From Powellomyces hirtus (Eukaryota; Chytridiomycota; Chytridiomycetes; Spizellomycetales; Powellomycetaceae): a DNA stretch of 64,000 bases. The number at the start of each line of letters is the position of its first letter. Within the stretch, counting starts at the first letter, position 1. Positions 1 through 64,000 of this stretch are shown here, piece after piece. Under the pieces are notes generated by a model that did not search any database, was not told the origin of the DNA, and saw nothing but the letters and a program-made list of their open reading frames with translations. A program made the position numbers and the translations under genes. The stretch lies in contig JAHLKG010000005.1 in assembly GCA_025526995.1 (NCBI GenBank), positions 1,364,001 to 1,428,000 of the forward strand, written 5' to 3'.

Positions 1-2
1 AA

Positions 3-1028
3 TCTGCTTTAGGCACGGATGCCACGATTCATGAGCATATCAGAAAGATCATAGATCGTGAATACACCAACAAGGAAGGGCAGTACTTTGTGCCAACCGT
101 ATTGGGAATGGCTCTTATATGCGCCTATGAGGAGATGTCGCTGGACCTATCTCTCCACCGACCTCATCTTCGAAGTCTGGTACGATTTGCCTGAGATCCT
201 CTGCTGCAATCTGATCCATTCTTACCCGTTGATGAATTAGATGGAAACTGGTATGAAGCGGATATGTGATGGCACGCGCTCGAAATCGGAGGTGGTACAC
301 GAATCTGTGGACATGTACCGAAATGCGTTCGCCAGGGTATTTCAACAGGCCCGTGTGCTGATACAGGTACAGCTCTGGAAATGCTCCGGTTCTTGCCTCG
401 CTCGCAGCTGAGGATTTTGTGTGCCTTCTCGATAGGTGGTTGCAAGATATATCCGAGGCAATGGTGGTGCCCAGGTATGCATCGCTGTCGCCCATGATGA
501 ATGCGTTTCCCTCCGCTAATGTGCGTACCTTCCACAGCCTCCTCTCCCGGGGCAACCTGAAAGGAATCACGGCGGAGGCGGGAATAACGATGATTTCGGT
601 CCTGATGATGGCGATGACTTTGATCCACCGCCACCACGTCCTGCTACCAGAGGACGTGGCCGTCGTGCCGAGCCGGGAGGGAGAGGCAGAGGACGGGCAA
701 CTACAACACGACAGGCATCATCGTCCCGGACCACTACCAGTCGGCGGGGAAGTGGTCGGGGCCGGGGCAGCCGAGGCGCTGCCCCAGAAATGGATTGGAC
801 CCGGCCGCCGGATTCTACGGGCAAACCCAAGTGCGAATGCGGGCTATTCGCTACCATTAAACGAAGCCGGAAGCAGAATGAGAATGAAGGTGCAGTATTA
901 ATCTATTAGGGATCTGGAGGACTTGGATGTTCATCTTTATCGCTCTATGGTAATTAGGTCGAGAATTCTACACTTGCGCAAAAGCGGGCGCCAAATGCCG
1001 CTTCTTTGCTTGGACTGATGAAGTCTGA
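3..1028 (+). CDS. TOP3: DNA topoisomerase III (TOP3-alpha type), 3' part
   Basis: Type IA topoisomerase that, in eukaryotes, works with RecQ helicases to unlink recombination intermediates. Only the C-terminal part lies in the window. Exons read in frame as 3-179, 241-366, 436-474, 538-889 and 958-1028, with GT-AG introns. Exon 1 begins with LGTDATIHEHIRKIIDREY, the conserved GTDAT block of the family, followed by a KEGQYFVPT segment typical of the alpha type. The second exon continues with MKRICDGTRSKSEVV. Then comes a Gly/Arg-rich low-complexity tail (about 620-780) and a GRF-type zinc finger split by the last intron: C-x-C before it and FYTC...CRFFAW after it. The catalytic tyrosine lies upstream of the window. 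Identification rests on the GTDAT block plus the GRF finger, which together point to the TOP3-alpha subfamily. Confidence 0.88.
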
Positions 1029-1456
1029 AGGACCTCAACCAGATAGCATACTTGTACTTCTACCCACTCCGATATATATTACACTCTTTGAAGTTTTATG
1101 TTGCAACCATTTGTCGATAGCAGGTAGTGCTCCCAGATCGATAGTGTTTGATGTTTGTATCTATTGCATGCACTACATGAAACCAAATGGTGGATAACGC
1201 AGATGCTCTGCGGAGGTAACAGACTCATGGCCGACCCTTTTCATGCATCAATGGACTTGCCAAAAAGCATAATGCTGGCGGCAATTCAGAAAGACTGAAA
1301 GTGCAGTCGTGTTTTGATTTCTAAGTGATGTATTTACGTAAAATTCTTTTTTAAAATATACACAATGGACTCAATGTGTCGATAGACACAAGCCCCACAG
1401 AGAGGCTCGACCAGATGATGATTCGTGCGATAGCTTCGGGTTGCTTGATGGGTGGC
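1029..1456. other. Convergent 3' intergenic spacer, TOP3 / histone H4
   Basis: About 430 bases between the TOP3 stop and the H4 stop, both genes pointing into it. AT-rich stretches near 1340-1365 could hold polyadenylation signals. I see no gene here. Confidence 0.6.
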
Positions 1457-1908
<452 letters not shown>

Positions 1909-2057
1909 GTTGATGTGTGTGTAGTAGGGGGATTTGTTGTGTTGTAGGTAGAGGTGGGGTCTTGCGGCAAGAGGTTGTTGTCTTGCGGTCGAAGGTGTTG
2001 TCGGCGGATGACCAGTTGGTAGGGAAAACACGGGTGGGGAGGAGAGGTGCAGTGGGC

Positions 2058-2150
2058 TATTTATACCCGCGCTGTGAAGGGAGGGGACGGCGTACGGCCT
2101 GGGAGCCAGATTAGGCAACTGCTCTGTGATTGGCTGGAAAAGGACACGTG
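2058..2150 (-). promoter_or_regulatory. Histone H4 promoter elements
   Basis: On the minus strand a GGTATAAATAG TATA element covers 2058-2068, about 150 bases upstream of the H4 ATG. A CCAAT box (GCCAATC) is at 2128-2134 and a CACGTG palindrome at 2145-2150. The positions are seen directly; the promoter role is inference from spacing and known H4 promoters. Confidence 0.6.
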
Positions 2151-2466
2151 ATTAAATCATATGGTTGATCGGATGACAAATCCCATTTAACTAAGGAAGG
2201 TTTATTATGCTTACCTCATGCGGCAACTCTGGGTGTGTGACGGCAGCTAAATTGGAGAGCCCAAAGTCCAGCCAGTTGCTCACCAAACAATAGAGGGGTA
2301 TAGATGCCGCATTCTGTGTATCTATACCAGCTCGGGTATATGCGTCAAAAGGCGAAGGATTAGCTAGCCGACCTGCCATCGCTTGTCGATTTCTGAGGAG
2401 CAGGGGCGAAAATGTAGAAATATTTTTTTTTTGACCATGGTCCTTCTGAATATATACAAATTGGGT

Positions 2467-5400
2467 CTAGCTCCGTAGCAGTTGAGCGACTTGATGTATC
2501 TTTTCCATGACTTGAGGGAACACGGCTCCAATGCTTTCGTTGATTAGACCTTGGAAGTATTGAATCGCTTCCTCGTCCGAAAGATCCAGTCGAAACCGGT
2601 CTTGAACCTGCAGAGTCAAACATGAGAAGGATTTGAGTGTGTCAGGGATTGGATCCACAAAAATCTTATATCTGTTTCCGTACCTTCAACACAGCCTTGT
2701 CCGGCTCGATCGCGATATCAGGAACATTCGCGTTGATCATGAGGGAGAACAAGTTCAGAATGAGATTTGCGTTCTTGCGCAAGCTGTTGAAGGCAACGAC
2801 GCAGTAGGACTTGAACTTCTGGTACGACTGCGACGACGCGCCGCCCATAGCCTCGACCATTTCACGAGATAACTTCATGGGCGGCGGGAAAGGCTTTGGA
2901 TCACGCCCCAATATGAATCCGAAGTCTATGTGAAACAGATTGCCTGCAATGCAAGATTAGAAAAAATTTTCAACAACGTGCCAGTCCTGCAAAACTTACC
3001 ACCGGTGGTCAGGAGTAAATTGTCAAGATGTCGGTCTCCTATTCCCAGCAGATATGTTATAACGCAATATCCAGCTGTAAAGAGAAATGTTAGCTTCCAG
3101 GCGTCGGAAAGCTTATCCAAATTTGCAACCTACATGTACTGCGAATGTAAGTGTCCATAACGTTTGCCGGCACCGGAATAGGTTTGCCTCCTTCTCCCCG
3201 ATTGAATTCCCGTAGATACGTCAAGAGGCTGTTGTTGTAGTCTGTCAAGATGGCGGCTAGCGGAAGAGAAGGCACAAATTGAACCATGCCTACAACGCAG
3301 CGGCGGTCAGCTACCTGCGTCTGGAGTCCACCTCACACACAAGACCCACCATGATCAGCGCCGGTAGCTAGCACTTTATATGGCGTGAGCTTCAGATCCA
3401 GATTTTCTTTTCGTAGAAGCTTATCCATCAGGGTAATGATTTGCACCACCAATTGATCCTGCCGGAGGTCATCTCCAGTTTTGAATATTATCTGAAATGT
3501 CTTTAAGTAAAACTACCTCCAGCGATGATGCTGTGCTCACTGAGTTCTTACCGTATACTCTGAGCCATCAACACACGAGAAGGTGAGCCTCAAAGGCTGC
3601 AGCGCACTCTTGAAGATATTGGCCTTCTCTAAGACAGGGAAGACATGAGTCTATTTAGAGATCAACTAGTTCAGACCGTACCGGACGCGCACCTGGAATG
3701 ATTCCAGTTACTTGAATATGAGCATCCAACGGTAGCGGTAACGGCGCGAAGGACACGAGTCCTTTCTTTGGATCCGCCAAAAACGCGCGTAGCATTTCCA
3801 CCTGAGATAGAATGATCAGACATAAAATAACAAGATTCGCCGCTGCGAGCATACCTTCTTAGGTCGGGACTCTTTTAAGCGTGCAACTTTACACAGCTCG
3901 AGAAGGACCTCAACAAGCTTTCCTTGGCGCTCTAATGTTTTGCGCCGCGTGACTCCATCAGGGACCTGAAACGTTTGGTACTTCAGAAGGCATTTCAGGC
4001 CGAGTGTTGCTGAGTCTACTCACCTGCACCATACTTTCCATGAAGTAGTATGCAACTTTCGCAAACATAGCTCGCCAATGCTTATCCTCGCATTCGACCA
4101 TTAGATACCAGTAGAAAGAATTGCCGAGAAGTGGGTTTTTGATCGCTCGATTGATCAAGAACTCAGCCAAAGGCGAGCTATGCAGGGACACTTTGTCGCT
4201 AATTCCTTCGAACTTCAGGGCTTGTACAAGCTGCAGGAGGAACAACTGCAGGTCCTGTGGGTGCGTTAAGTCAGCGCGCGGTCAATACCCCACATGAAAC
4301 GCGGGACATACTTCGTCGTCTGCCTTTTGCAACTGCATAACTGCATATGCGCGAACGTTCGGATCCTCGAACGTCGAGCCGAGGAGTTCTAGGGCATCCT
4401 CCACATCGATGTTGACCCAGACATGTAGCAGATCGACGGCTTGTTTGACTTCCACAGAATCACTCCAAACAACACATTTCAGGAACTTGGTCAGAGCCTT
4501 TGATCCGAAATGGTGAGGAAGTGTTTCAGCATACCAGCAACCGCGATCGCGAGATTACCTTCTTATCTCGTGTGAGGTAGAATCTAAACTTCCATAGCAA
4601 GTCCTTCTCCTCCGTGGTCAGATTTTGAGTCGGCGGATATTTGAGCAGTTTCTGGATTTTGCCTGTCAGCGTCAATGCCTGCGCCATTGTACTTCCCATC
4701 TACCAATCACGTACATTCAACTCATCGCGGATCTTTGCGTTGGGCTTCAGGTCCCGGTCGAGGGGTCCGTTTCTGTGACTACGCGCAAGCTTTCGATGCT
4801 TGTTCTCGACAGGGTTGTCTCTAGCTGCTTCAGGGTCGGGAATGATTTGGAGATCGGAGTCGACAAGTCGCGCCAGAGGTATTGGAAGGCGGTACTCCTG
4901 CATATAGTTTAATATTCCGTTCAATGCCCGAGAACTGCGTCGGTTGCATATACCTTTTCACTATACACCAAGGGGAAGTCAAATTGTGGCAAGTCAATGT
5001 AAAGATACATATGTTTCGTTTGCGAGGTCTCTAACTGCTCAGACGAACATGTCTTAGTTGAAGAAGGGAACTAAAGCCTGGCGGTTCACATGTGTTACCT
5101 TGTTGATTCGCTCGATCTCCCGAAATGACAATTGGTCCAGCCAATCGACACGAGCCATGTCCCCTCTTTCATATTTCCGCATCAGCTGATCAACCGCGCT
5201 TCAATATGATTGCTCGAAGCGAGAAGAGCTCAAACAATCTGACCTTTTCCAAACGGTCCATTTCACTGGCACTATCAACCTTGCTCGGAGTGGAGGTGAT
5301 ATCTTGCCCATCTGCTTCTCTCCACGGCCATATAAACAACTTATGTTTTCCTTTGCGTAATGTGCTAGACGATGTTAGTGAATGGAGGTGTGGGGCTTTC

Positions 5401-6030
5401 TTCATCAATCGACAAGAGCATACTTGTATTTGCCGAAAACGCGAAACGTAGTACCCCCGAGTGGAACTGCTCTGCGCGGGGCGTACGCCTCCCACACTGT
5501 GAAAGTCAATTGAGAGCCCAAAGGAAGGTCGCGATACCGTAGAGGAATGGTGAGCCATTCATTCCAGCTAGAGTACCGGTTGTCAGTCGGGCTGTTTTTG
5601 TGATAGCCTCAATGGGGAAAAGACATACGTCCAATGTGCGTTGAATGAATGATGTGCAGTGCGAATGGGTAAGGTGATTGCTTTGTTGTCGGCGAAGAGC
5701 TGGCAGGTGATGTACAAGTCCGACAGCTCTCTAACAGGAGGGACCCCGTCAACGGATTACACTCGTTGGACGGCAGTGTTAAAGTTTGCATGGCGCATAC
5801 CGAGTCTGACACGCTGCTCGCAAATAAGGATCTTCTAGCTTTTCCAAAAAACCTCGTTCTGGGCGAGAACCTTCGAGTGACGAACTATGGAAGTAGGGCA
5901 TGAGGCTTTCTCCTCGGTGACGAAGAGCGACACGCACGAACCGCTTTCTTTACATTTTAACTCGAACCAAGAGATCCAAATCAGGAGCGAGACAGTAGGA
6001 AAAGTCCTTAATTGGAGTCCTATGATCCAT
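2467..6030 (-). CDS. VPS34: Phosphatidylinositol 3-kinase catalytic subunit Vps34 (class III)
   Basis: Lipid kinase making PI3P for endosomal sorting and autophagy. The intron-rich gene starts at ATG 6030: exon 1 (6030-5954) encodes [20 protein letters not shown] and splices to exon 2 from 5884, giving the family N-terminus ending SSLEG...LEDPYL. The C2 domain follows ([28 protein letters not shown] near 5450-5600), then the accessory helical region ([18 protein letters not shown] near 4730-4800). In the kinase domain the catalytic loop [13 protein letters not shown] lies at 3001-3060 and the activation-loop [18 protein letters not shown] near 2885-2935. The protein ends with the conserved [13 protein letters not shown] segment and LLRS-stop at 2467. 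All key kinase residues visible are conserved. I did not fix every one of its numerous exon boundaries. Confidence 0.93.
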
Positions 6031-6289
6031 GCTGCTTTCCTGTGACAATGACGAGACCAGCTGCGAGGGGATGTCGACGAGTGGTAGAAGGGAGGGGGAG
6101 AAGGATTTGATACTTTATGCATAGCGGAGAACACGCGCTGGCGCCAGGTACTGATGACCGTCACAACGATCGAGTGGCTGCGCAGTCTCATTTACTCTAA
6201 ACAAGGATTAATGAAATGCGGGCAAAGCCGCGCAGGATTTGACGCGTTGTGAGTCACGCACCCGGTCTGTGCCTAGTGTGATACTGATT

Positions 6290-6345
6290 CTAGCCATCAT
6301 CATCATTCATCATCAATTCAATCAATTCAATCATCATTTGAATCT
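6290..6345. repeat. CAT/TCAAT simple repeat in divergent promoter
   Basis: A run of CAT and CAATT units (catcatcatcattcatc, then aattcaatcaattcaatcat) lies between the divergent VPS34 and carrier genes. It is a low-complexity tract; whether it binds a regulator is unknown. Confidence 0.6.
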
Positions 6346-6606
6346 CCCAATTGGAATGGCAATTGGAATGCCCAGGTTCAATGGTTAGGCGTGTCGTGTC
6401 AAAAACACGATCGGTTCGTGTCGCGAGTGGATTGATGTGTGTGTTGGGTTGTTTATTGCCCTTGTGTGGCCACTTCTTCCTGCTTTCCTTTTTGCGGCCC
6501 TCACCACTTTGGCATTTCCCCCTGCGACTTCATTTCTGCCTCTCCTCTCAACGCCGAGTTCACTCAACCCCCGGGTTTACAGTAACAACCTCATTCCATA
6601 GGAAAG

Positions 6607-8165
6607 ATGGCAACCAACAATGGTATGTGCTAAGAGACTAGGCAGCTGGCCACCCTGCTAGAGCGTCGTTGTTGACATCTACACCTATACAGTCAAAATC
6701 GTGGCAGTGGAAAAGCCACTACCGTTCCACTTCAGCTTAGCTGCTGGGGCTATCGCTGGGGTGACAGAGATCCTCATGATGTATCCGCTCGATGTTGTCA
6801 AAACTCGATTCCAGCTGTCGGTTGGAAATGCCCAATCGTCCATTGTTGGGTCGTTTAAGGAAATCATCAAAACGGAGGGGTACGTATTTGCTCATGCAGA
6901 TCATCATGGAGTTACAGAGTGCTAACTTCTCTTGGGATTGCATAGACCGAAGGCGCTTTACAGAGGTAAACAGAAGGTTGCACGGCCCCTTTTTCTCGGC
7001 AGTTGAAACTGACATGCTTTGAATCCAGGAATATTACCGCCAATTTTGGTTGAAGCCCCCAAACGTGCCATCAAATTCGGCGCAAACGAGCAATACCGGA
7101 CGTTGTACAAGGAAAAGTTCGGTTTGCCAGACAGCAAGACCCTCGCAGTCGCGACTGGAGTTAGTGCGGGTGCCACCGAAGCGCTGGTGGTTGTTTCCTT
7201 TGATCTGGTAAAGATTCGATTGCAGGACAAGAGAAATGTAAGTTGTACTTGGCACTTTGTATCAACAAAGCTACATCGACTGACTCGCGCGACATTAGGC
7301 TGGAAAATATAAGAACACGTAAGCCTTCACACAATACCAAGAGTCAAAGCCCCCATGCCTTACCATCTCTCTACTGATACAGAATGGACTGTGTATCGAC
7401 CATCATGAGAGAAGAAGGTGTGTGGCATTGAGCAATTGATGATTGTTTGGATATCCCATTCACGTATACTGTCCTCTGCAGGTTTCCGTGGCTTTTTCAA
7501 GGGACTAGAGGCAACCATTCTTCGACATGCACTATGGAATGGTGGATACTTTGGAGTCATCAGCGGAGTGCGCGATGCCTTGCCGGAGCCAGAAACAAAG
7601 GAGGGACTTCTGCTGAAGAATTTTGTATGCGGAAGCATTGGAGGAACCGTCGGCACCATCTTGAACGTGAGTATCGCATTGTCAAAGAACAAGGCGGCCT
7701 GTTGAAACCTTTTTTGCTCACGATATACTATCTATCTTTGCAGACACCATTCGACGTCGGTTAGTTCATTACACTGCATCTACATGTGCGTCTTAGCTGC
7801 AATACTTAAATCTTTGGCTCTATAGTCAAGACACGAGTGCAGTCACAGGCTGTTGGTCCATTCAAATACAACTGGGCGTTCCCAGCCCTGAGCATGATCA
7901 TCCGGGAGGAAGGTGCAGCGGCATTGTATAAAGGTATGTCGTGTCCCTTTGATCTGATGTGTTGAGCCAGGCCAATCAGTCTAATTGAATCTCTTCGTCA
8001 AAGGATTCTTGCCCAAGGTTTTGCGATTGGGACCGGGAGGTGGAATCCTTCTTGTCGTTTACGATTTTGTCACATCGTACATGAGAAAGTAGGTGTCTGA
8101 GTGGGAAAATGGACGCTCATGGAATGGCCGTGATCTGACGCTTTCAATCTAGGCATTTCATGTAA
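6607..8165 (+). CDS. ODC1: Mitochondrial carrier, 2-oxodicarboxylate type
   Basis: SLC25-family inner-membrane carrier, probably exchanging 2-oxoadipate/2-oxoglutarate as in yeast Odc1/Odc2. Eleven exons stay in frame: 6607-6622, 6693-6879, 6946-6965, 7029-7237, 7299-7318, 7383-7417, 7482-7666, 7744-7759, 7826-7933, 8004-8088 and 8153-8165, giving 297 residues, the normal carrier length. Three repeats each show the signature: YPLDVVKTRFQ, SFDLVKIRLQ and TPFDVVKTRVQ. The first lies after helix 1 (LAAGAIAGVTEI). The segment EAPKRAIKFGANEQY is typical of the Odc/SLC25A21 subgroup. Several exons are only 13-20 bases long. The second repeat starts with S rather than P in Px[DE]xx[KR], which is common in this subfamily. 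Substrate assignment is by family resemblance only. Confidence 0.9.
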
Positions 8166-8791
8166 CGCATGACCCAGGACATCCTTTGAAGGATTAGACA
8201 GCAATAATGTACAATACCCATCAGGAAGCTTGTAGAACGAGCCAGCAAGCCATCACCTCTCATGCACCGCTGCATTATATATATAGATCATATGTAGACC
8301 TGCACACACACACAGTTGAGATTACATAGGGTGAGGTTGTTTGCATTTTTCTTTTCAACACGAAATTCGCGATCGGCAATTGGGCACCACGTGCGAAAGT
8401 TACACGCTTAGTCAGCTATCTCGCTATTGAAGATCTTCCTTGTGTCGCCGCAGTCATCAAAATAATAATGAACTTTTACCACGCGCCAAGGGACCGGCTA
8501 TTGCAAGAGCCACGTATCGCGTAATCGCCTCCGCGCCGACGATTGGCAATAGGCAGATTCTCACGTTGCGGATCAACGCTTTATGCAGAGACCAACCCCC
8601 CCAACATAGCCACACGTAGACCAACGGAAAGAGAAAGTTCAAGGTCGAAGAGACTTGGGATTCACCTCTGCACTTGGATCGGGAAAATATCTTTCATCAC
8701 CACATCACCTTATTGGGCTTCAGTCGTCCTCAAAGGCTCTTGACAGACTCCCCCGAACGCCTCCCAATTCGACATTCTGTCGGCCAAAGTC
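8166..8791. other. Intergenic region between carrier and TLC gene
   Basis: About 630 bases with the 3' end of the carrier gene (short TA run at 8275-8290, CA run at 8302-8314) and the promoter side of the TLC gene. No supported gene seen. Confidence 0.5.
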
Positions 8792-9919
8792 ATGCTGAGC
8801 ACCATCTTGCTCCCGCACTCTTATCGGGTCGCCGCAGTCACAAATCCAGAATTCGCCTTTCCGCAACTCGCACTTTCATGGACCGGACTCTTCTTTGTAT
8901 CCTATAAATGTCTGCAACACGTCCTCGACCCTCGAAGCCGGCTGTCCCTGGGAATCCTTCCAATCGGCAGTTCCCACGCCGCGATTGAAGAATGGGCTAA
9001 CCGATGCGTATCCACTATCCACGCCGTGATAGCATTCTACGGATCTATTGACTGGTTCGTACAGGACAGACATCTGATCCGTGACCCGAGCGATTACGGG
9101 TTTATCCGATCGCACCTGTGCGAGTTCTACATGGGCGTCACGTTTGGCTATCTCTTTTTCGATCTCCTGCGGCTGCTGTATTACAAATTTGTGGCGCACC
9201 ACAATAACGCCGTAGCCAGCGCTCCCGCTGCGTCCATGTTCATTCACCACGTGGTGATCATAATAGCCTACTACTTGGGGGTCAAGTACCACTACGGAAC
9301 ATTTTACATGGCGCTCTTCCTCAACAACGAGCTGACCACGCCGTTCTTGAACGCGCGGTTTCTGATGGCTGAGCGAGGGATGAAGATGACCCGACCTTAC
9401 GCGCTGAACGAAGTCGCTTTTGTCCTAGGCTTTTTCACCAGCCGAGTGGTGGGCAACATTGCCGTGCTGTGGCATATGACCACTCACCTCCCCTTCATGT
9501 GGCCCATGATTGAAAGCAAAAACGTGCCCGTCCCAATCTACTACCTTCTGCCCGTGCTAGCCTACTCGCACGGACTCTTGCAGTTCTACTGGTTTGCGCT
9601 CCTGGTGCGGATGGCCTACCGGAAACTGAAAAACGGACAGCGCCAAGCCCAGAGCCCGACGCTACATGTACCAATGAAACACGAATTCCCGCTTTCCCGC
9701 ACGTTGATAAATAGAGCCGAGGACGACGATCCGCCAATCGCGCAGAATTTGAAGGTGACGAAAATCTTGGGCTTGCCGCCTACTGGCCTGACGGGACGGA
9801 CGCTGAAGAAACTGGGAGAACGGGGAGCCCCGAATGAGAAGGCTGCGGAAGTTTTGGGCCTTCGGGAAGAATCCCCACCGGCTACACGTAGGAGACGGTC
9901 AGCAGTCCCGAACAGATGA
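8792..9919 (+). CDS. TLC-domain membrane protein (TMEM56/TLCD4-like)
   Basis: Single-exon gene of 375 residues. TLC (TRAM-LAG1-CLN8) proteins are polytopic membrane proteins; some are ceramide synthases, others affect membrane lipid composition. At least six hydrophobic segments are visible, including LALSWTGLFFVSY, FIHHVVIIIAYYLGV, VAFVLGFFTS and YYLLPVLAYSHGLLQFYWFA. The block SMFIHHVVIII, followed by NNELTTPFLNARF, is the characteristic TLC core (HH in the fourth helix, then ELTTPFLN). The last 80 residues are a basic, probably cytosolic tail. The Lag1 catalytic pattern of ceramide synthases is not complete, so I favour the TLCD4/TMEM56 subgroup. The start is the first ATG in a long open frame. 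Confidence 0.82.
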   Translation: MLSTILLPHSYRVAAVTNPEFAFPQLALSWTGLFFVSYKCLQHVLDPRSRLSLGILPIGSSHAAIEEWANRCVSTIHAVIAFYGSIDWFVQDRHLIRDPSDYGFIRSHLCEFYMGVTFGYLFFDLLRLLYYKFVAHHNNAVASAPAASMFIHHVVIIIAYYLGVKYHYGTFYMALFLNNELTTPFLNARFLMAERGMKMTRPYALNEVAFVLGFFTSRVVGNIAVLWHMTTHLPFMWPMIESKNVPVPIYYLLPVLAYSHGLLQFYWFALLVRMAYRKLKNGQRQAQSPTLHVPMKHEFPLSRTLINRAEDDDPPIAQNLKVTKILGLPPTGLTGRTLKKLGERGAPNEKAAEVLGLREESPPATRRRRSAVPNR

Positions 9920-10214
9920 TCGGACTTTTCGCTTGTCCATTTGTGCGATTCCATACATGATCATCAATTGCAATCTGCCATTTCGTGAAGCCACCGCATC
10001 CTATTTGCAAGCTGATACCTGTTTCCGTTTTTGGAACATACGGCGTGAGGACGCCAAATTGGGAACGAAATCGGGCATACGCCCTGGTCACTGCCTTTTA
10101 GATCTCATGTCAGGATATCCTCCGTCATATGGAAGCTCGCCAGATATCGATTTTGGAAGATGAAATATATATATATGAAATATTGGTTTCAATGCGCTCA
10201 AGTTATTTGAGGAT

Positions 10215-12659
10215 TTAAATTATTTGGCACAACGACACAAGAGCGCCCTGACGGATTTTTGAAAATCCTGATTTGGTGGCCGCAATAGCTGCAGGCGACA
10301 GGTTGTTGATGGCGATGAGATGTACAGTCGTATGTACGAGGACTTGAGTGTAGTTCCTGATGCATCGACCAAATATCTACTCTGACGGTTTAGGAAAGAA
10401 GCACAGTTCACAGGGATCTGATGGAATGAAAAAATACCTGATTGGAATGGCGGCAGAGTGTACAAGAGCGCGCAGTTTGAGGCCGTCCGTAACCCACTCG
10501 GGCTTTCCCATTGACGGGTCCGAGGTCATGTCAATCTCCCTCTTGACAATTTCCAAGCAGATTCTCCATATCTCGTCACGGATGTACTCTGCAACCTCGT
10601 CCGCCGACAACCGACTCTTGTGTCGCAGCGTCGCACGGCCAGTGATCTGACCTGACGCATCCAACATGATCGTGACTTCCCATCTAGAATAGAGCAAGAT
10701 TTGCATAAGACACAACGCACCAGGCGCCCACGGGATTTCCAGTGCACGTACAAATTGCTGATGCCCAATGTCCACGTGGCGTCTACGTCAGGCTCGCTAC
10801 CTCGCCTTCGCCGTACTTTGAGGTCAAAACCCCCTCGCAAGCATCGGACTGCTCCGTCCACATCGGACTGTATGGATGCGCGCAGATGGTGTAAATCCAC
10901 CGAAAGAGATATTTGTTGGAAAACCTTTGGCTGCGGGGTTCTACATCCTTACATCAATACAAATCGGCAGTGTGTATCAATGTTCATCTGCGCCATACCT
11001 TCGTTTAGGTGTGTCCATGCCCGTGACACCTTGACGTGCCGCGCTAATTCGGGACCGATGTATGCGCCGGAGCGCTTGATGCGCGAGCAGCTCCATCAGC
11101 GCATTGTCCCGATACTCATATAGCAGCTCGCTGGTGCTGATCTCGAATGTGGATTTCTGTTGCTTTGCTGCTAGGGTCAGCGGTGCTTCCTCCATGTCAA
11201 TGATCATTTTCGCGCTGCTTTGGTGCAGTGATACAGCGATTGCTTTGTCAAGGATCCGGGCTTCGCTCGCTGACGATTGCCCTGGTGACAGCTCTTCAGC
11301 AATCTATGGCGCTTCATGAGTTAAGAAAAGGCAAAGGGTTGGACGAAAGCAGCATCTCACAAAGAAACATTGCTTACTTTGTGAAACATCTCCAAGTCGA
11401 ATATAGTAGCTTGCGCCAATGCCAACTTTTTATACAGGCCCTCTTCTGGTGGTACTGAACATTCAATCAATAGGGTGCGGGAGACTGCCGTCCACAGTGC
11501 GATGCAATACCATTATCCAGCTCCCATGCTTTCCACACGTCCGGGTGTTTTTGTTTAGTTTGCGCCGAGGACGCTTCGGATTGGCCAACAAGGATCCTTA
11601 ACCGCTTCGCTTTACGGTGGTATAGCATCAGATCGACATCCCCATCGTCTTCCGGTGCTGACCTTTTCCGTTTTTCGCTGTTGGAGACAATGTTCCGTCT
11701 CACGTCACCGTGGCCCACCTCCCGGAAATCTGAACCAGCTACAGGAATAACAGAAACGATGAATCGTGATCAGATCTCTATACACTTCTCGCATTGTTCG
11801 ACAACTGAGAATGCGGTCATACCATGGGCATAAGTGTAATCCACATATAACGTCTTCCCAAACCCGTCAAACGTCTTCGCTTGAAGAATCCAATCTTTCT
11901 CCTGCAGATTTGTTGTAAGCGTCCCGTAGAAAGTCTGGTCTCCTTCCGCAGATACATTCAGCCGCTCCGCCACTTCACTGAACCGATCCGATATGGATTT
12001 CAGATGCTAGAGGGTCGAACCAATCGTTCACTATCACGTTTAAATCACATTGCAAAGCACGTTTACGGTGTCATACCTGAAGCTTTGCAGCCATAGTCAG
12101 CTCTATACTTTCGATCTGATGCCGCTGTGATGGCGGAGGTCTTCGAGGGGCGGGCAGTAGCCGCAGATTTGACATATCAGGGTCTTTACTGTTCCGTTTC
12201 TCGGCCGCGAGCATCCGGTTCACCACATCAAGGGTGATTGAGATCTCCTGCCATGCTTTGCTGTTGTCATCCCGCAGCCGTCAGTTTTCGATGGGTTCCC
12301 ACAATGATGGAATGGCCCAACAACTCACTGAATGCTCTCCTTCGCCGTCTGTAATGGAGGAATCTGAGGCTTATCGTCGGCAGACTCATCTTCACCAGTG
12401 TCTAAAGGTTTGGACCGGATCTTGGTCCAATTCAATAGTTGTGCTTGCTGGGCAAGTCGTGCAGACAGAGACAAGGGTCTGTATAAAATATGGACGGTAA
12501 GGCGCCTGAACCCAGGTAGATATTCACTTGGTTGCGCAAGATTGACACTCACTGTTCGAGGATTTCCTCGCCTTCCGGGGTAATGTCCACCAGCGTCGCC
12601 TCTTCTCCGAGACGGACAGCTAACCAAAGTCCATCTTCCGCCGATTGTTGCATCTCCAT
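10215..12659 (-). CDS. MED17: Mediator complex subunit 17 (Srb4 homologue), probable
   Basis: Scaffold subunit of the Mediator head module, linking activators to RNA polymerase II. The start at 12659 gives MEMQQSAEDGLWLAVRLGEE and then VDITPEGEEILEQ. After an intron comes RPLSLSARLAQQAQLLNW, matching the Med17 N-terminal pattern (E-T-x-PPLS-S-LARLAQ). A middle exon (11973-11770) has EKDWILQAKTFDGFGK then LYVDYTYAHG, like the R-x-x-W...DLSYRSAGS block. An exon around 11207-10977 carries ELLYEYRDNALMELLAHQAL, and one near 10775-10440 carries the C-terminal fold ending at AAIPI. I join that by a GT-AG intron to a last exon ending LVSLCQII-stop at 10215. The family call rests on several short blocks rather than a single diagnostic motif. 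Internal exon limits are approximate. Confidence 0.72.
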
Positions 12660-13170
12660 CTACAACGACTATGAGAGCAGACAGACCATAATTCAGCAGA
12701 ATGGCACAATTGTGGAAGGCTTGTTCTTTCGAGAATTCTCACACGTCGGCGAGCAAGACCAGCGTAATGGCGCGCCTCGCACTCATGTCATGCTTGCCAT
12801 CACCGACTGGTCCCAGGCCTTTCTTACTGTACTTGTTCCAAAGAGAACTTCATACAGTAAATTGTCCAGAAGATACTGATAGATACTTTGTGTGGTTCGA
12901 AACAACTGAATTATATAGTATAACAATGGTTTTATCCGATGATCAACAGTTCACACATCAGATATTTGAAGGGGCCTCAGGTATGCATATGGGTAAATTC
13001 TGTAGAAGTCATCAGTGGATCTCATTGCAAATCCTAACTAGCTACTCTGAGGTATGAGGTTTGAGCTCAGAACAAAAATCCTGGGTAAGGACGGTTGCAG
13101 AGCGCCGCGACGCTGATTGTATCGGTCAATGTCCCTCTGGTGGTGATTCGTATATCTAAGTGTCCATATT
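12660..13170. other. Intergenic region, MED17 promoter side
   Basis: Roughly 510 bases between the MED17 start and the 3' end of the Mpv17-like gene. Short open frames occur on the plus strand, but they lack recognisable motifs and consistent splice joins. No gene supported. Confidence 0.45.
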
Positions 13171-13920
13171 CTACTCCTCCTTTACGTTCCCGGGTGGGTA
13201 GATAGACACAGGGAGAGAGTCCTTTGGGTATGGGTCGGGCAATTTGGGATGAACGTTGGTGTGAGTGTGCTGCCGATGCTGGACCATGGAAAGGTATGTA
13301 CCCCATCCTGTGTTGAAAAAGGAGAACTCGATATGAGCATACCATATAAGTGCCATACAAAATAATGCATCCATCATACCAAGTCCAAGGACATTGACCA
13401 CAAGTAACCGCAATTTAAGGGGCACAAAGCGGAAGTTGATCAACAACGCAGCGGGCCACACGGCCCAATTGGCTTTCAATGTCGGCCACAGATTATTGCT
13501 CAGCCTGTTCTTGATCTCCGCTTTGGTACATCCCTCCGCGGCCGAATTGCAGACAAAGAACAAAGCCGTGAACGGCGTCGCCGCCAAAATCTGATCTGCA
13601 GCCACCTTCTTCACACTGGTTGCAAAGTCCATACCAGCCCCAACCCGCGCGTCCAGAACCTTGTACCATCCGTGAGTGAGCGGGGCAGCAATGAGCGTGC
13701 CGTATAGACCCAGCCGCGCGGTCCGCTTTGGGTCCCACTCGGGGTGGTCCGGGCTCGAGTCCACTTTTTGGGCAATGATGTCTCCGGCGACGGCAATAGC
13801 CCCCGCGGAAAGGGATTTGGTGACGAGCGGTTTTTCTTCCAGAAGCTCTAGGTATCGCTTCCATGCACGGATGACGGGACGAAATGCTGAGCGTCCTGCG
13901 GAGGAAGAGTATGCCGTCAT
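13171..13920 (-). CDS. Mpv17/PMP22-family membrane protein (Sym1-like)
   Basis: Small four-helix protein of the mitochondrial inner membrane or peroxisome; yeast Sym1 and human MPV17 are relatives. The first ATG in frame is at 13920 (MTAYSSSAGRSAFRP), because the longer open frame upstream begins only with TTG. Two exons, 13920-13380 and 13307-13171, give 225 residues. Family blocks seen: KPLVTKSLSAGAIAVAGDII, DPKRTARLGLYGTLIAAPLT, HGWYKVLD, LWPTLKANWAVWPAALLINF and RFVPLKLRLLVVNV. After the splice comes WGTYLS, the usual end of the fold, followed by a hydrophilic tail of about 40 residues. The single intron (13308-13379) is 72 bases, a multiple of three, and has no stop. Confidence 0.9.
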   Translation of the reverse strand: MTAYSSSAGRSAFRPVIRAWKRYLELLEEKPLVTKSLSAGAIAVAGDIIAQKVDSSPDHPEWDPKRTARLGLYGTLIAAPLTHGWYKVLDARVGAGMDFATSVKKVAADQILAATPFTALFFVCNSAAEGCTKAEIKNRLSNNLWPTLKANWAVWPAALLINFRFVPLKLRLLVVNVLGLGMMDALFCMALIWYAHIEFSFFNTGWGTYLSMVQHRQHTHTNVHPKLPDPYPKDSLPVSIYPPGNVKEE

Positions 13921-14413
13921 TCTGATGAGGCGTCGGGGAATGAAAACTCGCTGTGGTGCGCCCAATTCTAACAAGAGTAAAAGAGAAAGTATTCACAGCA
14001 GGTGTATATATATGAAGTCTATATTCGCAATTCTTTGCGGATGATCTGAACTCGGAAGTGTGTAAAGCAATGAGGAATGGTGATGAGAGCAGTATATCGC
14101 CCCTACGAAGGACCCCCATCATGATTCATGAATCGCAGGGGGGCGCGTTCGGAGGTGATGATGTCAATAGTGTTCTGACCGCGTCTTTGCGTATTCATTT
14201 CGATCAGATAACAAATGTCCAGAACAATGCCCCTATCGCAGATAGTTACTACTCTTCAATCCATCTGTTTAAGTATTATATACACTTCAAAGGATGTTCT
14301 TCACTCGACATTTCTATTTACAGTCCCATCTTTAGATGAGAATCTACAGGTTCCCTTGACGCCAGTCAATCGTATCGCAAGATACTCCGCTTATGCCTCG
14401 GTGTCTAGATTTC

Positions 14414-17195
14414 CTAGCTACTTTCAGCTAGTCTTTTCAACCATTCTTCGCCACTGCTTCGAACAGCCGTGATTACATCTTCTGTGTTAATGCTGAGCTG
14501 TATTCGCTGACTATAGTCTCCAGCCCGCGATTGTTCCGTCATCAGAAGTTGACAGGTGTTGAGCTGTTCACATATCGCGAAAAGAGTGTAGGACGTGGCT
14601 TGTCTGAGGTTGCCCAAGCTACAGAGTTTGACGTACTCATCGGCGACCTAAATTTTGGCATTCGTGAAAACCTGTTGCTCCCTGCATAGGATGCTTGATT
14701 GCTCTGACATACCTGATTGAATTCTACCAGAGATGTTCCGGTTCGCCGAATGACTCTCAGAACGCACACGAGGAACACTCGTTGGTGTATGCTCGCACGC
14801 GCGACTGATTGCACAGCAGGCGATGCAAACATTTCCTTCACAGCCCGATCAATGACTGACATTGTGACAAGTTTCTTATTGATCTGCTTGTTTTCCTTGT
14901 CCGCTTGTTGAAGAGAGTATTCCAACAGTTCAACCCCTCGTCTGAAAGGGAAGATGAGCAATTGATCAAAAACTGCCGTACGGTATTGGGTCATTACCGG
15001 CAGATGTCCAGGGCTCGCCGAGCATCACCAGAAATGGCCCCAATCTTTCGAGCACAAAGCTCTATTGCATCTCTCTCAAAGCATTGGACGCCTTCTAGTC
15101 TCGACTCCACAATCTCTATCAACTGCTGGTGAGTGTAAGCCTCAAACTTGATCCGGGTCAGTCCTATTCAAAGTAAAATCAATTTCCAAGTTGCAATGTT
15201 CAATAGAGCGGTGGGAGTCTTACCCAATCGACTGGAAACCCTGTTTGTAAGGATACGCTCAGGTAAATCCATTGTGTTTGCCACGGCGAGAACAATCAGG
15301 CGCGCATGCGGCAAGTTTGGCCAGTTAAAGAAGTTGTACATGACTTGCTGATTCTTCGTGACAAGAAGATCCAACTCGTCCATCAGGACCACACTGCAGC
15401 GCAACTTTTAGCGAAAGAGGAGAAGAAAGTGCTGAAGCGCCTCATTGCTTACACTGGTTGCCGATTGGGGGACGACGTATTGAATCTCTTTTCCAAAAGC
15501 TGCCCGGCGTGATTCGCGTTGACTTTATTACCCGTCAAAGCTTGCCACAGAATCGAATAGGATTGTGCAGGCTCCGTCAATTTCATGCCATTGATTTCGA
15601 CGAATTGGAAGGGCGAGATTTCCTGTCGCACAAATGAGTCAGCGGTGTCAGGGTTGGCGTGTGCAGGAAATGCACGGCGCTCACATCTTCTTCCATCGCT
15701 TCTAGCATGTTTCGCATGACCGCATGCACAGTAGCTGTCTTGCCAGTTCCTGGAACTCCTGCAATGTCTTCACAAGTGATGAGTACAATCAGATTTTAAG
15801 CAGATGCACGAGATCTCCCAGCCAACTCACATATGCAGCTACCGCTTGCTTCTTCAATGGCACTCTCTACACGTCCATAAATCTCGGCATACTCCATTTC
15901 GCGACACGGAAGGGAGTCTGGCAAGTTAGAGACATGTAGCCGTTCTCGCGCCTTATCAAATTCAGTGGTTGGTGAGGAGCGCTCATGTGCCCTTGAAGGC
16001 AGAGGGGTAGCAGCAAGCCTGGATTTCCTGATGACAATAGGGTGGCCTCAGAGAAAGTACGAAATGTCCACACAGAGCATACGTCTTTGTACCTTGACGG
16101 AGTTCGTGGTAATCCTCTTATGGATGTTGCGGACAAGTAGGAATGCTGCCGTTTGGGTGTACGAGCGCCGGGACGACTTTTGCGCTTGACCGCTTTGCCA
16201 GGTCCGTGGTCATCATCGCTGACTGCTTCAGCCCCTTCATCGTCTTGGTCGCTTGCATCTATATCGCTCGCTGGCAGAAAATTCTATTATGACAACTTAG
16301 CATTATAAGGAGGAGAATCAGAAAGCTTCGATCATACCTCATCTCCGCTCTCATTGTCATTTTCACTTTCTGAAGGAAAAGTACGCTTTCGAGAGCTATG
16401 GGTTAGACTTTTCTCAACATTGTTGAGACGGTTTATTCGGGCTTTTTTGGTTTTCAAAATCGTGGCTGGCGTGGAGCTCGGTGTGGTTCTTTTGCGAGTG
16501 GAACCCGGGGCGAAAGGATTTGAAAGTTCCTCTGCAGCCACATCGGTGTTGTTCAAAAAGTCGGCCCATCGCACCGGGAGGCCGAGCTTTTCTTGCCGTT
16601 CATCCCACATTCGCCGACAAAAGTATATGTTTTTCTCCGAGTCGGAACGTGGTGGGCCATCAGGGTATCGTGCGTCATAGTCTTCTTTTGAGAAAACTTC
16701 GAAACGACCACAGGCGTTCTCTATCTCCGTCGCATCCTTTTCATTGGAGTAGAAGATCTCATTCTAACAGAACGAATTCAGTATTGCAAACCGCCGATGC
16801 TACTGATTCGGTCAACGTACTGGATGTATTTCAAATGTCTTTTTCTTCTTCGACCGCGGTTTCCGAGCGTCTTCCGCCGTGTAGAGCCACCGCACTTTCA
16901 GTTTGTCCTCGCCTTTCTCGTCTCGATAGATTGATATTATCTTTCCTTTGTAGGGATGCGCCTGCTCGTCCGTTTCCAAGAAAATGCAGTCGTTGATCTT
17001 GTAATCAATCCCCCCTTTTCGAAATGCGCCATACTGCACAGTATTGGTGAATCCAGCAGCTTTCAGCCCACGAGTTGTTCGTCGGGTTGGAGTTGGGGCA
17101 GTCGACGCCGGGGCAAGATCATCCACTGTCTTCGTCAACGGTTCGCCCAAGAACTCGTACGACTCCGCTGAGAGCCATGCTCTAATGGCCATCAT
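14414..17195 (-). CDS. ORC1: Origin recognition complex subunit 1
   Basis: AAA+ ATPase that, within ORC, marks replication origins and loads MCM. The ATG at 17195 begins [24 protein letters not shown] domain follows ([20 protein letters not shown] ... [18 protein letters not shown] near 16840-17070, continuing after an intron with [20 protein letters not shown]). A basic, Ser/Thr-rich linker (16332-16610) carries several KR clusters. In the ATPase domain, Walker A reads [15 protein letters not shown] near 15700-15760 and Walker B reads [20 protein letters not shown] near 15345-15395. Next come [20 protein letters not shown] and sensor-type [15 protein letters not shown]. The C-terminal winged-helix region ends at 14414. 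BAH plus this ATPase order distinguishes ORC1 from CDC6. At least seven exons; internal limits are approximate. Confidence 0.93.
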
Positions 17196-17476
17196 ATATA
17201 TCGTCCAGTATCAGTATCAACGAAGTACACCCCAGATTCAGGAACGTTTTGATAAAGACTTTTCTCAATTGCTGAAGCGCCAGATGCGTATATGTGAGTT
17301 GGAGTGAGTTGTAAACTGTGAAGTTGAGTGAATTCGTTCAGCATGTCCGAAAGCTTCACCGCTTCTGAGCGCGTCGCGCGTCCGACATGCCGACGCGCTC
17401 GTCGTCTCCCGCCCTTGCTGCCTCCCTATATGGAACACCACTGAGCCAAGCAAAACATCCACGGATGTTGCGACTT

Positions 17477-18894
17477 CTATTCAGTGGATTTCTTTTTCCG
17501 ATTTTTATTGCGAATCTCGCATGACTGGAAAAATGCATCGAGAACTTTGATAGTATAGCCACTGCAACCAAAAAAGACAGCCTTCTTGCGGACTTTCGCT
17601 CTTCTCCCTGCCTTATGAAAAACAGATAGTGGTCCTTCCCTATCGTCATCATCAACAGTGTCCCAACACCCATAAACATTGTCTGCGTCCCGAAATCCAA
17701 CATGAATGGCCGCGGGGGCGGTCACCGCTAGTTGACTGCCCTTGAAGACGCAGTCCATCCTCTGGAGCCAGGAGATTTCTAGCGCCTCTTTGGCGAAACC
17801 GGTGTTCCCATATTTCAAGGCTCGCAACGTGAGTCGTACAATGGTACCTCGAACCGACGGGAAGAAAAGCTTAGCATACCTTCACGGGCTTCAACTGCAC
17901 CCACCCACCCTTTTCAGTGACAGACCAGACAATTAGATTGGCAGTGAGCCGCTCGCACCTCACAAAATGGCTGGGTACTACGGTCCGCCCACAGCTGATC
18001 CAGCTATTTTAGAGAAGTAGGTCCTTACTGCCAATCTTGATAGCAATCAAAGGACATCCTCGCGCTGACTTCGTCGAGAGCGGGTTCCGCCAATTTGTGA
18101 ACATCCGATGCGCCGTGTGGTTCCAGGTCTCGGTTGCTGTCTCTCCCTCTTCTTCTTCTACTTGGCTTCGGGAGGCAAGGGCAGGGAGCCCCTTCCGGTA
18201 GGCGACACCCGCGCGTTACAGGAGCAGTTTTGTATACGTGCTTTCTGACCAGCCTGGATAGTAGCAGTTTGGCTCTTCAGGTCAATACCTCCAATGCAGT
18301 ATCCCACCGGGCCCTCGCTCCATGAAGCGATTGGAGACATTGGTACATCGCTCCGTTGTGGCCCTGTGGCGGATGTTGCTGAAGCGGGTTAAACCCACTT
18401 CGGATCGATCCCACAAAGTCTACAGTATTCGATGCCCGCAACAACAAGGAATGATCTCTTCCGGCGTCAGGTTATTCCGCTTCGTTATACAAGCATCGAC
18501 GATGGGCAAGGTGGTTGCATCTCGACTTTTTGCCCCTCTTGATGGTCTTCCGGTATAATGGCCAGTGCCAAGAGCGAGCACTCTCCTATCATGTCTGCAG
18601 CAAATCTCTCAACCGAACCCGTCGGTGTGGATTTGGGGAATTTCTTATTTCAACAGCGCTCTACGACTTGAGTGACATCTCCAACACCGCGGTTCTTGAG
18701 TTAGTTTTGCTGTCGGTGAACCCCGTTGATGGCCGGTCACTGAACCATGTACTCCTATTTCGCCACTTGCATCCATGTGGATCATGCAAGAAGGGCGCGG
18801 AACCCTACGGAACACACCTACCTTGCAGACTTACCTACACATACTTCATTCTGCCATTGATCGAAGGGGTTGTTGCTCCAAACCTTTGGGACAT
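17477..18894 (-). CDS. Unidentified spliced gene (hypothetical protein)
   Basis: I do not recognise this protein. The best-supported part is the 3' end. An exon near 17990-17883 encodes VPSHFVRCERLTANLIVWSV then TEKGGWVQLKPVK and ends at a good GTATGC donor. It joins after TTCGAG to an exon (about 17850-17477) with TIVRLTLRALKYGNTGFAKE, then SWLQRMDCVFKGSQL and DNVYGCWDTVDDDD, and a lysine-rich C-terminus. Further protein-like stretches on the same strand are GPVGYCIGGIDLKSQTATIQ (about 18320-18230) and TWNHTAHRMFTNWRNP (about 18080-18030). A possible start is the ATG at 18894, preceded by TATATAAA near 19010-19020. The upstream joins are guesses, so the extent is uncertain. Confidence 0.35.
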
Positions 18895-19150
18895 TTGGAA
18901 CGAGAGCGGACCCGTGCTATGACCACCCCGAGAAGGAAATGAGCTTTCAAACGTGCATACAGCTGGGGGAGGTGAACGTTGAGTTGAACGCGTTCAGCCG
19001 GCACGCGCTTTATATAGTCCGAACTTTTTGCTGTGCCGCCCGATTACGAGAGGACGATTCTGACTGTGCCATCTCGGAGCAACCCACGCCTGACCGAGAG
19101 CAAGTTGGTCAACTCAGAACACCGTCAAACCGTTCGGACGCAGAGGCAAC

Positions 19151-19543
19151 ATGCGAACATTAGACAAAATAAAAAAGCCTTTGGCGTTGCGGCCACCAAA
19201 AGTGCAGGCAGCCACTCCATGTGCGGTGGAAGTTGCGACGCTTTTCAACTGCTGGTGAGAGAGCATATGTACTGTGAGGTTGTGGGGAATTCGCTGACGA
19301 GGCTTGCGTTGGAAATGATTTCTAGGCGAGCCATGAGCGTAGATGCTCCCCAGTGTGCCGAGTCAGCAAAGTCTCTCATGACGTGCATGGCGGCTCAGGT
19401 ACTCCAAAAATGGTCTGAACATTCTGGTCTCCTCGAGCTCAACATTTATCTATGGCTTTCAGGGAAAGAAAACCGACCCTGCCTACTCTGTCAATGAGAT
19501 CAACCATTGGCTAGCCAAATCACGGAGAAAGAAGCAGTTATAA
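19151..19543 (+). CDS. MRP10: Mitochondrial small-subunit ribosomal protein MRP10/mS37 (twin CX9C)
   Basis: Small CHCH protein of the mitochondrial ribosome small subunit (Mrp10 in yeast, CHCHD1 in animals), imported by the Mia40 disulfide relay. Three exons, 19151-19254, 19326-19398 and 19463-19543, give 85 residues. The first helix is CAVEVATLFNC and the second CAESAKSLMTC, both exact C-x9-C motifs. The N-terminal stretch MRTLDKIKKPLALRPPKVQA is basic and proline-rich, as in Mrp10, and the C-terminus is WLAKSRRKKQL. Other CHCH proteins have similar motifs. The Lys-Pro-rich start and the single pair of motifs favour mS37, but a search would be needed to exclude another CHCH family. Confidence 0.78.
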
Positions 19544-19688
19544 TATTGTAAAGAACCACGACCACCAAAATTCCCACGACCGATACATAGCCCGTCCCTC
19601 TCACTATTCATCACCGTAATTTAACACGTTCGGATTCCGTGGAATTCTTGGCACTTTGTGTACATGTTGCTCGCCTGTCGCTTTGCAA

Positions 19689-22162
19689 TCACATCGTCAT
19701 CACCTTGTCTCTCAGCGCATCACGATCTTGCTGATTTACAATTATTGGGAAAGCGACAACATTCGCCATGCTGTAAGAAACGGAAACGTCAGTGGATCGC
19801 GGCTTGGACACAAATCGTAGCGTTACTTACTAGATTCCAACCGCTGGATAGTACCACAATTAATCAATGGACAAATTGATAAGTCAATATTGAAAGATTT
19901 AGAATGAATAGAGGGATCATGCGGCGACATCATACCAATGGACATGGCTCGTGTTATCATGCTGGAAAAGACGTGACGTAGATGAGATGAAGGTGGAATG
20001 AGACCTCTAATTGACACGACAACTTACTCTATGCCGAAAGCTGTGCCACTGTTCACGGTTTCTTTTGCAACTGCTGCCATCGCGCCTCTCACTCCGATTC
20101 CGCCGGGGACAAGCCAGACGATGCCTGGGGACGCAGTTTGAGGAAATGGCTCCACAAAAGTCCCTGCTTCCCCAGACTTACCAGACAGAATTGGTCCGAT
20201 TGCAACGTCATCATTCCGCCTTGCGTATAAGTTCGCAACTACGGCCATCGAGAAGGCTGCGAGTCCTGCAGTTGTATCCTATGTACCGCTCGTTAGGAAT
20301 GTATCAGACCAAAGACATTGATGATACTTACACTATTGAACCACTGAGCAGCCAACAAGCTGATGCAATATCCCGTAAGAGATGTCACACTCATATGGGC
20401 CCATTGCCATGGATAGGCTTTCAAGTTGATCATGATTGACAAGTTCATCTGCAGGCCAGATTAGTACCCGCGTGGTATACGTCCGCATGGGCTGTGTGGG
20501 GGAACCCACCGGAATCCACAGTGGCAGCCTCCACAGATCTATGGCCTTGGTGGCTACCGGACAGCACAAGGGATCAGAGTCTTCCCATACACTGACCAAT
20601 TGAAACAAGTGGATTGCCAGACGCGATCCTATTGTGAGCCCATAACTGAAAGAAATGGTAAAACAGCATGATAAGTCAATACTGCACATGATGGGACAGT
20701 CAAGAAAATGGAGGCCAATTCCTCACCCGAGCTTCAGTGCCCTTACGAAGGCTTGAAACATCCGGACAGAGCCTGCCACTGGATTGGTGCTTCCGAGCTC
20801 CAACATGCCCAGAGTGCTGTAAAAGCAAAGGTCAAATAAGAAGGAGCACGAAGATGTAAGTCATCGGTGCAGAGATCATACATTGCGGTACCGGGTAAGA
20901 GTTGACAAACACCTGCCAAAGATACGATCTCGTGACAGAGGCCATGTCCGTGGCCGGAAATCTGGCTCCAGAATCCGAAAGGTTCAACGAATCTTGCAAT
21001 GGCTGCAACTGCCATCGAAGCCAATAGTTCCACGGCGCCTTCAAAACCCAGCAGCTCTGACAGAAACAACGCAAGGCTAGTGAAGGCGCCAAGCACAAAT
21101 GCAGCTAAACCATCCGCCCAAGATCCCTTGAAGAGCAGTATTGCAATAACTCCACTTTGAAAGGCACCCGCCAAGATTCGAATGGCCTTATGATAGTCTC
21201 CGGGTGATTGCAAAACCGCCTGCAACTCTACCAGGCACTCATCAAGGTGATCATCTGCTGCTTTCTCTGCGGTTTCATCTGATGTCGATGCAATTGACAT
21301 GCTGGTCATTTCTGCAGCGTCCAAAACGCGGTTGCTTTGCTGTATACTTAGAGACGTCACCGACGGACGACCTCTCCGATCAGCACTACTCGCTCTGTTC
21401 TTGGGCAAATCTGTTGCCTGGTTTTTCTGCCCGCTGCAAATTCTCCGCGCAAGTCGATCCACCTCATGGAGTTTGCTAATGTTGACCCCGTAAGAATACG
21501 ATAGGTATTGCACCCGACACGGATGTCGCGCAGATCCATCACCGATGGACACCATGATTGTAGAAGGGAGGCAGAATACCGACACTGGGAGTTTTAGATC
21601 TTCGGCCGCTTGCGAAACCCTATGCTCAACTCGATATAATGGCGCCCCATACGAGGAAAGTGCCAGTGCTAGGCCACAGAGCATGTCTGCCTCGCGACTG
21701 TCTCTCGGCGCACCAGTAGATGACCATGGTATTGGCAGTCTACTGAAAGAAGGAGCGTGTTTGGGTGATGGGAAGTATCCTGAGTTCTCATTGTTGAAGC
21801 TTGGATTCCTCGAAACTGTGAGGTCGGAGTTCGCAACGCGTAAGCCACGCGCGACTAACCTCTAAAGCTCGTCGCCATGCAATCCTACCTGAACTACGCA
21901 TCAGCACTGACTCCAACAGGCTGGACGTGGATGGCCTGGCGCTCAGGTTGCGACCTGTCTGAGATAGTCGACGGCGTATATTTCCCAGTGAGAATGACGA
22001 TGAGCCCGCCAAATGGTGGAGGTTGGCCGGTTTTCGGCCTTCCTTCGCGAGCTCGGTGATGTCGCCGATCTCATCTTCCTCTTCTCTCGCCTCGGCAAGA
22101 CTCGCCGACTCGATGTCGTCGAGAGGCACATATGTACGATTGGGGCCAGGTTGCCGAGACAT
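19689..22162 (-). CDS. ThrE/Prm10-family membrane transporter (DUF1212)
   Basis: Polytopic membrane protein related to bacterial threonine/serine exporters and yeast Prm10. The start at 22162 gives MSRQPGPNRTYVPLDDIESA, then a charged, Ser-rich cytosolic part. The conserved soluble ThrE domain follows: MLCGLALALSSYGAPLYRVE, VFCLPSTIMVSIGDG and GVNISKLHEVDRLARRI. Helices follow: IRILAGAFQSGVIAILLFKG, AFVLGAFTSLALFLSELLGF, LLPGTAITLGMLELGSTNPV then AGSVRMFQAFVRALKLG, YGLTIGSRLAIHLFQLV, and a second half (DTTAGLAAFSMAVVANLY; GIVWLVPGGIGVRGAMAAVA). It ends FPIIVNQQDRDALRDKVMTM. About ten exons join in frame with GT-AG introns through to the stop at 19689. The substrate is unknown; amino-acid export is suggested only by the family. 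Confidence 0.87.
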
Positions 22163-22322
22163 GTTGTGAATTGCAAGGTCCCCGGAACAGAGTACACGTT
22201 CTGTAGAAGCATGTCCAACTATAAATAGCAACCACCGGGGCTCAACTCTCAGCTGACAGAAGCCCACTACGAGTGTGTCGTTGCGAGGGCTCACCACTTG
22301 ACGAGATACTTGAAGAACAAAA

Positions 22323-22959
22323 ATGCCACTTCCGTCGTATAACGAGCGAAAGGAACAGCTGAGAGCCTCGACCAACAATCTTTATTCACACTCAACGCAC
22401 AACCTATACAATGCCACCGGCGCTAGCGCTGGTGGCTTCGGGGGAAGTGCTGCGAATTTGGAAGATCCTGAGGCTGCTTTGGAAGGTCATGAATCGCACC
22501 ATCAACCACAAAACCGTCGGGGATCCATAATGCAAGTGTTTAGCAACGAGCTGAAAAAGAGTTGGACGAGCTTGGGAAGCTTGACGGTGGGTACATGTGT
22601 GGCGGGTCACATACATTATGCGTCATCACTGATGCCAATTGCAATATCAGGCTCACGCTGCAAGTGCACTTATGGGCAGTAGTCCGCTGAACCGTAACAC
22701 GAGCTCCAACGAGATGCTGCCAGGCGCTGGAAATCGCCCTCGGTCGACTTTTGATGAGGAGACAGGTTCCTCAGCGAATCGTGCGTACAGCACCAATCCT
22801 GGTAGTGAGCACACCGTCCCAGGTGGTCTGATGAACTACCTTTCCTCACCTCGAGGATCCACGGCTGGGTCAGATCAACATTTGTTGCCGCGTCACAATC
22901 GCGGCTACGGGTCTCAAGGGACTACCGCGAGGAGTCGCTCCAACATTCTCCCCCCCTGA
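22323..22959 (+). CDS. Low-complexity hypothetical protein
   Basis: Two exons (22323-22586 and 22651-22959) give 190 residues with no domain I recognise. The protein is hydrophilic and rich in Ser, Asn, Gly and His: it starts MPLPSYNERKEQLRASTNNL and later has NEMLPGAGNRPRSTFDEETG and SSPRGSTAGSDQHLLPRHNR. The only structured-looking part is ELKKSWTSLGSLT just before the intron. It is divergent from the ThrE-like gene, with 160 bases between the start codons. The open frame is continuous across the in-phase splice and ends LPP-stop. It is probably an intrinsically disordered protein. The function is unknown. Confidence 0.6.
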
Positions 22960-23708
22960 GATTGTAAACTATTTCTTGTACTTTTGCGTGTACTTCTTCA
23001 ATCGAATGTCCATAAGATGCTCCATGAGCAGCTGATATGTGGAATGGCGCTCTCGCTGGAGCACGACTGTCTGTTACATGCCTTATCAATGACTCAATAT
23101 CGATCAAATAGTAGCGATCATACCCAATACTTCTACTTGACCAAAATTCAGCTGTCATCATCACAGCTGTGAAACTACTTGGTTCTCGGCGTAGCAATAT
23201 AGACTAGTGTGACGCATGTCAACAATTATGTGCATGATTGTGAAACTCTTGCAAATGCTCCACGTTAACTTTCATCTGCTCAGACCGTTGCTGTAAATGG
23301 ACGGTATCTCCATGCCATGTCCAACCGGAGTTTTTCACAGTCCAATGGCATTATATTCGTACTAGATGTGCTCCTATTTGTACATGCTCAACTTAGGCCA
23401 CCCACAAGCTGAAACATCTCCCGATAGAGCTTAAGACATAGAGGCCAGCCTTCGGTGATTGCGCTACCAGTTGTCAAAAGGCAAGTGTTCGGGTTCCTTT
23501 TACGCTTTTGATTGTACCAACAAGCAGCCAATAGGCACCACATGGTATAATACTCAGATTCAAAAGCGATGTTGGGGTCTGCGCGGTCGTTCACAATGGT
23601 AGACATATGAAGACTTCTTCAAAGCTCTGGCTCGAAGTTGTCTAAACAATGCGCCTAGTAGCCCTTGCTTGACATCTGTCAGTTAGTGTGGTAACAAGTT
23701 ACATCCTT

Positions 23709-23739
23709 GTGCAAATCAAATGTGCAAATCAAATGTGCA
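23709..23739. repeat. Short tandem repeat, 13-base unit
   Basis: The unit tgtgcaaatcaaa occurs twice in tandem plus a partial third copy. It lies within the gene-poor stretch. Confidence 0.8.
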
Positions 23740-25833
23740 CTGGCGCAGTCTTCATGCTCTGATATCTACGTTAGACCTTTCTGCAACCAGCATACTACAT
23801 CATTTTGCTAGATAGGAGATTCTAAAGTAAACGGAAGAGCTAAAATGCGTGCGCAAATTGTGAGGTTTTCCAAGGTTTTACGTTTTGATTCTGAGATTGC
23901 GTGTCAAAACTCATTATGATCGCTTGACGAGAGAAGGCGATCATGATGCCTGTGCGCCGCAGCGTATCATTTCGGGGAGAACGAAAGCGATCCGGCAGGA
24001 TAATACAAAGTTCCCAAGTCCCTTCGTTCTCTGGGATACCCTAAAGTGATCCTAGTCTCTATGCCAAATGCTTATTGAAAGAGACGTTCGTATCATCAGC
24101 TCAGTGTCCTGCTCACAAAGAGAAAGGAACATGCTATGAAGGTTTTCTCAACATAAAGGTGAGCACCCCGCACGCGCGTGTGGCACAGTCACGTTGAGCA
24201 GCGCCACGAGGGCAGCAGCAGAAAGCGACTCACTTTCTAGAAAGCAAAAAGAGGTCAGAAGAAGAAATAATCATCCATTCAAGATCCGGGCTTACAGGGT
24301 AGTCCACGAGGTTTACAGAAATCAAGGGAAAGAAATACACAATTAGTTCCAATTAAAGAGTTTCCAGTCACCTCAACGTTTTCTGCGGCAATGCAATTGC
24401 GCTTCTGAGTACAGATGAACGCGATTGCGACGTCGGGTGAATCAGCTGAAAAGTAGCGATATAACTTCTCGTACATACGATACAGAGTTGAACTCAGACA
24501 ATTTCGTATAGTTTGAGTTCATTGACGCCGCTAACGCAATTGCTTTGGTAGCTTATGCCATGAGTTTGCTGACTGGATTATTGTGTGCACCTTTTCATAC
24601 GTTTGGCTCAAGTTCCTTCATCACTGTGTGAGGTCCAGATTAAAGCCGCGGTCAATCAACACACGCCCGTTTCTCGCATGCCGTATTGTCGTGTGTCAGC
24701 ATGATATGACAGCAGCAAAGGATGACATATGGATATGTGCTGCCGACATATGATCTTAATTTGACAAAGGCCTTGAAGGTGCTGCACACACGTCCGTCAC
24801 TCCAGCTGTCCTTCGAGTCTCTAGCTACACCCCGCATGCTTTTTTGATTCCGCCTCACATCAATTCCAGCCACGGAACGGTTGAACTCACAGACAAACGG
24901 CAAGATTCTGAGTTCTGGTTGTTGTTTATCATCAGACGAAGCCATAATGTTAAGGTGTGCGGAATCCCGATCCTTGTGCGCCGAAGCACCACCCGACTCT
25001 GCTTTATCCCTGTGAGGCTGTGATTCTTATTAGAACATCTTACCTGCTCCTTAGTGCTACCCAGACCCCAGGTCACCCAGGATACATGATCAACAACTAA
25101 CTATACGGCCGGAAGCACAATGCCATGCACGCGCTCACCCACTGCACACGTGAATATAGTAACCGGGCGGTCGTCGCATTGTATCATTACACAGTTCAAA
25201 CTTTCAACACAATGGTACCTTAATCTGGGTTGCCGCGGGCGGGGGCATTTCTGTTGAACCGCTCGATGACCATGGGTTTGCGGAGATGTCCGTAAACGAC
25301 AGATTTTGAGGCAAACATGCCAACAGCAACCAATGCTGCCCGCGCTTTTCAGGTGTATTTTTTTTGTCCCAAGTTCGCCGCCGAGTCTCGGCGTGCCTGA
25401 CATGTGGTTTTCGGGAATTGGGATGTGGAAATAAAAAAATCTTGCCCGAGACGCTGCAGCGCAAGTGTTGATATTTCTCATTCATCGGGTGGGGTACCAG
25501 TCTAACCGATGGGCCGGTTCGTTGGAGTACAAATCGAAGGCGTGAAAGCCGTTCTGTCGCGTGACGCAAGTCCGTCGGTGAGACATTCTACCGCCGGCTT
25601 AGCAGGAAAGTGTGAAATTGACGCCTGCGAAAACCCAACGCGACGCGCATTTCTCTCACACTTGCGGTTTCACATTCAAACGTGCACGTCATATTTTACC
25701 TCAAGAATTTTTGAAATAAGTCTTCGTGCGCATGACAGCAAACTCATGGTTGAGTGGTGGTGTATATGCAGGAACGGGTACCTCGCCTCCCCCTTTCTTC
25801 GGCAACATCTTGAGGCACAGCCTCGACAACAAC

Positions 25834-25843
25834 ATATAAAAGC
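25834..25843 (+). promoter_or_regulatory. TATA element of aquaglyceroporin gene
   Basis: ATATAAAAGC about 75 bases upstream of the aquaporin ATG, preceded by AC-rich sequence. Its position fits a TATA box. Confidence 0.55.
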
Positions 25844-25915
25844 AGCTACACTTTTCTTCCCCCCCGCCGACTGTAATACCTCCACCGCTGTCACACTATC
25901 TGCAAGACTGCAAAT

Positions 25916-27007
25916 ATGGCACTCGACGAACGTCAGACCAGCAAGGACACCATCCTTGAGATGAACGCGGAGGAAGCGGACATCAAAGGAAATATGGTTG
26001 AGCCAATTGTGGATCAGAAGGGGGAACACCGCGAAGAGATCGTTCACACCACCAGATTTGGTGTGCTGACGAGATTGCGACGCCGATACAGGTACGCGTT
26101 AAGTGACACGTATTCCATTCCGATGTTCCTTGTCCTCAATCCCTATCATTTGCATTTGACAGAGAGGAATTGGCAGAATTCATGGGAACTTTCATCATGA
26201 TCGTTTTCGGAGTTGGGGTGGTGGCGCAGGTGGTCACTCACCCCGGAGGCAGCAAAGGAGAATACCTGTCCATAAACCTTTCCTGGGGCTTGGGGGTCCT
26301 TTTTGGCGTATATGCTGCCGGAGGGATTTCTGGAGCTCATCTTAACCCCGCCGTCACTCTTGGGGTGGCTGCTCATTGTGGATTCGCATGGAAGAAGGTC
26401 CCAGGCTTCATCATTGCTCAAATGCTGGGAGCCTTCTGCGCCGCCGCGGTCGTCTACTTAAACTACCGTGACGCCATCTCTGCGTTTGATGGCGGTGTTC
26501 GCACCATCACCGGAGACACGTCCACTGCCGGAATCTTTGCCACATACCCTCAACCATACTTGTCGACTGGCGGTGCCTTCTTCTCAGAGTTCTTCGGCAC
26601 CGCGATTCTGGCAATTGGGCTCCGTTCTATAGGCGAAGCGAAGAGCGCCGACGCCCCCAAAGGCCACAGCCCGATTGCCGTTGCTCTTCTCGTGATGGGC
26701 ATTGGTATGTCTCTCGGATCCGAGACCGGCTACGCGATCAACCCTGCCCGTGATTTCGGTCCCCGTCTCTTTACCTCCATCGCTGGTTGGGGAGGTGATG
26801 TCTACACCGCGGCCAATAACTACGCTTGGATACCGATTGTCGGCCCTGTGCTAGGTAAGGAACATGTTAGATCCGACATCAAATCCCCGCTCATCTGATG
26901 AACTTACATTGTCAACCATCATCTACGCAGGCGCACAAGCGGGACACCTCATCTATGGATTCTTTGCCGAATACAAGAGCGTCGACTCCAAGGCTGTTAC
27001 TGTATAA
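25916..27007 (+). CDS. Aquaglyceroporin (MIP family)
   Basis: Membrane channel for glycerol and/or water. Three exons (25916-26091, 26163-26854, 26931-27007) give 314 residues. After a charged cytosolic N-terminus of about 58 residues, six helices are visible (ELAEFMGTFIMIVFGVGVVA opens helix 1). The first pore half-helix has SGAHLNPAVTLGVA. The second has GYAINPARDFGPR. Asp after NPAR is the hallmark of the glycerol-facilitator branch, as in GlpF, whereas water-selective aquaporins usually have Ser or Thr there. The N-terminal extension resembles fungal Fps-type proteins only in being hydrophilic; their long regulatory domains are absent. A TATA element is upstream. It most likely functions in glycerol flux and osmotic response; selectivity is inferred. 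Confidence 0.94.
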
Positions 27008-27718
27008 AAAGTCATGTCACATTCTTGCCATCATGGACCTCATGGAAGCGAACTTTTGGCACCACTCTGATGCTACATTCAAATTAGTTTTGGTACTCAC
27101 CGTTGATGAGGTAGTTGTAGATATCGATGCAGGAGATGCATTTTGCGCTGTGTATCCACGCACCTCCTGTGATTTCGCGCGGGTCGCGGCAAATACCGCT
27201 AATATACTTCAACCTCACGATCCTTGTTGCTTGTGGGTCAACTTACGTGCGCAGTGTGCTACGGAGGAAGTTTATCTGCCTCTACTTACGCAAACTGTCG
27301 TTGCCATCTTCACAATACTGTTGACCGCATCACGTTCTGATTGCACACGTTTGAAGGGTTGTGTGCCAAGGGCCGGTATAGTATTTACAGTCGTTTCAGA
27401 GTCTATGTACATTGGCTAAGCGCTGAACTGGTCCTTGCAACGGTCTGGCTATATCGAAGGGACTTCGACAGATCCAGCTCCGGATACTGCAACCCCACAA
27501 TACCCTCTCAGAATGATCTCTCTGAGGCGAGTAATGAATGGCTGCGTTTCGCGAAATCCCACTAGATTTGCATGCGACTCGACACTGTGGATGAGCTTGT
27601 CGAGTCGTGTAAATATTGGATCATGTCGAGGTGCAAACGGCTTCATCAGGTCGACGCGACTAAAGAAAGTTCGTGAGTCAGTGCACAGTCAATCTCGGTC
27701 GAGACCTGATGCTGCTCC
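27008..27718. other. Convergent 3' intergenic spacer
   Basis: About 710 bases between the aquaglyceroporin stop and the MYSM1-like stop. Open frames here (for example on the plus strand through 27419) show no motif and probably reflect chance. Confidence 0.5.
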
Positions 27719-30621
27719 TTACTGTTCATGTGTCCGATAATCACGCAGGAGTTGTGACAACTGATTGAAAAGTTCCCCAGTAAGAGCCTCACTGCCACTC
27801 ACTGTGACGTTGCACGCATACGGAAGCCGGTACTCATTGAGGGAGTTCCATGAATGGGATATGCTCAACCACCCAAACCTCGACTTTCGGTCAGCCGCAT
27901 GCCGCGCATCGTATGGTGTTACGATAGCCCCAATGAAAGGCTCGACCCCATTCCCACGCTGGAAAAGGGTCTGGTAAGTGGTCTGATTCTCGATGTCGCG
28001 AATGGACGGTATCGGATCGAACGTCGGATGTGAGTGGTACCATCCAACAACGTCGTAACCTTTGGCAGAGAAGGCCTCCCTCGCCTGCATTTCCGAGTCT
28101 GGGTCCATCTCGCACTGGACTCCGGTACTCATACTCCGACACGGGAACACATCCTTAACGTTCAAAAGCCCGTTCTCAACATCGTATGTTCCGCCAAGCA
28201 GACCAATGATCTCCGTGTGCGCTAGATGCGCGTGCATGTCCATCACGATCATGGTGTTGGATTGTACAACCACTCGGAAAGGAGCAGGTACCTCTTCCGT
28301 GTATGTTCGGGTCGGAATCAGTCTGAATGGGTCGTATTCACCTAGCGCATCTGAGGCGCTTGCTTGGATGATTGGCGCCTGCTGTCGTTGTCGCTTCTTC
28401 AAGAGCCTCTTGTCAAACTTTTCCAATTCTTCATCTGCAAAGTATTTCGAATTGCGTATGAACAGGCGTGCCTCCTCTCGGGCATTTTCCATTTCCTCCC
28501 GCGCCGCTTCAGCCTCCGGGTCCGCAGCCTCCACACCATTTTCATCCACCCAGTCGCCTTGAGCGTTCCGTATCCTGCGTTTCCTCCGCTGTCCTTCGTC
28601 TAAAAAGTTCCAGACCGAACCCGCCTCCTGTTCCGTCAGGTCATCGGCGACCTCATCTTTATTTGTTTTCTTCGCTGCCCCCATTCCATAATTCTTTCTC
28701 CCACCCTTTTCGGGACATCCTCGGTTGATGGCACCAGTGTTCTCCAAAAATTCATGAATCCTTCCAATAGCGTTCACATCGCCTTCCCCTTTCAAGCCAG
28801 GGCGGACACTGGTCTTTGTCAAATACTTCGGCTTGCATTTCTTCCAAGCTGTGAGAATGTAGTTGCGAATTTTCATATAGCGATCGGGCGTTTTATGCAG
28901 CGTTCGCGGATGAGGTTTCTTCCCCTGTGAGAGTGCCAGAGTTGACAGAAACCATTCTGGCAAAGAGGATACTTCGAACCGCTGGATAATTTCCGGGTCA
29001 ATCTCAATGGCCGAATCGATAGCCGGTTCTGCTTTCATCGACTCTTCCAAGATGGCGGGTATGAACATCTCGGATGGTGAGGTAACCGACTTTTGACGAG
29101 GGGATGCGATATTCTTCATGCTCTTCTCTTGTGAAGGCTTCTCCTGAAGGCTTTGTTTTGGGTTCTCAACCATTTTATGACTCACATGTTCGGGTGGCGC
29201 GACATCGACGGGGAGCCCTGGCTCTCCCTTTTCCGGTGGTGAGACTTTTACTGGGGTTGACGCATTTGAAGTATCTTCACGCACATCCATAGACGCGCAC
29301 TCCACCGAGGCTTTGTCGGCAACGGCTTCGTCCTTTTCATGAGCATAGTCACTGAGAAGAGGGGCGACGGGCGTGTCTGTTGATGCATTTGCGGCATCCG
29401 CAATCTCGGCAATATCAGTCGATTCTTCGGCGTTGGATGCTCCACCTGTGTCTACTTCCATTTTGGTTGAGCCGGCATGCTCCAAAGGTGCTACAGCAAG
29501 AACAAGATTTTCTCTCTCGTCCGAGCCCCCCGGGTCGTCCCTCTCTCGCTTCGAGTCGCCCGACTCCGATGACTCAGCATCTGTCAGTTCCGCATCCGAT
29601 AATGGCTGCAAGACGAACGCAGGTCTGTCCTCCACGCTCTGATTTCCGTCTCCTTCTTCATCCGTGATGTCGATGTCGACATCGTCCATCTCCTCTGCAC
29701 CTTGAACAAGCTGTGCCTTGTCAGATTCCAATTTGGGTACTACCACGTCCACATCATTGGCAGAATCATTCTCTGAACCCGTAAACGTCACGCCGCCATA
29801 AACGGTGAGGTGTCGCACATGATTTTTGATTTGCAGAGGAGTTCTGGTCTTCATGAAGGCTGCAATAGGCTTCCATGCCCCGTATCCGAACTTGACCTGG
29901 TAGATTTAAGTAAGATTATAGAATCAATTGCGGTCTGGGGCAGGGGATCCCCCAGCGCGACGTACAATGCCCTCTCGAAGATTTTCGTCCTCCTCTTTCG
30001 TCCACTTGACCTTGTGCGATACAGCCGCGGGCTCATTCTTGGCCTTTTTCGTGGGTCTAGAACCAAGTCAGTATCGCTAAGCCGAGTTTCGCGGAAAGTC
30101 CGTTTCAGTACCTATTCTCGCCCTCGGACAACGCGCGCTTGTTACTTAAACCCTGGTCACCTTCCGGCGTGAGACCAGAGGCAATCGTAACGGTTCCTTG
30201 GCCGAAATAAAACACTTCCTCAGCGATCATGGATTCAATCAAAGCCCGCGACTGCTCGTCCATGTCGGCGTCAGCTGCAGAGCTCCACTCCTGTCGAACC
30301 ATTTGTCAGAACATATTGAAAACTGGAAGGAGATGGTATTGGGACTGCTCCTATTCGATGCATACTGTTTGTTCCGACAACCATTTGGGCTCTGGATAAT
30401 CCTGCAGTAGTTCTGTTGAGGTCCCATTTCGGGAAACATCGTCACTGAAGCAGAGATCACAATGAGGGCAGGCAACGAAGAATTTTGTTGTAGCCAAGTA
30501 CATACCTCGAAACAGACGCTTTAGCATCACTTTGCAGCACTGACTTTTGTGCGATATGAACTCTATCTGGAGGTTGCTCGTCCTCAAACTCGTCGCCCTC
30601 AATGTCAATGTCGTTGTCCAT
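27719..30621 (-). CDS. MYSM1: MYSM1-like histone H2A deubiquitinase (SANT-SWIRM-JAMM)
   Basis: Chromatin-associated JAMM metalloprotease; animal MYSM1 removes ubiquitin from H2A. The ATG at 30621 begins MDNDIDIEGDEFEDEQPPDR. Spliced exons then give a SANT domain: VKWTKEEDENLREGI, then FGYGAWKPIAAFMKTRTPLQ. The large last exon (about 29907-27719) holds an acidic linker, then a SWIRM domain (LPEWFLSTLA ... RYMKIRNYILTAWKKCKPKY ... IGRIHEFLENTGAINRG). Finally comes an MPN domain (MIVMDMHAHLAHTEIIGLLG; GYDVVGWYHSHPTFDPIPSI then RD). The zinc-binding pattern H-x-H-x7-S-x2-D is complete, and the upstream glutamate (TEIIGLLGG) is present, so an active protease is predicted. The domain order matches animal MYSM1 exactly. 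The C-terminus ends DYRTHEQ. Confidence 0.92.
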
Positions 30622-31581
30622 TTTCAGACATGTTCATAGACCCGACCAACTGCAAACCGCGTTCCATGCTCCGTGTGGCCAATTGCAAACAGAGACCAAT
30701 GTGGTTTACATGCATAAACGTTTGCCCCTTAATCACATGGAATTACGTTGGCCCTTCCCGTATTGTGCGATCACTGGGGATTCCAATATTGTAGTGCACA
30801 TCTCAACGTTCAAGGACAGTCGTCTTGGATTAAATGAAGTAATTGTTTCTTCGCAGCCGGCAGAGAATGGAACGGGCATTCGAACATACAAACGACAACC
30901 GGGCCTAGGTGACCTCCTAGCTAAGTGGCTGTTTATTGCATTAGTCTTGGCTGTACTGGAAGCATTTTGCAAACTACGATGTATGGCACAGTATCAAACG
31001 TTCTCGCTATTATATTAGCTTGTTGTTTTGCGCCAATCTTCAGTCTATGTTATTATGCTGCTTAGGCGAATGCATGCTCTAACTTTGTCTGAGAGCATTT
31101 TCAATGGAACAAGGGCAAGGCCATAACTTGGCCGGTCGGCATTGGACTTGCGAAGCTTTCTTGTTCAAAAGACAGCAGCACTATCGTTTGGGGCATTTTT
31201 ACAATTTGACTTTGACAGAGCTCATAGAGGTTTCCTCTCCCAAAAGTACCTATATATGTAGAGTGGGGATTATCCATCGGAGCTGGAACAGGAACAGTGG
31301 GTTGAAGTCTTTCGAAGAGCAAGCAGTTGGTGCTGCGCTTACCGACTTCAAGGCGACGCGCTGTCAAAGATCCATGACTCGTCATTTGCACGCATGGCTT
31401 GTCTGTCCGTCTCACCTCGCCCCTTTGTTCACCCTCGTCATCGCCCACCTTGGCACACGATTGACACAAAAACAGTTCCCTCAACTTCGCTTGCACACTT
31501 CTACATAGCCCATTCCGTCCGTGACACACGGCGACCTACTGAATCACCTATAACATATTTTTCGCATCGTAACCTACTATC
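30622..31581. other. Divergent intergenic region
   Basis: Roughly 960 bases between the MYSM1-like start (-) and the NTF2-like start (+). Frames on both strands lack motifs. I see no supported gene. Confidence 0.45.
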
Positions 31582-32250
31582 ATGGCCGCCACACTAGGTT
31601 TCAGCGTCCCGGAACTGCTGGACGACGTTTTTGCACTGTGTATGTACATGGATGGTTCACGTTCGTCACTGCGCTACTTCTATTGAATAGTTCGCTTGCC
31701 CTCCTAAACAGACACGGCCCCGAACAGTGCCACTCAAAAGGTAGTCTTCAAAAATCGATATCAAGCAGATGCCATTTTCGAAGACCCTTTGTTTCGTGTG
31801 CACACTGCAGCGGACCGCGAAGCACAATTCGCTTCCCTCCCTGCTCTATTCTCCCGCATCGAGATCGAGCGAGCTCAGGACGCTGCCAACGCGACGGTGC
31901 AACCAGTTCCGCCCATCGCAGCAGCACAGGACGCCATCCCTCAGTCACTGTCCTCCGTACCGCTTGTCCGCATTGATGTGCCCAACACCCAGATCTACTA
32001 CCTTCCGAAGGTCATGGGTTATGGCCCCAAGATCGAAGTTCCAGGTGTTACGAGACTGACTGTTGAACGAGACACTGGAAAAGTTGTCAAGCACCAAGAC
32101 GTTTGGAACATGACTGGCGAGCACCTGCCCGGCGTCTTGCCCCTTCTCGGAAGCGTGGCGGCCTTCATCTATGCGAAAGTCAAAGGACCTCTGGGGAAGG
32201 GTGTGAGCCTTGGATTAAGGGGGATGAACCAGGTCGGATTGTTGAAATAA
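31582..32250 (+). CDS. Small NTF2/SnoaL-like protein (hypothetical)
   Basis: Two exons (31582-31639 and 31712-32250) give 198 residues. After MAATLGFSVPELLDDVFALY comes KVVFKNRYQADAIFEDPLFR, a pattern like the start of NTF2/SnoaL-fold proteins (residues then an FEDP turn). The middle is Ala/Pro-rich. The second half has VRIDVPNTQIYYLPKVMGYG and LTVERDTGKVVKHQDVWN, resembling the beta-sheet and KHQDxW end of SnoaL-like domains in plant and fungal proteins. A hydrophobic segment, VLPLLGSVAAFIYAKV, lies near the C-terminus and could be a membrane anchor. No catalytic residues can be assigned. The fold is inferred from short patterns. Confidence 0.65.
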
Positions 32251-32535
32251 GAATGGAAGTTCATCGTCCAAATTGGCGTACGCACGTCCGATGGTTCTAC
32301 AGTTCCCCCACATCATGTAGCTTTGCCTTTCGTTGATCACTGTATATACCATTTTTGCATAATTTGCGACTGACAAGGATTTTTGGTATGCGGAATGGCT
32401 GACGGATTGCTCGGAGACTGCTGCGCTTTGCTCCGAGCTAGATTTAGGCTTAACCCAAAATCTCCGACCTCCCGAACCATCTTTTGTCCCAGCAGGAATG
32501 CATCAAACATCTTGAAAGTTAAGCAAGGTCTCGGT

Positions 32536-35691
<3,156 letters not shown>

Positions 35692-35860
35692 AGGAGCGCA
35701 AAAGGGATCGGCTATATTGATTGAACACTGGTGCTTGCACCTTCTGCAACGTGAGCATCTTATCCGAAGTCATATCCCGCTGGGCCCATATCTCTAGATA
35801 CTATCTATATACATGGGGATATGCCTTCTCTGGCGTAAAGGCTGGATGAAACAAAATGGC

Positions 35861-36547
35861 CTATTTGCGACCCCCTTCACCTTTGTGAACAAACTCTATC
35901 ATCCCAACATCTGCACCCTGGACAGGTTCAGCATTCTCAAGCTTATTCTTGATGCTCTCAACAGGTGCATTCTCAACTTTGCCTGATATGCCCTCATCGC
36001 CGTTTTTCTGCCCAATCTCAAACCTGTGAGCCAAATGCGCCGGATCCGCAGTGTTGCCCAAACTCTTCACCTCGCCCCTAGTGATAGAATCGCTCCGACC
36101 CAGTTTCGCCATAATGTCTTCAATCGTCCCCGGTGGGGCCTGCGAATCAAACCAGCCGAGATGATCGGCAATCAAATGCTGCTTTGCGCACCCGTCGCAC
36201 TTGATGATCACCACGCCTTTTGTGTATGCGTGTTTGGACATGTACTTGTGCTGGCGGTGGGTACACACTTTGCATGTGAACCCAATGATCATGCGAGCCG
36301 GTGGCGTTGGGTCCTCTGTAGCGAGCGAGTCAACAGATTCTGGCGGAGGAGGAATGCTGTGACGCTGAGTGCATGTTGTATGGAACGGGCTGCGGGAGGC
36401 GAGATAGGAATTCGGCGGCGCTGCGAAGGTTGGCCGCTTGCAAGGCGTTGCGAGCCGGTTGAGTTTTGACGCTGTCGACGGACGATGGAGGCTGGATACC
36501 AGTCGAGACTGCGGGCGCAGGAGGGCGCCTACTATACGTGCCGACAT
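35861..36547 (-). CDS. ZIM17: Zim17/Hep1 (DNL-type zinc finger) mitochondrial Hsp70 escort
   Basis: Keeps matrix Hsp70 soluble during protein import. Single exon of 228 residues from ATG 36547 (MSARIVGALLRPQSRLVSSL). The longer open frame begins only with GTG. The N-terminal 65 residues are Arg/Ser/Pro-rich with no acids, a mitochondrial presequence. The zinc domain reads FTCKVCTHRQHKYMSKHAYT then KGVVIIKCDGCAKQHLIADH and LGWF. The two CxxC pairs and the DHLGWF (DNL-type) motif are all present. A C-terminal extension of about 70 residues, charged and probably disordered, is longer than in yeast. It overlaps no neighbour, and the stop is 169 bases past the LeuRS stop in convergent orientation. 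Confidence 0.95.
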   Translation of the reverse strand: MSARIVGALLRPQSRLVSSLHRPSTASKLNRLATPCKRPTFAAPPNSYLASRSPFHTTCTQRHSIPPPPESVDSLATEDPTPPARMIIGFTCKVCTHRQHKYMSKHAYTKGVVIIKCDGCAKQHLIADHLGWFDSQAPPGTIEDIMAKLGRSDSITRGEVKSLGNTADPAHLAHRFEIGQKNGDEGISGKVENAPVESIKNKLENAEPVQGADVGMIEFVHKGEGGRK

Positions 36548-36875
36548 TTGAGGACTTGTCAGGAGGTAGAAACGTGGGGAAGAGTGAGGTGGAGGTGTGA
36601 ATCCCCTTTTTTTGACAGTGTTTTTAATCCACGTTTTCGGCGATTGGGCCACGGTTGACCACTTGCAAGTTCCGATGTGTCATCCCGTCAATCCACGTGA
36701 CCGCTCAGTCACATGACCGCTCTTAAACGACGTGGCCAGCAGGACCGTGGCCGCGTTTGGCAATGGCCGCACCAACTACTGTAACTAAACCGCCCTTTGC
36801 CGAATTTGTGCTTTACACCGCCCTCCGCTCTCCGCCTCAAATCTCGCGAGATCACGTCAATTCGAGACACTTACA

Positions 36876-37405
36876 ATGGTAATAATACACAATGGATTTT
36901 CCCCTCAGCGTCCTTCCGGTCTCTGTCGAGTCATATTTTTGACCTTTTATGTCTCTGCCGTGGTTGCGCAAATAGGCCGACTCTGCATCCCCTCAACCAC
37001 CACGCACGGCCGCTGGCCTGCGCAGACGCACGACTGGAACAGCAGCACGGTCATCTGCAGCGAGCAGCCGTCCTACCAGCGGACCAGGTGGCATGATGCG
37101 CATCTACACTGACGACTCTCCAGGAATCAAAGTGTAAAGTTTCATGCCGTGATCCCCGGCTCGAATTGGAAGGGAGCGTGAATTCTCAACTTTTTGTCGT
37201 TATGTGCTTTTTTTTCGTCATATAGTGACCCCGTCGTTGTTCTGGTGGCCAGTTTGACGTTTATTGCGTCCGTCTTCATATTGCACATTGGTGAGTAGTC
37301 GAGACACGACAGCTGGGCGATGGAATCCGTTACACAGTGTGATTTTGGGCAAGTGCTTACCCTTCGCTCCTCCTACGAAATTTAGTTGGCAAATACACTC
37401 GTTAA
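36876..37405 (+). CDS. SEC61B: Sec61 beta subunit (Sbh1) of ER translocon
   Basis: Tail-anchored subunit of the ER protein-conducting channel. Four exons: 36876-36878 (only the ATG), 36976-37133, 37226-37290 and 37386-37405, giving 81 residues. The protein reads MADSASPQPPRTAAGLRRRT and so on, with a Pro/Arg/Ser/Gly-rich cytosolic part. Next is the family signature MMRIYTDDSPGIKVDPVVVL, and then one transmembrane helix (LVASLTFIASVFILHIV) and GKYTR at the end. Start choice: the intron directly after ATG 36876 (gtaataata...aaatag) makes the second codon Ala, giving the usual short Sec61-beta N-terminus. The only alternatives in this frame lack an ATG. Confidence 0.92.
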
Positions 37406-37667
37406 ACAATCACAATTTGTCGCGGCCGCGATTGGAATGAATCACACCCTCATTGACGTTTCATGGATGGAGAGAGAAAACAATGCCGCTAGGGCCGTTG
37501 CGGGAAGAGGACGTGTGGAAGCAACGACGAATATATAGCCCCAGTCATTTACAGAGTCTCCACCGGGTAACAAAACAGCACGCACGAAGAAAGTCAATTA
37601 CACACAGTAACAAAACATGTGGCTGTTTGAAAATATTATAAATCGTTACGAAAAGAGTTCCCTATCT

Positions 37668-40155
37668 CTACTGGTCCTTGATCTCTTCGGCGTTCTTGCT
37701 ACCATCCTTCTGGCTGAGATACTTCTTCTCAAGGACGTCCTTGCGCTGGACATATTCGTCGCTCAGACCCTTCATGATCTTCAGGTAGGCTTCCTCCTTC
37801 TTCTCGGTCGCTCTCTGCTTTTCCCAGCCAATGCCCCAAACCTCGGACCGTTTGGGGAACAGTATCATCATGTCTTTCAGAGCTCGCTCGAGGGAGTCGC
37901 GGAATGTGAAGCTGTTGGTGTCTTTGCAGCTCCTCTTGGAGGAAATCGAGAATTTGAGGTTGTCCTTGTCAATGGCATAGTTGATTCCGTAACCGTCAGG
38001 TACCACGGGACCGAATCCACCATAGAACCAACGTCCAGGAGACATGTTACTAGTGGAGAGCTTGAACCACATCGACTTGAGATAGGAAGAATCATTGAAG
38101 AGTGTGGCTTTGTCCTTTTCGCCGTCTTTGATCATGCATCGAAGACCCATCATGTGGCGATCAATTCCACGGCCAAACGTGGCCTCCTTCATGTAATTAC
38201 TCTGAGATTTGATGGCCTTTCTGAACAGCTCACGCTTGTCGTCATACTATTGGAACACAAGCAATCAGTTTGTTTAAGTCAACATATCCTGAGGTTGTGA
38301 CACACAGACATACCAGGATATCATCGTTGTCAAAGCTTGACACGAAAGCCCACGTGTCACTGGTCATACTCCTTCCAGTCTCCGTTCGTCCGTGCAGGAA
38401 CAATCTTGTAGAGGCTGACTCATACACGGCAGTGGGAGCACTAGGTTTGCCATTTGCGTTGGGGTACCGGGCCCATGCCAGCTGCATTGCCAGCTGCACG
38501 TACGCGTCAGGGCTTGACTTGGCTGCAAGATATAGCAGTCAGACTTATTGCCCATACCTCCTAGCCCTTTGAGATCAGCAATTTTCTACGCACCAATTTC
38601 CTTGATGTATCGAGAACCGTAGATGTCCGTCTGCAGCAGGCAGCTTTCGGTATCTTCAATGAGTGCGGACGCTGTTTTTCGGGCTTCGGCCATGAGACTC
38701 TTGACCGTGTCGTTGATGGTCCATTTGATCTTTTGTGGCGCAGGAAGACCAGTGCCCTCTACGTTTGCTGGATCGACTGCGGGCTCTCTGTAACAGCCAT
38801 CAGCATTTCGTTTTCCCAGCTGATCAGAACAAGTCCCAAGCCTTACCTGGACAGAATGAAATCGAAGATCTTTCCAGGAATGACAGCATCGGCGGGAGTG
38901 TGCTGATTGAGAGTAGATGAGCAAGAGATCAACAAGCGATGCAAAGTAGTGCAACAGTACCTCGCCGTTGACACCAGCGCGTCCGTTGGGTGCAACAATC
39001 AGTTGCATAGCTTTGTCGAACCAACGATTACTCGCATCGTTGTTGTGGAAAATTTGTCGGTGAGATACGTCGAGGTTTTTGGAAAGCGAGCGATTGTCAA
39101 GGCACACCGCAAAAAGGGCGTCATTTATGATATCCAGGTTGTCCACGTTGGTGTCACTAATCTTGCGCAGTTCCTCGTGCGCCTTCTGCCACGTGTCTCG
39201 ATGACCAGCCGTCAGAATGCCAACAGCAGGCTCCCGGGTGCTGTGGAGACTGTCCTCTCCGACCGCATACAAAGCTTTCTCTAGCTCTTTCAGAGACACG
39301 CGAGATCCATCGGCGCGCATGACATCGACTTTGTAGATCTGATCATTCGTCATGACAATCACATGCTTGGCTTTGGCAGGCCAGACGGTGCGGATCGTGT
39401 CAGGGTTTCCCGGCAATCGCGACGCGCCAAACTGTGATTTGTATTGGTTCATGTCAAGCGGTGCGTCTTTCATGTATTCGGCAGGCAGACGCTCAGTGTC
39501 GACCAGCTCTTTGAAGTTCAGCATGTTGCTGATCAGGCCGGCTGCACGCTGGATCTGGAAGGTTGTGAGAACTCCCTTCGGTGGTGGTTTACGGAGGAGA
39601 TCTTTCGGGTGGGCAGGGTGGTCGACAAACTGGCACCACCAGTTCACGTTGATCAAACTAGGTTCTCTCCATTCGAGGTATGCCTTGTTCAACCAAATGT
39701 CCTCCAACCATGAGTTCTACCAAAGCAAAACGCATGTGTCAGCTATTGGCATTCCGTCCCAAAAAATCCTAGGTCCCGGCATCACCTTTTGCTCTTTTTC
39801 GTAACTCTGAAGACGGCCTTGTAGGACCTCACCAAAACCTCCCGGGCCGGTGAAAGCCTTTACGACTGACTCTGTTTCCTGGTATTCGGTTTCGCTCAAC
39901 AACGGCTTGCAGCTGGCAAGATACTTTTGCGACAGGTTCTCCAGCGTGGGGATAGGCAAGCGAGGAAGTTTGGACTGGTTATCAAATGTTTTGACGACCG
40001 GCGTCGAAAATAGGCGGCTGGGAAATGACACCATCCATTTAAATCTTTGTTCTTTGCGACAACCACCGCAGACCCTGGTTCTTTAACCACTTTATGAACA
40101 ATACATACCGTTGTGGCCGTAAAGCCAGAAGTCGGGGAGCTCGGAGCAGGACCAT
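37668..40155 (-). CDS. CAT2: Carnitine O-acetyltransferase
   Basis: Moves acetyl groups between CoA and carnitine, linking peroxisomal/mitochondrial acetyl-CoA pools. ATG 40155 begins MVLLRAPRLLALRPQ and splices to RLFSTPVVKTFDNQSKLPRL, a mitochondrial-like presequence, then LPIPTLENLSQKYLASCKPL. Family blocks follow: WLNKAYLEWREPSLINVNWW, HVIVMTNDQIYKVDV, and the catalytic His in GE|HTPADAV, with an intron immediately before the histidine (near 38900). The CoA/carnitine region appears as YVQLAMQLAWARYPNANGKP, the STxTSx-type TAVYESASTRLF, and RTETGRS. The C-terminal exon has ATFGRGIDRHMMGLRCM and SSKRSCKDTNSFTFRDSLER. It ends EEIKDQ, so a C-terminal peroxisomal signal is absent. About seven exons. 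Confidence 0.93.
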
Positions 40156-41120
40156 TCTGACCAGGTGATGAATGTCCGTTACGGGAATGTAAAATGCGCT
40201 AGACAGCCACGGCGACGATCGGGACGTGGCAACCCCTCGTGCCTCGCAATGGGTTACACAGCCACATCTACTGCGGTACGCGTTAGTTGAACGTCTTTTC
40301 ACATTGTTGCATTCAACGAGTTCAGATGAAGCGCAAGGCGTATGTCTTTGTCCGGACCAGGAAGAGGGGAGGGGGGTGGTACCAACAGATGAACGGCTAA
40401 GAATCAGTCAATGAGATGAATACATTGCACAGCATCTGTTTGACTTATCGCCACTCAGCTGCCTCTCACAACTTGACAGCTCTTGTAGAAACATGAAATC
40501 GATATCAAGTCTGTGTCCGTGCAATGCATATACTGCTACCACATAACTGTTGTGTATGCCCCAGGTTCTTATGCAGCTACTGTAATAGGGTGTAGTACTA
40601 ATAGGACGCTGACTGTGCATACGAAAACTTCCATTCGGCGCTAATGAACGCTAAAGCGTATGTGTTGCTTGCATGGCTACTTTATCTGACGCTCGAGAGT
40701 CCGTGTGAAGGGGCGGATAGAGGAAGGCTGACGAGATAATAGGATTGATGGGCTTTCCGCATTTCTCAATTTCGCAGAGCTCTATTTTGGATCAAAGTTG
40801 CGAGTCCTGTAACTGGGGCTATGAGATCATACCGCTCTCTCAAACTATGCTTACATCCGACAAAGAAGGGAGTTCGTGGCATTGCTCATGGGGCTATCAT
40901 GATACTGTCAATCGAAAGGAAAACGGGAACGCGTGCCGTCTCAACGCGTGCAGGTCACTCTTATTAGAGCAGGACGAGAACAACAAAAGTTGTCGGCCAA
41001 GACTTTTTCCATTTCCGAACAGGCACACCTAGGGTCTCTTTTCTCAATTCTGTTGGGACATGAACTGCTCCTTTTTTTGATGCATAGACAAAGTACTTTG
41101 AACCAAGTTTCCACACAACA
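40156..41120. other. Divergent intergenic region
   Basis: Some 965 bases between the carnitine acetyltransferase start (-) and the O-methyltransferase start (+). Nothing recognisable on either strand apart from a CA-rich and purine-rich patch near 40355-40380. Confidence 0.45.
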
Positions 41121-42380
41121 ATGACCAGCACGGTGAGTGATGGTTTAACGGTGGCATCCGCATTTTCTGTTTGCTAACATTGCTCTCTACAACCCGCAGC
41201 TAATATACGATCATCTTATGGCCAACCGGCGCACCGCCTTGCTTATGGTCGCCGTAAAGCTCAACCTCTTCACCCATCTTGCGCGGCGAGTCCCGCCCAC
41301 CATTCACGCCAGCGATGTGGCGGCGACATACGATATGACCCTGCGCGGCGCGGATGCAATGCTCGTAGGGCTGCATTCTATGGGTTTGCTGAAGCGGTGT
41401 GCGGAGCAGCCAGCATCGGGCCCGGCACCCGCAGAGTTCTCATACAAGGAACCATACGCGCTGACGGCCGAGTCTGAGCGCGAACTGGTCGCAGACAGCC
41501 CGCACTATCTCGGCCATCTCATCAACATGGACGCGACCGGATACCTGACTCCCGACAATCTGTTGGAAAGCATGAAGCGCGGCAAGCCGCAAGTGCATGG
41601 CAATGTCGACCCGTGGGAGAAGCAGGAAGAGGACACGGAGCTCAACACAATGTTCACGTTGGGAATGAGGTCCATATCCATCGTTCCTGCAGTCGCCCTG
41701 CGGAAACAGACAAAGGTCTTTGCCGACCGCAAAGTCGTGCTGGACGTGGGCGCCGGTCCGGGCGTGCACCTCGCAGAGATATTGAAAGAGTGGCCTCGGA
41801 TGAACGCTGTCTACTTTGACCTTCCCAAAGTCTGCCAGATCAACAGGTACTGGAAACCGCCGCAATCCCACTGTGCAAGTCGCCGATCTCAAACAACCCC
41901 TCCTCCATGCTTACAATTCTCAATCTGTAAATTTTATCCCTCAGGCCATACCTGGACCAGCAGGGCGTTGCAGATCGAATCGAAATGAAGTCTGGCTCCA
42001 TGTTCAAAGACCCGTTCCCCACCCTCCACGGTCCATCGGGCCACGCAGTCGACACGGTCATTCTCTCGCAGATCCTGCACGACTGGCCAATCGACGTCGG
42101 AGCCACCCTCCTTGGCAAAGCATATGACGCGCTCGCCCCAGGCGGGATCGTCGTCATCCACGAAAAGCTCCTCAACGACACGCGCTCCGGGCCTATATCC
42201 ACCGCTATGGTTTCGGTTGATATGCTATTGTGGACCGAGGGACAGCAATACACTGCCAAAAAACTAATGAACATGTTGCTGGCTGCTGGCTTTACCAACC
42301 CAGAATCTATCAACACAGTAGACTACTGGAGTATCACGCTAGCCGTTAAACCAAACGGAGCACCGACGGGGCAAAGATAG
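41121..42380 (+). CDS. SAM-dependent O-methyltransferase (class I, plant/fungal type)
   Basis: Transfers a methyl group from SAM to a small-molecule hydroxyl; the substrate is unknown. Three exons (41121-41132, 41200-41846, 41945-42380) give 364 residues. The N-terminal dimerisation domain has LIYDHLMANRRTALLMVAVK. Motif I for SAM is KVVLDVGAGPGVHLAEILK, followed by VYFDLPKVC. After the second intron come RIEMKSGSMFKDPFP, ILSQILHDWPIDVGATLLGK (the HDW motif with the catalytic-type His), and APGGIVVIHEKLLNDT. It ends with the GFTNPESINTV and WSITLAVKP pattern of the caffeate/hydroxyneurosporene methyltransferase fold. No biosynthetic cluster surrounds it. Confidence 0.9.
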
Positions 42381-42536
42381 ATGTGCTATAGTGAGTAGAT
42401 AGACCGTCCGTCAAAAGAGATAGAGCCGGACAGAGAGGAGTTTGTACCGCTACGGAGCATTTCAAACCATTTTGGCGTACTATCCGCTACATAGAAATGT
42501 ATCATTTCGAGATTATACAGAGCGATGACATCAACA

Positions 42537-42559
42537 CCCCCCCCCCCCCCCCCCCCCCC
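42537..42559. repeat. Poly-C homopolymer, 23 bases
   Basis: Uninterrupted run of 23 cytosines on the plus strand between two convergent genes (O-methyltransferase and CSC1-type channel). Exact length may be unreliable in an assembly. Confidence 0.9.
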
Positions 42560-42740
42560 AAGAAAAATAAAAACGATTGGGGTTTTTCTGATGCTTCCAC
42601 TGTCGGTAAATTTACACCCAACAAACAGGCAATCAAAGCGTTGTACACAAATATACACAAATCCCATGTACAGTAGTTTTACTCATTTCCAAGCGTATAT
42701 ACAAAAAAAGACCCCACCGCAAGGGTCCCACGCCGGGGGC

Positions 42741-45700
42741 CTATTTGTCAACGAGGGCCGTCATGCTGTCCGTGGAGCCTGCCGGCACCATACTGAGCAC
42801 GGAGCGGGAAAACGAAACTGCGCCAGCCTCGACATCATCATCATCAGCGTCGTCCTGCTGCGGGGTTAGGTTCTGGAAGGTGCCGTTGAGGTTGGTTACG
42901 GGGCGGTCTTCGGCAGGCAGGTCGGCGAGGGAGATCACGTCCGCGTCGTCGTCGCCGTCGTTGTTGTCGTCGTCGTCATGTTCATTGTCAATGACGAATT
43001 TGGTGGGTTGCTGGTCGTGGTGGGTCGTCACGTTCCATGTCGTGGGTTCCGTCGTGGCCTCGGGCCCATCGAGGTTCTCCATTTGGATGGCAGTATGCGG
43101 TTCTTGTTCAGCGAGACTTTTCGATCGCCGCACCCCTGCCGCCAAACCCGTCGTCGTCGTAGCTGCTGCTGCTGATATTCCGTCCGTCCCGTTATCACGC
43201 AGCGACGGGTGTGTGTTATTGTTCTTGTTATCCACTCTGCTCGGCAGCCCCCACCACGCCGCCATCGACACAGGGAGCCAGGGTCTCGGCATCGGCTTCG
43301 AAAAGATCGGATTGAGGTAGCTGGTCGGGTACCTATCCGCCGCATGCTGTTCCGCAGACGTGACGATATCCATGGGTGGCGGGGTGGTAGTAGTGGTGTT
43401 ATCCGGTCCCGCGGCGGAGGACGGCGGCCCTTTCGCATCGCTTTCAAGCGAGTCGAGCGACTCATCCACCACGATGGATTCTGTGGAAGTGTTGTTATGG
43501 CCCTCGTCCTCGCGACTGGCGTTGGGGTCCGTGGTGAGGGATTCGACGGACGATTCGGCGTGCGCGTCCTCCTCCCCATCGCCGCCGCGCGAGACCCGCG
43601 GCCCCGGTTCCGCAGCACCACTGAACCGGTCGAGGGGGATGAGATGGGTGCGGTTCTTGAAGACCGTCTGGCAGTATTTGTGGAAGATGATGGTGAGGAC
43701 GACGAGCGGGACGCAGAAGGCGGACGCTGTGGGGGCTGGTGAAAAATTGTAGGTTTTAGATGAGGTTTCTCCGAAATCCACCTGCGTGGATCTTTGGAAG
43801 CGGACTTACATTTCTTCAAAGCTAGAAGACCGGCCAAAAGGACCTGCGCTACACCCAACCCGACAGTACACCGATGAAAAGCCATGACCCAATCTACAAA
43901 GAAGAAGAAGACGCAAGAAGTCACATTTCTTCAGTTTCCCGAATCACATCCAGGGGGAAGAGTCTGGTGAGAAAAAAATGAACCACGATGCGACACTTAC
44001 GGTACCCATAACTCTCCCACTCTTTGACGTAAACAAACAGCAACTGATTTCGATACACGAACCAGCCGACCGCAAAGTACAATGCGCCAGGGAGGAGGAT
44101 CAGCGGCGCAATGGTGCTGTAACAGATGCAAATGACGAAAATCAACACGTGGATGGGGTATAAAAAGCCTGCGCGTGGGGGAAAAAAAAGGGGCAGAACT
44201 GTCAGCGCGCGCGTATATATATAAATATATATATATATATCAAAAGAATCCCCGGAAAGGGGGCGCGTGCTGTTTCCAACTTACCGTAGTTGAGATAGCT
44301 GGAGAAAATGGCGAGCTCGTTAAACTCTCTAGGCGTCTCGCAGAGCCACCGCCCGACCAGTTGGATGATCATGATGCCCGGCCGCAAAAGCTCCACTGGG
44401 AACAACATGAGGTTAAGAATGATCTAGAGCACGAGGGGTGATATATAGAGTGTCAGCAACGATGCATTTCTTCCCTTGTCGTTTCCTTTCGCTTCCCGAT
44501 CCCGAGTAACATTACATAGTTGAGGAAGAATGTAGCAGCAGAGGGCAAGAATTCCACGGCGAGATTGACGATGCTGATAGGGTTTTCCAAAAACTGGCCC
44601 GTGACTTTGATGATGGTTTGCGCAATCGTGAACACAAAAAAGATGTTGAAAAACAAAAAGAAAAAGTATTTGGACATGGTAGCGAGTTCCACGCTCGAGT
44701 TGGAGGGCAGCCCTTGTTGCATTGACATATCTAACATCAGATCAGAAGGGAGAGGAGTACCAAAGTTACACATTTGGCAGGTGATGACAACAAAGGGGAG
44801 GGATGTGAGGGGATGACTTACATTCAAAAATGTATGGAACAAGGAGGTTCAAACTGTTTATGACAATCGGCGGTCCGACCGTTTTTATGAGGAAATACAA
44901 GCGCGGGGTTTTGGCAATATTCATGACGAGTCCTTCAAACGCGGGTACTTTTGCCAACGAATCCAGACTCGTAAACGACGCAATCAAACTCGTCGGGATG
45001 ATCCAAAAAAAGGAGAAGAAAAACACCATGATGGTGATGGTCCACCCCTGGATGACTCTGCGCCAGCCAGGCATCGAGATATTGTCCCAAATGACATCCT
45101 GGACCGCGGGGGCGAGGGTGACCGACATGGGGATGATTTTTTCCGACGCGTGGATGAGGATCTGCGCGGCCATCTGCGCCGACTGCTGCGTTTTGAAAGT
45201 CACGAACCCGGCCGCATTCGATGCAATGGCGCTGCTGACTTTGGCTTCGTGTTGATACGCCGGTTCCGGAACATCCCCACACCCGACTTTGCGGAGATGC
45301 TTGAGCTTGACGGTGAGATCCGTCAGCTTTTGGGTATAATGGTCAATCTCGTCTTTTCCAAGGGAGAGCGACCATGTCGCGGATGCGGATTTCTTGGCAT
45401 TGGCTCGATGTCGGCGCCGTTGACGACGTTTTGGTCTCAGCCGCGCTAGACCCAGCTCATCGATCCCCATGTCTTGCAGATTCAGCGGCGAGGCCTGGAG
45501 TCGCAGCAATTCGCCCGGTGTATACCGCCGGCGCATCCGCTTCCCTTTCCGCTTATCCCGTTCGCGGTCAATGTTGATCAACCAGTGAACGTAGGCGCGC
45601 TCCAACAAACCGAGGGTCACGCGTCTCTGTTTCGTCATTCGCGACACCTTGTTGCCCGGATCGCGATCCATCGTCGCCCTCTCCACTGTTCCAATACCGA

Positions 45701-46681
45701 GCGCTTCAAAGTACGCTTTCAGCTTGGCGTCCGATTGCAGGTCCTCGGGCATGTTCTGCACGAGCACCGTTCGCAGCTGCACGAGTTCGCCTTTCCGCCA
45801 CGCGGGCGTCCGCTTGGTGGGCGATCTCACCGTCCCGTGGATGTAACTTGTCGCCAGATGCGCATAGTCCCGATATGAGGTAAAGAGGAAGTAGTAGGTA
45901 ACGAGGGACGCTGCGTAAGCGCAGACCACATGCGCCCAGAGAAACGATGATTCTTCTGGTACATTTGCGAACGAGTAGTTATCGAGATTCGCTTTCCCAA
46001 ACTTGACCCCTAATAGTACGTTTGAAAGTAAATGTCAGCCTCTCTTTCTTCAAGCGTGTGATCTCTTTTGATGTTGCGGCACGCAATGGTCCACATACGG
46101 CTGGTGGAGTTCTCTGCTCCCACGTCAATTCCGTCGTCATGGCCTGGTGGAGGCAGCGGTCCATGGCGGTTCGAATAATAGTTTATTGGTAGCAGAATAG
46201 GAATCAATAAACACACAAGGATCGCGATGATCGTAAAGCACATCTTCAGGAAGCGAAGAAACCTATATACAAACCGGAATGTCAAGAACGGGCACATGCC
46301 GCAGAAAACTCTGCTCCGAAAACCTCACATGACGGCATCAAGTCCAATATTCTCCGCAATATAGCTCTCCGGAAGCTGCCACACCGGCTTGACCCATCCA
46401 AACAACTCATACGGAATCGGGGGACTCTCCCGCCGATTGGTTTCGGTTCTCGTATACAGCACCCTCTTGAACCCGGGGCGTCGTCTCACACATTCATAGA
46501 TCAAAGTCGACGCAATGGCCACGGCACAGGCCACACTAAACCACAGCCATGCGCCGCTCACCGACGGGTCGGCGACATAGTACGCGCGTTGACGGCCGGG
46601 AAACGAAGGGAGTGGGATGGACCCGCTAACGGTGGGCGGCTGGGTGTCCGGGGTTGTGGGCGTGCCAGGGTCGCTTGACAT
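42741..46681 (-). CDS. CSC1: CSC1/OSCA-family (DUF221/RSN1_7TM) cation channel
   Basis: Predicted osmosensitive/mechanosensitive cation channel in the plasma or vacuolar membrane (TMEM63/OSCA relatives). ATG 46681 begins MSSDPGTPTTPDTQPPTVSG. Helix 1 is SGAWLWFSVACAVAIAS, then YELFGWVKPVWQLPESYIAE, typical of the family. The long cytosolic loop has TVLVQNMPEDLQSDAKLKAY, then a basic insert, then GFVTFKTQQSAQMAAQILIH and APAVQDVIWDNISMPGWRRV. The 7TM core follows (FFWIIPTSLIASFTSLDSLA; ENPISIVNLAVEFLPSAATF; TPREFNELAIFSSYLNYG; AVGWFVYRNQLLFVYV). The last exon (about 43760-42741) is a 300-residue hydrophilic tail with Asn/Thr/Asp-rich runs (NEHDDDDNNDGDDDADV). Eight or so exons. The gene diverges from APRT 300 bases away. 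Confidence 0.92.
44213..44240. repeat. TA-rich simple repeat in an intron
   Basis: A tatatatataaatatatatat tract within an intron of the CSC1-type gene. Confidence 0.8.
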
Positions 46682-46981
46682 GAGACGCTCTTTTGAGAGT
46701 GGGGTTTGGCGTCGGGTACCTCGACTGGATGGTTCTAGGGAAACAAAAAGTATGTTTCGTGTATACAAACCTGATGCGGCAAATTGAAAGTAACTCTTGG
46801 GTTTTTGTGGAGGTCCTCGCAAGGCGACTCGGATTCAGAATTCACACACGACGTCAGAGTCAAAATGCTGATGCTGAGTAAGCCGTGTTTTAACAATTTT
46901 TTGTGCCACTTCCAAAACAGGCTAACGATGCATAGCCGCGCTTTCCATTCGACTCTCGAGGTCGAATAACAAAGAACAACT

Positions 46982-47813
46982 ATGGCAGACGTACAGCTGA
47001 TCAAGAGCCTTTTAAAGGCCATCCCGGATTTTCCCAAGAAGGTATGCACGAGTCATCCATCGCAAGACGCAAACAACACTTTTCGCGACGCTAAACGTTG
47101 GGGGTAATTTTTTAGGGTATCCTCTTCCAAGACATCTTCCCAATCTTCCAGGACCCACTGGCCGTCGAGGTACGGCTACTCTTTCTTCTCTCACATAACA
47201 AAGCAAGACCCTCTGCTCATACGTCTTTGGTTCCCGCGCTCCGTCCAGACTCTCGTGACGCACATTGTCCACCACATCACCTCCAACAACCTGCGCCCCG
47301 ACGTTATAGTCGGTACGTCCGCACCGTATCTCCTCCCCGCCGCTACACACCTCCTCCTTACTACTTCTTTTTTTTCCGTCAGGTCTGGATGCCCGCGGTT
47401 TCCTCCTCGGCCCCTGGATCGCCAACCGGCTCTCGTGCGCCTTTGTCCCCGTCCGCAAGGCCGGCAAGCTGCCTGGTGCCACCACGCGCGTCGGATACGA
47501 GAAGGAGTACGGAACAGATTACTTTGAGATGCAGGCCGGCGCTGTCAAGTCGGGACAGCGCGTGGTTGTGTTGGACGATCTGATCGGTATGTGTCGGCAG
47601 ACCGTCTAGGCTTTTAACAAGTGGGCCACTGTGTGACTAAATGTGTGATAACTTTTTTCAGCCACGGGAGGAAGTGCCAAGGCGGCTGGCGATCTGATTG
47701 CCCAGAACAAGGGCACGACCGTAGAGTACATCTTCATTGTGGAACTCTCTGCCCTCAAGGGGTCCGCCAAGCTGAACGCGCCCACCTACTCGATCGTTCA
47801 GTTCGATGATTGA
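46982..47813 (+). CDS. APT1: Adenine phosphoribosyltransferase
   Basis: Purine salvage enzyme: adenine plus PRPP gives AMP and pyrophosphate. Five exons, 46982-47041, 47116-47169, 47249-47312, 47383-47586 and 47662-47813, give 177 residues, the usual length. It begins MADVQLIKSLLKAIPDFPKK, then GILFQDIFPIFQDPLAVE. The core VIVGLDARGFLLGPWIANRL and PVRKAGKLPGATTRVGYEKE are diagnostic. The PRPP loop VVVLDDLIATGGSAKAAGDL is intact but split by the last intron. It ends IVQFDD. The gene is divergent from the channel gene on its left and convergent with the desaturase on its right. Confidence 0.96.
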
Positions 47814-48191
47814 TTGCTGGAAAGCCCAATTTGAATCTTACGTCCTATTTGAACTTGGCCGCCGATTGGTTGTGGACATTTTTATGCAACTTGAGGGATT
47901 CTAAGAGGGGTAAAAGAAGTTAGCACTGACAAAAGGCTACATAGGGCATGTCCACAGAGGGTAGTGTAGCATTCACGCACATTCCGCAGAAGAAAAGCAA
48001 CTAGACATAGCAAAGCAAAATATATATTTATTGATGTCAAAATAAGCATTAATTAAAGAAAGAGAATGACGGTGCGTCAGACAAGCGGTTTCCCCGCCAG
48101 CGCGTCAAGGCAAGTTCCAAGGTCTATGTCTTGTTCTATGTAGAATCAAAGAAAGTCCATGGAGGAAAGCGATTGGAAGGCGATCGCAAGC
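47814..48191. other. Convergent 3' spacer, APRT / desaturase
   Basis: About 380 bases with AT-rich stretches (48015-48060) suitable for polyadenylation of both genes. No gene seen. Confidence 0.5.
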
Positions 48192-49626
48192 CTAGTCCTG
48201 TTTGACAGGACTGGCGGCGCTCGGCGCCTTCATCTTCCAGATCCTCTGTTCAGGCAACCACTCCAGGATGGGCCGCGTGAATTTGGTGTGGGACTTGATA
48301 AATTCAAGCAGTGGGAAGCCCTCGACCTTGCGGTAGGACTTGCCGAGGCTTTCAGCGACAGCAGGTGTCGCGTCCATCAAGCGATAGTGTGGGATGCTGG
48401 TGTAGAACAAGTGGTGCACGACGTGTCCGTCGGTGATGTTGTGCATCAGCTTGTCCAGGAGCCCGAATCCGTAAACGCGGTCAACAGTTTGGACGGCGCC
48501 TGTGGTGAAGGTCCAGTTCTCGTTAGAGTACACCTGAGTATCAGCGGTGTGATGCTGGAGGTAGGTGACAACGTAGAGCCACTGCAAATCAAGAAGGTTA
48601 CAATTGAGCAAACGTATGGGTTCAAGTCCGCAGGGACTTGTGAAACACTTACGGTGTTGTAAATCAACCAAGGAACGACGAACCCAACGCTGAACGCACT
48701 CCAGCTTCCAGCTGCGTATCGAATGGCGACAAGGTACGCCAGGACCACACCAGTGCTGATGACACACTGAACACGCTCTCGGTTGTTTCGGAAGAGCTTG
48801 CCCCATGGAACAAAGTGGCTGCCATCGGTCCAGCCAGCAAGAAGGTAGCCGAAAGTGTAGGCAAAAGGCACAAGCAGAGGCTGGTCCTTGAGAAACTTGG
48901 CTCCTGTGCTTTCTTCCGCGGGCGTGGACCATACGTGGGACATGTCCTTGTCCTTGTGGTTGTGGTAAGCGTGGTGCTGAGCGTGGGAGCGAGCCCATGG
49001 CCAGTAGGGAACAAGGAGGAAACCGTGGGAAAGATGGCCGACAACGGCGTTGATTGTCTTGTTGTCCGAGAAACTTCCATGCCCTGAGAAACAAAGGTGG
49101 ATGGGAATCAAGTGCGCAAATTCAGTCTCTGTTTTTCCATTCCCTGAAGGCATAGCGCATCTGATAGCACAACTCACCACAGTCGTGTCCAACGACGAAG
49201 AAGCTCCACATGAAAAATCCAACAACGTTGGCCCACACCACGTAGGCAGCCCACTCGGTCGCACCCCAGCTCACTCCGTGAAGGTAAGTCTTGTATCCGT
49301 AAAACAGACCGGCGAGCACAGCGGAATCCCACACAAAGTAGGCCATGCTGTGTGCGAGAGACTTTTCAAACACGTGGGCAGGCAGCGACTTCCGCAGAGC
49401 CCCAATGTTGACGTCGGAGCCAGGAAGATTGGCCTCGCGGGCCACGGTGGCCGCAGACACGGGTGCTTTGGGTCCTCCTATCAAAGCAAGAAAAAGAAAA
49501 GCCGGTCGAGATCAGCATTCCTGCAGCGGCTAATGGGGGACCGAGTGGCGACGACTGGGGAAGTCATCTCAACGGTATGGGGTCGGATGTTATACCTGGA
49601 GGCAAGGGGGTGTGTCGTTCAGCCAT
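48192..49626 (-). CDS. Membrane fatty acid desaturase, Delta12/omega3 (FAD2/FAD3) type
   Basis: Di-iron ER enzyme adding a double bond to 18-carbon acyl chains. ATG 49626 begins MAERHTPLPP, spliced to GGPKAPVSAATVAREANLPG. The three histidine boxes are all present: HDCGHGSFSDNKTIN (formed across an intron between HDCG and HGS), SHAQHHAYHNHKDKD and HVVHHLFYTSIPHYRLMDAT. The helices are FFMWSFFVVG, PWLIYNTWLYVVTYLQHH and the hydrophobic stretch around AAYVVWANVVGF. The C-terminus is KMKAPSAASPVKQD. Four exons. HDCGHG in the first box is like plant omega3 desaturases, whereas most fungal Delta12 enzymes have HECGHQ. The regiospecificity therefore cannot be settled from sequence. Confidence 0.93.
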
Positions 49627-49959
49627 GTTGGAGGGCGGGTGGAGGGATGGGCTGGAGGGAAGGAGGAGGGGGCGAATAGGGTTATGTATGGCCAGTTGCC
49701 AAAGGAGCGGAGGAGGAGTCGCCTGGCCGTTTTCGCGTTTGGTCAAGTCAGTCAGTCAGTGTATTTAGTCTACAGGGGCGACCAAGAGTGGCATTGTTGA
49801 TGGATGTCTCTCTCCCCTCCCTCTCTCTCTCTCCTTATTAGAAAGAAGGAAAGAAAAAAAAGACGCCGCCGCCGCGCCCGCCGCGTGGGTGGTTGTCTTG
49901 AAATCAACATGAAGAAATGGATGGACTGATTGATTGAAATTGATTGATTGACCCAGCCA

Positions 49960-50008
49960 TGCCATCCATTCCATCCATTCCAATCCATTCCAATCCATTC
50001 CAATGCAT
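49960..50008. repeat. CCATTCCAAT tandem repeat
   Basis: Units ccatccattc and caatccattc recur about five times with small variation, following a TGATTGAT-rich stretch. Confidence 0.75.
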
Positions 50009-50318
50009 TGTGGGGAAACTGCCGCCCCATCCATCCTACATTCATCATCCCTGTTTATAGTCTGACGCACGGTAATACCGTAGTCAACAATGGACTGTGG
50101 GGAAAACAAGTGCCATCAATCCCGCCGGTTGGTGGAGACCTTTGACATTAGAATCAACTTTGCTCAACAGCCGAATACGGTAGAGTCTAATTCACGTGCT
50201 TGATTTTGGGGAGCGTGATCAGATGAGATTCAGGTTAAAAAAAATTGTTACGTGCGTAGGAGGGCACTTTTTCGATCTTTGGACGTTGAAAATTAACGAC
50301 AAGGGGTGCATATATGCT

Positions 50319-50350
50319 TCGGGGTCGCTTGGGGGTCGCTTGGGGGTCCC
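50319..50350. repeat. GGGGTCGCTTG short tandem repeat
   Basis: The unit ggggtcgcttg occurs twice and is followed by a partial gggggtccc copy. It lies in the same intergenic region. Confidence 0.7.
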
Positions 50351-50567
50351 CTCATCTGTGGACGAATGGGATGCGGCGCGCAGCAATTGCCGTAGTTTGT
50401 CATTACGCGCCAACTATTCATTCACATACTGATGGGCGATCTGGAATCTTATTACGATTATCATTCCCCAGGCATAAGATTATTACATTAAACTAAAGAT
50501 TAGCTACAGTTGAGGGCTCTACCTGGATTATTACTACCAGGCGGGTTATGTTATATGAGTATATCTT

Positions 50568-52461
50568 CTACTGGATCTTCTTGACTTCCTTGTAAGCGTA
50601 ACCTTGCTCGATCGCCAACGCTTGCGAATGCACATACGCCGCGTCAATGGCTTTCTCAAACGCCAAAATGATGGACTTGGCTGCTCCGTCTCCAAACACC
50701 TCGTGGCCCGGCATATGGTCCATGTGCACAGAGAGTGTGACCGCGCCCTGGTAGGTGTAGACCGCGCACGACACGCTGTTGGGTCCTGCTTGCGGGATGA
50801 GTGCAATCATGTCCTTGATTTCATGTTGTCCCCACGTCAGAGGAGTATTGGCTCCCGGCACGTTGGTCAGAACTCCTGTCAGGAAGTTGGCGCCTCTCAG
50901 GAAACTGCGGTAAAAGGAATGCGCGTCAATCAACAATGTCGCAACAAAAAAGACACTGCTGTGCCACTCACAATTTGGGGAAAGCATTCGGGTATCTATA
51001 CATGAGTTCCAGAGAAGAGTAGTTGAGGACCGCCTCGGGTGAGCCTTTAGCGGTTCGCATGCACGAGTTGACGCCGCGGATTCGCTGTCCAATGTCAAAG
51101 CGGGCGCCGTTGGGCACACCAAGGATGTAACCGCTGGTCTTGTTACTGGCCGAAAGATCGTCCGGGTGACGCATAGATGTCGGGATGAGGAGCCACAGGC
51201 GGGGGTCCTGCTTGTCGGCGGGAAGCTGCGATCCCATGGCCGAACCCACGCAAGCCGTAAGAACGTCATTGACAGTAACACCGTAACGGTTCTTGATGGC
51301 TTTGACCTTGTCGAGAGGGATATGTGTGGTGGTCCATGCAACTTGCTTTTTGGTGGTTTTGGTGTTGGAAGTGTATGAGGTGCGCGGGATGACCACCAGA
51401 AGAACGTAGTTGAACGCATAGCTCAGGAGAGCAGCAAGGAATACGAAAATCCCAACCGCCTGTGAGGTGACGGCGTTTGTTGTGCGAGTAGCCAGAGTCA
51501 ACTGGGTTTCGGGTTTCTTTGCGTTTTGACACGCAACGGGGGAAGGGCTGTGACGACCGGCGCTGTACTGAAGCTTGCGGACATCCGCGATCGTTGGGTC
51601 CTGAGCCGCCACAAAAGTCAACAGACTTCTTACAAAGCCTTGTCCGTCAGCGATCGCGTGCTAAGGAAGCTTACAGGTGAGCATCATAATCTCAAATGTT
51701 GATTAACGAGAGAACACCTACGTGAGCAACGAACAGAATCGCCTTCTTGTTACCGCCATCGAGCCCATCAAACCAATAACAATGCCACAGCGGTTTCGAT
51801 TTGTCCAGTTCAGCAGCATGTAGAGGCCCAGCGACATCCATCAACTCAAGATCCGTTGCGGGAGCCGGCTAACACACACGAACAGCCAAGGGATCAGTTA
51901 TTTGAGACCCAGATGACCCAAATCCCATGTCAACGCGGCTTGAAACATACCAGCTGGACTCTGGTAAAGTGATTGTCGATGGTGTAGTCGGTGTCCGCAA
52001 CCCAGTATGGTCGGTCAAAGAGGCCAGGAGGACGGACGAGCTTTTGTCGGCATCGGGAAAACTGGTTTGCGAAAGCGCTAATGTGGTCTTTCATTTCCTC
52101 CGCCGTCATGGCCGCTGGGAAGTAGTAGAGACCAGATACGTTCATCTATCATTTCGACAACAGGCAAGGTGTGAGTGACTACTCTTCTTCACAAAAAAAA
52201 AATGCTTCGAGCATTCAGGCGGAACTACATGGCGATAGCGCCTGGATGGGTGGACGTTCTTCTCCTCCGTCTCCAACAGCGCCCCCACTCGCCCCAAAAA
52301 AACATTTCCCTTCAAGCCCACCGAATACTCACATAGTGGAATTCGTCCTCGACAGTGAGGAACATGTTGTCGCGGCCAGTCAAGAACTCGGTCGGCGGCA
52401 GAGCCACTGGCTCCGCGACCTTTCTTCGTTCCATGCTAAAGTCTGCTGAATGAGGAGGCAT
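50568..52461 (-). CDS. WSD1/diacylglycerol-type O-acyltransferase
   Basis: Member of the wax-ester synthase/DGAT family, esterifying alcohols or diacylglycerol with acyl-CoA. ATG 52461 begins MPPHSADFSMERRKVAEPVA, then FLTGRDNMFLTVEDEFHY. After an intron comes MNVSGLYYFPAAMTAEEMKD and YWVADTDYTIDNHFTRVQL. The catalytic HHxxxDG motif is formed across an intron: LFVAH in one exon and HAIADGQGFVRSL in the next, giving HHAIADG. A central hydrophobic segment (VGIFVFLAALLSYAFNYVLL) may anchor it in a membrane. The C-terminal WSD1 domain has RYGVTVNDVLTACVGSAMG, LLIPTSMRHPD, GVLTNVPGANTPLTWGQHEI and PQAGPNSVSCAVYTYQGAVT. It ends YKEVKKIQ. Six or so exons. The choice between wax ester and triacylglycerol as product is open. 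Confidence 0.9.
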
Positions 52462-52528
52462 TGTGGTATGGGGCATACACAAACTCAGGTATCGGTGTCA
52501 GAAGAGGGGGATTTGCACTGGGCGAACG

Positions 52529-52537
52529 GTGTTTATA
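52529..52537 (-). promoter_or_regulatory. TATA element of acyltransferase gene
   Basis: On the minus strand GTATAAACA about 70 bases upstream of the acyltransferase ATG. Confidence 0.5.
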
Positions 52538-53050
52538 CGGTAGACCAAATTCAATATCATCCCCGCTTTGCTGATGTACAACCCGGGAGAATCGAATGCC
52601 GCGCGCGACTTTCTCAGAGGCGTTCGTGGCTCGGCACTGCGCCGCTCAACAGGTTGTTTTTGCGCGGAGAGGGCGAGAATAAGAGAGAATAAGAGAACCA
52701 ACCCTGCAAAATAGGTACCTTTGCATGTGACGAACCGTTATTTTTTTCGTACGCAGGTGCGGAAGCGGAGTCCCGACTTTTCTTGGCTTCTCCCCGCCTT
52801 TGAGCAATATAATACTTTGGGATAGCTTAGTTTGGAAAGTATCTTACGCACGCATACGCGATAGTCACATATCTACGTGGGAGATGTGGCCAGGGCGTCC
52901 GGGAGAACGCTCCATTCCGTTAATCCACAATAACACAGTTGGCAATGGCTATTTGATTGGCCGATGTAGGGCAATGGTATCACAATCTGTGTCTAAATAT
53001 TCTGCGAGTAATTCGTGGAAACAAGGCAAAACGGGAGAAGCGGATCCGAG

Positions 53051-53962
53051 TCACTTCTTCTTTTTATTGTTTTTGCGTCCGCCCTCCGGCTTCCATGTCT
53101 TCTCCGAAATCATGCTCGCAGGCGTCAGACCTCGCGGAACTAGGCGAGTCCCAGGAGGCATTGTCGGCGGGACGAATTTGGGAGTTGGTGGACCAAGCAG
53201 TGGTTTTCCCATTCGCATACGGGTGATAAAGACACGGGCCCAGCCCGTGACAATAGTGATGATAGTAAACACCCCAAGCAGGCGAGTCGCTATCCACTTC
53301 CACTTTGTTATCCCGGGTGTGAGAGCCACAACCAGTGTCAGCAGGGAGTCAGGGGACCATCCTAGCACAGAGTATTGTTGGATCGACAGTAGTAAGAACG
53401 TGGTCTCCACAAGCTGGAACAAGGCAAAAAGCAGCGGTAGCGTATTCAAGAGCGTGGCGGGGAGCATTGGCATCGATGGTTCCGGCGCGGGGTCCGTCTT
53501 TTGTGACTGGGTGAAACTTTCCGTTTGGGCACCATCCGGTTTTACGGGCTGGGTAGTTTCACCGGGTTGATTCAATTCCTGCTCGGCATTCACGAGTGGG
53601 ATGGTGATAGCGGAGACGATCAGTGCCGCAAAGACTGTCCAAACGATCAGTGACGGGATTTCGAGCAACAAGTACCCCGCAAACCATGCTCTTCCCCTCG
53701 CCCCGATCCGGTCCAAAAAGTCAGCAAGTTCAGGTAAACTGTACGTGGCGCGGATGGCTGGCAGACGCATGTCCACAGGTGTTGTCGTATCTGGGACATG
53801 AGTGAAAATCCGCTTTTCCACTGCCGAAATGCTGAATACGCAGACAGAGTACAGGAGAATGAGCAGGCCGAATCGGGGAGACCCTGGTGAAAAGTTTTTC
53901 AGAAAGTTGGTGATCTCGGTCGAGAGCCTGTGAATTGGGCTCAGTGGTTTGGGGACGGCCAT
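53051..53962 (-). CDS. Hypothetical multi-pass membrane protein
   Basis: Single-exon gene of 303 residues; I do not recognise the family. Hydrophobic segments: FGLLILLYSVCVFSISA, YLLLEIPSLIVWTVFAALIV then SAITIPLV, TLLNTLPLLFALFQLVETTF, and LLGVFTIITIVTGWARVFIT. These suggest four to five transmembrane helices. A Gln/Thr/Pro-rich loop of about 45 residues (TQPVKPDGAQTESFTQSQKT) separates the two halves. The C-terminus is strongly basic (GGRKNNKKKK). The KKXX-like end could act as an ER-retrieval signal, but that is inference. The start is the first ATG of the frame and lies only 40 bases from the next gene's ATG on the opposite strand. Confidence 0.7.
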   Translation of the reverse strand: MAVPKPLSPIHRLSTEITNFLKNFSPGSPRFGLLILLYSVCVFSISAVEKRIFTHVPDTTTPVDMRLPAIRATYSLPELADFLDRIGARGRAWFAGYLLLEIPSLIVWTVFAALIVSAITIPLVNAEQELNQPGETTQPVKPDGAQTESFTQSQKTDPAPEPSMPMLPATLLNTLPLLFALFQLVETTFLLLSIQQYSVLGWSPDSLLTLVVALTPGITKWKWIATRLLGVFTIITIVTGWARVFITRMRMGKPLLGPPTPKFVPPTMPPGTRLVPRGLTPASMISEKTWKPEGGRKNNKKKK

Positions 53963-54002
53963 TGGATGTGGGGGAGTTGTATGTGGTTTAGCGTCTGCAT
54001 AT

Positions 54003-54860
54003 ATGACGGAGATTCAGAATTCCTCGCCAACCGAAACTTTTATACAGTAGTTGACGGAACGCGTTCATCATTGCTCTCTCAACAAATGCTCATCTCCAAC
54101 GGATCACTCTCAATTATTTATTATCGCTTATCTTCAGTCACCACCTCCACCACCAGAACCTACCAGTGGAAACATCATATCCATCGTTTTTGATTATCTA
54201 TGGGAACATATCGTCCTTTGGTTAAACGCGTGCATCCTCCTCAACCTGCTTCTGGTTAACAAAACCTTGCACACGATCGTCCGTCGCCGTCGGGAGCTCA
54301 TGCTGGCATGTGCTTATATCTCAATACAGACACAACCCGTGGTCTCCTCAGCCGTTCAAAGAATCCACTCCCTGACCGTTTCGTACAGCTCCTCTATGGA
54401 TTGTGTCTTACCACATTTGGGACGACTTGGAAATTGCTGGGAATATGGAAGCAGAAGGAATTCCTGACCTTGTTCTCACCCACCACAAGGTTTTCGATAG
54501 CATGTTGAACAATAGAGACACCGGTGCTGTTATGTGCTCCCAGCCCCGAGTGTGTGTATTATATTTCACCGAGATTCTCGATCACAGGTCCCTTCTGTAC
54601 GTGTGCGACATTGGCTGCTCAAGAATGTCCGTCTTTACAAGCTTGCCGAACAATGTCAGAGATGCTGGTCTTATGTCATGCAAATAGCTCATGGGGCTTC
54701 AGACTGTACGCTTTCCAAAGAAACATCACCGGAACGCTGGAGGTCGCAAAATTTACTCAGATGCCACCCATATCAAATGAGAGAGCAATTTACCTTAGAA
54801 CTCACGGAACCTCAAGATCGGGCAGTAGATACTCTCTCTTTTCACATGTTAACTGAATAA
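54003..54860 (+). CDS. F-box-like protein (tentative spliced model)
   Basis: Probable substrate adaptor of an SCF ubiquitin ligase, if the model holds. ATG 54003 (MTEIQNSSPTETFI) splices over the intron ending cctaccag to GNIISIVFDYLWEHIVLWLN, then ACILLNLLLVNKTLHTIVRR. The spacing of I-x-x-I-F-x-Y-L ... L-L-L-V-N-K is F-box-like. A second intron joins to PLWIVSYHIWDDLEIAGNME and VFDSMLNNRDT. A third joins to VPSVRVRHWLLKNVRLYKLA, with C-x2-C (EQCQRCW), and LSFHMLTE-stop at 54860. The unspliced frames are broken, so this is either a four-exon gene or a decayed copy. The introns are consistent in frame, but their donors are weak (GTGCTT, GTGCTG). Confidence 0.42.
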
Positions 54861-55269
54861 TACCAGACCCTTTTCTCTCAGAATTTTTGAAAAAAGCCTC
54901 ATCCATCTGGTTACATCAGATTCCTAGCAAATTGAAGCCAGCTGACTGGCCTTGATCCGGAGGTAAGTGCATGAAGGCAAGTGTACGACACACCATTGAT
55001 GCTGTCCCTCAAGTCGAAAACCCATCTGGGCACAATGCGACGACCGATAGAATGAAGAAATCACCGCCCTTGCGAGCCCGTAGATGCTACACTCGGCATA
55101 CGGAACGAGAACAGGAAAGAAGTAGGACTATCACAGCCTTTCAAACTAATCTCAGTATTTGATTTAGGTACAGGTCAATGCACGATCTGTGTATCTCTAA
55201 TTTGATTTGATCAAGCAAATGTCACTGCACGCTCTGTGTATCTCTCTCTAGCACAGGCACCGAAGGGCT

Positions 55270-55524
55270 CTAGTTGCAGGTGGCGCACGAGTCGCATCGC
55301 TTGAAGTTGAAGCCCAGGGACTTGCACGCTCCTTCGAAAGCCTTCCTCTGGTCTCCGGCGTTGACGCAGCATCCGGTGAAGCCACAAGAGTTGACCGAGT
55401 AGAAGGCTCCGATCGCGTTGCACGCGCGCCTAGAGTTGGCTTGGCCGCCCTTGCAAGCACACTTAAGAGCGAAGGCCGTCTGCATCATGCAGAAAAGAAC
55501 CATGAAGAAGGCGAGGAGCTTCAT
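55270..55524 (-). CDS. Small secreted cysteine-rich protein
   Basis: Single-exon protein of 84 residues with a clear signal peptide (MKLLAFFMVLFCMMQTAFA, cut before LKCAC). The mature part of about 65 residues has ten cysteines: CACKGG, RACNAIGAFY, SCGFTGCCV, FEGACKSLGF, RCDSCATC. An even number suggests five disulfides. It is net positive, with Lys/Arg between the cysteines. The pattern resembles small cysteine-rich effector-like proteins of fungi, but I cannot name a family. A TATA-like ATAAATA element sits about 70 bases upstream. The neighbours are unrelated. Secretion is well supported; the function is unknown. Confidence 0.85.
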   Translation of the reverse strand: MKLLAFFMVLFCMMQTAFALKCACKGGQANSRRACNAIGAFYSVNSCGFTGCCVNAGDQRKAFEGACKSLGFNFKRCDSCATCN

Positions 55525-55590
55525 TGTGTCGAGTTGTAAGAGGATGTGGGGTGGAAAGTGTGCTGCGAAGAGAAAAAACAGTGGAATAGG

Positions 55591-55604
55591 TCAGTATTTA
55601 TGAG
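55591..55604 (-). promoter_or_regulatory. TATA-like element of the cysteine-rich gene
   Basis: Minus-strand CTCATAAATACTGA about 70 bases upstream of the ATG. Confidence 0.5.
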
Positions 55605-57280
55605 AGGAAGATCTGCTGAAGAGGCTGGGATCTTCGGAAATCACCTGGGAGGTTGTGAAGTCGAAGGAGGATGAGGAGAAGGGGGAACAGCGCTGTTTTC
55701 GGGCCTTTAAATAGTTTTTCGGCCGACGACCTCCCTCCTTGCATCGCTCGCTAGCTTGTCGACCCACGTTATCCTAAGACAAAAAAAAACAAAAACTGCA
55801 CTCAGCAGAGCAGAGAAACAAGGCTTGATCCGACCGTGGAAGCATCTCATTATGCGCGGCGATGTAAAACAAAAGTTCTTCACGGGAACCACGGATCCAT
55901 TCTTCGCCAACCTTGCACCAGTTTTGCAGAAATGAGTCCTACTACACAACTGCGTAGCAGCCCTGGGCGGAGGGCGTCATTGGATGTTCCCGCTTCCCCC
56001 ACCCCGGAGGAGACGGACTCGGACGTTTTTTCTTCCGGTTGTTCACAACATTTCCGGAAACGGGACATTCCAAAGAAGGCCCGGCGATACCGGTGGCTAA
56101 ACGGACTCGAAGGCTTCTGCTTTCATCCCCCGGGCACTTGAGCGCCAGATGGGTGCAGGTCAAACATTATGTGCACCCGCAAGCTGACGACGACCGTTCC
56201 ACAGCCAAAAATGACAGCTCGTGCCCACAACCATGAACGTGGAACTTCCTCAGGCTAGTATCGATAGTATCTATTGGCATTATGACTGTTTATTTTGGCT
56301 CAGTCTGTACACCCTCGTTGACTCTATGATAGCGAAGGACCGGGAAGATGAGTTGGACTTGTCCTACACATCCCTCTCACTTCCAAGAAGCCACGGGCAT
56401 GCATTGAGAGGAATGGTAACTTGAATGTGTGTACTGCGCCTTGTCATGCTCGTGGTGTGGCTTAGCGCAGCTCCGAACGCGTCAAGTTATCCTCCCACGC
56501 CGGTGTGCACAAAAGCTGCTCGCCCACCAGCCCTCCTTCTTTCAGATTCATTCAGCCACGTCCCACGGTCCGAGGCTTGTTCGTGGATCGTGTACACAAA
56601 CACAACGGAATGGGGGGAGCATCCGGACGGCGTTGCATTGTACAAGGCAGTGATGACTCTGATATGACGTTTGCGGGATCTGCTCAGCAATGCATGCCTG
56701 ACACACGCACCTCCTGATCTGCAGGATCGACAAGCAATCCGGCGAAAGCGTCAGGCGGAGATACGGTGATAATATCAGGCTGGCGGCCCTCGCTGCAACT
56801 TGAGGGCCTGCAATTGGAGGGTTTCAAAAATCTGTCAAGGCCTACAGACGTGGTAGTCTCGACGATTGGAGAAGAAGTAGCTGTTGAAGGGGGATCTCAG
56901 GCATATGTCAAAGTGGCAGCATGATGGCAGGACCGGATGTCCATATATGTCTGGCAATCGGCCGAACTGGTCTTACTTTCTTTGCATCCCAAATGCCCCA
57001 CTCGCAGGAGATGATGAATGGCACTGGACATTGCAACCAAGGTAATGGTATATCTATGTCTGATTCCCATCCCATCATTTCCCGACCCGATAAGGGGAAA
57101 TTAGGACGTCCCAGGTCCATGGTTTGCTTACGCAGCGCGATTCGCCAGACTCCGCTTTCTCCATTTGCGTACGAGTAATTCAAATTTCGATTTTTCACCC
57201 GGAATAAAATTTCCGCCAGTTGGCTCTTTCTACCCGCACTATATCGTCTCTCTCGTTTTGCTCGAGCGGAGTATAACATT
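55605..57280. other. Intergenic region upstream of the redox fusion
   Basis: About 1.7 kb without a gene I can support firmly. A plus-strand open frame from 55932 (MSPTTQLRSSPGRRASLDVP) is Ser/Pro/Arg-rich and of unknown value. A small secreted-type frame at 56425-56667 is listed separately. The right end must hold the promoter of the fusion gene. Confidence 0.4.
56425..56667 (+). CDS. Possible small secreted protein (weak)
   Basis: Open frame of 80 residues beginning MCVLRLVMLVVWLSAAPNAS, which looks like a signal peptide, followed by VCTKAARPPALLLSDSFS and ACSWIVYTNTTEWGEHPDGV. It has two cysteines after the putative cleavage site. There is no family match and no splice evidence, and the coding signal is weak. 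It could be chance. Confidence 0.25.
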   Translation: MCVLRLVMLVVWLSAAPNASSYPPTPVCTKAARPPALLLSDSFSHVPRSEACSWIVYTNTTEWGEHPDGVALYKAVMTLI

Positions 57281-60200
57281 ATGCATTGGTCACTAGCAAT
57301 AGCCCTCTCCGTCGTCCTACTAGCAAGTGGGGGTAGAGCTGGTTGTCCTTTTGATAATGGAGCAGCGCAATTCCCTGGAAGCCAGTACCCGTGGCAATAT
57401 GGAACCCTTGATGCCACGCATCCCTCAACCCACAATCTGCATAAGCGCCACCATGAAAAGATCCAGTCTCTTGACGGTTCGGGCAACAATATGGCCCACC
57501 CAGAACTCAATGAGCGACGGTATCTCCGGCAGCATCCCTCCAACTACGCTTCGCCGTCAGATACGGGTATGCAGTAATCCCCATGCGACTTGCGATACAT
57601 GTGAAAGATGGCATTGACGGAGACCACCTTTCCTTTATGGGCCTTGCGTATCTAGTTCCCGGCGTATTCGACCGCCCCAATGCCCGCAACATATCCAACT
57701 CGGTCTTCTCTTTCAATCCCTACATCTACACCGACGCTCTTACCTCGGATTTTCTCCCATTGTGGGGTCTGTTCATGCACAGCGACATGACCTGTCCGCC
57801 GCGGAACGAAAACGAACCATTCCATATCTCCGTTCCGCAAGGAGACACGGTGTTTGATCCTCACAATTCCGGCACACAACTGATCAAACTCTCCCGAGGC
57901 GCATACGTCGGAATCACAACCGATCCCCGCACTGGACGGCTCGACAGGGAATACCTCAATGACTGCACTAGCTTCATGGACGCGAGTGGGCTGTATGGAT
58001 ACAATCAAACTGGCGTGTATGATCCGAGAACGTATGAAAACGGACTCTTGAGATCAGTACAGCATCCTGTGCTGGGGGAAGCCCCACCCGTGAAAGACGG
58101 ATTCTTTCAGTGGCCGAGTATTTCGCTCAATCTATCGCCGGTAGGTTGACCAAAGCAAAGCGCTACCAGAATGGCTCTCCCAGGGAATTGGAACTGAAGC
58201 CCCGCATCTCTTCTGCACCCAGCATATGACGGTTCCATATATTCTGCTTCTCCGGGACCACAACCGCCGAGCTCGTCTCATCCGCGGCGAACACCCAGAT
58301 TGGAATGATGAGCAGATTTTTCAGCGAGCTCGCAGACAAGTCATTGCTCTGATCCAGCGCATCACCATGCACTACGTAAGGAGAAAGCATTTGCGACTGC
58401 TTACTCTAACCCCGCAGAATCAGACGTTTACGGGCATTTTTGTTACACATTGCAATTGGACATTTTCTGCAGTACTATAGCATGCGACTTGGAAAGGCAC
58501 CGCCTCCATACACGCGCTACAACTCGAGCGTCAGCACGGCTATAGATCTGGCTTTCAGTAACGTTGCGTTGCGCTACGGACATACGGCTTTGAATTCCAT
58601 GATTTGGCGCATGGATGCAAAGGGGCATCCCAGCACCAAGGGACATCTGGTACTATATACTGGTGGCAATACCGCACTTGCTAAATTGTATATCTTGGTT
58701 CCTGATACCTTGCCTCTTGCTGCTCGCCTTTAGATCTTGGAAGAGTCTTTCCTAGCAAACAACGTCGCCCTTATCCTCGAGGACGGAATAGAAGACATCA
58801 TTCGTGGATTTGCGAGCCAGCCTGAGCAGGCCACGGATGGACATTACGTGCCGGTTGTGAGGAACAAAATTCCACTTGCGCTCCCGCTTGAACATTTTGA
58901 TCTGCTTGCAATCACTATACAAAGGTAATCAATGAACCAGAGAAACCCCAGCCTCGCATGAGGTAGAGATGCCGATGCGATACTTGCTCTGACACAGATA
59001 TATGGATGGAGTAGGGGACGCGATTTGGGCCTCGCGGATTACAACACGATGCGAGAAGCATACGGACTCGCCAGGATCACGCGGTGGGAAGACGTCGTCC
59101 CGGAAGATGAGAAACAGGTGCTGCGTGCGTTGAAAAAAATGTACCCGGACGTGAACAATGTCGACCCATATCCTGGTATGATATTGCTTGCAGTACCTGC
59201 AGACGTGAGAAATGTGATGCTTTGGGGGTACGATACTGACCACAATGCGCTGTTTGGCTTCACGGTTTTCGTCCAGGTTCCGTTGTGGAGAAACACCTGG
59301 ACGGATCCACTCTCGGGCCCCTCTCCACCGCCATCATCCACGAGCAGCTCATCCGCATGCGGGACGGCGATCGGTTCTGGTACGAGAATGAAGGTGTGCT
59401 GACTCCCGAAGAGCTCGCAGATGTCAAAGTTCACGGGAACTGGGGCAAGCTGGTGATGCTCAACACCAACATCACCGTGTTCCCAGAAAATCCGTTCGCC
59501 GTCGCTGTGCCCGACTATACCCTGGGCACGGAGCTGACCACAAAGGGCACAGCCACGGCCGCCGGGGAGGCCTCCATCACGATCCCGGGTATCCTTAAAC
59601 TCTCGTGGGAAATTGCTGGCTCGAACATCAATTTTGTGGTGGAATCGAACAATGATGGATGGTTTGGGTTTGGATTCGGCAAAGATATGCTGCCGGCAGA
59701 TATATATCTCTTCCGCCACAACACTCCTACCGGCGAATGGATCGTCCAAGACTCGTACAGCAAAGATCTTGCTGTCCCGCAACCCGACACAAATTACGGC
59801 GGCACCAATGACATCAAATCTTTCTTGTCCATCACGTCCAAGACGTATCTGCACAGCTTCAAGTTCTCGCGGGCGCTCAACACGGGTGACCCGCACGACG
59901 TCGCCATCACCAATATGGATATGCCTATGATCTTTGCCACGGGCGCCGGCGTCGAGCCCGGCTATCATGGGGCTTTGAACCGTGCGCATGCTTCGGTGAA
60001 CTTCCATACTGGGACTGTGACGGTTGCGGACGGGGCTGCGCATGGCTTGTTTAAACTGAATGTCTTCCATGGGTGAGCTCAACAGTCTTTTGTGGCAAAC
60101 GCGCTTCTCTCTTTTGGCATTCACTAACAAGGCGCAATGGGCAGAGTGACAATGTACATCGGATTTGGTTTCGTCTACCCCGGTAAGTCAAGCCGCGGCG

Positions 60201-62775
60201 CTGTAATGGCCCATCTGCAAATTCAATGCTCACAATCTCTTCCCGGGCCAATCCACCCAAAGTTGGAATCTACATTGCTCGATATTGGAAGGACAGCGGC
60301 AGCTGGGTTTCGTACCATCAGATGCTCATGGGGGCAGTAACCACCGAGGTGGGCGACTTCCAACCCGGCACTTCTCATCCGCTCCACCAACCATGCTGAC
60401 TCGTGCTCTATATAGATTGTTTTCTCCGCGTTACTGGGCGTCATTGGCGAGTTTGGCCCAATCCACCGGCGTCACTCGATTCTCGGTCTGTTCCTCACTG
60501 GTCTGATCATCATCGTGACTTGGCTTGGACGCTTCAGCGGCTATTGGGACACAGAATTTTCCGTGAAATATAACAAATACATTCGACTGGCTCACTGGAC
60601 CCTGGGCTACTCGGCCTACTTTACAGGGCTTTTCCAAGGGTATATGGGCGTAGTGGATATTACCGAAGGGGGCAATGTGGACTGTAAGAGTTGTGACACA
60701 AGGCTTTCGCCACAAATCGTCACAGTTTCTTGGTTTCTTACTCTTTCTTCTCCAACTCCAGGGCTGAAATGGTTCTATATTCCGAGTGTGTTGGCCACAC
60801 CTTTGACACTGATTATGGTCGCCTGGTGGCACAACTTTTCAGCCAGAAAGACAGACGGAAAGAGCACCTGCAAGCAGAGTGACAACTTACCAAAGTTTAA
60901 CTGGCACGACGTGCATGAGCGGGTCGAAACGGGCGCTAAATTGCTGGTTATTAAGGGCATTGTTTGTAAGTACCTGGATTATTTCGTTTCACAGCGGTCC
61001 TGTTTGGCACTGCTGAATTGTGGGTCATCATCCATCTAGATGACGCGGCACCCTTCATGCTCAAACACCCCGGCGGCGCCAAGATCCTGGGCAGCGTAGT
61101 CGGCATGGACGCAACCAACGCATTCTACGGAATCAAGACGCGTAAATCAAAAAACAAACAAGATGCGCAGAACCAAGCGGCCGTTCCCGTCTGGCATCCG
61201 CACTCCCGATTAGCCGAGTCCTTACTCTCCAAACTCGCGGTAGGAGCCCTCGCCGACGACGATGACAATGACGGCGACAATCAAGGTCATTACGGGCTCG
61301 TCAAAAGCGCCTCCATGGCCACCGACGGAGACCTCGAGTCCACGACTGATGCGCCGACGCGTAAAGCCCAGCGCCTGGCCCAATTACGCGCCATCTCGCG
61401 CGACCACCTCGAAAACAAAACTTTCAAACCCGAGTCCCTCACCACGCAACTCTCAGAACTCTCGTACCAGAACGTAGAACTCAACACACGCACGCTCGCG
61501 TCATCCACCGAATCGAAACGCCCCACGTACCGTATCTCGTTCAAACTCAACTCGGCCACGCCTGAAGATAAAAAGAAAAAGGAGGCCGCGCAAGATAAAG
61601 CTAATGCCGCCACCGTGCCTGAAGTGTTCCTTTTCCCCGGCCAATGCGTGATCCTGCAATTCATCACTGACCAGGGCGAAGTCGTCACGCGGCAATACAC
61701 CCCCTACAAATCACGCAATGTCGGCACCATTGATCTGTACGTCAAAATGGCGAACGGACTGATGACGCGCCATTTAAAGGAATGCCAAAGCATCCGTATC
61801 CGAGGCCCCTTTTCCCACGCCCCCGAGGCCGTCAACACGGAACGCAAAAACGGATGTTGGGATGCCATCGGTATGATCTGTGGCGGGTCCGGACTGACCC
61901 CAATGCTGCTGATCATCGACTACCATCTTCGCTTTGCGGCCCGAGGCTCCCCCAACGGCCGGCCAGCCCTCCAGATGTCGTTACTGAATATCAACCATTC
62001 CGATGTTGACATGTTTGCCCAGCAGGATCTTGAAGCGGCCGAGCAGCGATCCCACGGCACGTTATCGGTCCTCAACCTCTGTCACGAAGTCAAATATCCC
62101 GCGAAGTTCAAGGGCCAACAGGGACGTGTCACCGCTGAGCTTTTGAAAAAAGTTCTGCCTCCGCCCAGTATCGCCCCGAATGCCGGCAATGCTGGTGGTG
62201 CCCCAACCCCAGCCATGAATGCAAGCATGCCGGGGTACAACCGCATCCAATCACTCCAAATGGCCGCGGGAAGCGAAGGGTTGAAAGGCATGAATCGCAA
62301 GCGGGCCGTGTCGCCGGGCAGCGCTACTGCTGGGGACGGCGGATTTGCGGGCTTCAAAACCAGCAGTGCAATGCAGGTCAAGCAAACTCCGTCGCAGCAG
62401 CAGGTCGCCGGTAAACGCAGTTCGGCACCCTATGCGGAGCTCAACCAGAGTGTCAGTCAGCTGTTTGTGGAAGTGCCCACTACTACCCCGAGAACGACGA
62501 CGGCGGTCGAAAGACGCACCTCGTCTACAGGGCGCTACAATCCGTTACCCCCTAGCGATTCGGACGAGAGCGCTGAGGACCCTGAGCGTCAGAAAGCCAT
62601 GTCGATCTTTGTGTGCGGGTATGAACATGATAACATCCTCCCGTTCTATTTGTTGTCGCCATCTGATCTTCTCCCGATGATTTTGAACCCTAACAGCCCG
62701 CCACCGATGCAAGCTGCTGTTCTCGAGCTACTCCTCGCTCTGGGCTACAATCCAGACTCCATCGTCATCTTGTAG
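57281..62775 (+). CDS. Haem peroxidase-DOMON-cytochrome b561-cytochrome b5-FAD/NAD reductase fusion
   Basis: Twelve exons stay in frame: 57281-57566, 57623-58140, 58223-58375, 58473-58649, 58734-58924, 59015-59175, 59277-60072, 60145-60182, 60263-60348, 60416-60683, 60762-60965, 61040-62775; 1537 residues. Signal peptide: MHWSLAIALSVVLLASGGRA. Animal-type peroxidase, about 60-555: NARNISNSVF, SFMDASGLYG, proximal His in RYGHTALN, IQRGRDLGLADYNTMREAYG, RMRDGDRFWYENE. DOMON, about 595-745: NDGWFGFGFGKDM ... GYHGALNRAH. Cytochrome b561, about 755-920, with histidines in NVFHG, SYHQM, IHRRHSILG and LAHWTLGYS. Cytochrome b5, about 935-1030: KGIVYDAAPFMLKHPGG. Reductase, about 1118-1537: RQYTPYKS for FAD, CGGSGLTPM for NAD. 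Peroxidase and DOMON share one exon, b561 and b5 share another, and b5 and reductase a third, so the fusion does not rest on splice guesses alone. The likely role is electron transfer from cytosolic NAD(P)H to extracellular haems (inference). Confidence 0.88.
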
Positions 62776-62897
62776 AGAGCAATCTCATTGCAAAAAGACT
62801 CTGGACTTGACGTTATTATTGTATTTGTATATGTAATGCATGATTATCCTACGTCTACTAAATCGATGAGGACGGGGAGACATGGGGAGCGATACTT

Positions 62898-62916
62898 GGG
62901 GGGGGGGGGGGGGGGG
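62898..62916. repeat. Poly-G homopolymer, 19 bases
   Basis: Uninterrupted run of 19 guanines on the plus strand in the spacer between the fusion gene and the convergent membrane-protein gene. Confidence 0.9.
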
Positions 62917-63129
62917 TATCTAGGGCGCAATATGAGGAATGACTATTTCCCTCAGTACAGCCATCTCCTACTCTGCTCGGGGGTAAAACTATGCGGGTGG
63001 GCAAGTCAAGCAAACAGCGGCCCGCGCTGTATTGCCAACTTCAAAGCTTGGAGTGATTAAGTGATTAAAGGAGGAGGAGCGTGGTTATCACCACGGCTAA
63101 TTAATGTGTGTGGGTGTGGGGGTCCGTGT

Positions 63130-64000
63130 TTACGGGGTCCAATTACTGCCCAGCGAGCAGACATCGCTGACGTGCCCATAAGTGTGGGATTGCGTATGAG
63201 ATGAACTGCCGCTTCTGGAATTCTCGAGATGCGCCATGTGGACTGCGGTGTGTTTGTATTCGGCGTAGCGAGCAGTTCTCTTGGGAAGAGACAATTCGGG
63301 CTGGGTCAGAGAGGAAGCAAAGAGATGCGTGTTGGCTCCGCTTTGGTCACAGGATCCCAACATGCGCGACTCTTCGGCGTGGGCAACCGAGGACGATTTC
63401 CGCATGATGCATTGAATGCCAAACATCCAGACCGTGCCCAGCTGGACGACGATAACGGGTGGTCCGACTATATGTTGATGCGGAGATATGATGACTGGTT
63501 AGCATGACGTCAGGAGTAAATTGGGATATCGCTGGTTCGACGGCCGGAGGATACTCACAAGCCAGCGTAAAGTATCCAATGTAGAGAGCCCCTTTCTCCG
63601 TGTTGAATGTGATGAGGCCCCACATGGCAGCCGCGCTCATCATGATCAGAAGACTAATGGCATTCGTCACAGTGAACTTGCGGAACTGATCCATCTAGAG
63701 AGAGAGAGAGTCAGATCATTATTTCTTTTCATATTTAGGCCGGAAAAGATCACGCTTACCTTCAATGAGATCTCTCTCAATTCCTTCGTCCCCCTACTCC
63801 TCCCCGATCTCTCCTTCAGCTCATTACAGGAATGATTAATGCCCTCCACCAATTCACCGCCATGTGACCAAAACTTCCATCCAACAAACAAGCAATCGCA
63901 GCTCGCCACCACCAGCTGACTCGTCCACGCAATGGTCGACCGATCCCGATCTTCCCGCGCCTGGTAGTAGGTCGTGAGAACGCACGTGAGGATGGTCGCG
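63130..64000 (-). CDS. Polytopic membrane protein, 5' end beyond window
   Basis: Three exons are visible on the minus strand: from the window edge to 63760, then 63694-63559, then 63467-63130, all in frame. Hydrophobic helices: TIAWTSQLVVASCDCLFVGW, FTVTNAISLLIMMSAAAMWG then LITF, and GALYIGYFTLAFGPPVIVVQ then LGTVWMFGIQ. A basic loop (ELKERSGRSRGTKELREISL) sits between two of them. The cytosolic tail is Ser/His/Thr-rich and ends SLGSNWTP. The pattern of loops resembles fungal seven-helix integral membrane proteins, but I cannot assign a family or function. The start codon is outside the window. Confidence 0.7.

Follow-up and report, generated by a model that had tools for sequence, protein, structure and literature searches.

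In the genome of the chytrid Powellomyces hirtus, a peroxidase-type domain appears to be joined to a chain of electron-transfer domains. This raises the question of whether a single gene encodes the whole chain and, if so, what a peroxidase fold would do at its end. The window analysed here is a stretch of 64,000 nucleotides from contig JAHLKG010000005.1, and all positions refer to it.

One gene from peroxidase to reductase

One gene on the forward strand spans the whole order from peroxidase to reductase. A sequence-only reading of the window had proposed a 12-exon model of 4614 coding nucleotides; its ATG at 57281 and its stop at 62775 are both right, but its intron 1 was wrong and it missed a 78-nt intron near the end of the gene. 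The corrected model has these features:

57281..62775, + strand: whole gene, 13 exons, 4503 nt, 1500-aa model (splice model; deposited P0014 matches its last 738 aa without a difference)
59277..60072, + strand: exon 7, running uninterrupted from the last part of the peroxidase domain through the complete DOMON to the first haem His of b561 (H749)
60226..60228, + strand: ATG chosen as start in the truncated deposited protein P0014; in the fusion model it falls within intron 8
62619..62696, + strand: intron 12, 78 nt, GT-AG, in frame, without a stop

All 12 introns of this model are GT-AG and measure 67-101 nt. Intron 1 is placed at 57567-57655, as backed by a gap-free reading against P0005 (by eye) and by a spliced alignment to P0001; a candidate at 57567-57607 was dropped, its 41 nt being out of range of the other introns. 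Intron 12 leaves the frame unbroken because its length is a multiple of 3 and it contains no stop, and a model keeping it as coding was dropped after comparison with P0001. Its removal restores the CGPPPM motif and lifts the Pfam score of NAD_binding_1 from 30.7 to 40 bits, and the same splice is present in the deposited P. hirtus protein (DFJ77DRAFT_456334, here P0014). The script-made spliced alignment to P0001 gives different ends for exons 6, 7 and 11 and a spurious 7-nt exon; it was not adopted there, and the hand model was retained because it is gap-free in the alignment. Early searches used a 1526-aa model with 26 intron-derived residues near the C-terminus, and Pfam was rerun on the final 1500-aa model.

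The deposited annotation gives a shorter protein starting from 60226, which weighs against the exporter model proposed below. If the annotation were followed, two genes would be split around 60145-60262, one for a secreted peroxidase-DOMON protein and another for a separate b561-b5-reductase, which is how the deposited P. hirtus entries P0014 (750 aa) and P0019 (814 aa) are divided. These splits, however, run through the haem core: the first b561 haem His, which exon 7 already encodes, is missing from P0014, whose first 12 residues derive from intron 8. Furthermore, many species have deposited models of full length, as does P. hirtus itself at another locus (P0021), and a TRINITY ORF (P0038) carries the complete domain order. 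A two-gene arrangement is thus very improbable.

Domains and redox sites

The domain order is An_peroxidase, DOMON, b561 core, Cyt-b5, FAD_binding_6 and NAD_binding_1, the b561 core being placed by alignment and the others by Pfam on the 1500-aa model:

57281..57343, + strand: predicted signal peptide, hydrophobic residues 4-22 (hydropathy)
57464..59491, + strand: peroxidase-fold domain PF03098, residues 62-556, exons 1-7 (E 2.7e-100)
59594..59944, + strand: DOMON, residues 591-707 (E 5.6e-15), haem-ligand candidates Met622 and His715, the latter just outside the Pfam stretch
60041..60820, + strand: cytochrome b561 core, about residues 740-900, boundaries approximate, haem His 749, 781, 811 and 851 (alignment)
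60902..61251, + strand: cytochrome b5 domain, residues 928-1019, His958 and His1003 (Pfam, E 3.8e-11, and alignment)
61624..61818, + strand: FAD_binding_6, residues 1144-1208 (E 5.2e-07), R-x-Y-T-P from Arg1166
61873..62772, + strand: NAD_binding_1 region, with Pfam stretch 1227-1322 (E 7e-10), a long low-complexity insert, CGPPPM from Cys1474 and the C-terminal end

The single fusion with this order had been claimed from the sequence and is borne out. Five of the six Pfam families named at that time score above their cut-offs; the sixth, Cytochrom_B561 (PF03188), gives a weak match at the expected place (749-870, E 0.13, 12.9 bits, cut-off 23). Because of this, the b561 assignment rests on the alignment and on relatives. 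PF03188 is above cut-off in the relatives P0024, P0058 and P0025, although among the relatives P0005, P0007 and P0025, which share the window copy's clade (type B, described below), only P0025 passes. A six-frame search of the P. hirtus genome with PF03188 gave two matches, neither within the window. From the four family-conserved His and the relatives above cut-off, the segment 740-900 is identified as a b561 core.

From DOMON to b5, all eight positions for haem ligands are intact (the DOMON Met/His pair, four b561 His and two b5 His). The flavin and nucleotide motifs RxYTP, GGxGxTP and CGPP, which we take to be those of b5/b5-reductase-type flavoproteins, are likewise all present. In the predicted structure of the relative P0032 (pTM 0.51), the b561 region forms five long helices, and this odd number would place peroxidase and DOMON outside the cell and b5 and reductase inside. 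Together with the signal-like hydrophobic N-terminus, it is consistent with the layout first suggested for the protein.

A fusion shared by early-diverging fungi

The architecture is not unique, as the same order is listed for at least 30 proteins among the 135 homologues listed. The carriers among them come from 19 named chytrid and blastocladiomycete genera and three further sources, one a transcriptome-derived ORF. The searches each scored at most 7989-7996 candidates; in one of them, 1411 proteins matched at E <= 1e-30, and the best 120 of the 1411 were inspected. Pfam confirms the order in P0007 and in P0021, a full-length deposited model from another locus of the same genome.

P. hirtus has four full-fusion loci, including both type B and its sister branch, type A (one copy). 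Among the models found, those deposited are partial at three of the four (P0014, P0010 and P0019); P0019, from the C16 paralogue, ends inside b561. In the C9 copy, the stretch between peroxidase and DOMON contains a single in-frame TGA, and two further loci (L017 and L018) gave no credible full fusion in spliced alignment. Deposited chytrid homologues such as P0001, P0007, P0012 and P0021 are named 'hypothetical protein' or 'heme peroxidase', and full-text literature searches aimed at the fusion found no published description of the full architecture. It is a new architecture whose parts are all known, and one of its sub-branches has been rewired.

An altered peroxidase pocket

The window copy belongs to the type B clade of 22 members (tree support 99/99). 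Two histidines of its peroxidase domain are placed as follows:

57778..57780, + strand: His137 codon, distal-side His, shifted by one residue towards the N-terminus from the canonical distal position
58581..58583, + strand: His345 codon, proximal haem His (alignment)

The canonical distal position is occupied by Ser, and there is no Arg at the catalytic Arg column. Across type B, the proximal His is found in 22/22 rows, a His one residue before the distal position in all 20 rows with the segment, and the catalytic Arg in none of the 20 that reach it; in P0030 an Arg precedes that column by one residue. The calcium-site residues are retained, and the Asn supporting the proximal His occurs in only 5 of 22 rows, with Thr in the window copy. 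An alignment slip is excluded by counting directly from a conserved Gly: the shifted His lies at G+4 in the 20 type B rows and the distal His at G+5 in 10 of the 11 type A rows reaching the segment, while an acidic residue stands in register at G+6 across type B (Asp 16/20, Glu 4/20). In type A, whose support as a single clade is just 89/93, the exception at the distal position is P0032 (Phe), and Arg is found in 15/15 rows. Five rows from other eukaryotes or metagenomes have the distal His in 4/4 with the segment and Arg in 4/5.

These counts cover 48 of 63 alignment rows (22 type B, 15 type A, 5 other eukaryote or metagenome and 6 bacterial). Rows without the distal segment are P0016 and P0004 in type B and P0036, P0033, P0015 and P0037 in type A; two type B rows, P0016 and P0035, do not cover the Arg segment. 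Fifteen rows were excluded as partial, outgroup or duplicate (P0010, P0011, P0013 (DUOX), P0014, P0017, P0018, P0019, P0054, P0056, P0057, P0059, P0060, P0063, P0064 and L016), P0019 being the same locus as L015 and L016 the same as P0021. Among the excluded rows, the sequence of P0060 reads like type A and that of P0019 like type B, and the pocket of P0059 is odd. Being a long branch, the DUOX row was left out of the careful tree. The structure search covered residues 45-562 of P0049, which barely include DOMON.

Since the distal His and the catalytic Arg are lost, a type B domain is not expected to cleave H2O2 in the classical way, and such activity is unlikely. The first proposal, in which electrons reach a working peroxidase haem, agrees with the fold, the proximal His and the catalytic set of the type A paralogues, but both residues are missing at their usual columns in the window copy and throughout its clade. 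A classical peroxidase ending the chain is accordingly improbable, and a working extracellular peroxidase in the window copy appears doubtful.

Electron export and its terminal site

We favour, at a probability of about 0.6, a predicted single membrane protein that would act as an NAD(P)H-driven electron exporter, with the type B peroxidase domain as an altered terminal site. Export from cytosolic NAD(P)H is likely because the eight haem-ligand positions listed above and the motifs for flavin and nucleotide are all intact. The cytosolic flavin-reductase would take electrons from NAD(P)H and pass them by way of cytochrome b5, the membrane b561 haems and the DOMON haem to an extracellular acceptor. 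Domain order, ligands and motifs are seen in the sequence, and from there we infer topology, haem occupancy and direction of flow; the fusion alone suggests that b5 feeds b561. Besides the shorter annotation, several observations speak against this model: the partial deposited models and the TGA of the C9 copy, the rarity in type B of the Asn that supports the proximal His, the use of ascorbate by HYP1 and the b561 proteins cited with it, and the PF03188 score below cut-off. The type B domain most likely still binds haem, and this putative electron-accepting site may hand electrons to oxygen, peroxide or a metal. Type A, with its catalytic set kept, would be a self-powered NAD(P)H peroxidase.

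A more speculative version is that an early chytrid ancestor shifted the distal His by one residue and discarded the Arg. The peroxidase fold would then have become the haem at the outer end of a one-chain wire from NAD(P)H to the outside, perhaps with two histidine ligands (a powered terminal reductase or cytochrome), leaving the type A sister as the peroxidase that needs no external reductant.

The type B domain might instead resemble that of vertebrate DUOX, as a haem-free pseudo-domain whose only part is to cover or stabilise the exporter's outer face. This is rather unlikely, as two invariant His, the proximal and the shifted one, are not expected in a decayed pocket. The window protein keeps its proximal His, whereas DUOX is described as having lost it, and the DUOX row P0013 has Ser there in the alignment.

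Somewhat less unlikely, yet still a minority possibility, is a metalloreductase of the CYBDOM kind, which shares the electron wire with the exporter model but in which cytosolic NAD(P)H replaces ascorbate and the peroxidase domain is a non-redox module for substrate binding or adhesion. The retained DOMON-b561 haem ligands fit this, as do the reduction of ferric and cupric substrates by HYP1 and the cell-adhesion functions given for peroxinectins (PMC4420034). A purely adhesive role across the family is at odds with the type A relatives, which carry the same fusion and keep the catalytic residues.

Comparison with known systems

The exporter model extends a parallel to DUOX that had been drawn from the sequence and is supported, with b561 in place of the NOX core. 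Both proteins have an N-terminal peroxidase-fold domain. DUOX has a NOX core (PF01794) and an EF-hand calcium module, whereas the window protein has b561 with DOMON, b5, FAD_binding_6 and NAD_binding_1. In the Pfam scan of the 1500-aa model, PF01794 and FAD_binding_8 are absent, NAD_binding_6 reaches only E 0.19, below cut-off, and no EF-hand family matches up to E 1; membership of the DUOX family is therefore rejected. Nor is the fusion a stand-in for missing NOX-type genes, as Ferric_reduct (PF01794) has 10 matches in the P. hirtus genome, 9 of them above cut-off. If the exporter model is true, fungi hold a second, independently built answer to DUOX, in which b561 takes the place of NOX in wiring a peroxidase-type domain to cytosolic NAD(P)H. 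The function of the DUOX peroxidase domain is called obscure in PMC4420034. With a catalytic pocket (A) and a fixed altered pocket (B) as sister branches in one genome, the purpose of a peroxidase domain on an electron exporter, left open for DUOX, becomes testable.

CYBDOM proteins such as Arabidopsis HYP1/CRR resemble the window protein in the adjoining DOMON and b561, the four haem His and the DOMON Met/His pair, but the window protein adds a fused b5 and FAD/NAD reductase on the inner side and a peroxidase domain on the outer. Ascorbate is the electron donor of HYP1 and of the b561 proteins cited by its authors. With classical heme peroxidases of the peroxidase-cyclooxygenase superfamily, the window protein shares the fold and His345 but not the distal His and Arg. 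Peroxinectin-type and bacterial heme peroxidases (6ERC, 8s6c) likewise have the distal His, and they are not fused to a reductase chain. The fungal linoleate diol synthases (Ppo) are also fusions of a member of this superfamily, as PMC4420034 describes, but their C-terminal partner is a P450; the window protein has other partner domains and a membrane wire, and no P450 family matches its 1500-aa model up to E 1. Elsewhere in the P. hirtus genome, the C21 locus (L017) by eye resembles the peroxidase-P450 (Ppo) kind.

Gene model and domain order

The window gene (57281-62775, forward strand) was assembled by hand and by script from 56800-64000, with all open reading frames read. The corrected gene model comprises 13 exons and 4503 nt encoding 1500 aa, and replaces the 12-exon, 4614-nt model of the sequence-only reading. 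All 12 introns are GT-AG and 67-101 nt long, and two set the models apart:

57567-57655 (+), intron 1, placed differently from the earlier model
62619-62696 (+), additional intron of 78 nt, open in frame, absent from the earlier model

Since the second is 78 nt long and open in frame, it is not visible as a frame break. Taking it out restores a CGPPPM motif close to the C-terminus and lifts NAD_binding_1 from 30.7 to 40 bits, and the last 738 residues of the deposited P. hirtus protein P0014 (DFJ77DRAFT_456334) are identical to the window model, this splice included. Opposite exon 7, a 382-aa frame is open on the reverse strand (59039-60187) and is probably a by-product of codon bias, and a run of 19 G lies shortly downstream of the gene (62898-62916).

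A Pfam search of the final 1500-aa model agrees with the domain order first read from the DNA, with the b561 match itself below cut-off.

Pfam domains of the window protein
Residues 62-556, An_peroxidase, above cut-off
Residues 591-707, DOMON, above cut-off
Residues 749-870, cytochrome b561 (PF03188), below cut-off (12.9 vs 23 bits)
Residues 928-1019, Cyt-b5, above cut-off
Residues 1144-1208, FAD_binding_6, above cut-off
Residues 1227-1322, NAD_binding_1, above cut-off

PF03188 is above cut-off in the relatives P0024, P0058, P0062 and P0025 and in the P. hirtus C1 protein (L018), and not in P0038, P0052, P0005, P0007, P0021 and P0023. The b561 histidines of the window protein are residues 749, 781, 811 and 851, and their columns hold His in 48/50, 48/50, 46/47 and 42/44 rows, respectively, counting only rows with a letter at the column in an alignment of 58 rows. 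From DOMON to b5, all eight haem-ligand positions carry a ligand. The predicted structure of P0032, a relative that has most of the chain but lacks a called NAD domain, has five long helices in the b561 region (pTM 0.51; domain packing unsure); such an odd helix count, together with the predicted signal peptide, would place the N- and C-termini across the membrane from one another.

Peroxidase pocket and proposed electron path

The proposed electron path would start at NAD(P)H and run through FAD, b5 and the two b561 haems, inner before outer, to the DOMON haem, with direction and haem content inferred from domain order, ligands and comparison with HYP1. This DOMON-b561 protein is reported to reduce ferric and cupric substrates by outward electron transfer, with ascorbate as donor (PMC10784544), and the window protein includes such a CYBDOM-like unit. 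In type A, the branch that keeps the distal His and catalytic Arg, the retained pocket would allow the chain to supply a true peroxidase. In type B, the sister clade of 22 that includes the window copy, the distal His is shifted by one residue and the catalytic Arg is present in 0/20 rows; ordinary peroxide cleavage is unlikely here, and by its residues the window protein is not a classical peroxidase.

The window protein would work like dual oxidase (DUOX) in outline, but it is not a DUOX, because it has no NOX core and no EF-hand match in Pfam. The peroxidase domain of human DUOX1 is reported to lack the haem-ligand His and to show no haem (PMC7794343). Type B keeps two invariant histidines, on which grounds we argue that its peroxidase domain, unlike that of DUOX1, probably still binds haem; alternatively, the type B domain may be a haem-free cover. 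The pocket pattern conserved across the two branches appears to be new, and specialists in heme peroxidases or fungal redox biology would likely be surprised by the architecture as well as by a shifted histidine that is fixed.

Distribution of the fusion

A homologue was scored as having the full architecture when its precomputed domains included peroxidase, DOMON, b5 and one or both reductase domains. By this measure the architecture occurs in at least 30 proteins among the 135 homologues listed, so the order is not unique to the window protein. Among the matches listed, it spans 19 genera: Geranomyces, Thoreauomyces, Powellomyces, Spizellomyces, Quaeritorhiza, Polychytrium, Borealophlyctis, Cladochytrium, Sorochytrium, Obelidium, Chytriomyces, Irineochytrium, Entophlyctis, Rhizoclosmatium, Boothiomyces, Paraphysoderma, Terramyces, Lobulomyces and Nowakowskiella. 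Seven lineages were looked up, placing Paraphysoderma and Sorochytrium in Blastocladiomycota, and Powellomyces (Spizellomycetales), Thoreauomyces, Quaeritorhiza, Polychytrium and Lobulomyces in Chytridiomycota; the other 12 are chytrid or blastocladiomycete genera. The 30 also include P0038 and P0052 (EukProt) and P0057 (label jgi). P0038, whose name contains TRINITY (a transcriptome assembler) and whose ORF label starts 'complet', matches all six Pfam families, although its b561 score of 22.0 bits is below the cut-off of 23; P0052 is named in a style suggestive of Cyanophora. P0062, from the green alga Tetradesmus obliquus, has peroxidase-DOMON-b561 without b5 or reductase and is a possible intermediate of the fusion.

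The component parts are known and the full order is already deposited, though no description of it was found in full-text searches of open-licence PMC papers. In a Rhizoclosmatium paper (PMC12115818), the term peroxidase was not found.

Paralogues in P. hirtus

An_peroxidase matches occur at five loci of the genome, and spliced alignment recovers the full order at four: the window, C9 (L014), C16 (L015) and C6 (L016). Among the deposited models found, the full order appears at one of these four (P0021 at C6, type A), the others being partial (P0014, P0010, P0019). P0014 and P0019 break the fusion off inside the b561 haem core, where relatives carry the full chain; we infer that all three partial models are annotation faults. 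In the C9 paralogue a single in-frame TGA (L014:3618) interrupts an otherwise open frame, falling after the peroxidase and before the DOMON part, and P0010, from this locus, starts downstream of it. The C16 spliced-alignment model is poor around DOMON and contains a stop, which was rejected as a model fault because P0019, from the same locus, reads the stretch without one. The fifth locus, C21 (L017), aligns poorly to the fusion and, by eye, looks to be of the fungal Ppo/linoleate-dioxygenase type.

A sixth locus, C1 (L018:2817-5741, reverse strand), is a single 975-aa open reading frame that encodes DOMON, b561, b5, FAD-binding and SH3 domains but lacks a peroxidase domain. The SH3 domain (PF00018, 2.9e-08) sits C-terminal to the FAD-binding domain, DOMON and b5 score slightly below their cut-offs, and the NAD part was recognized by motif only, by eye. 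The C1 protein is possibly a peroxidase-free cousin of the fusion family.
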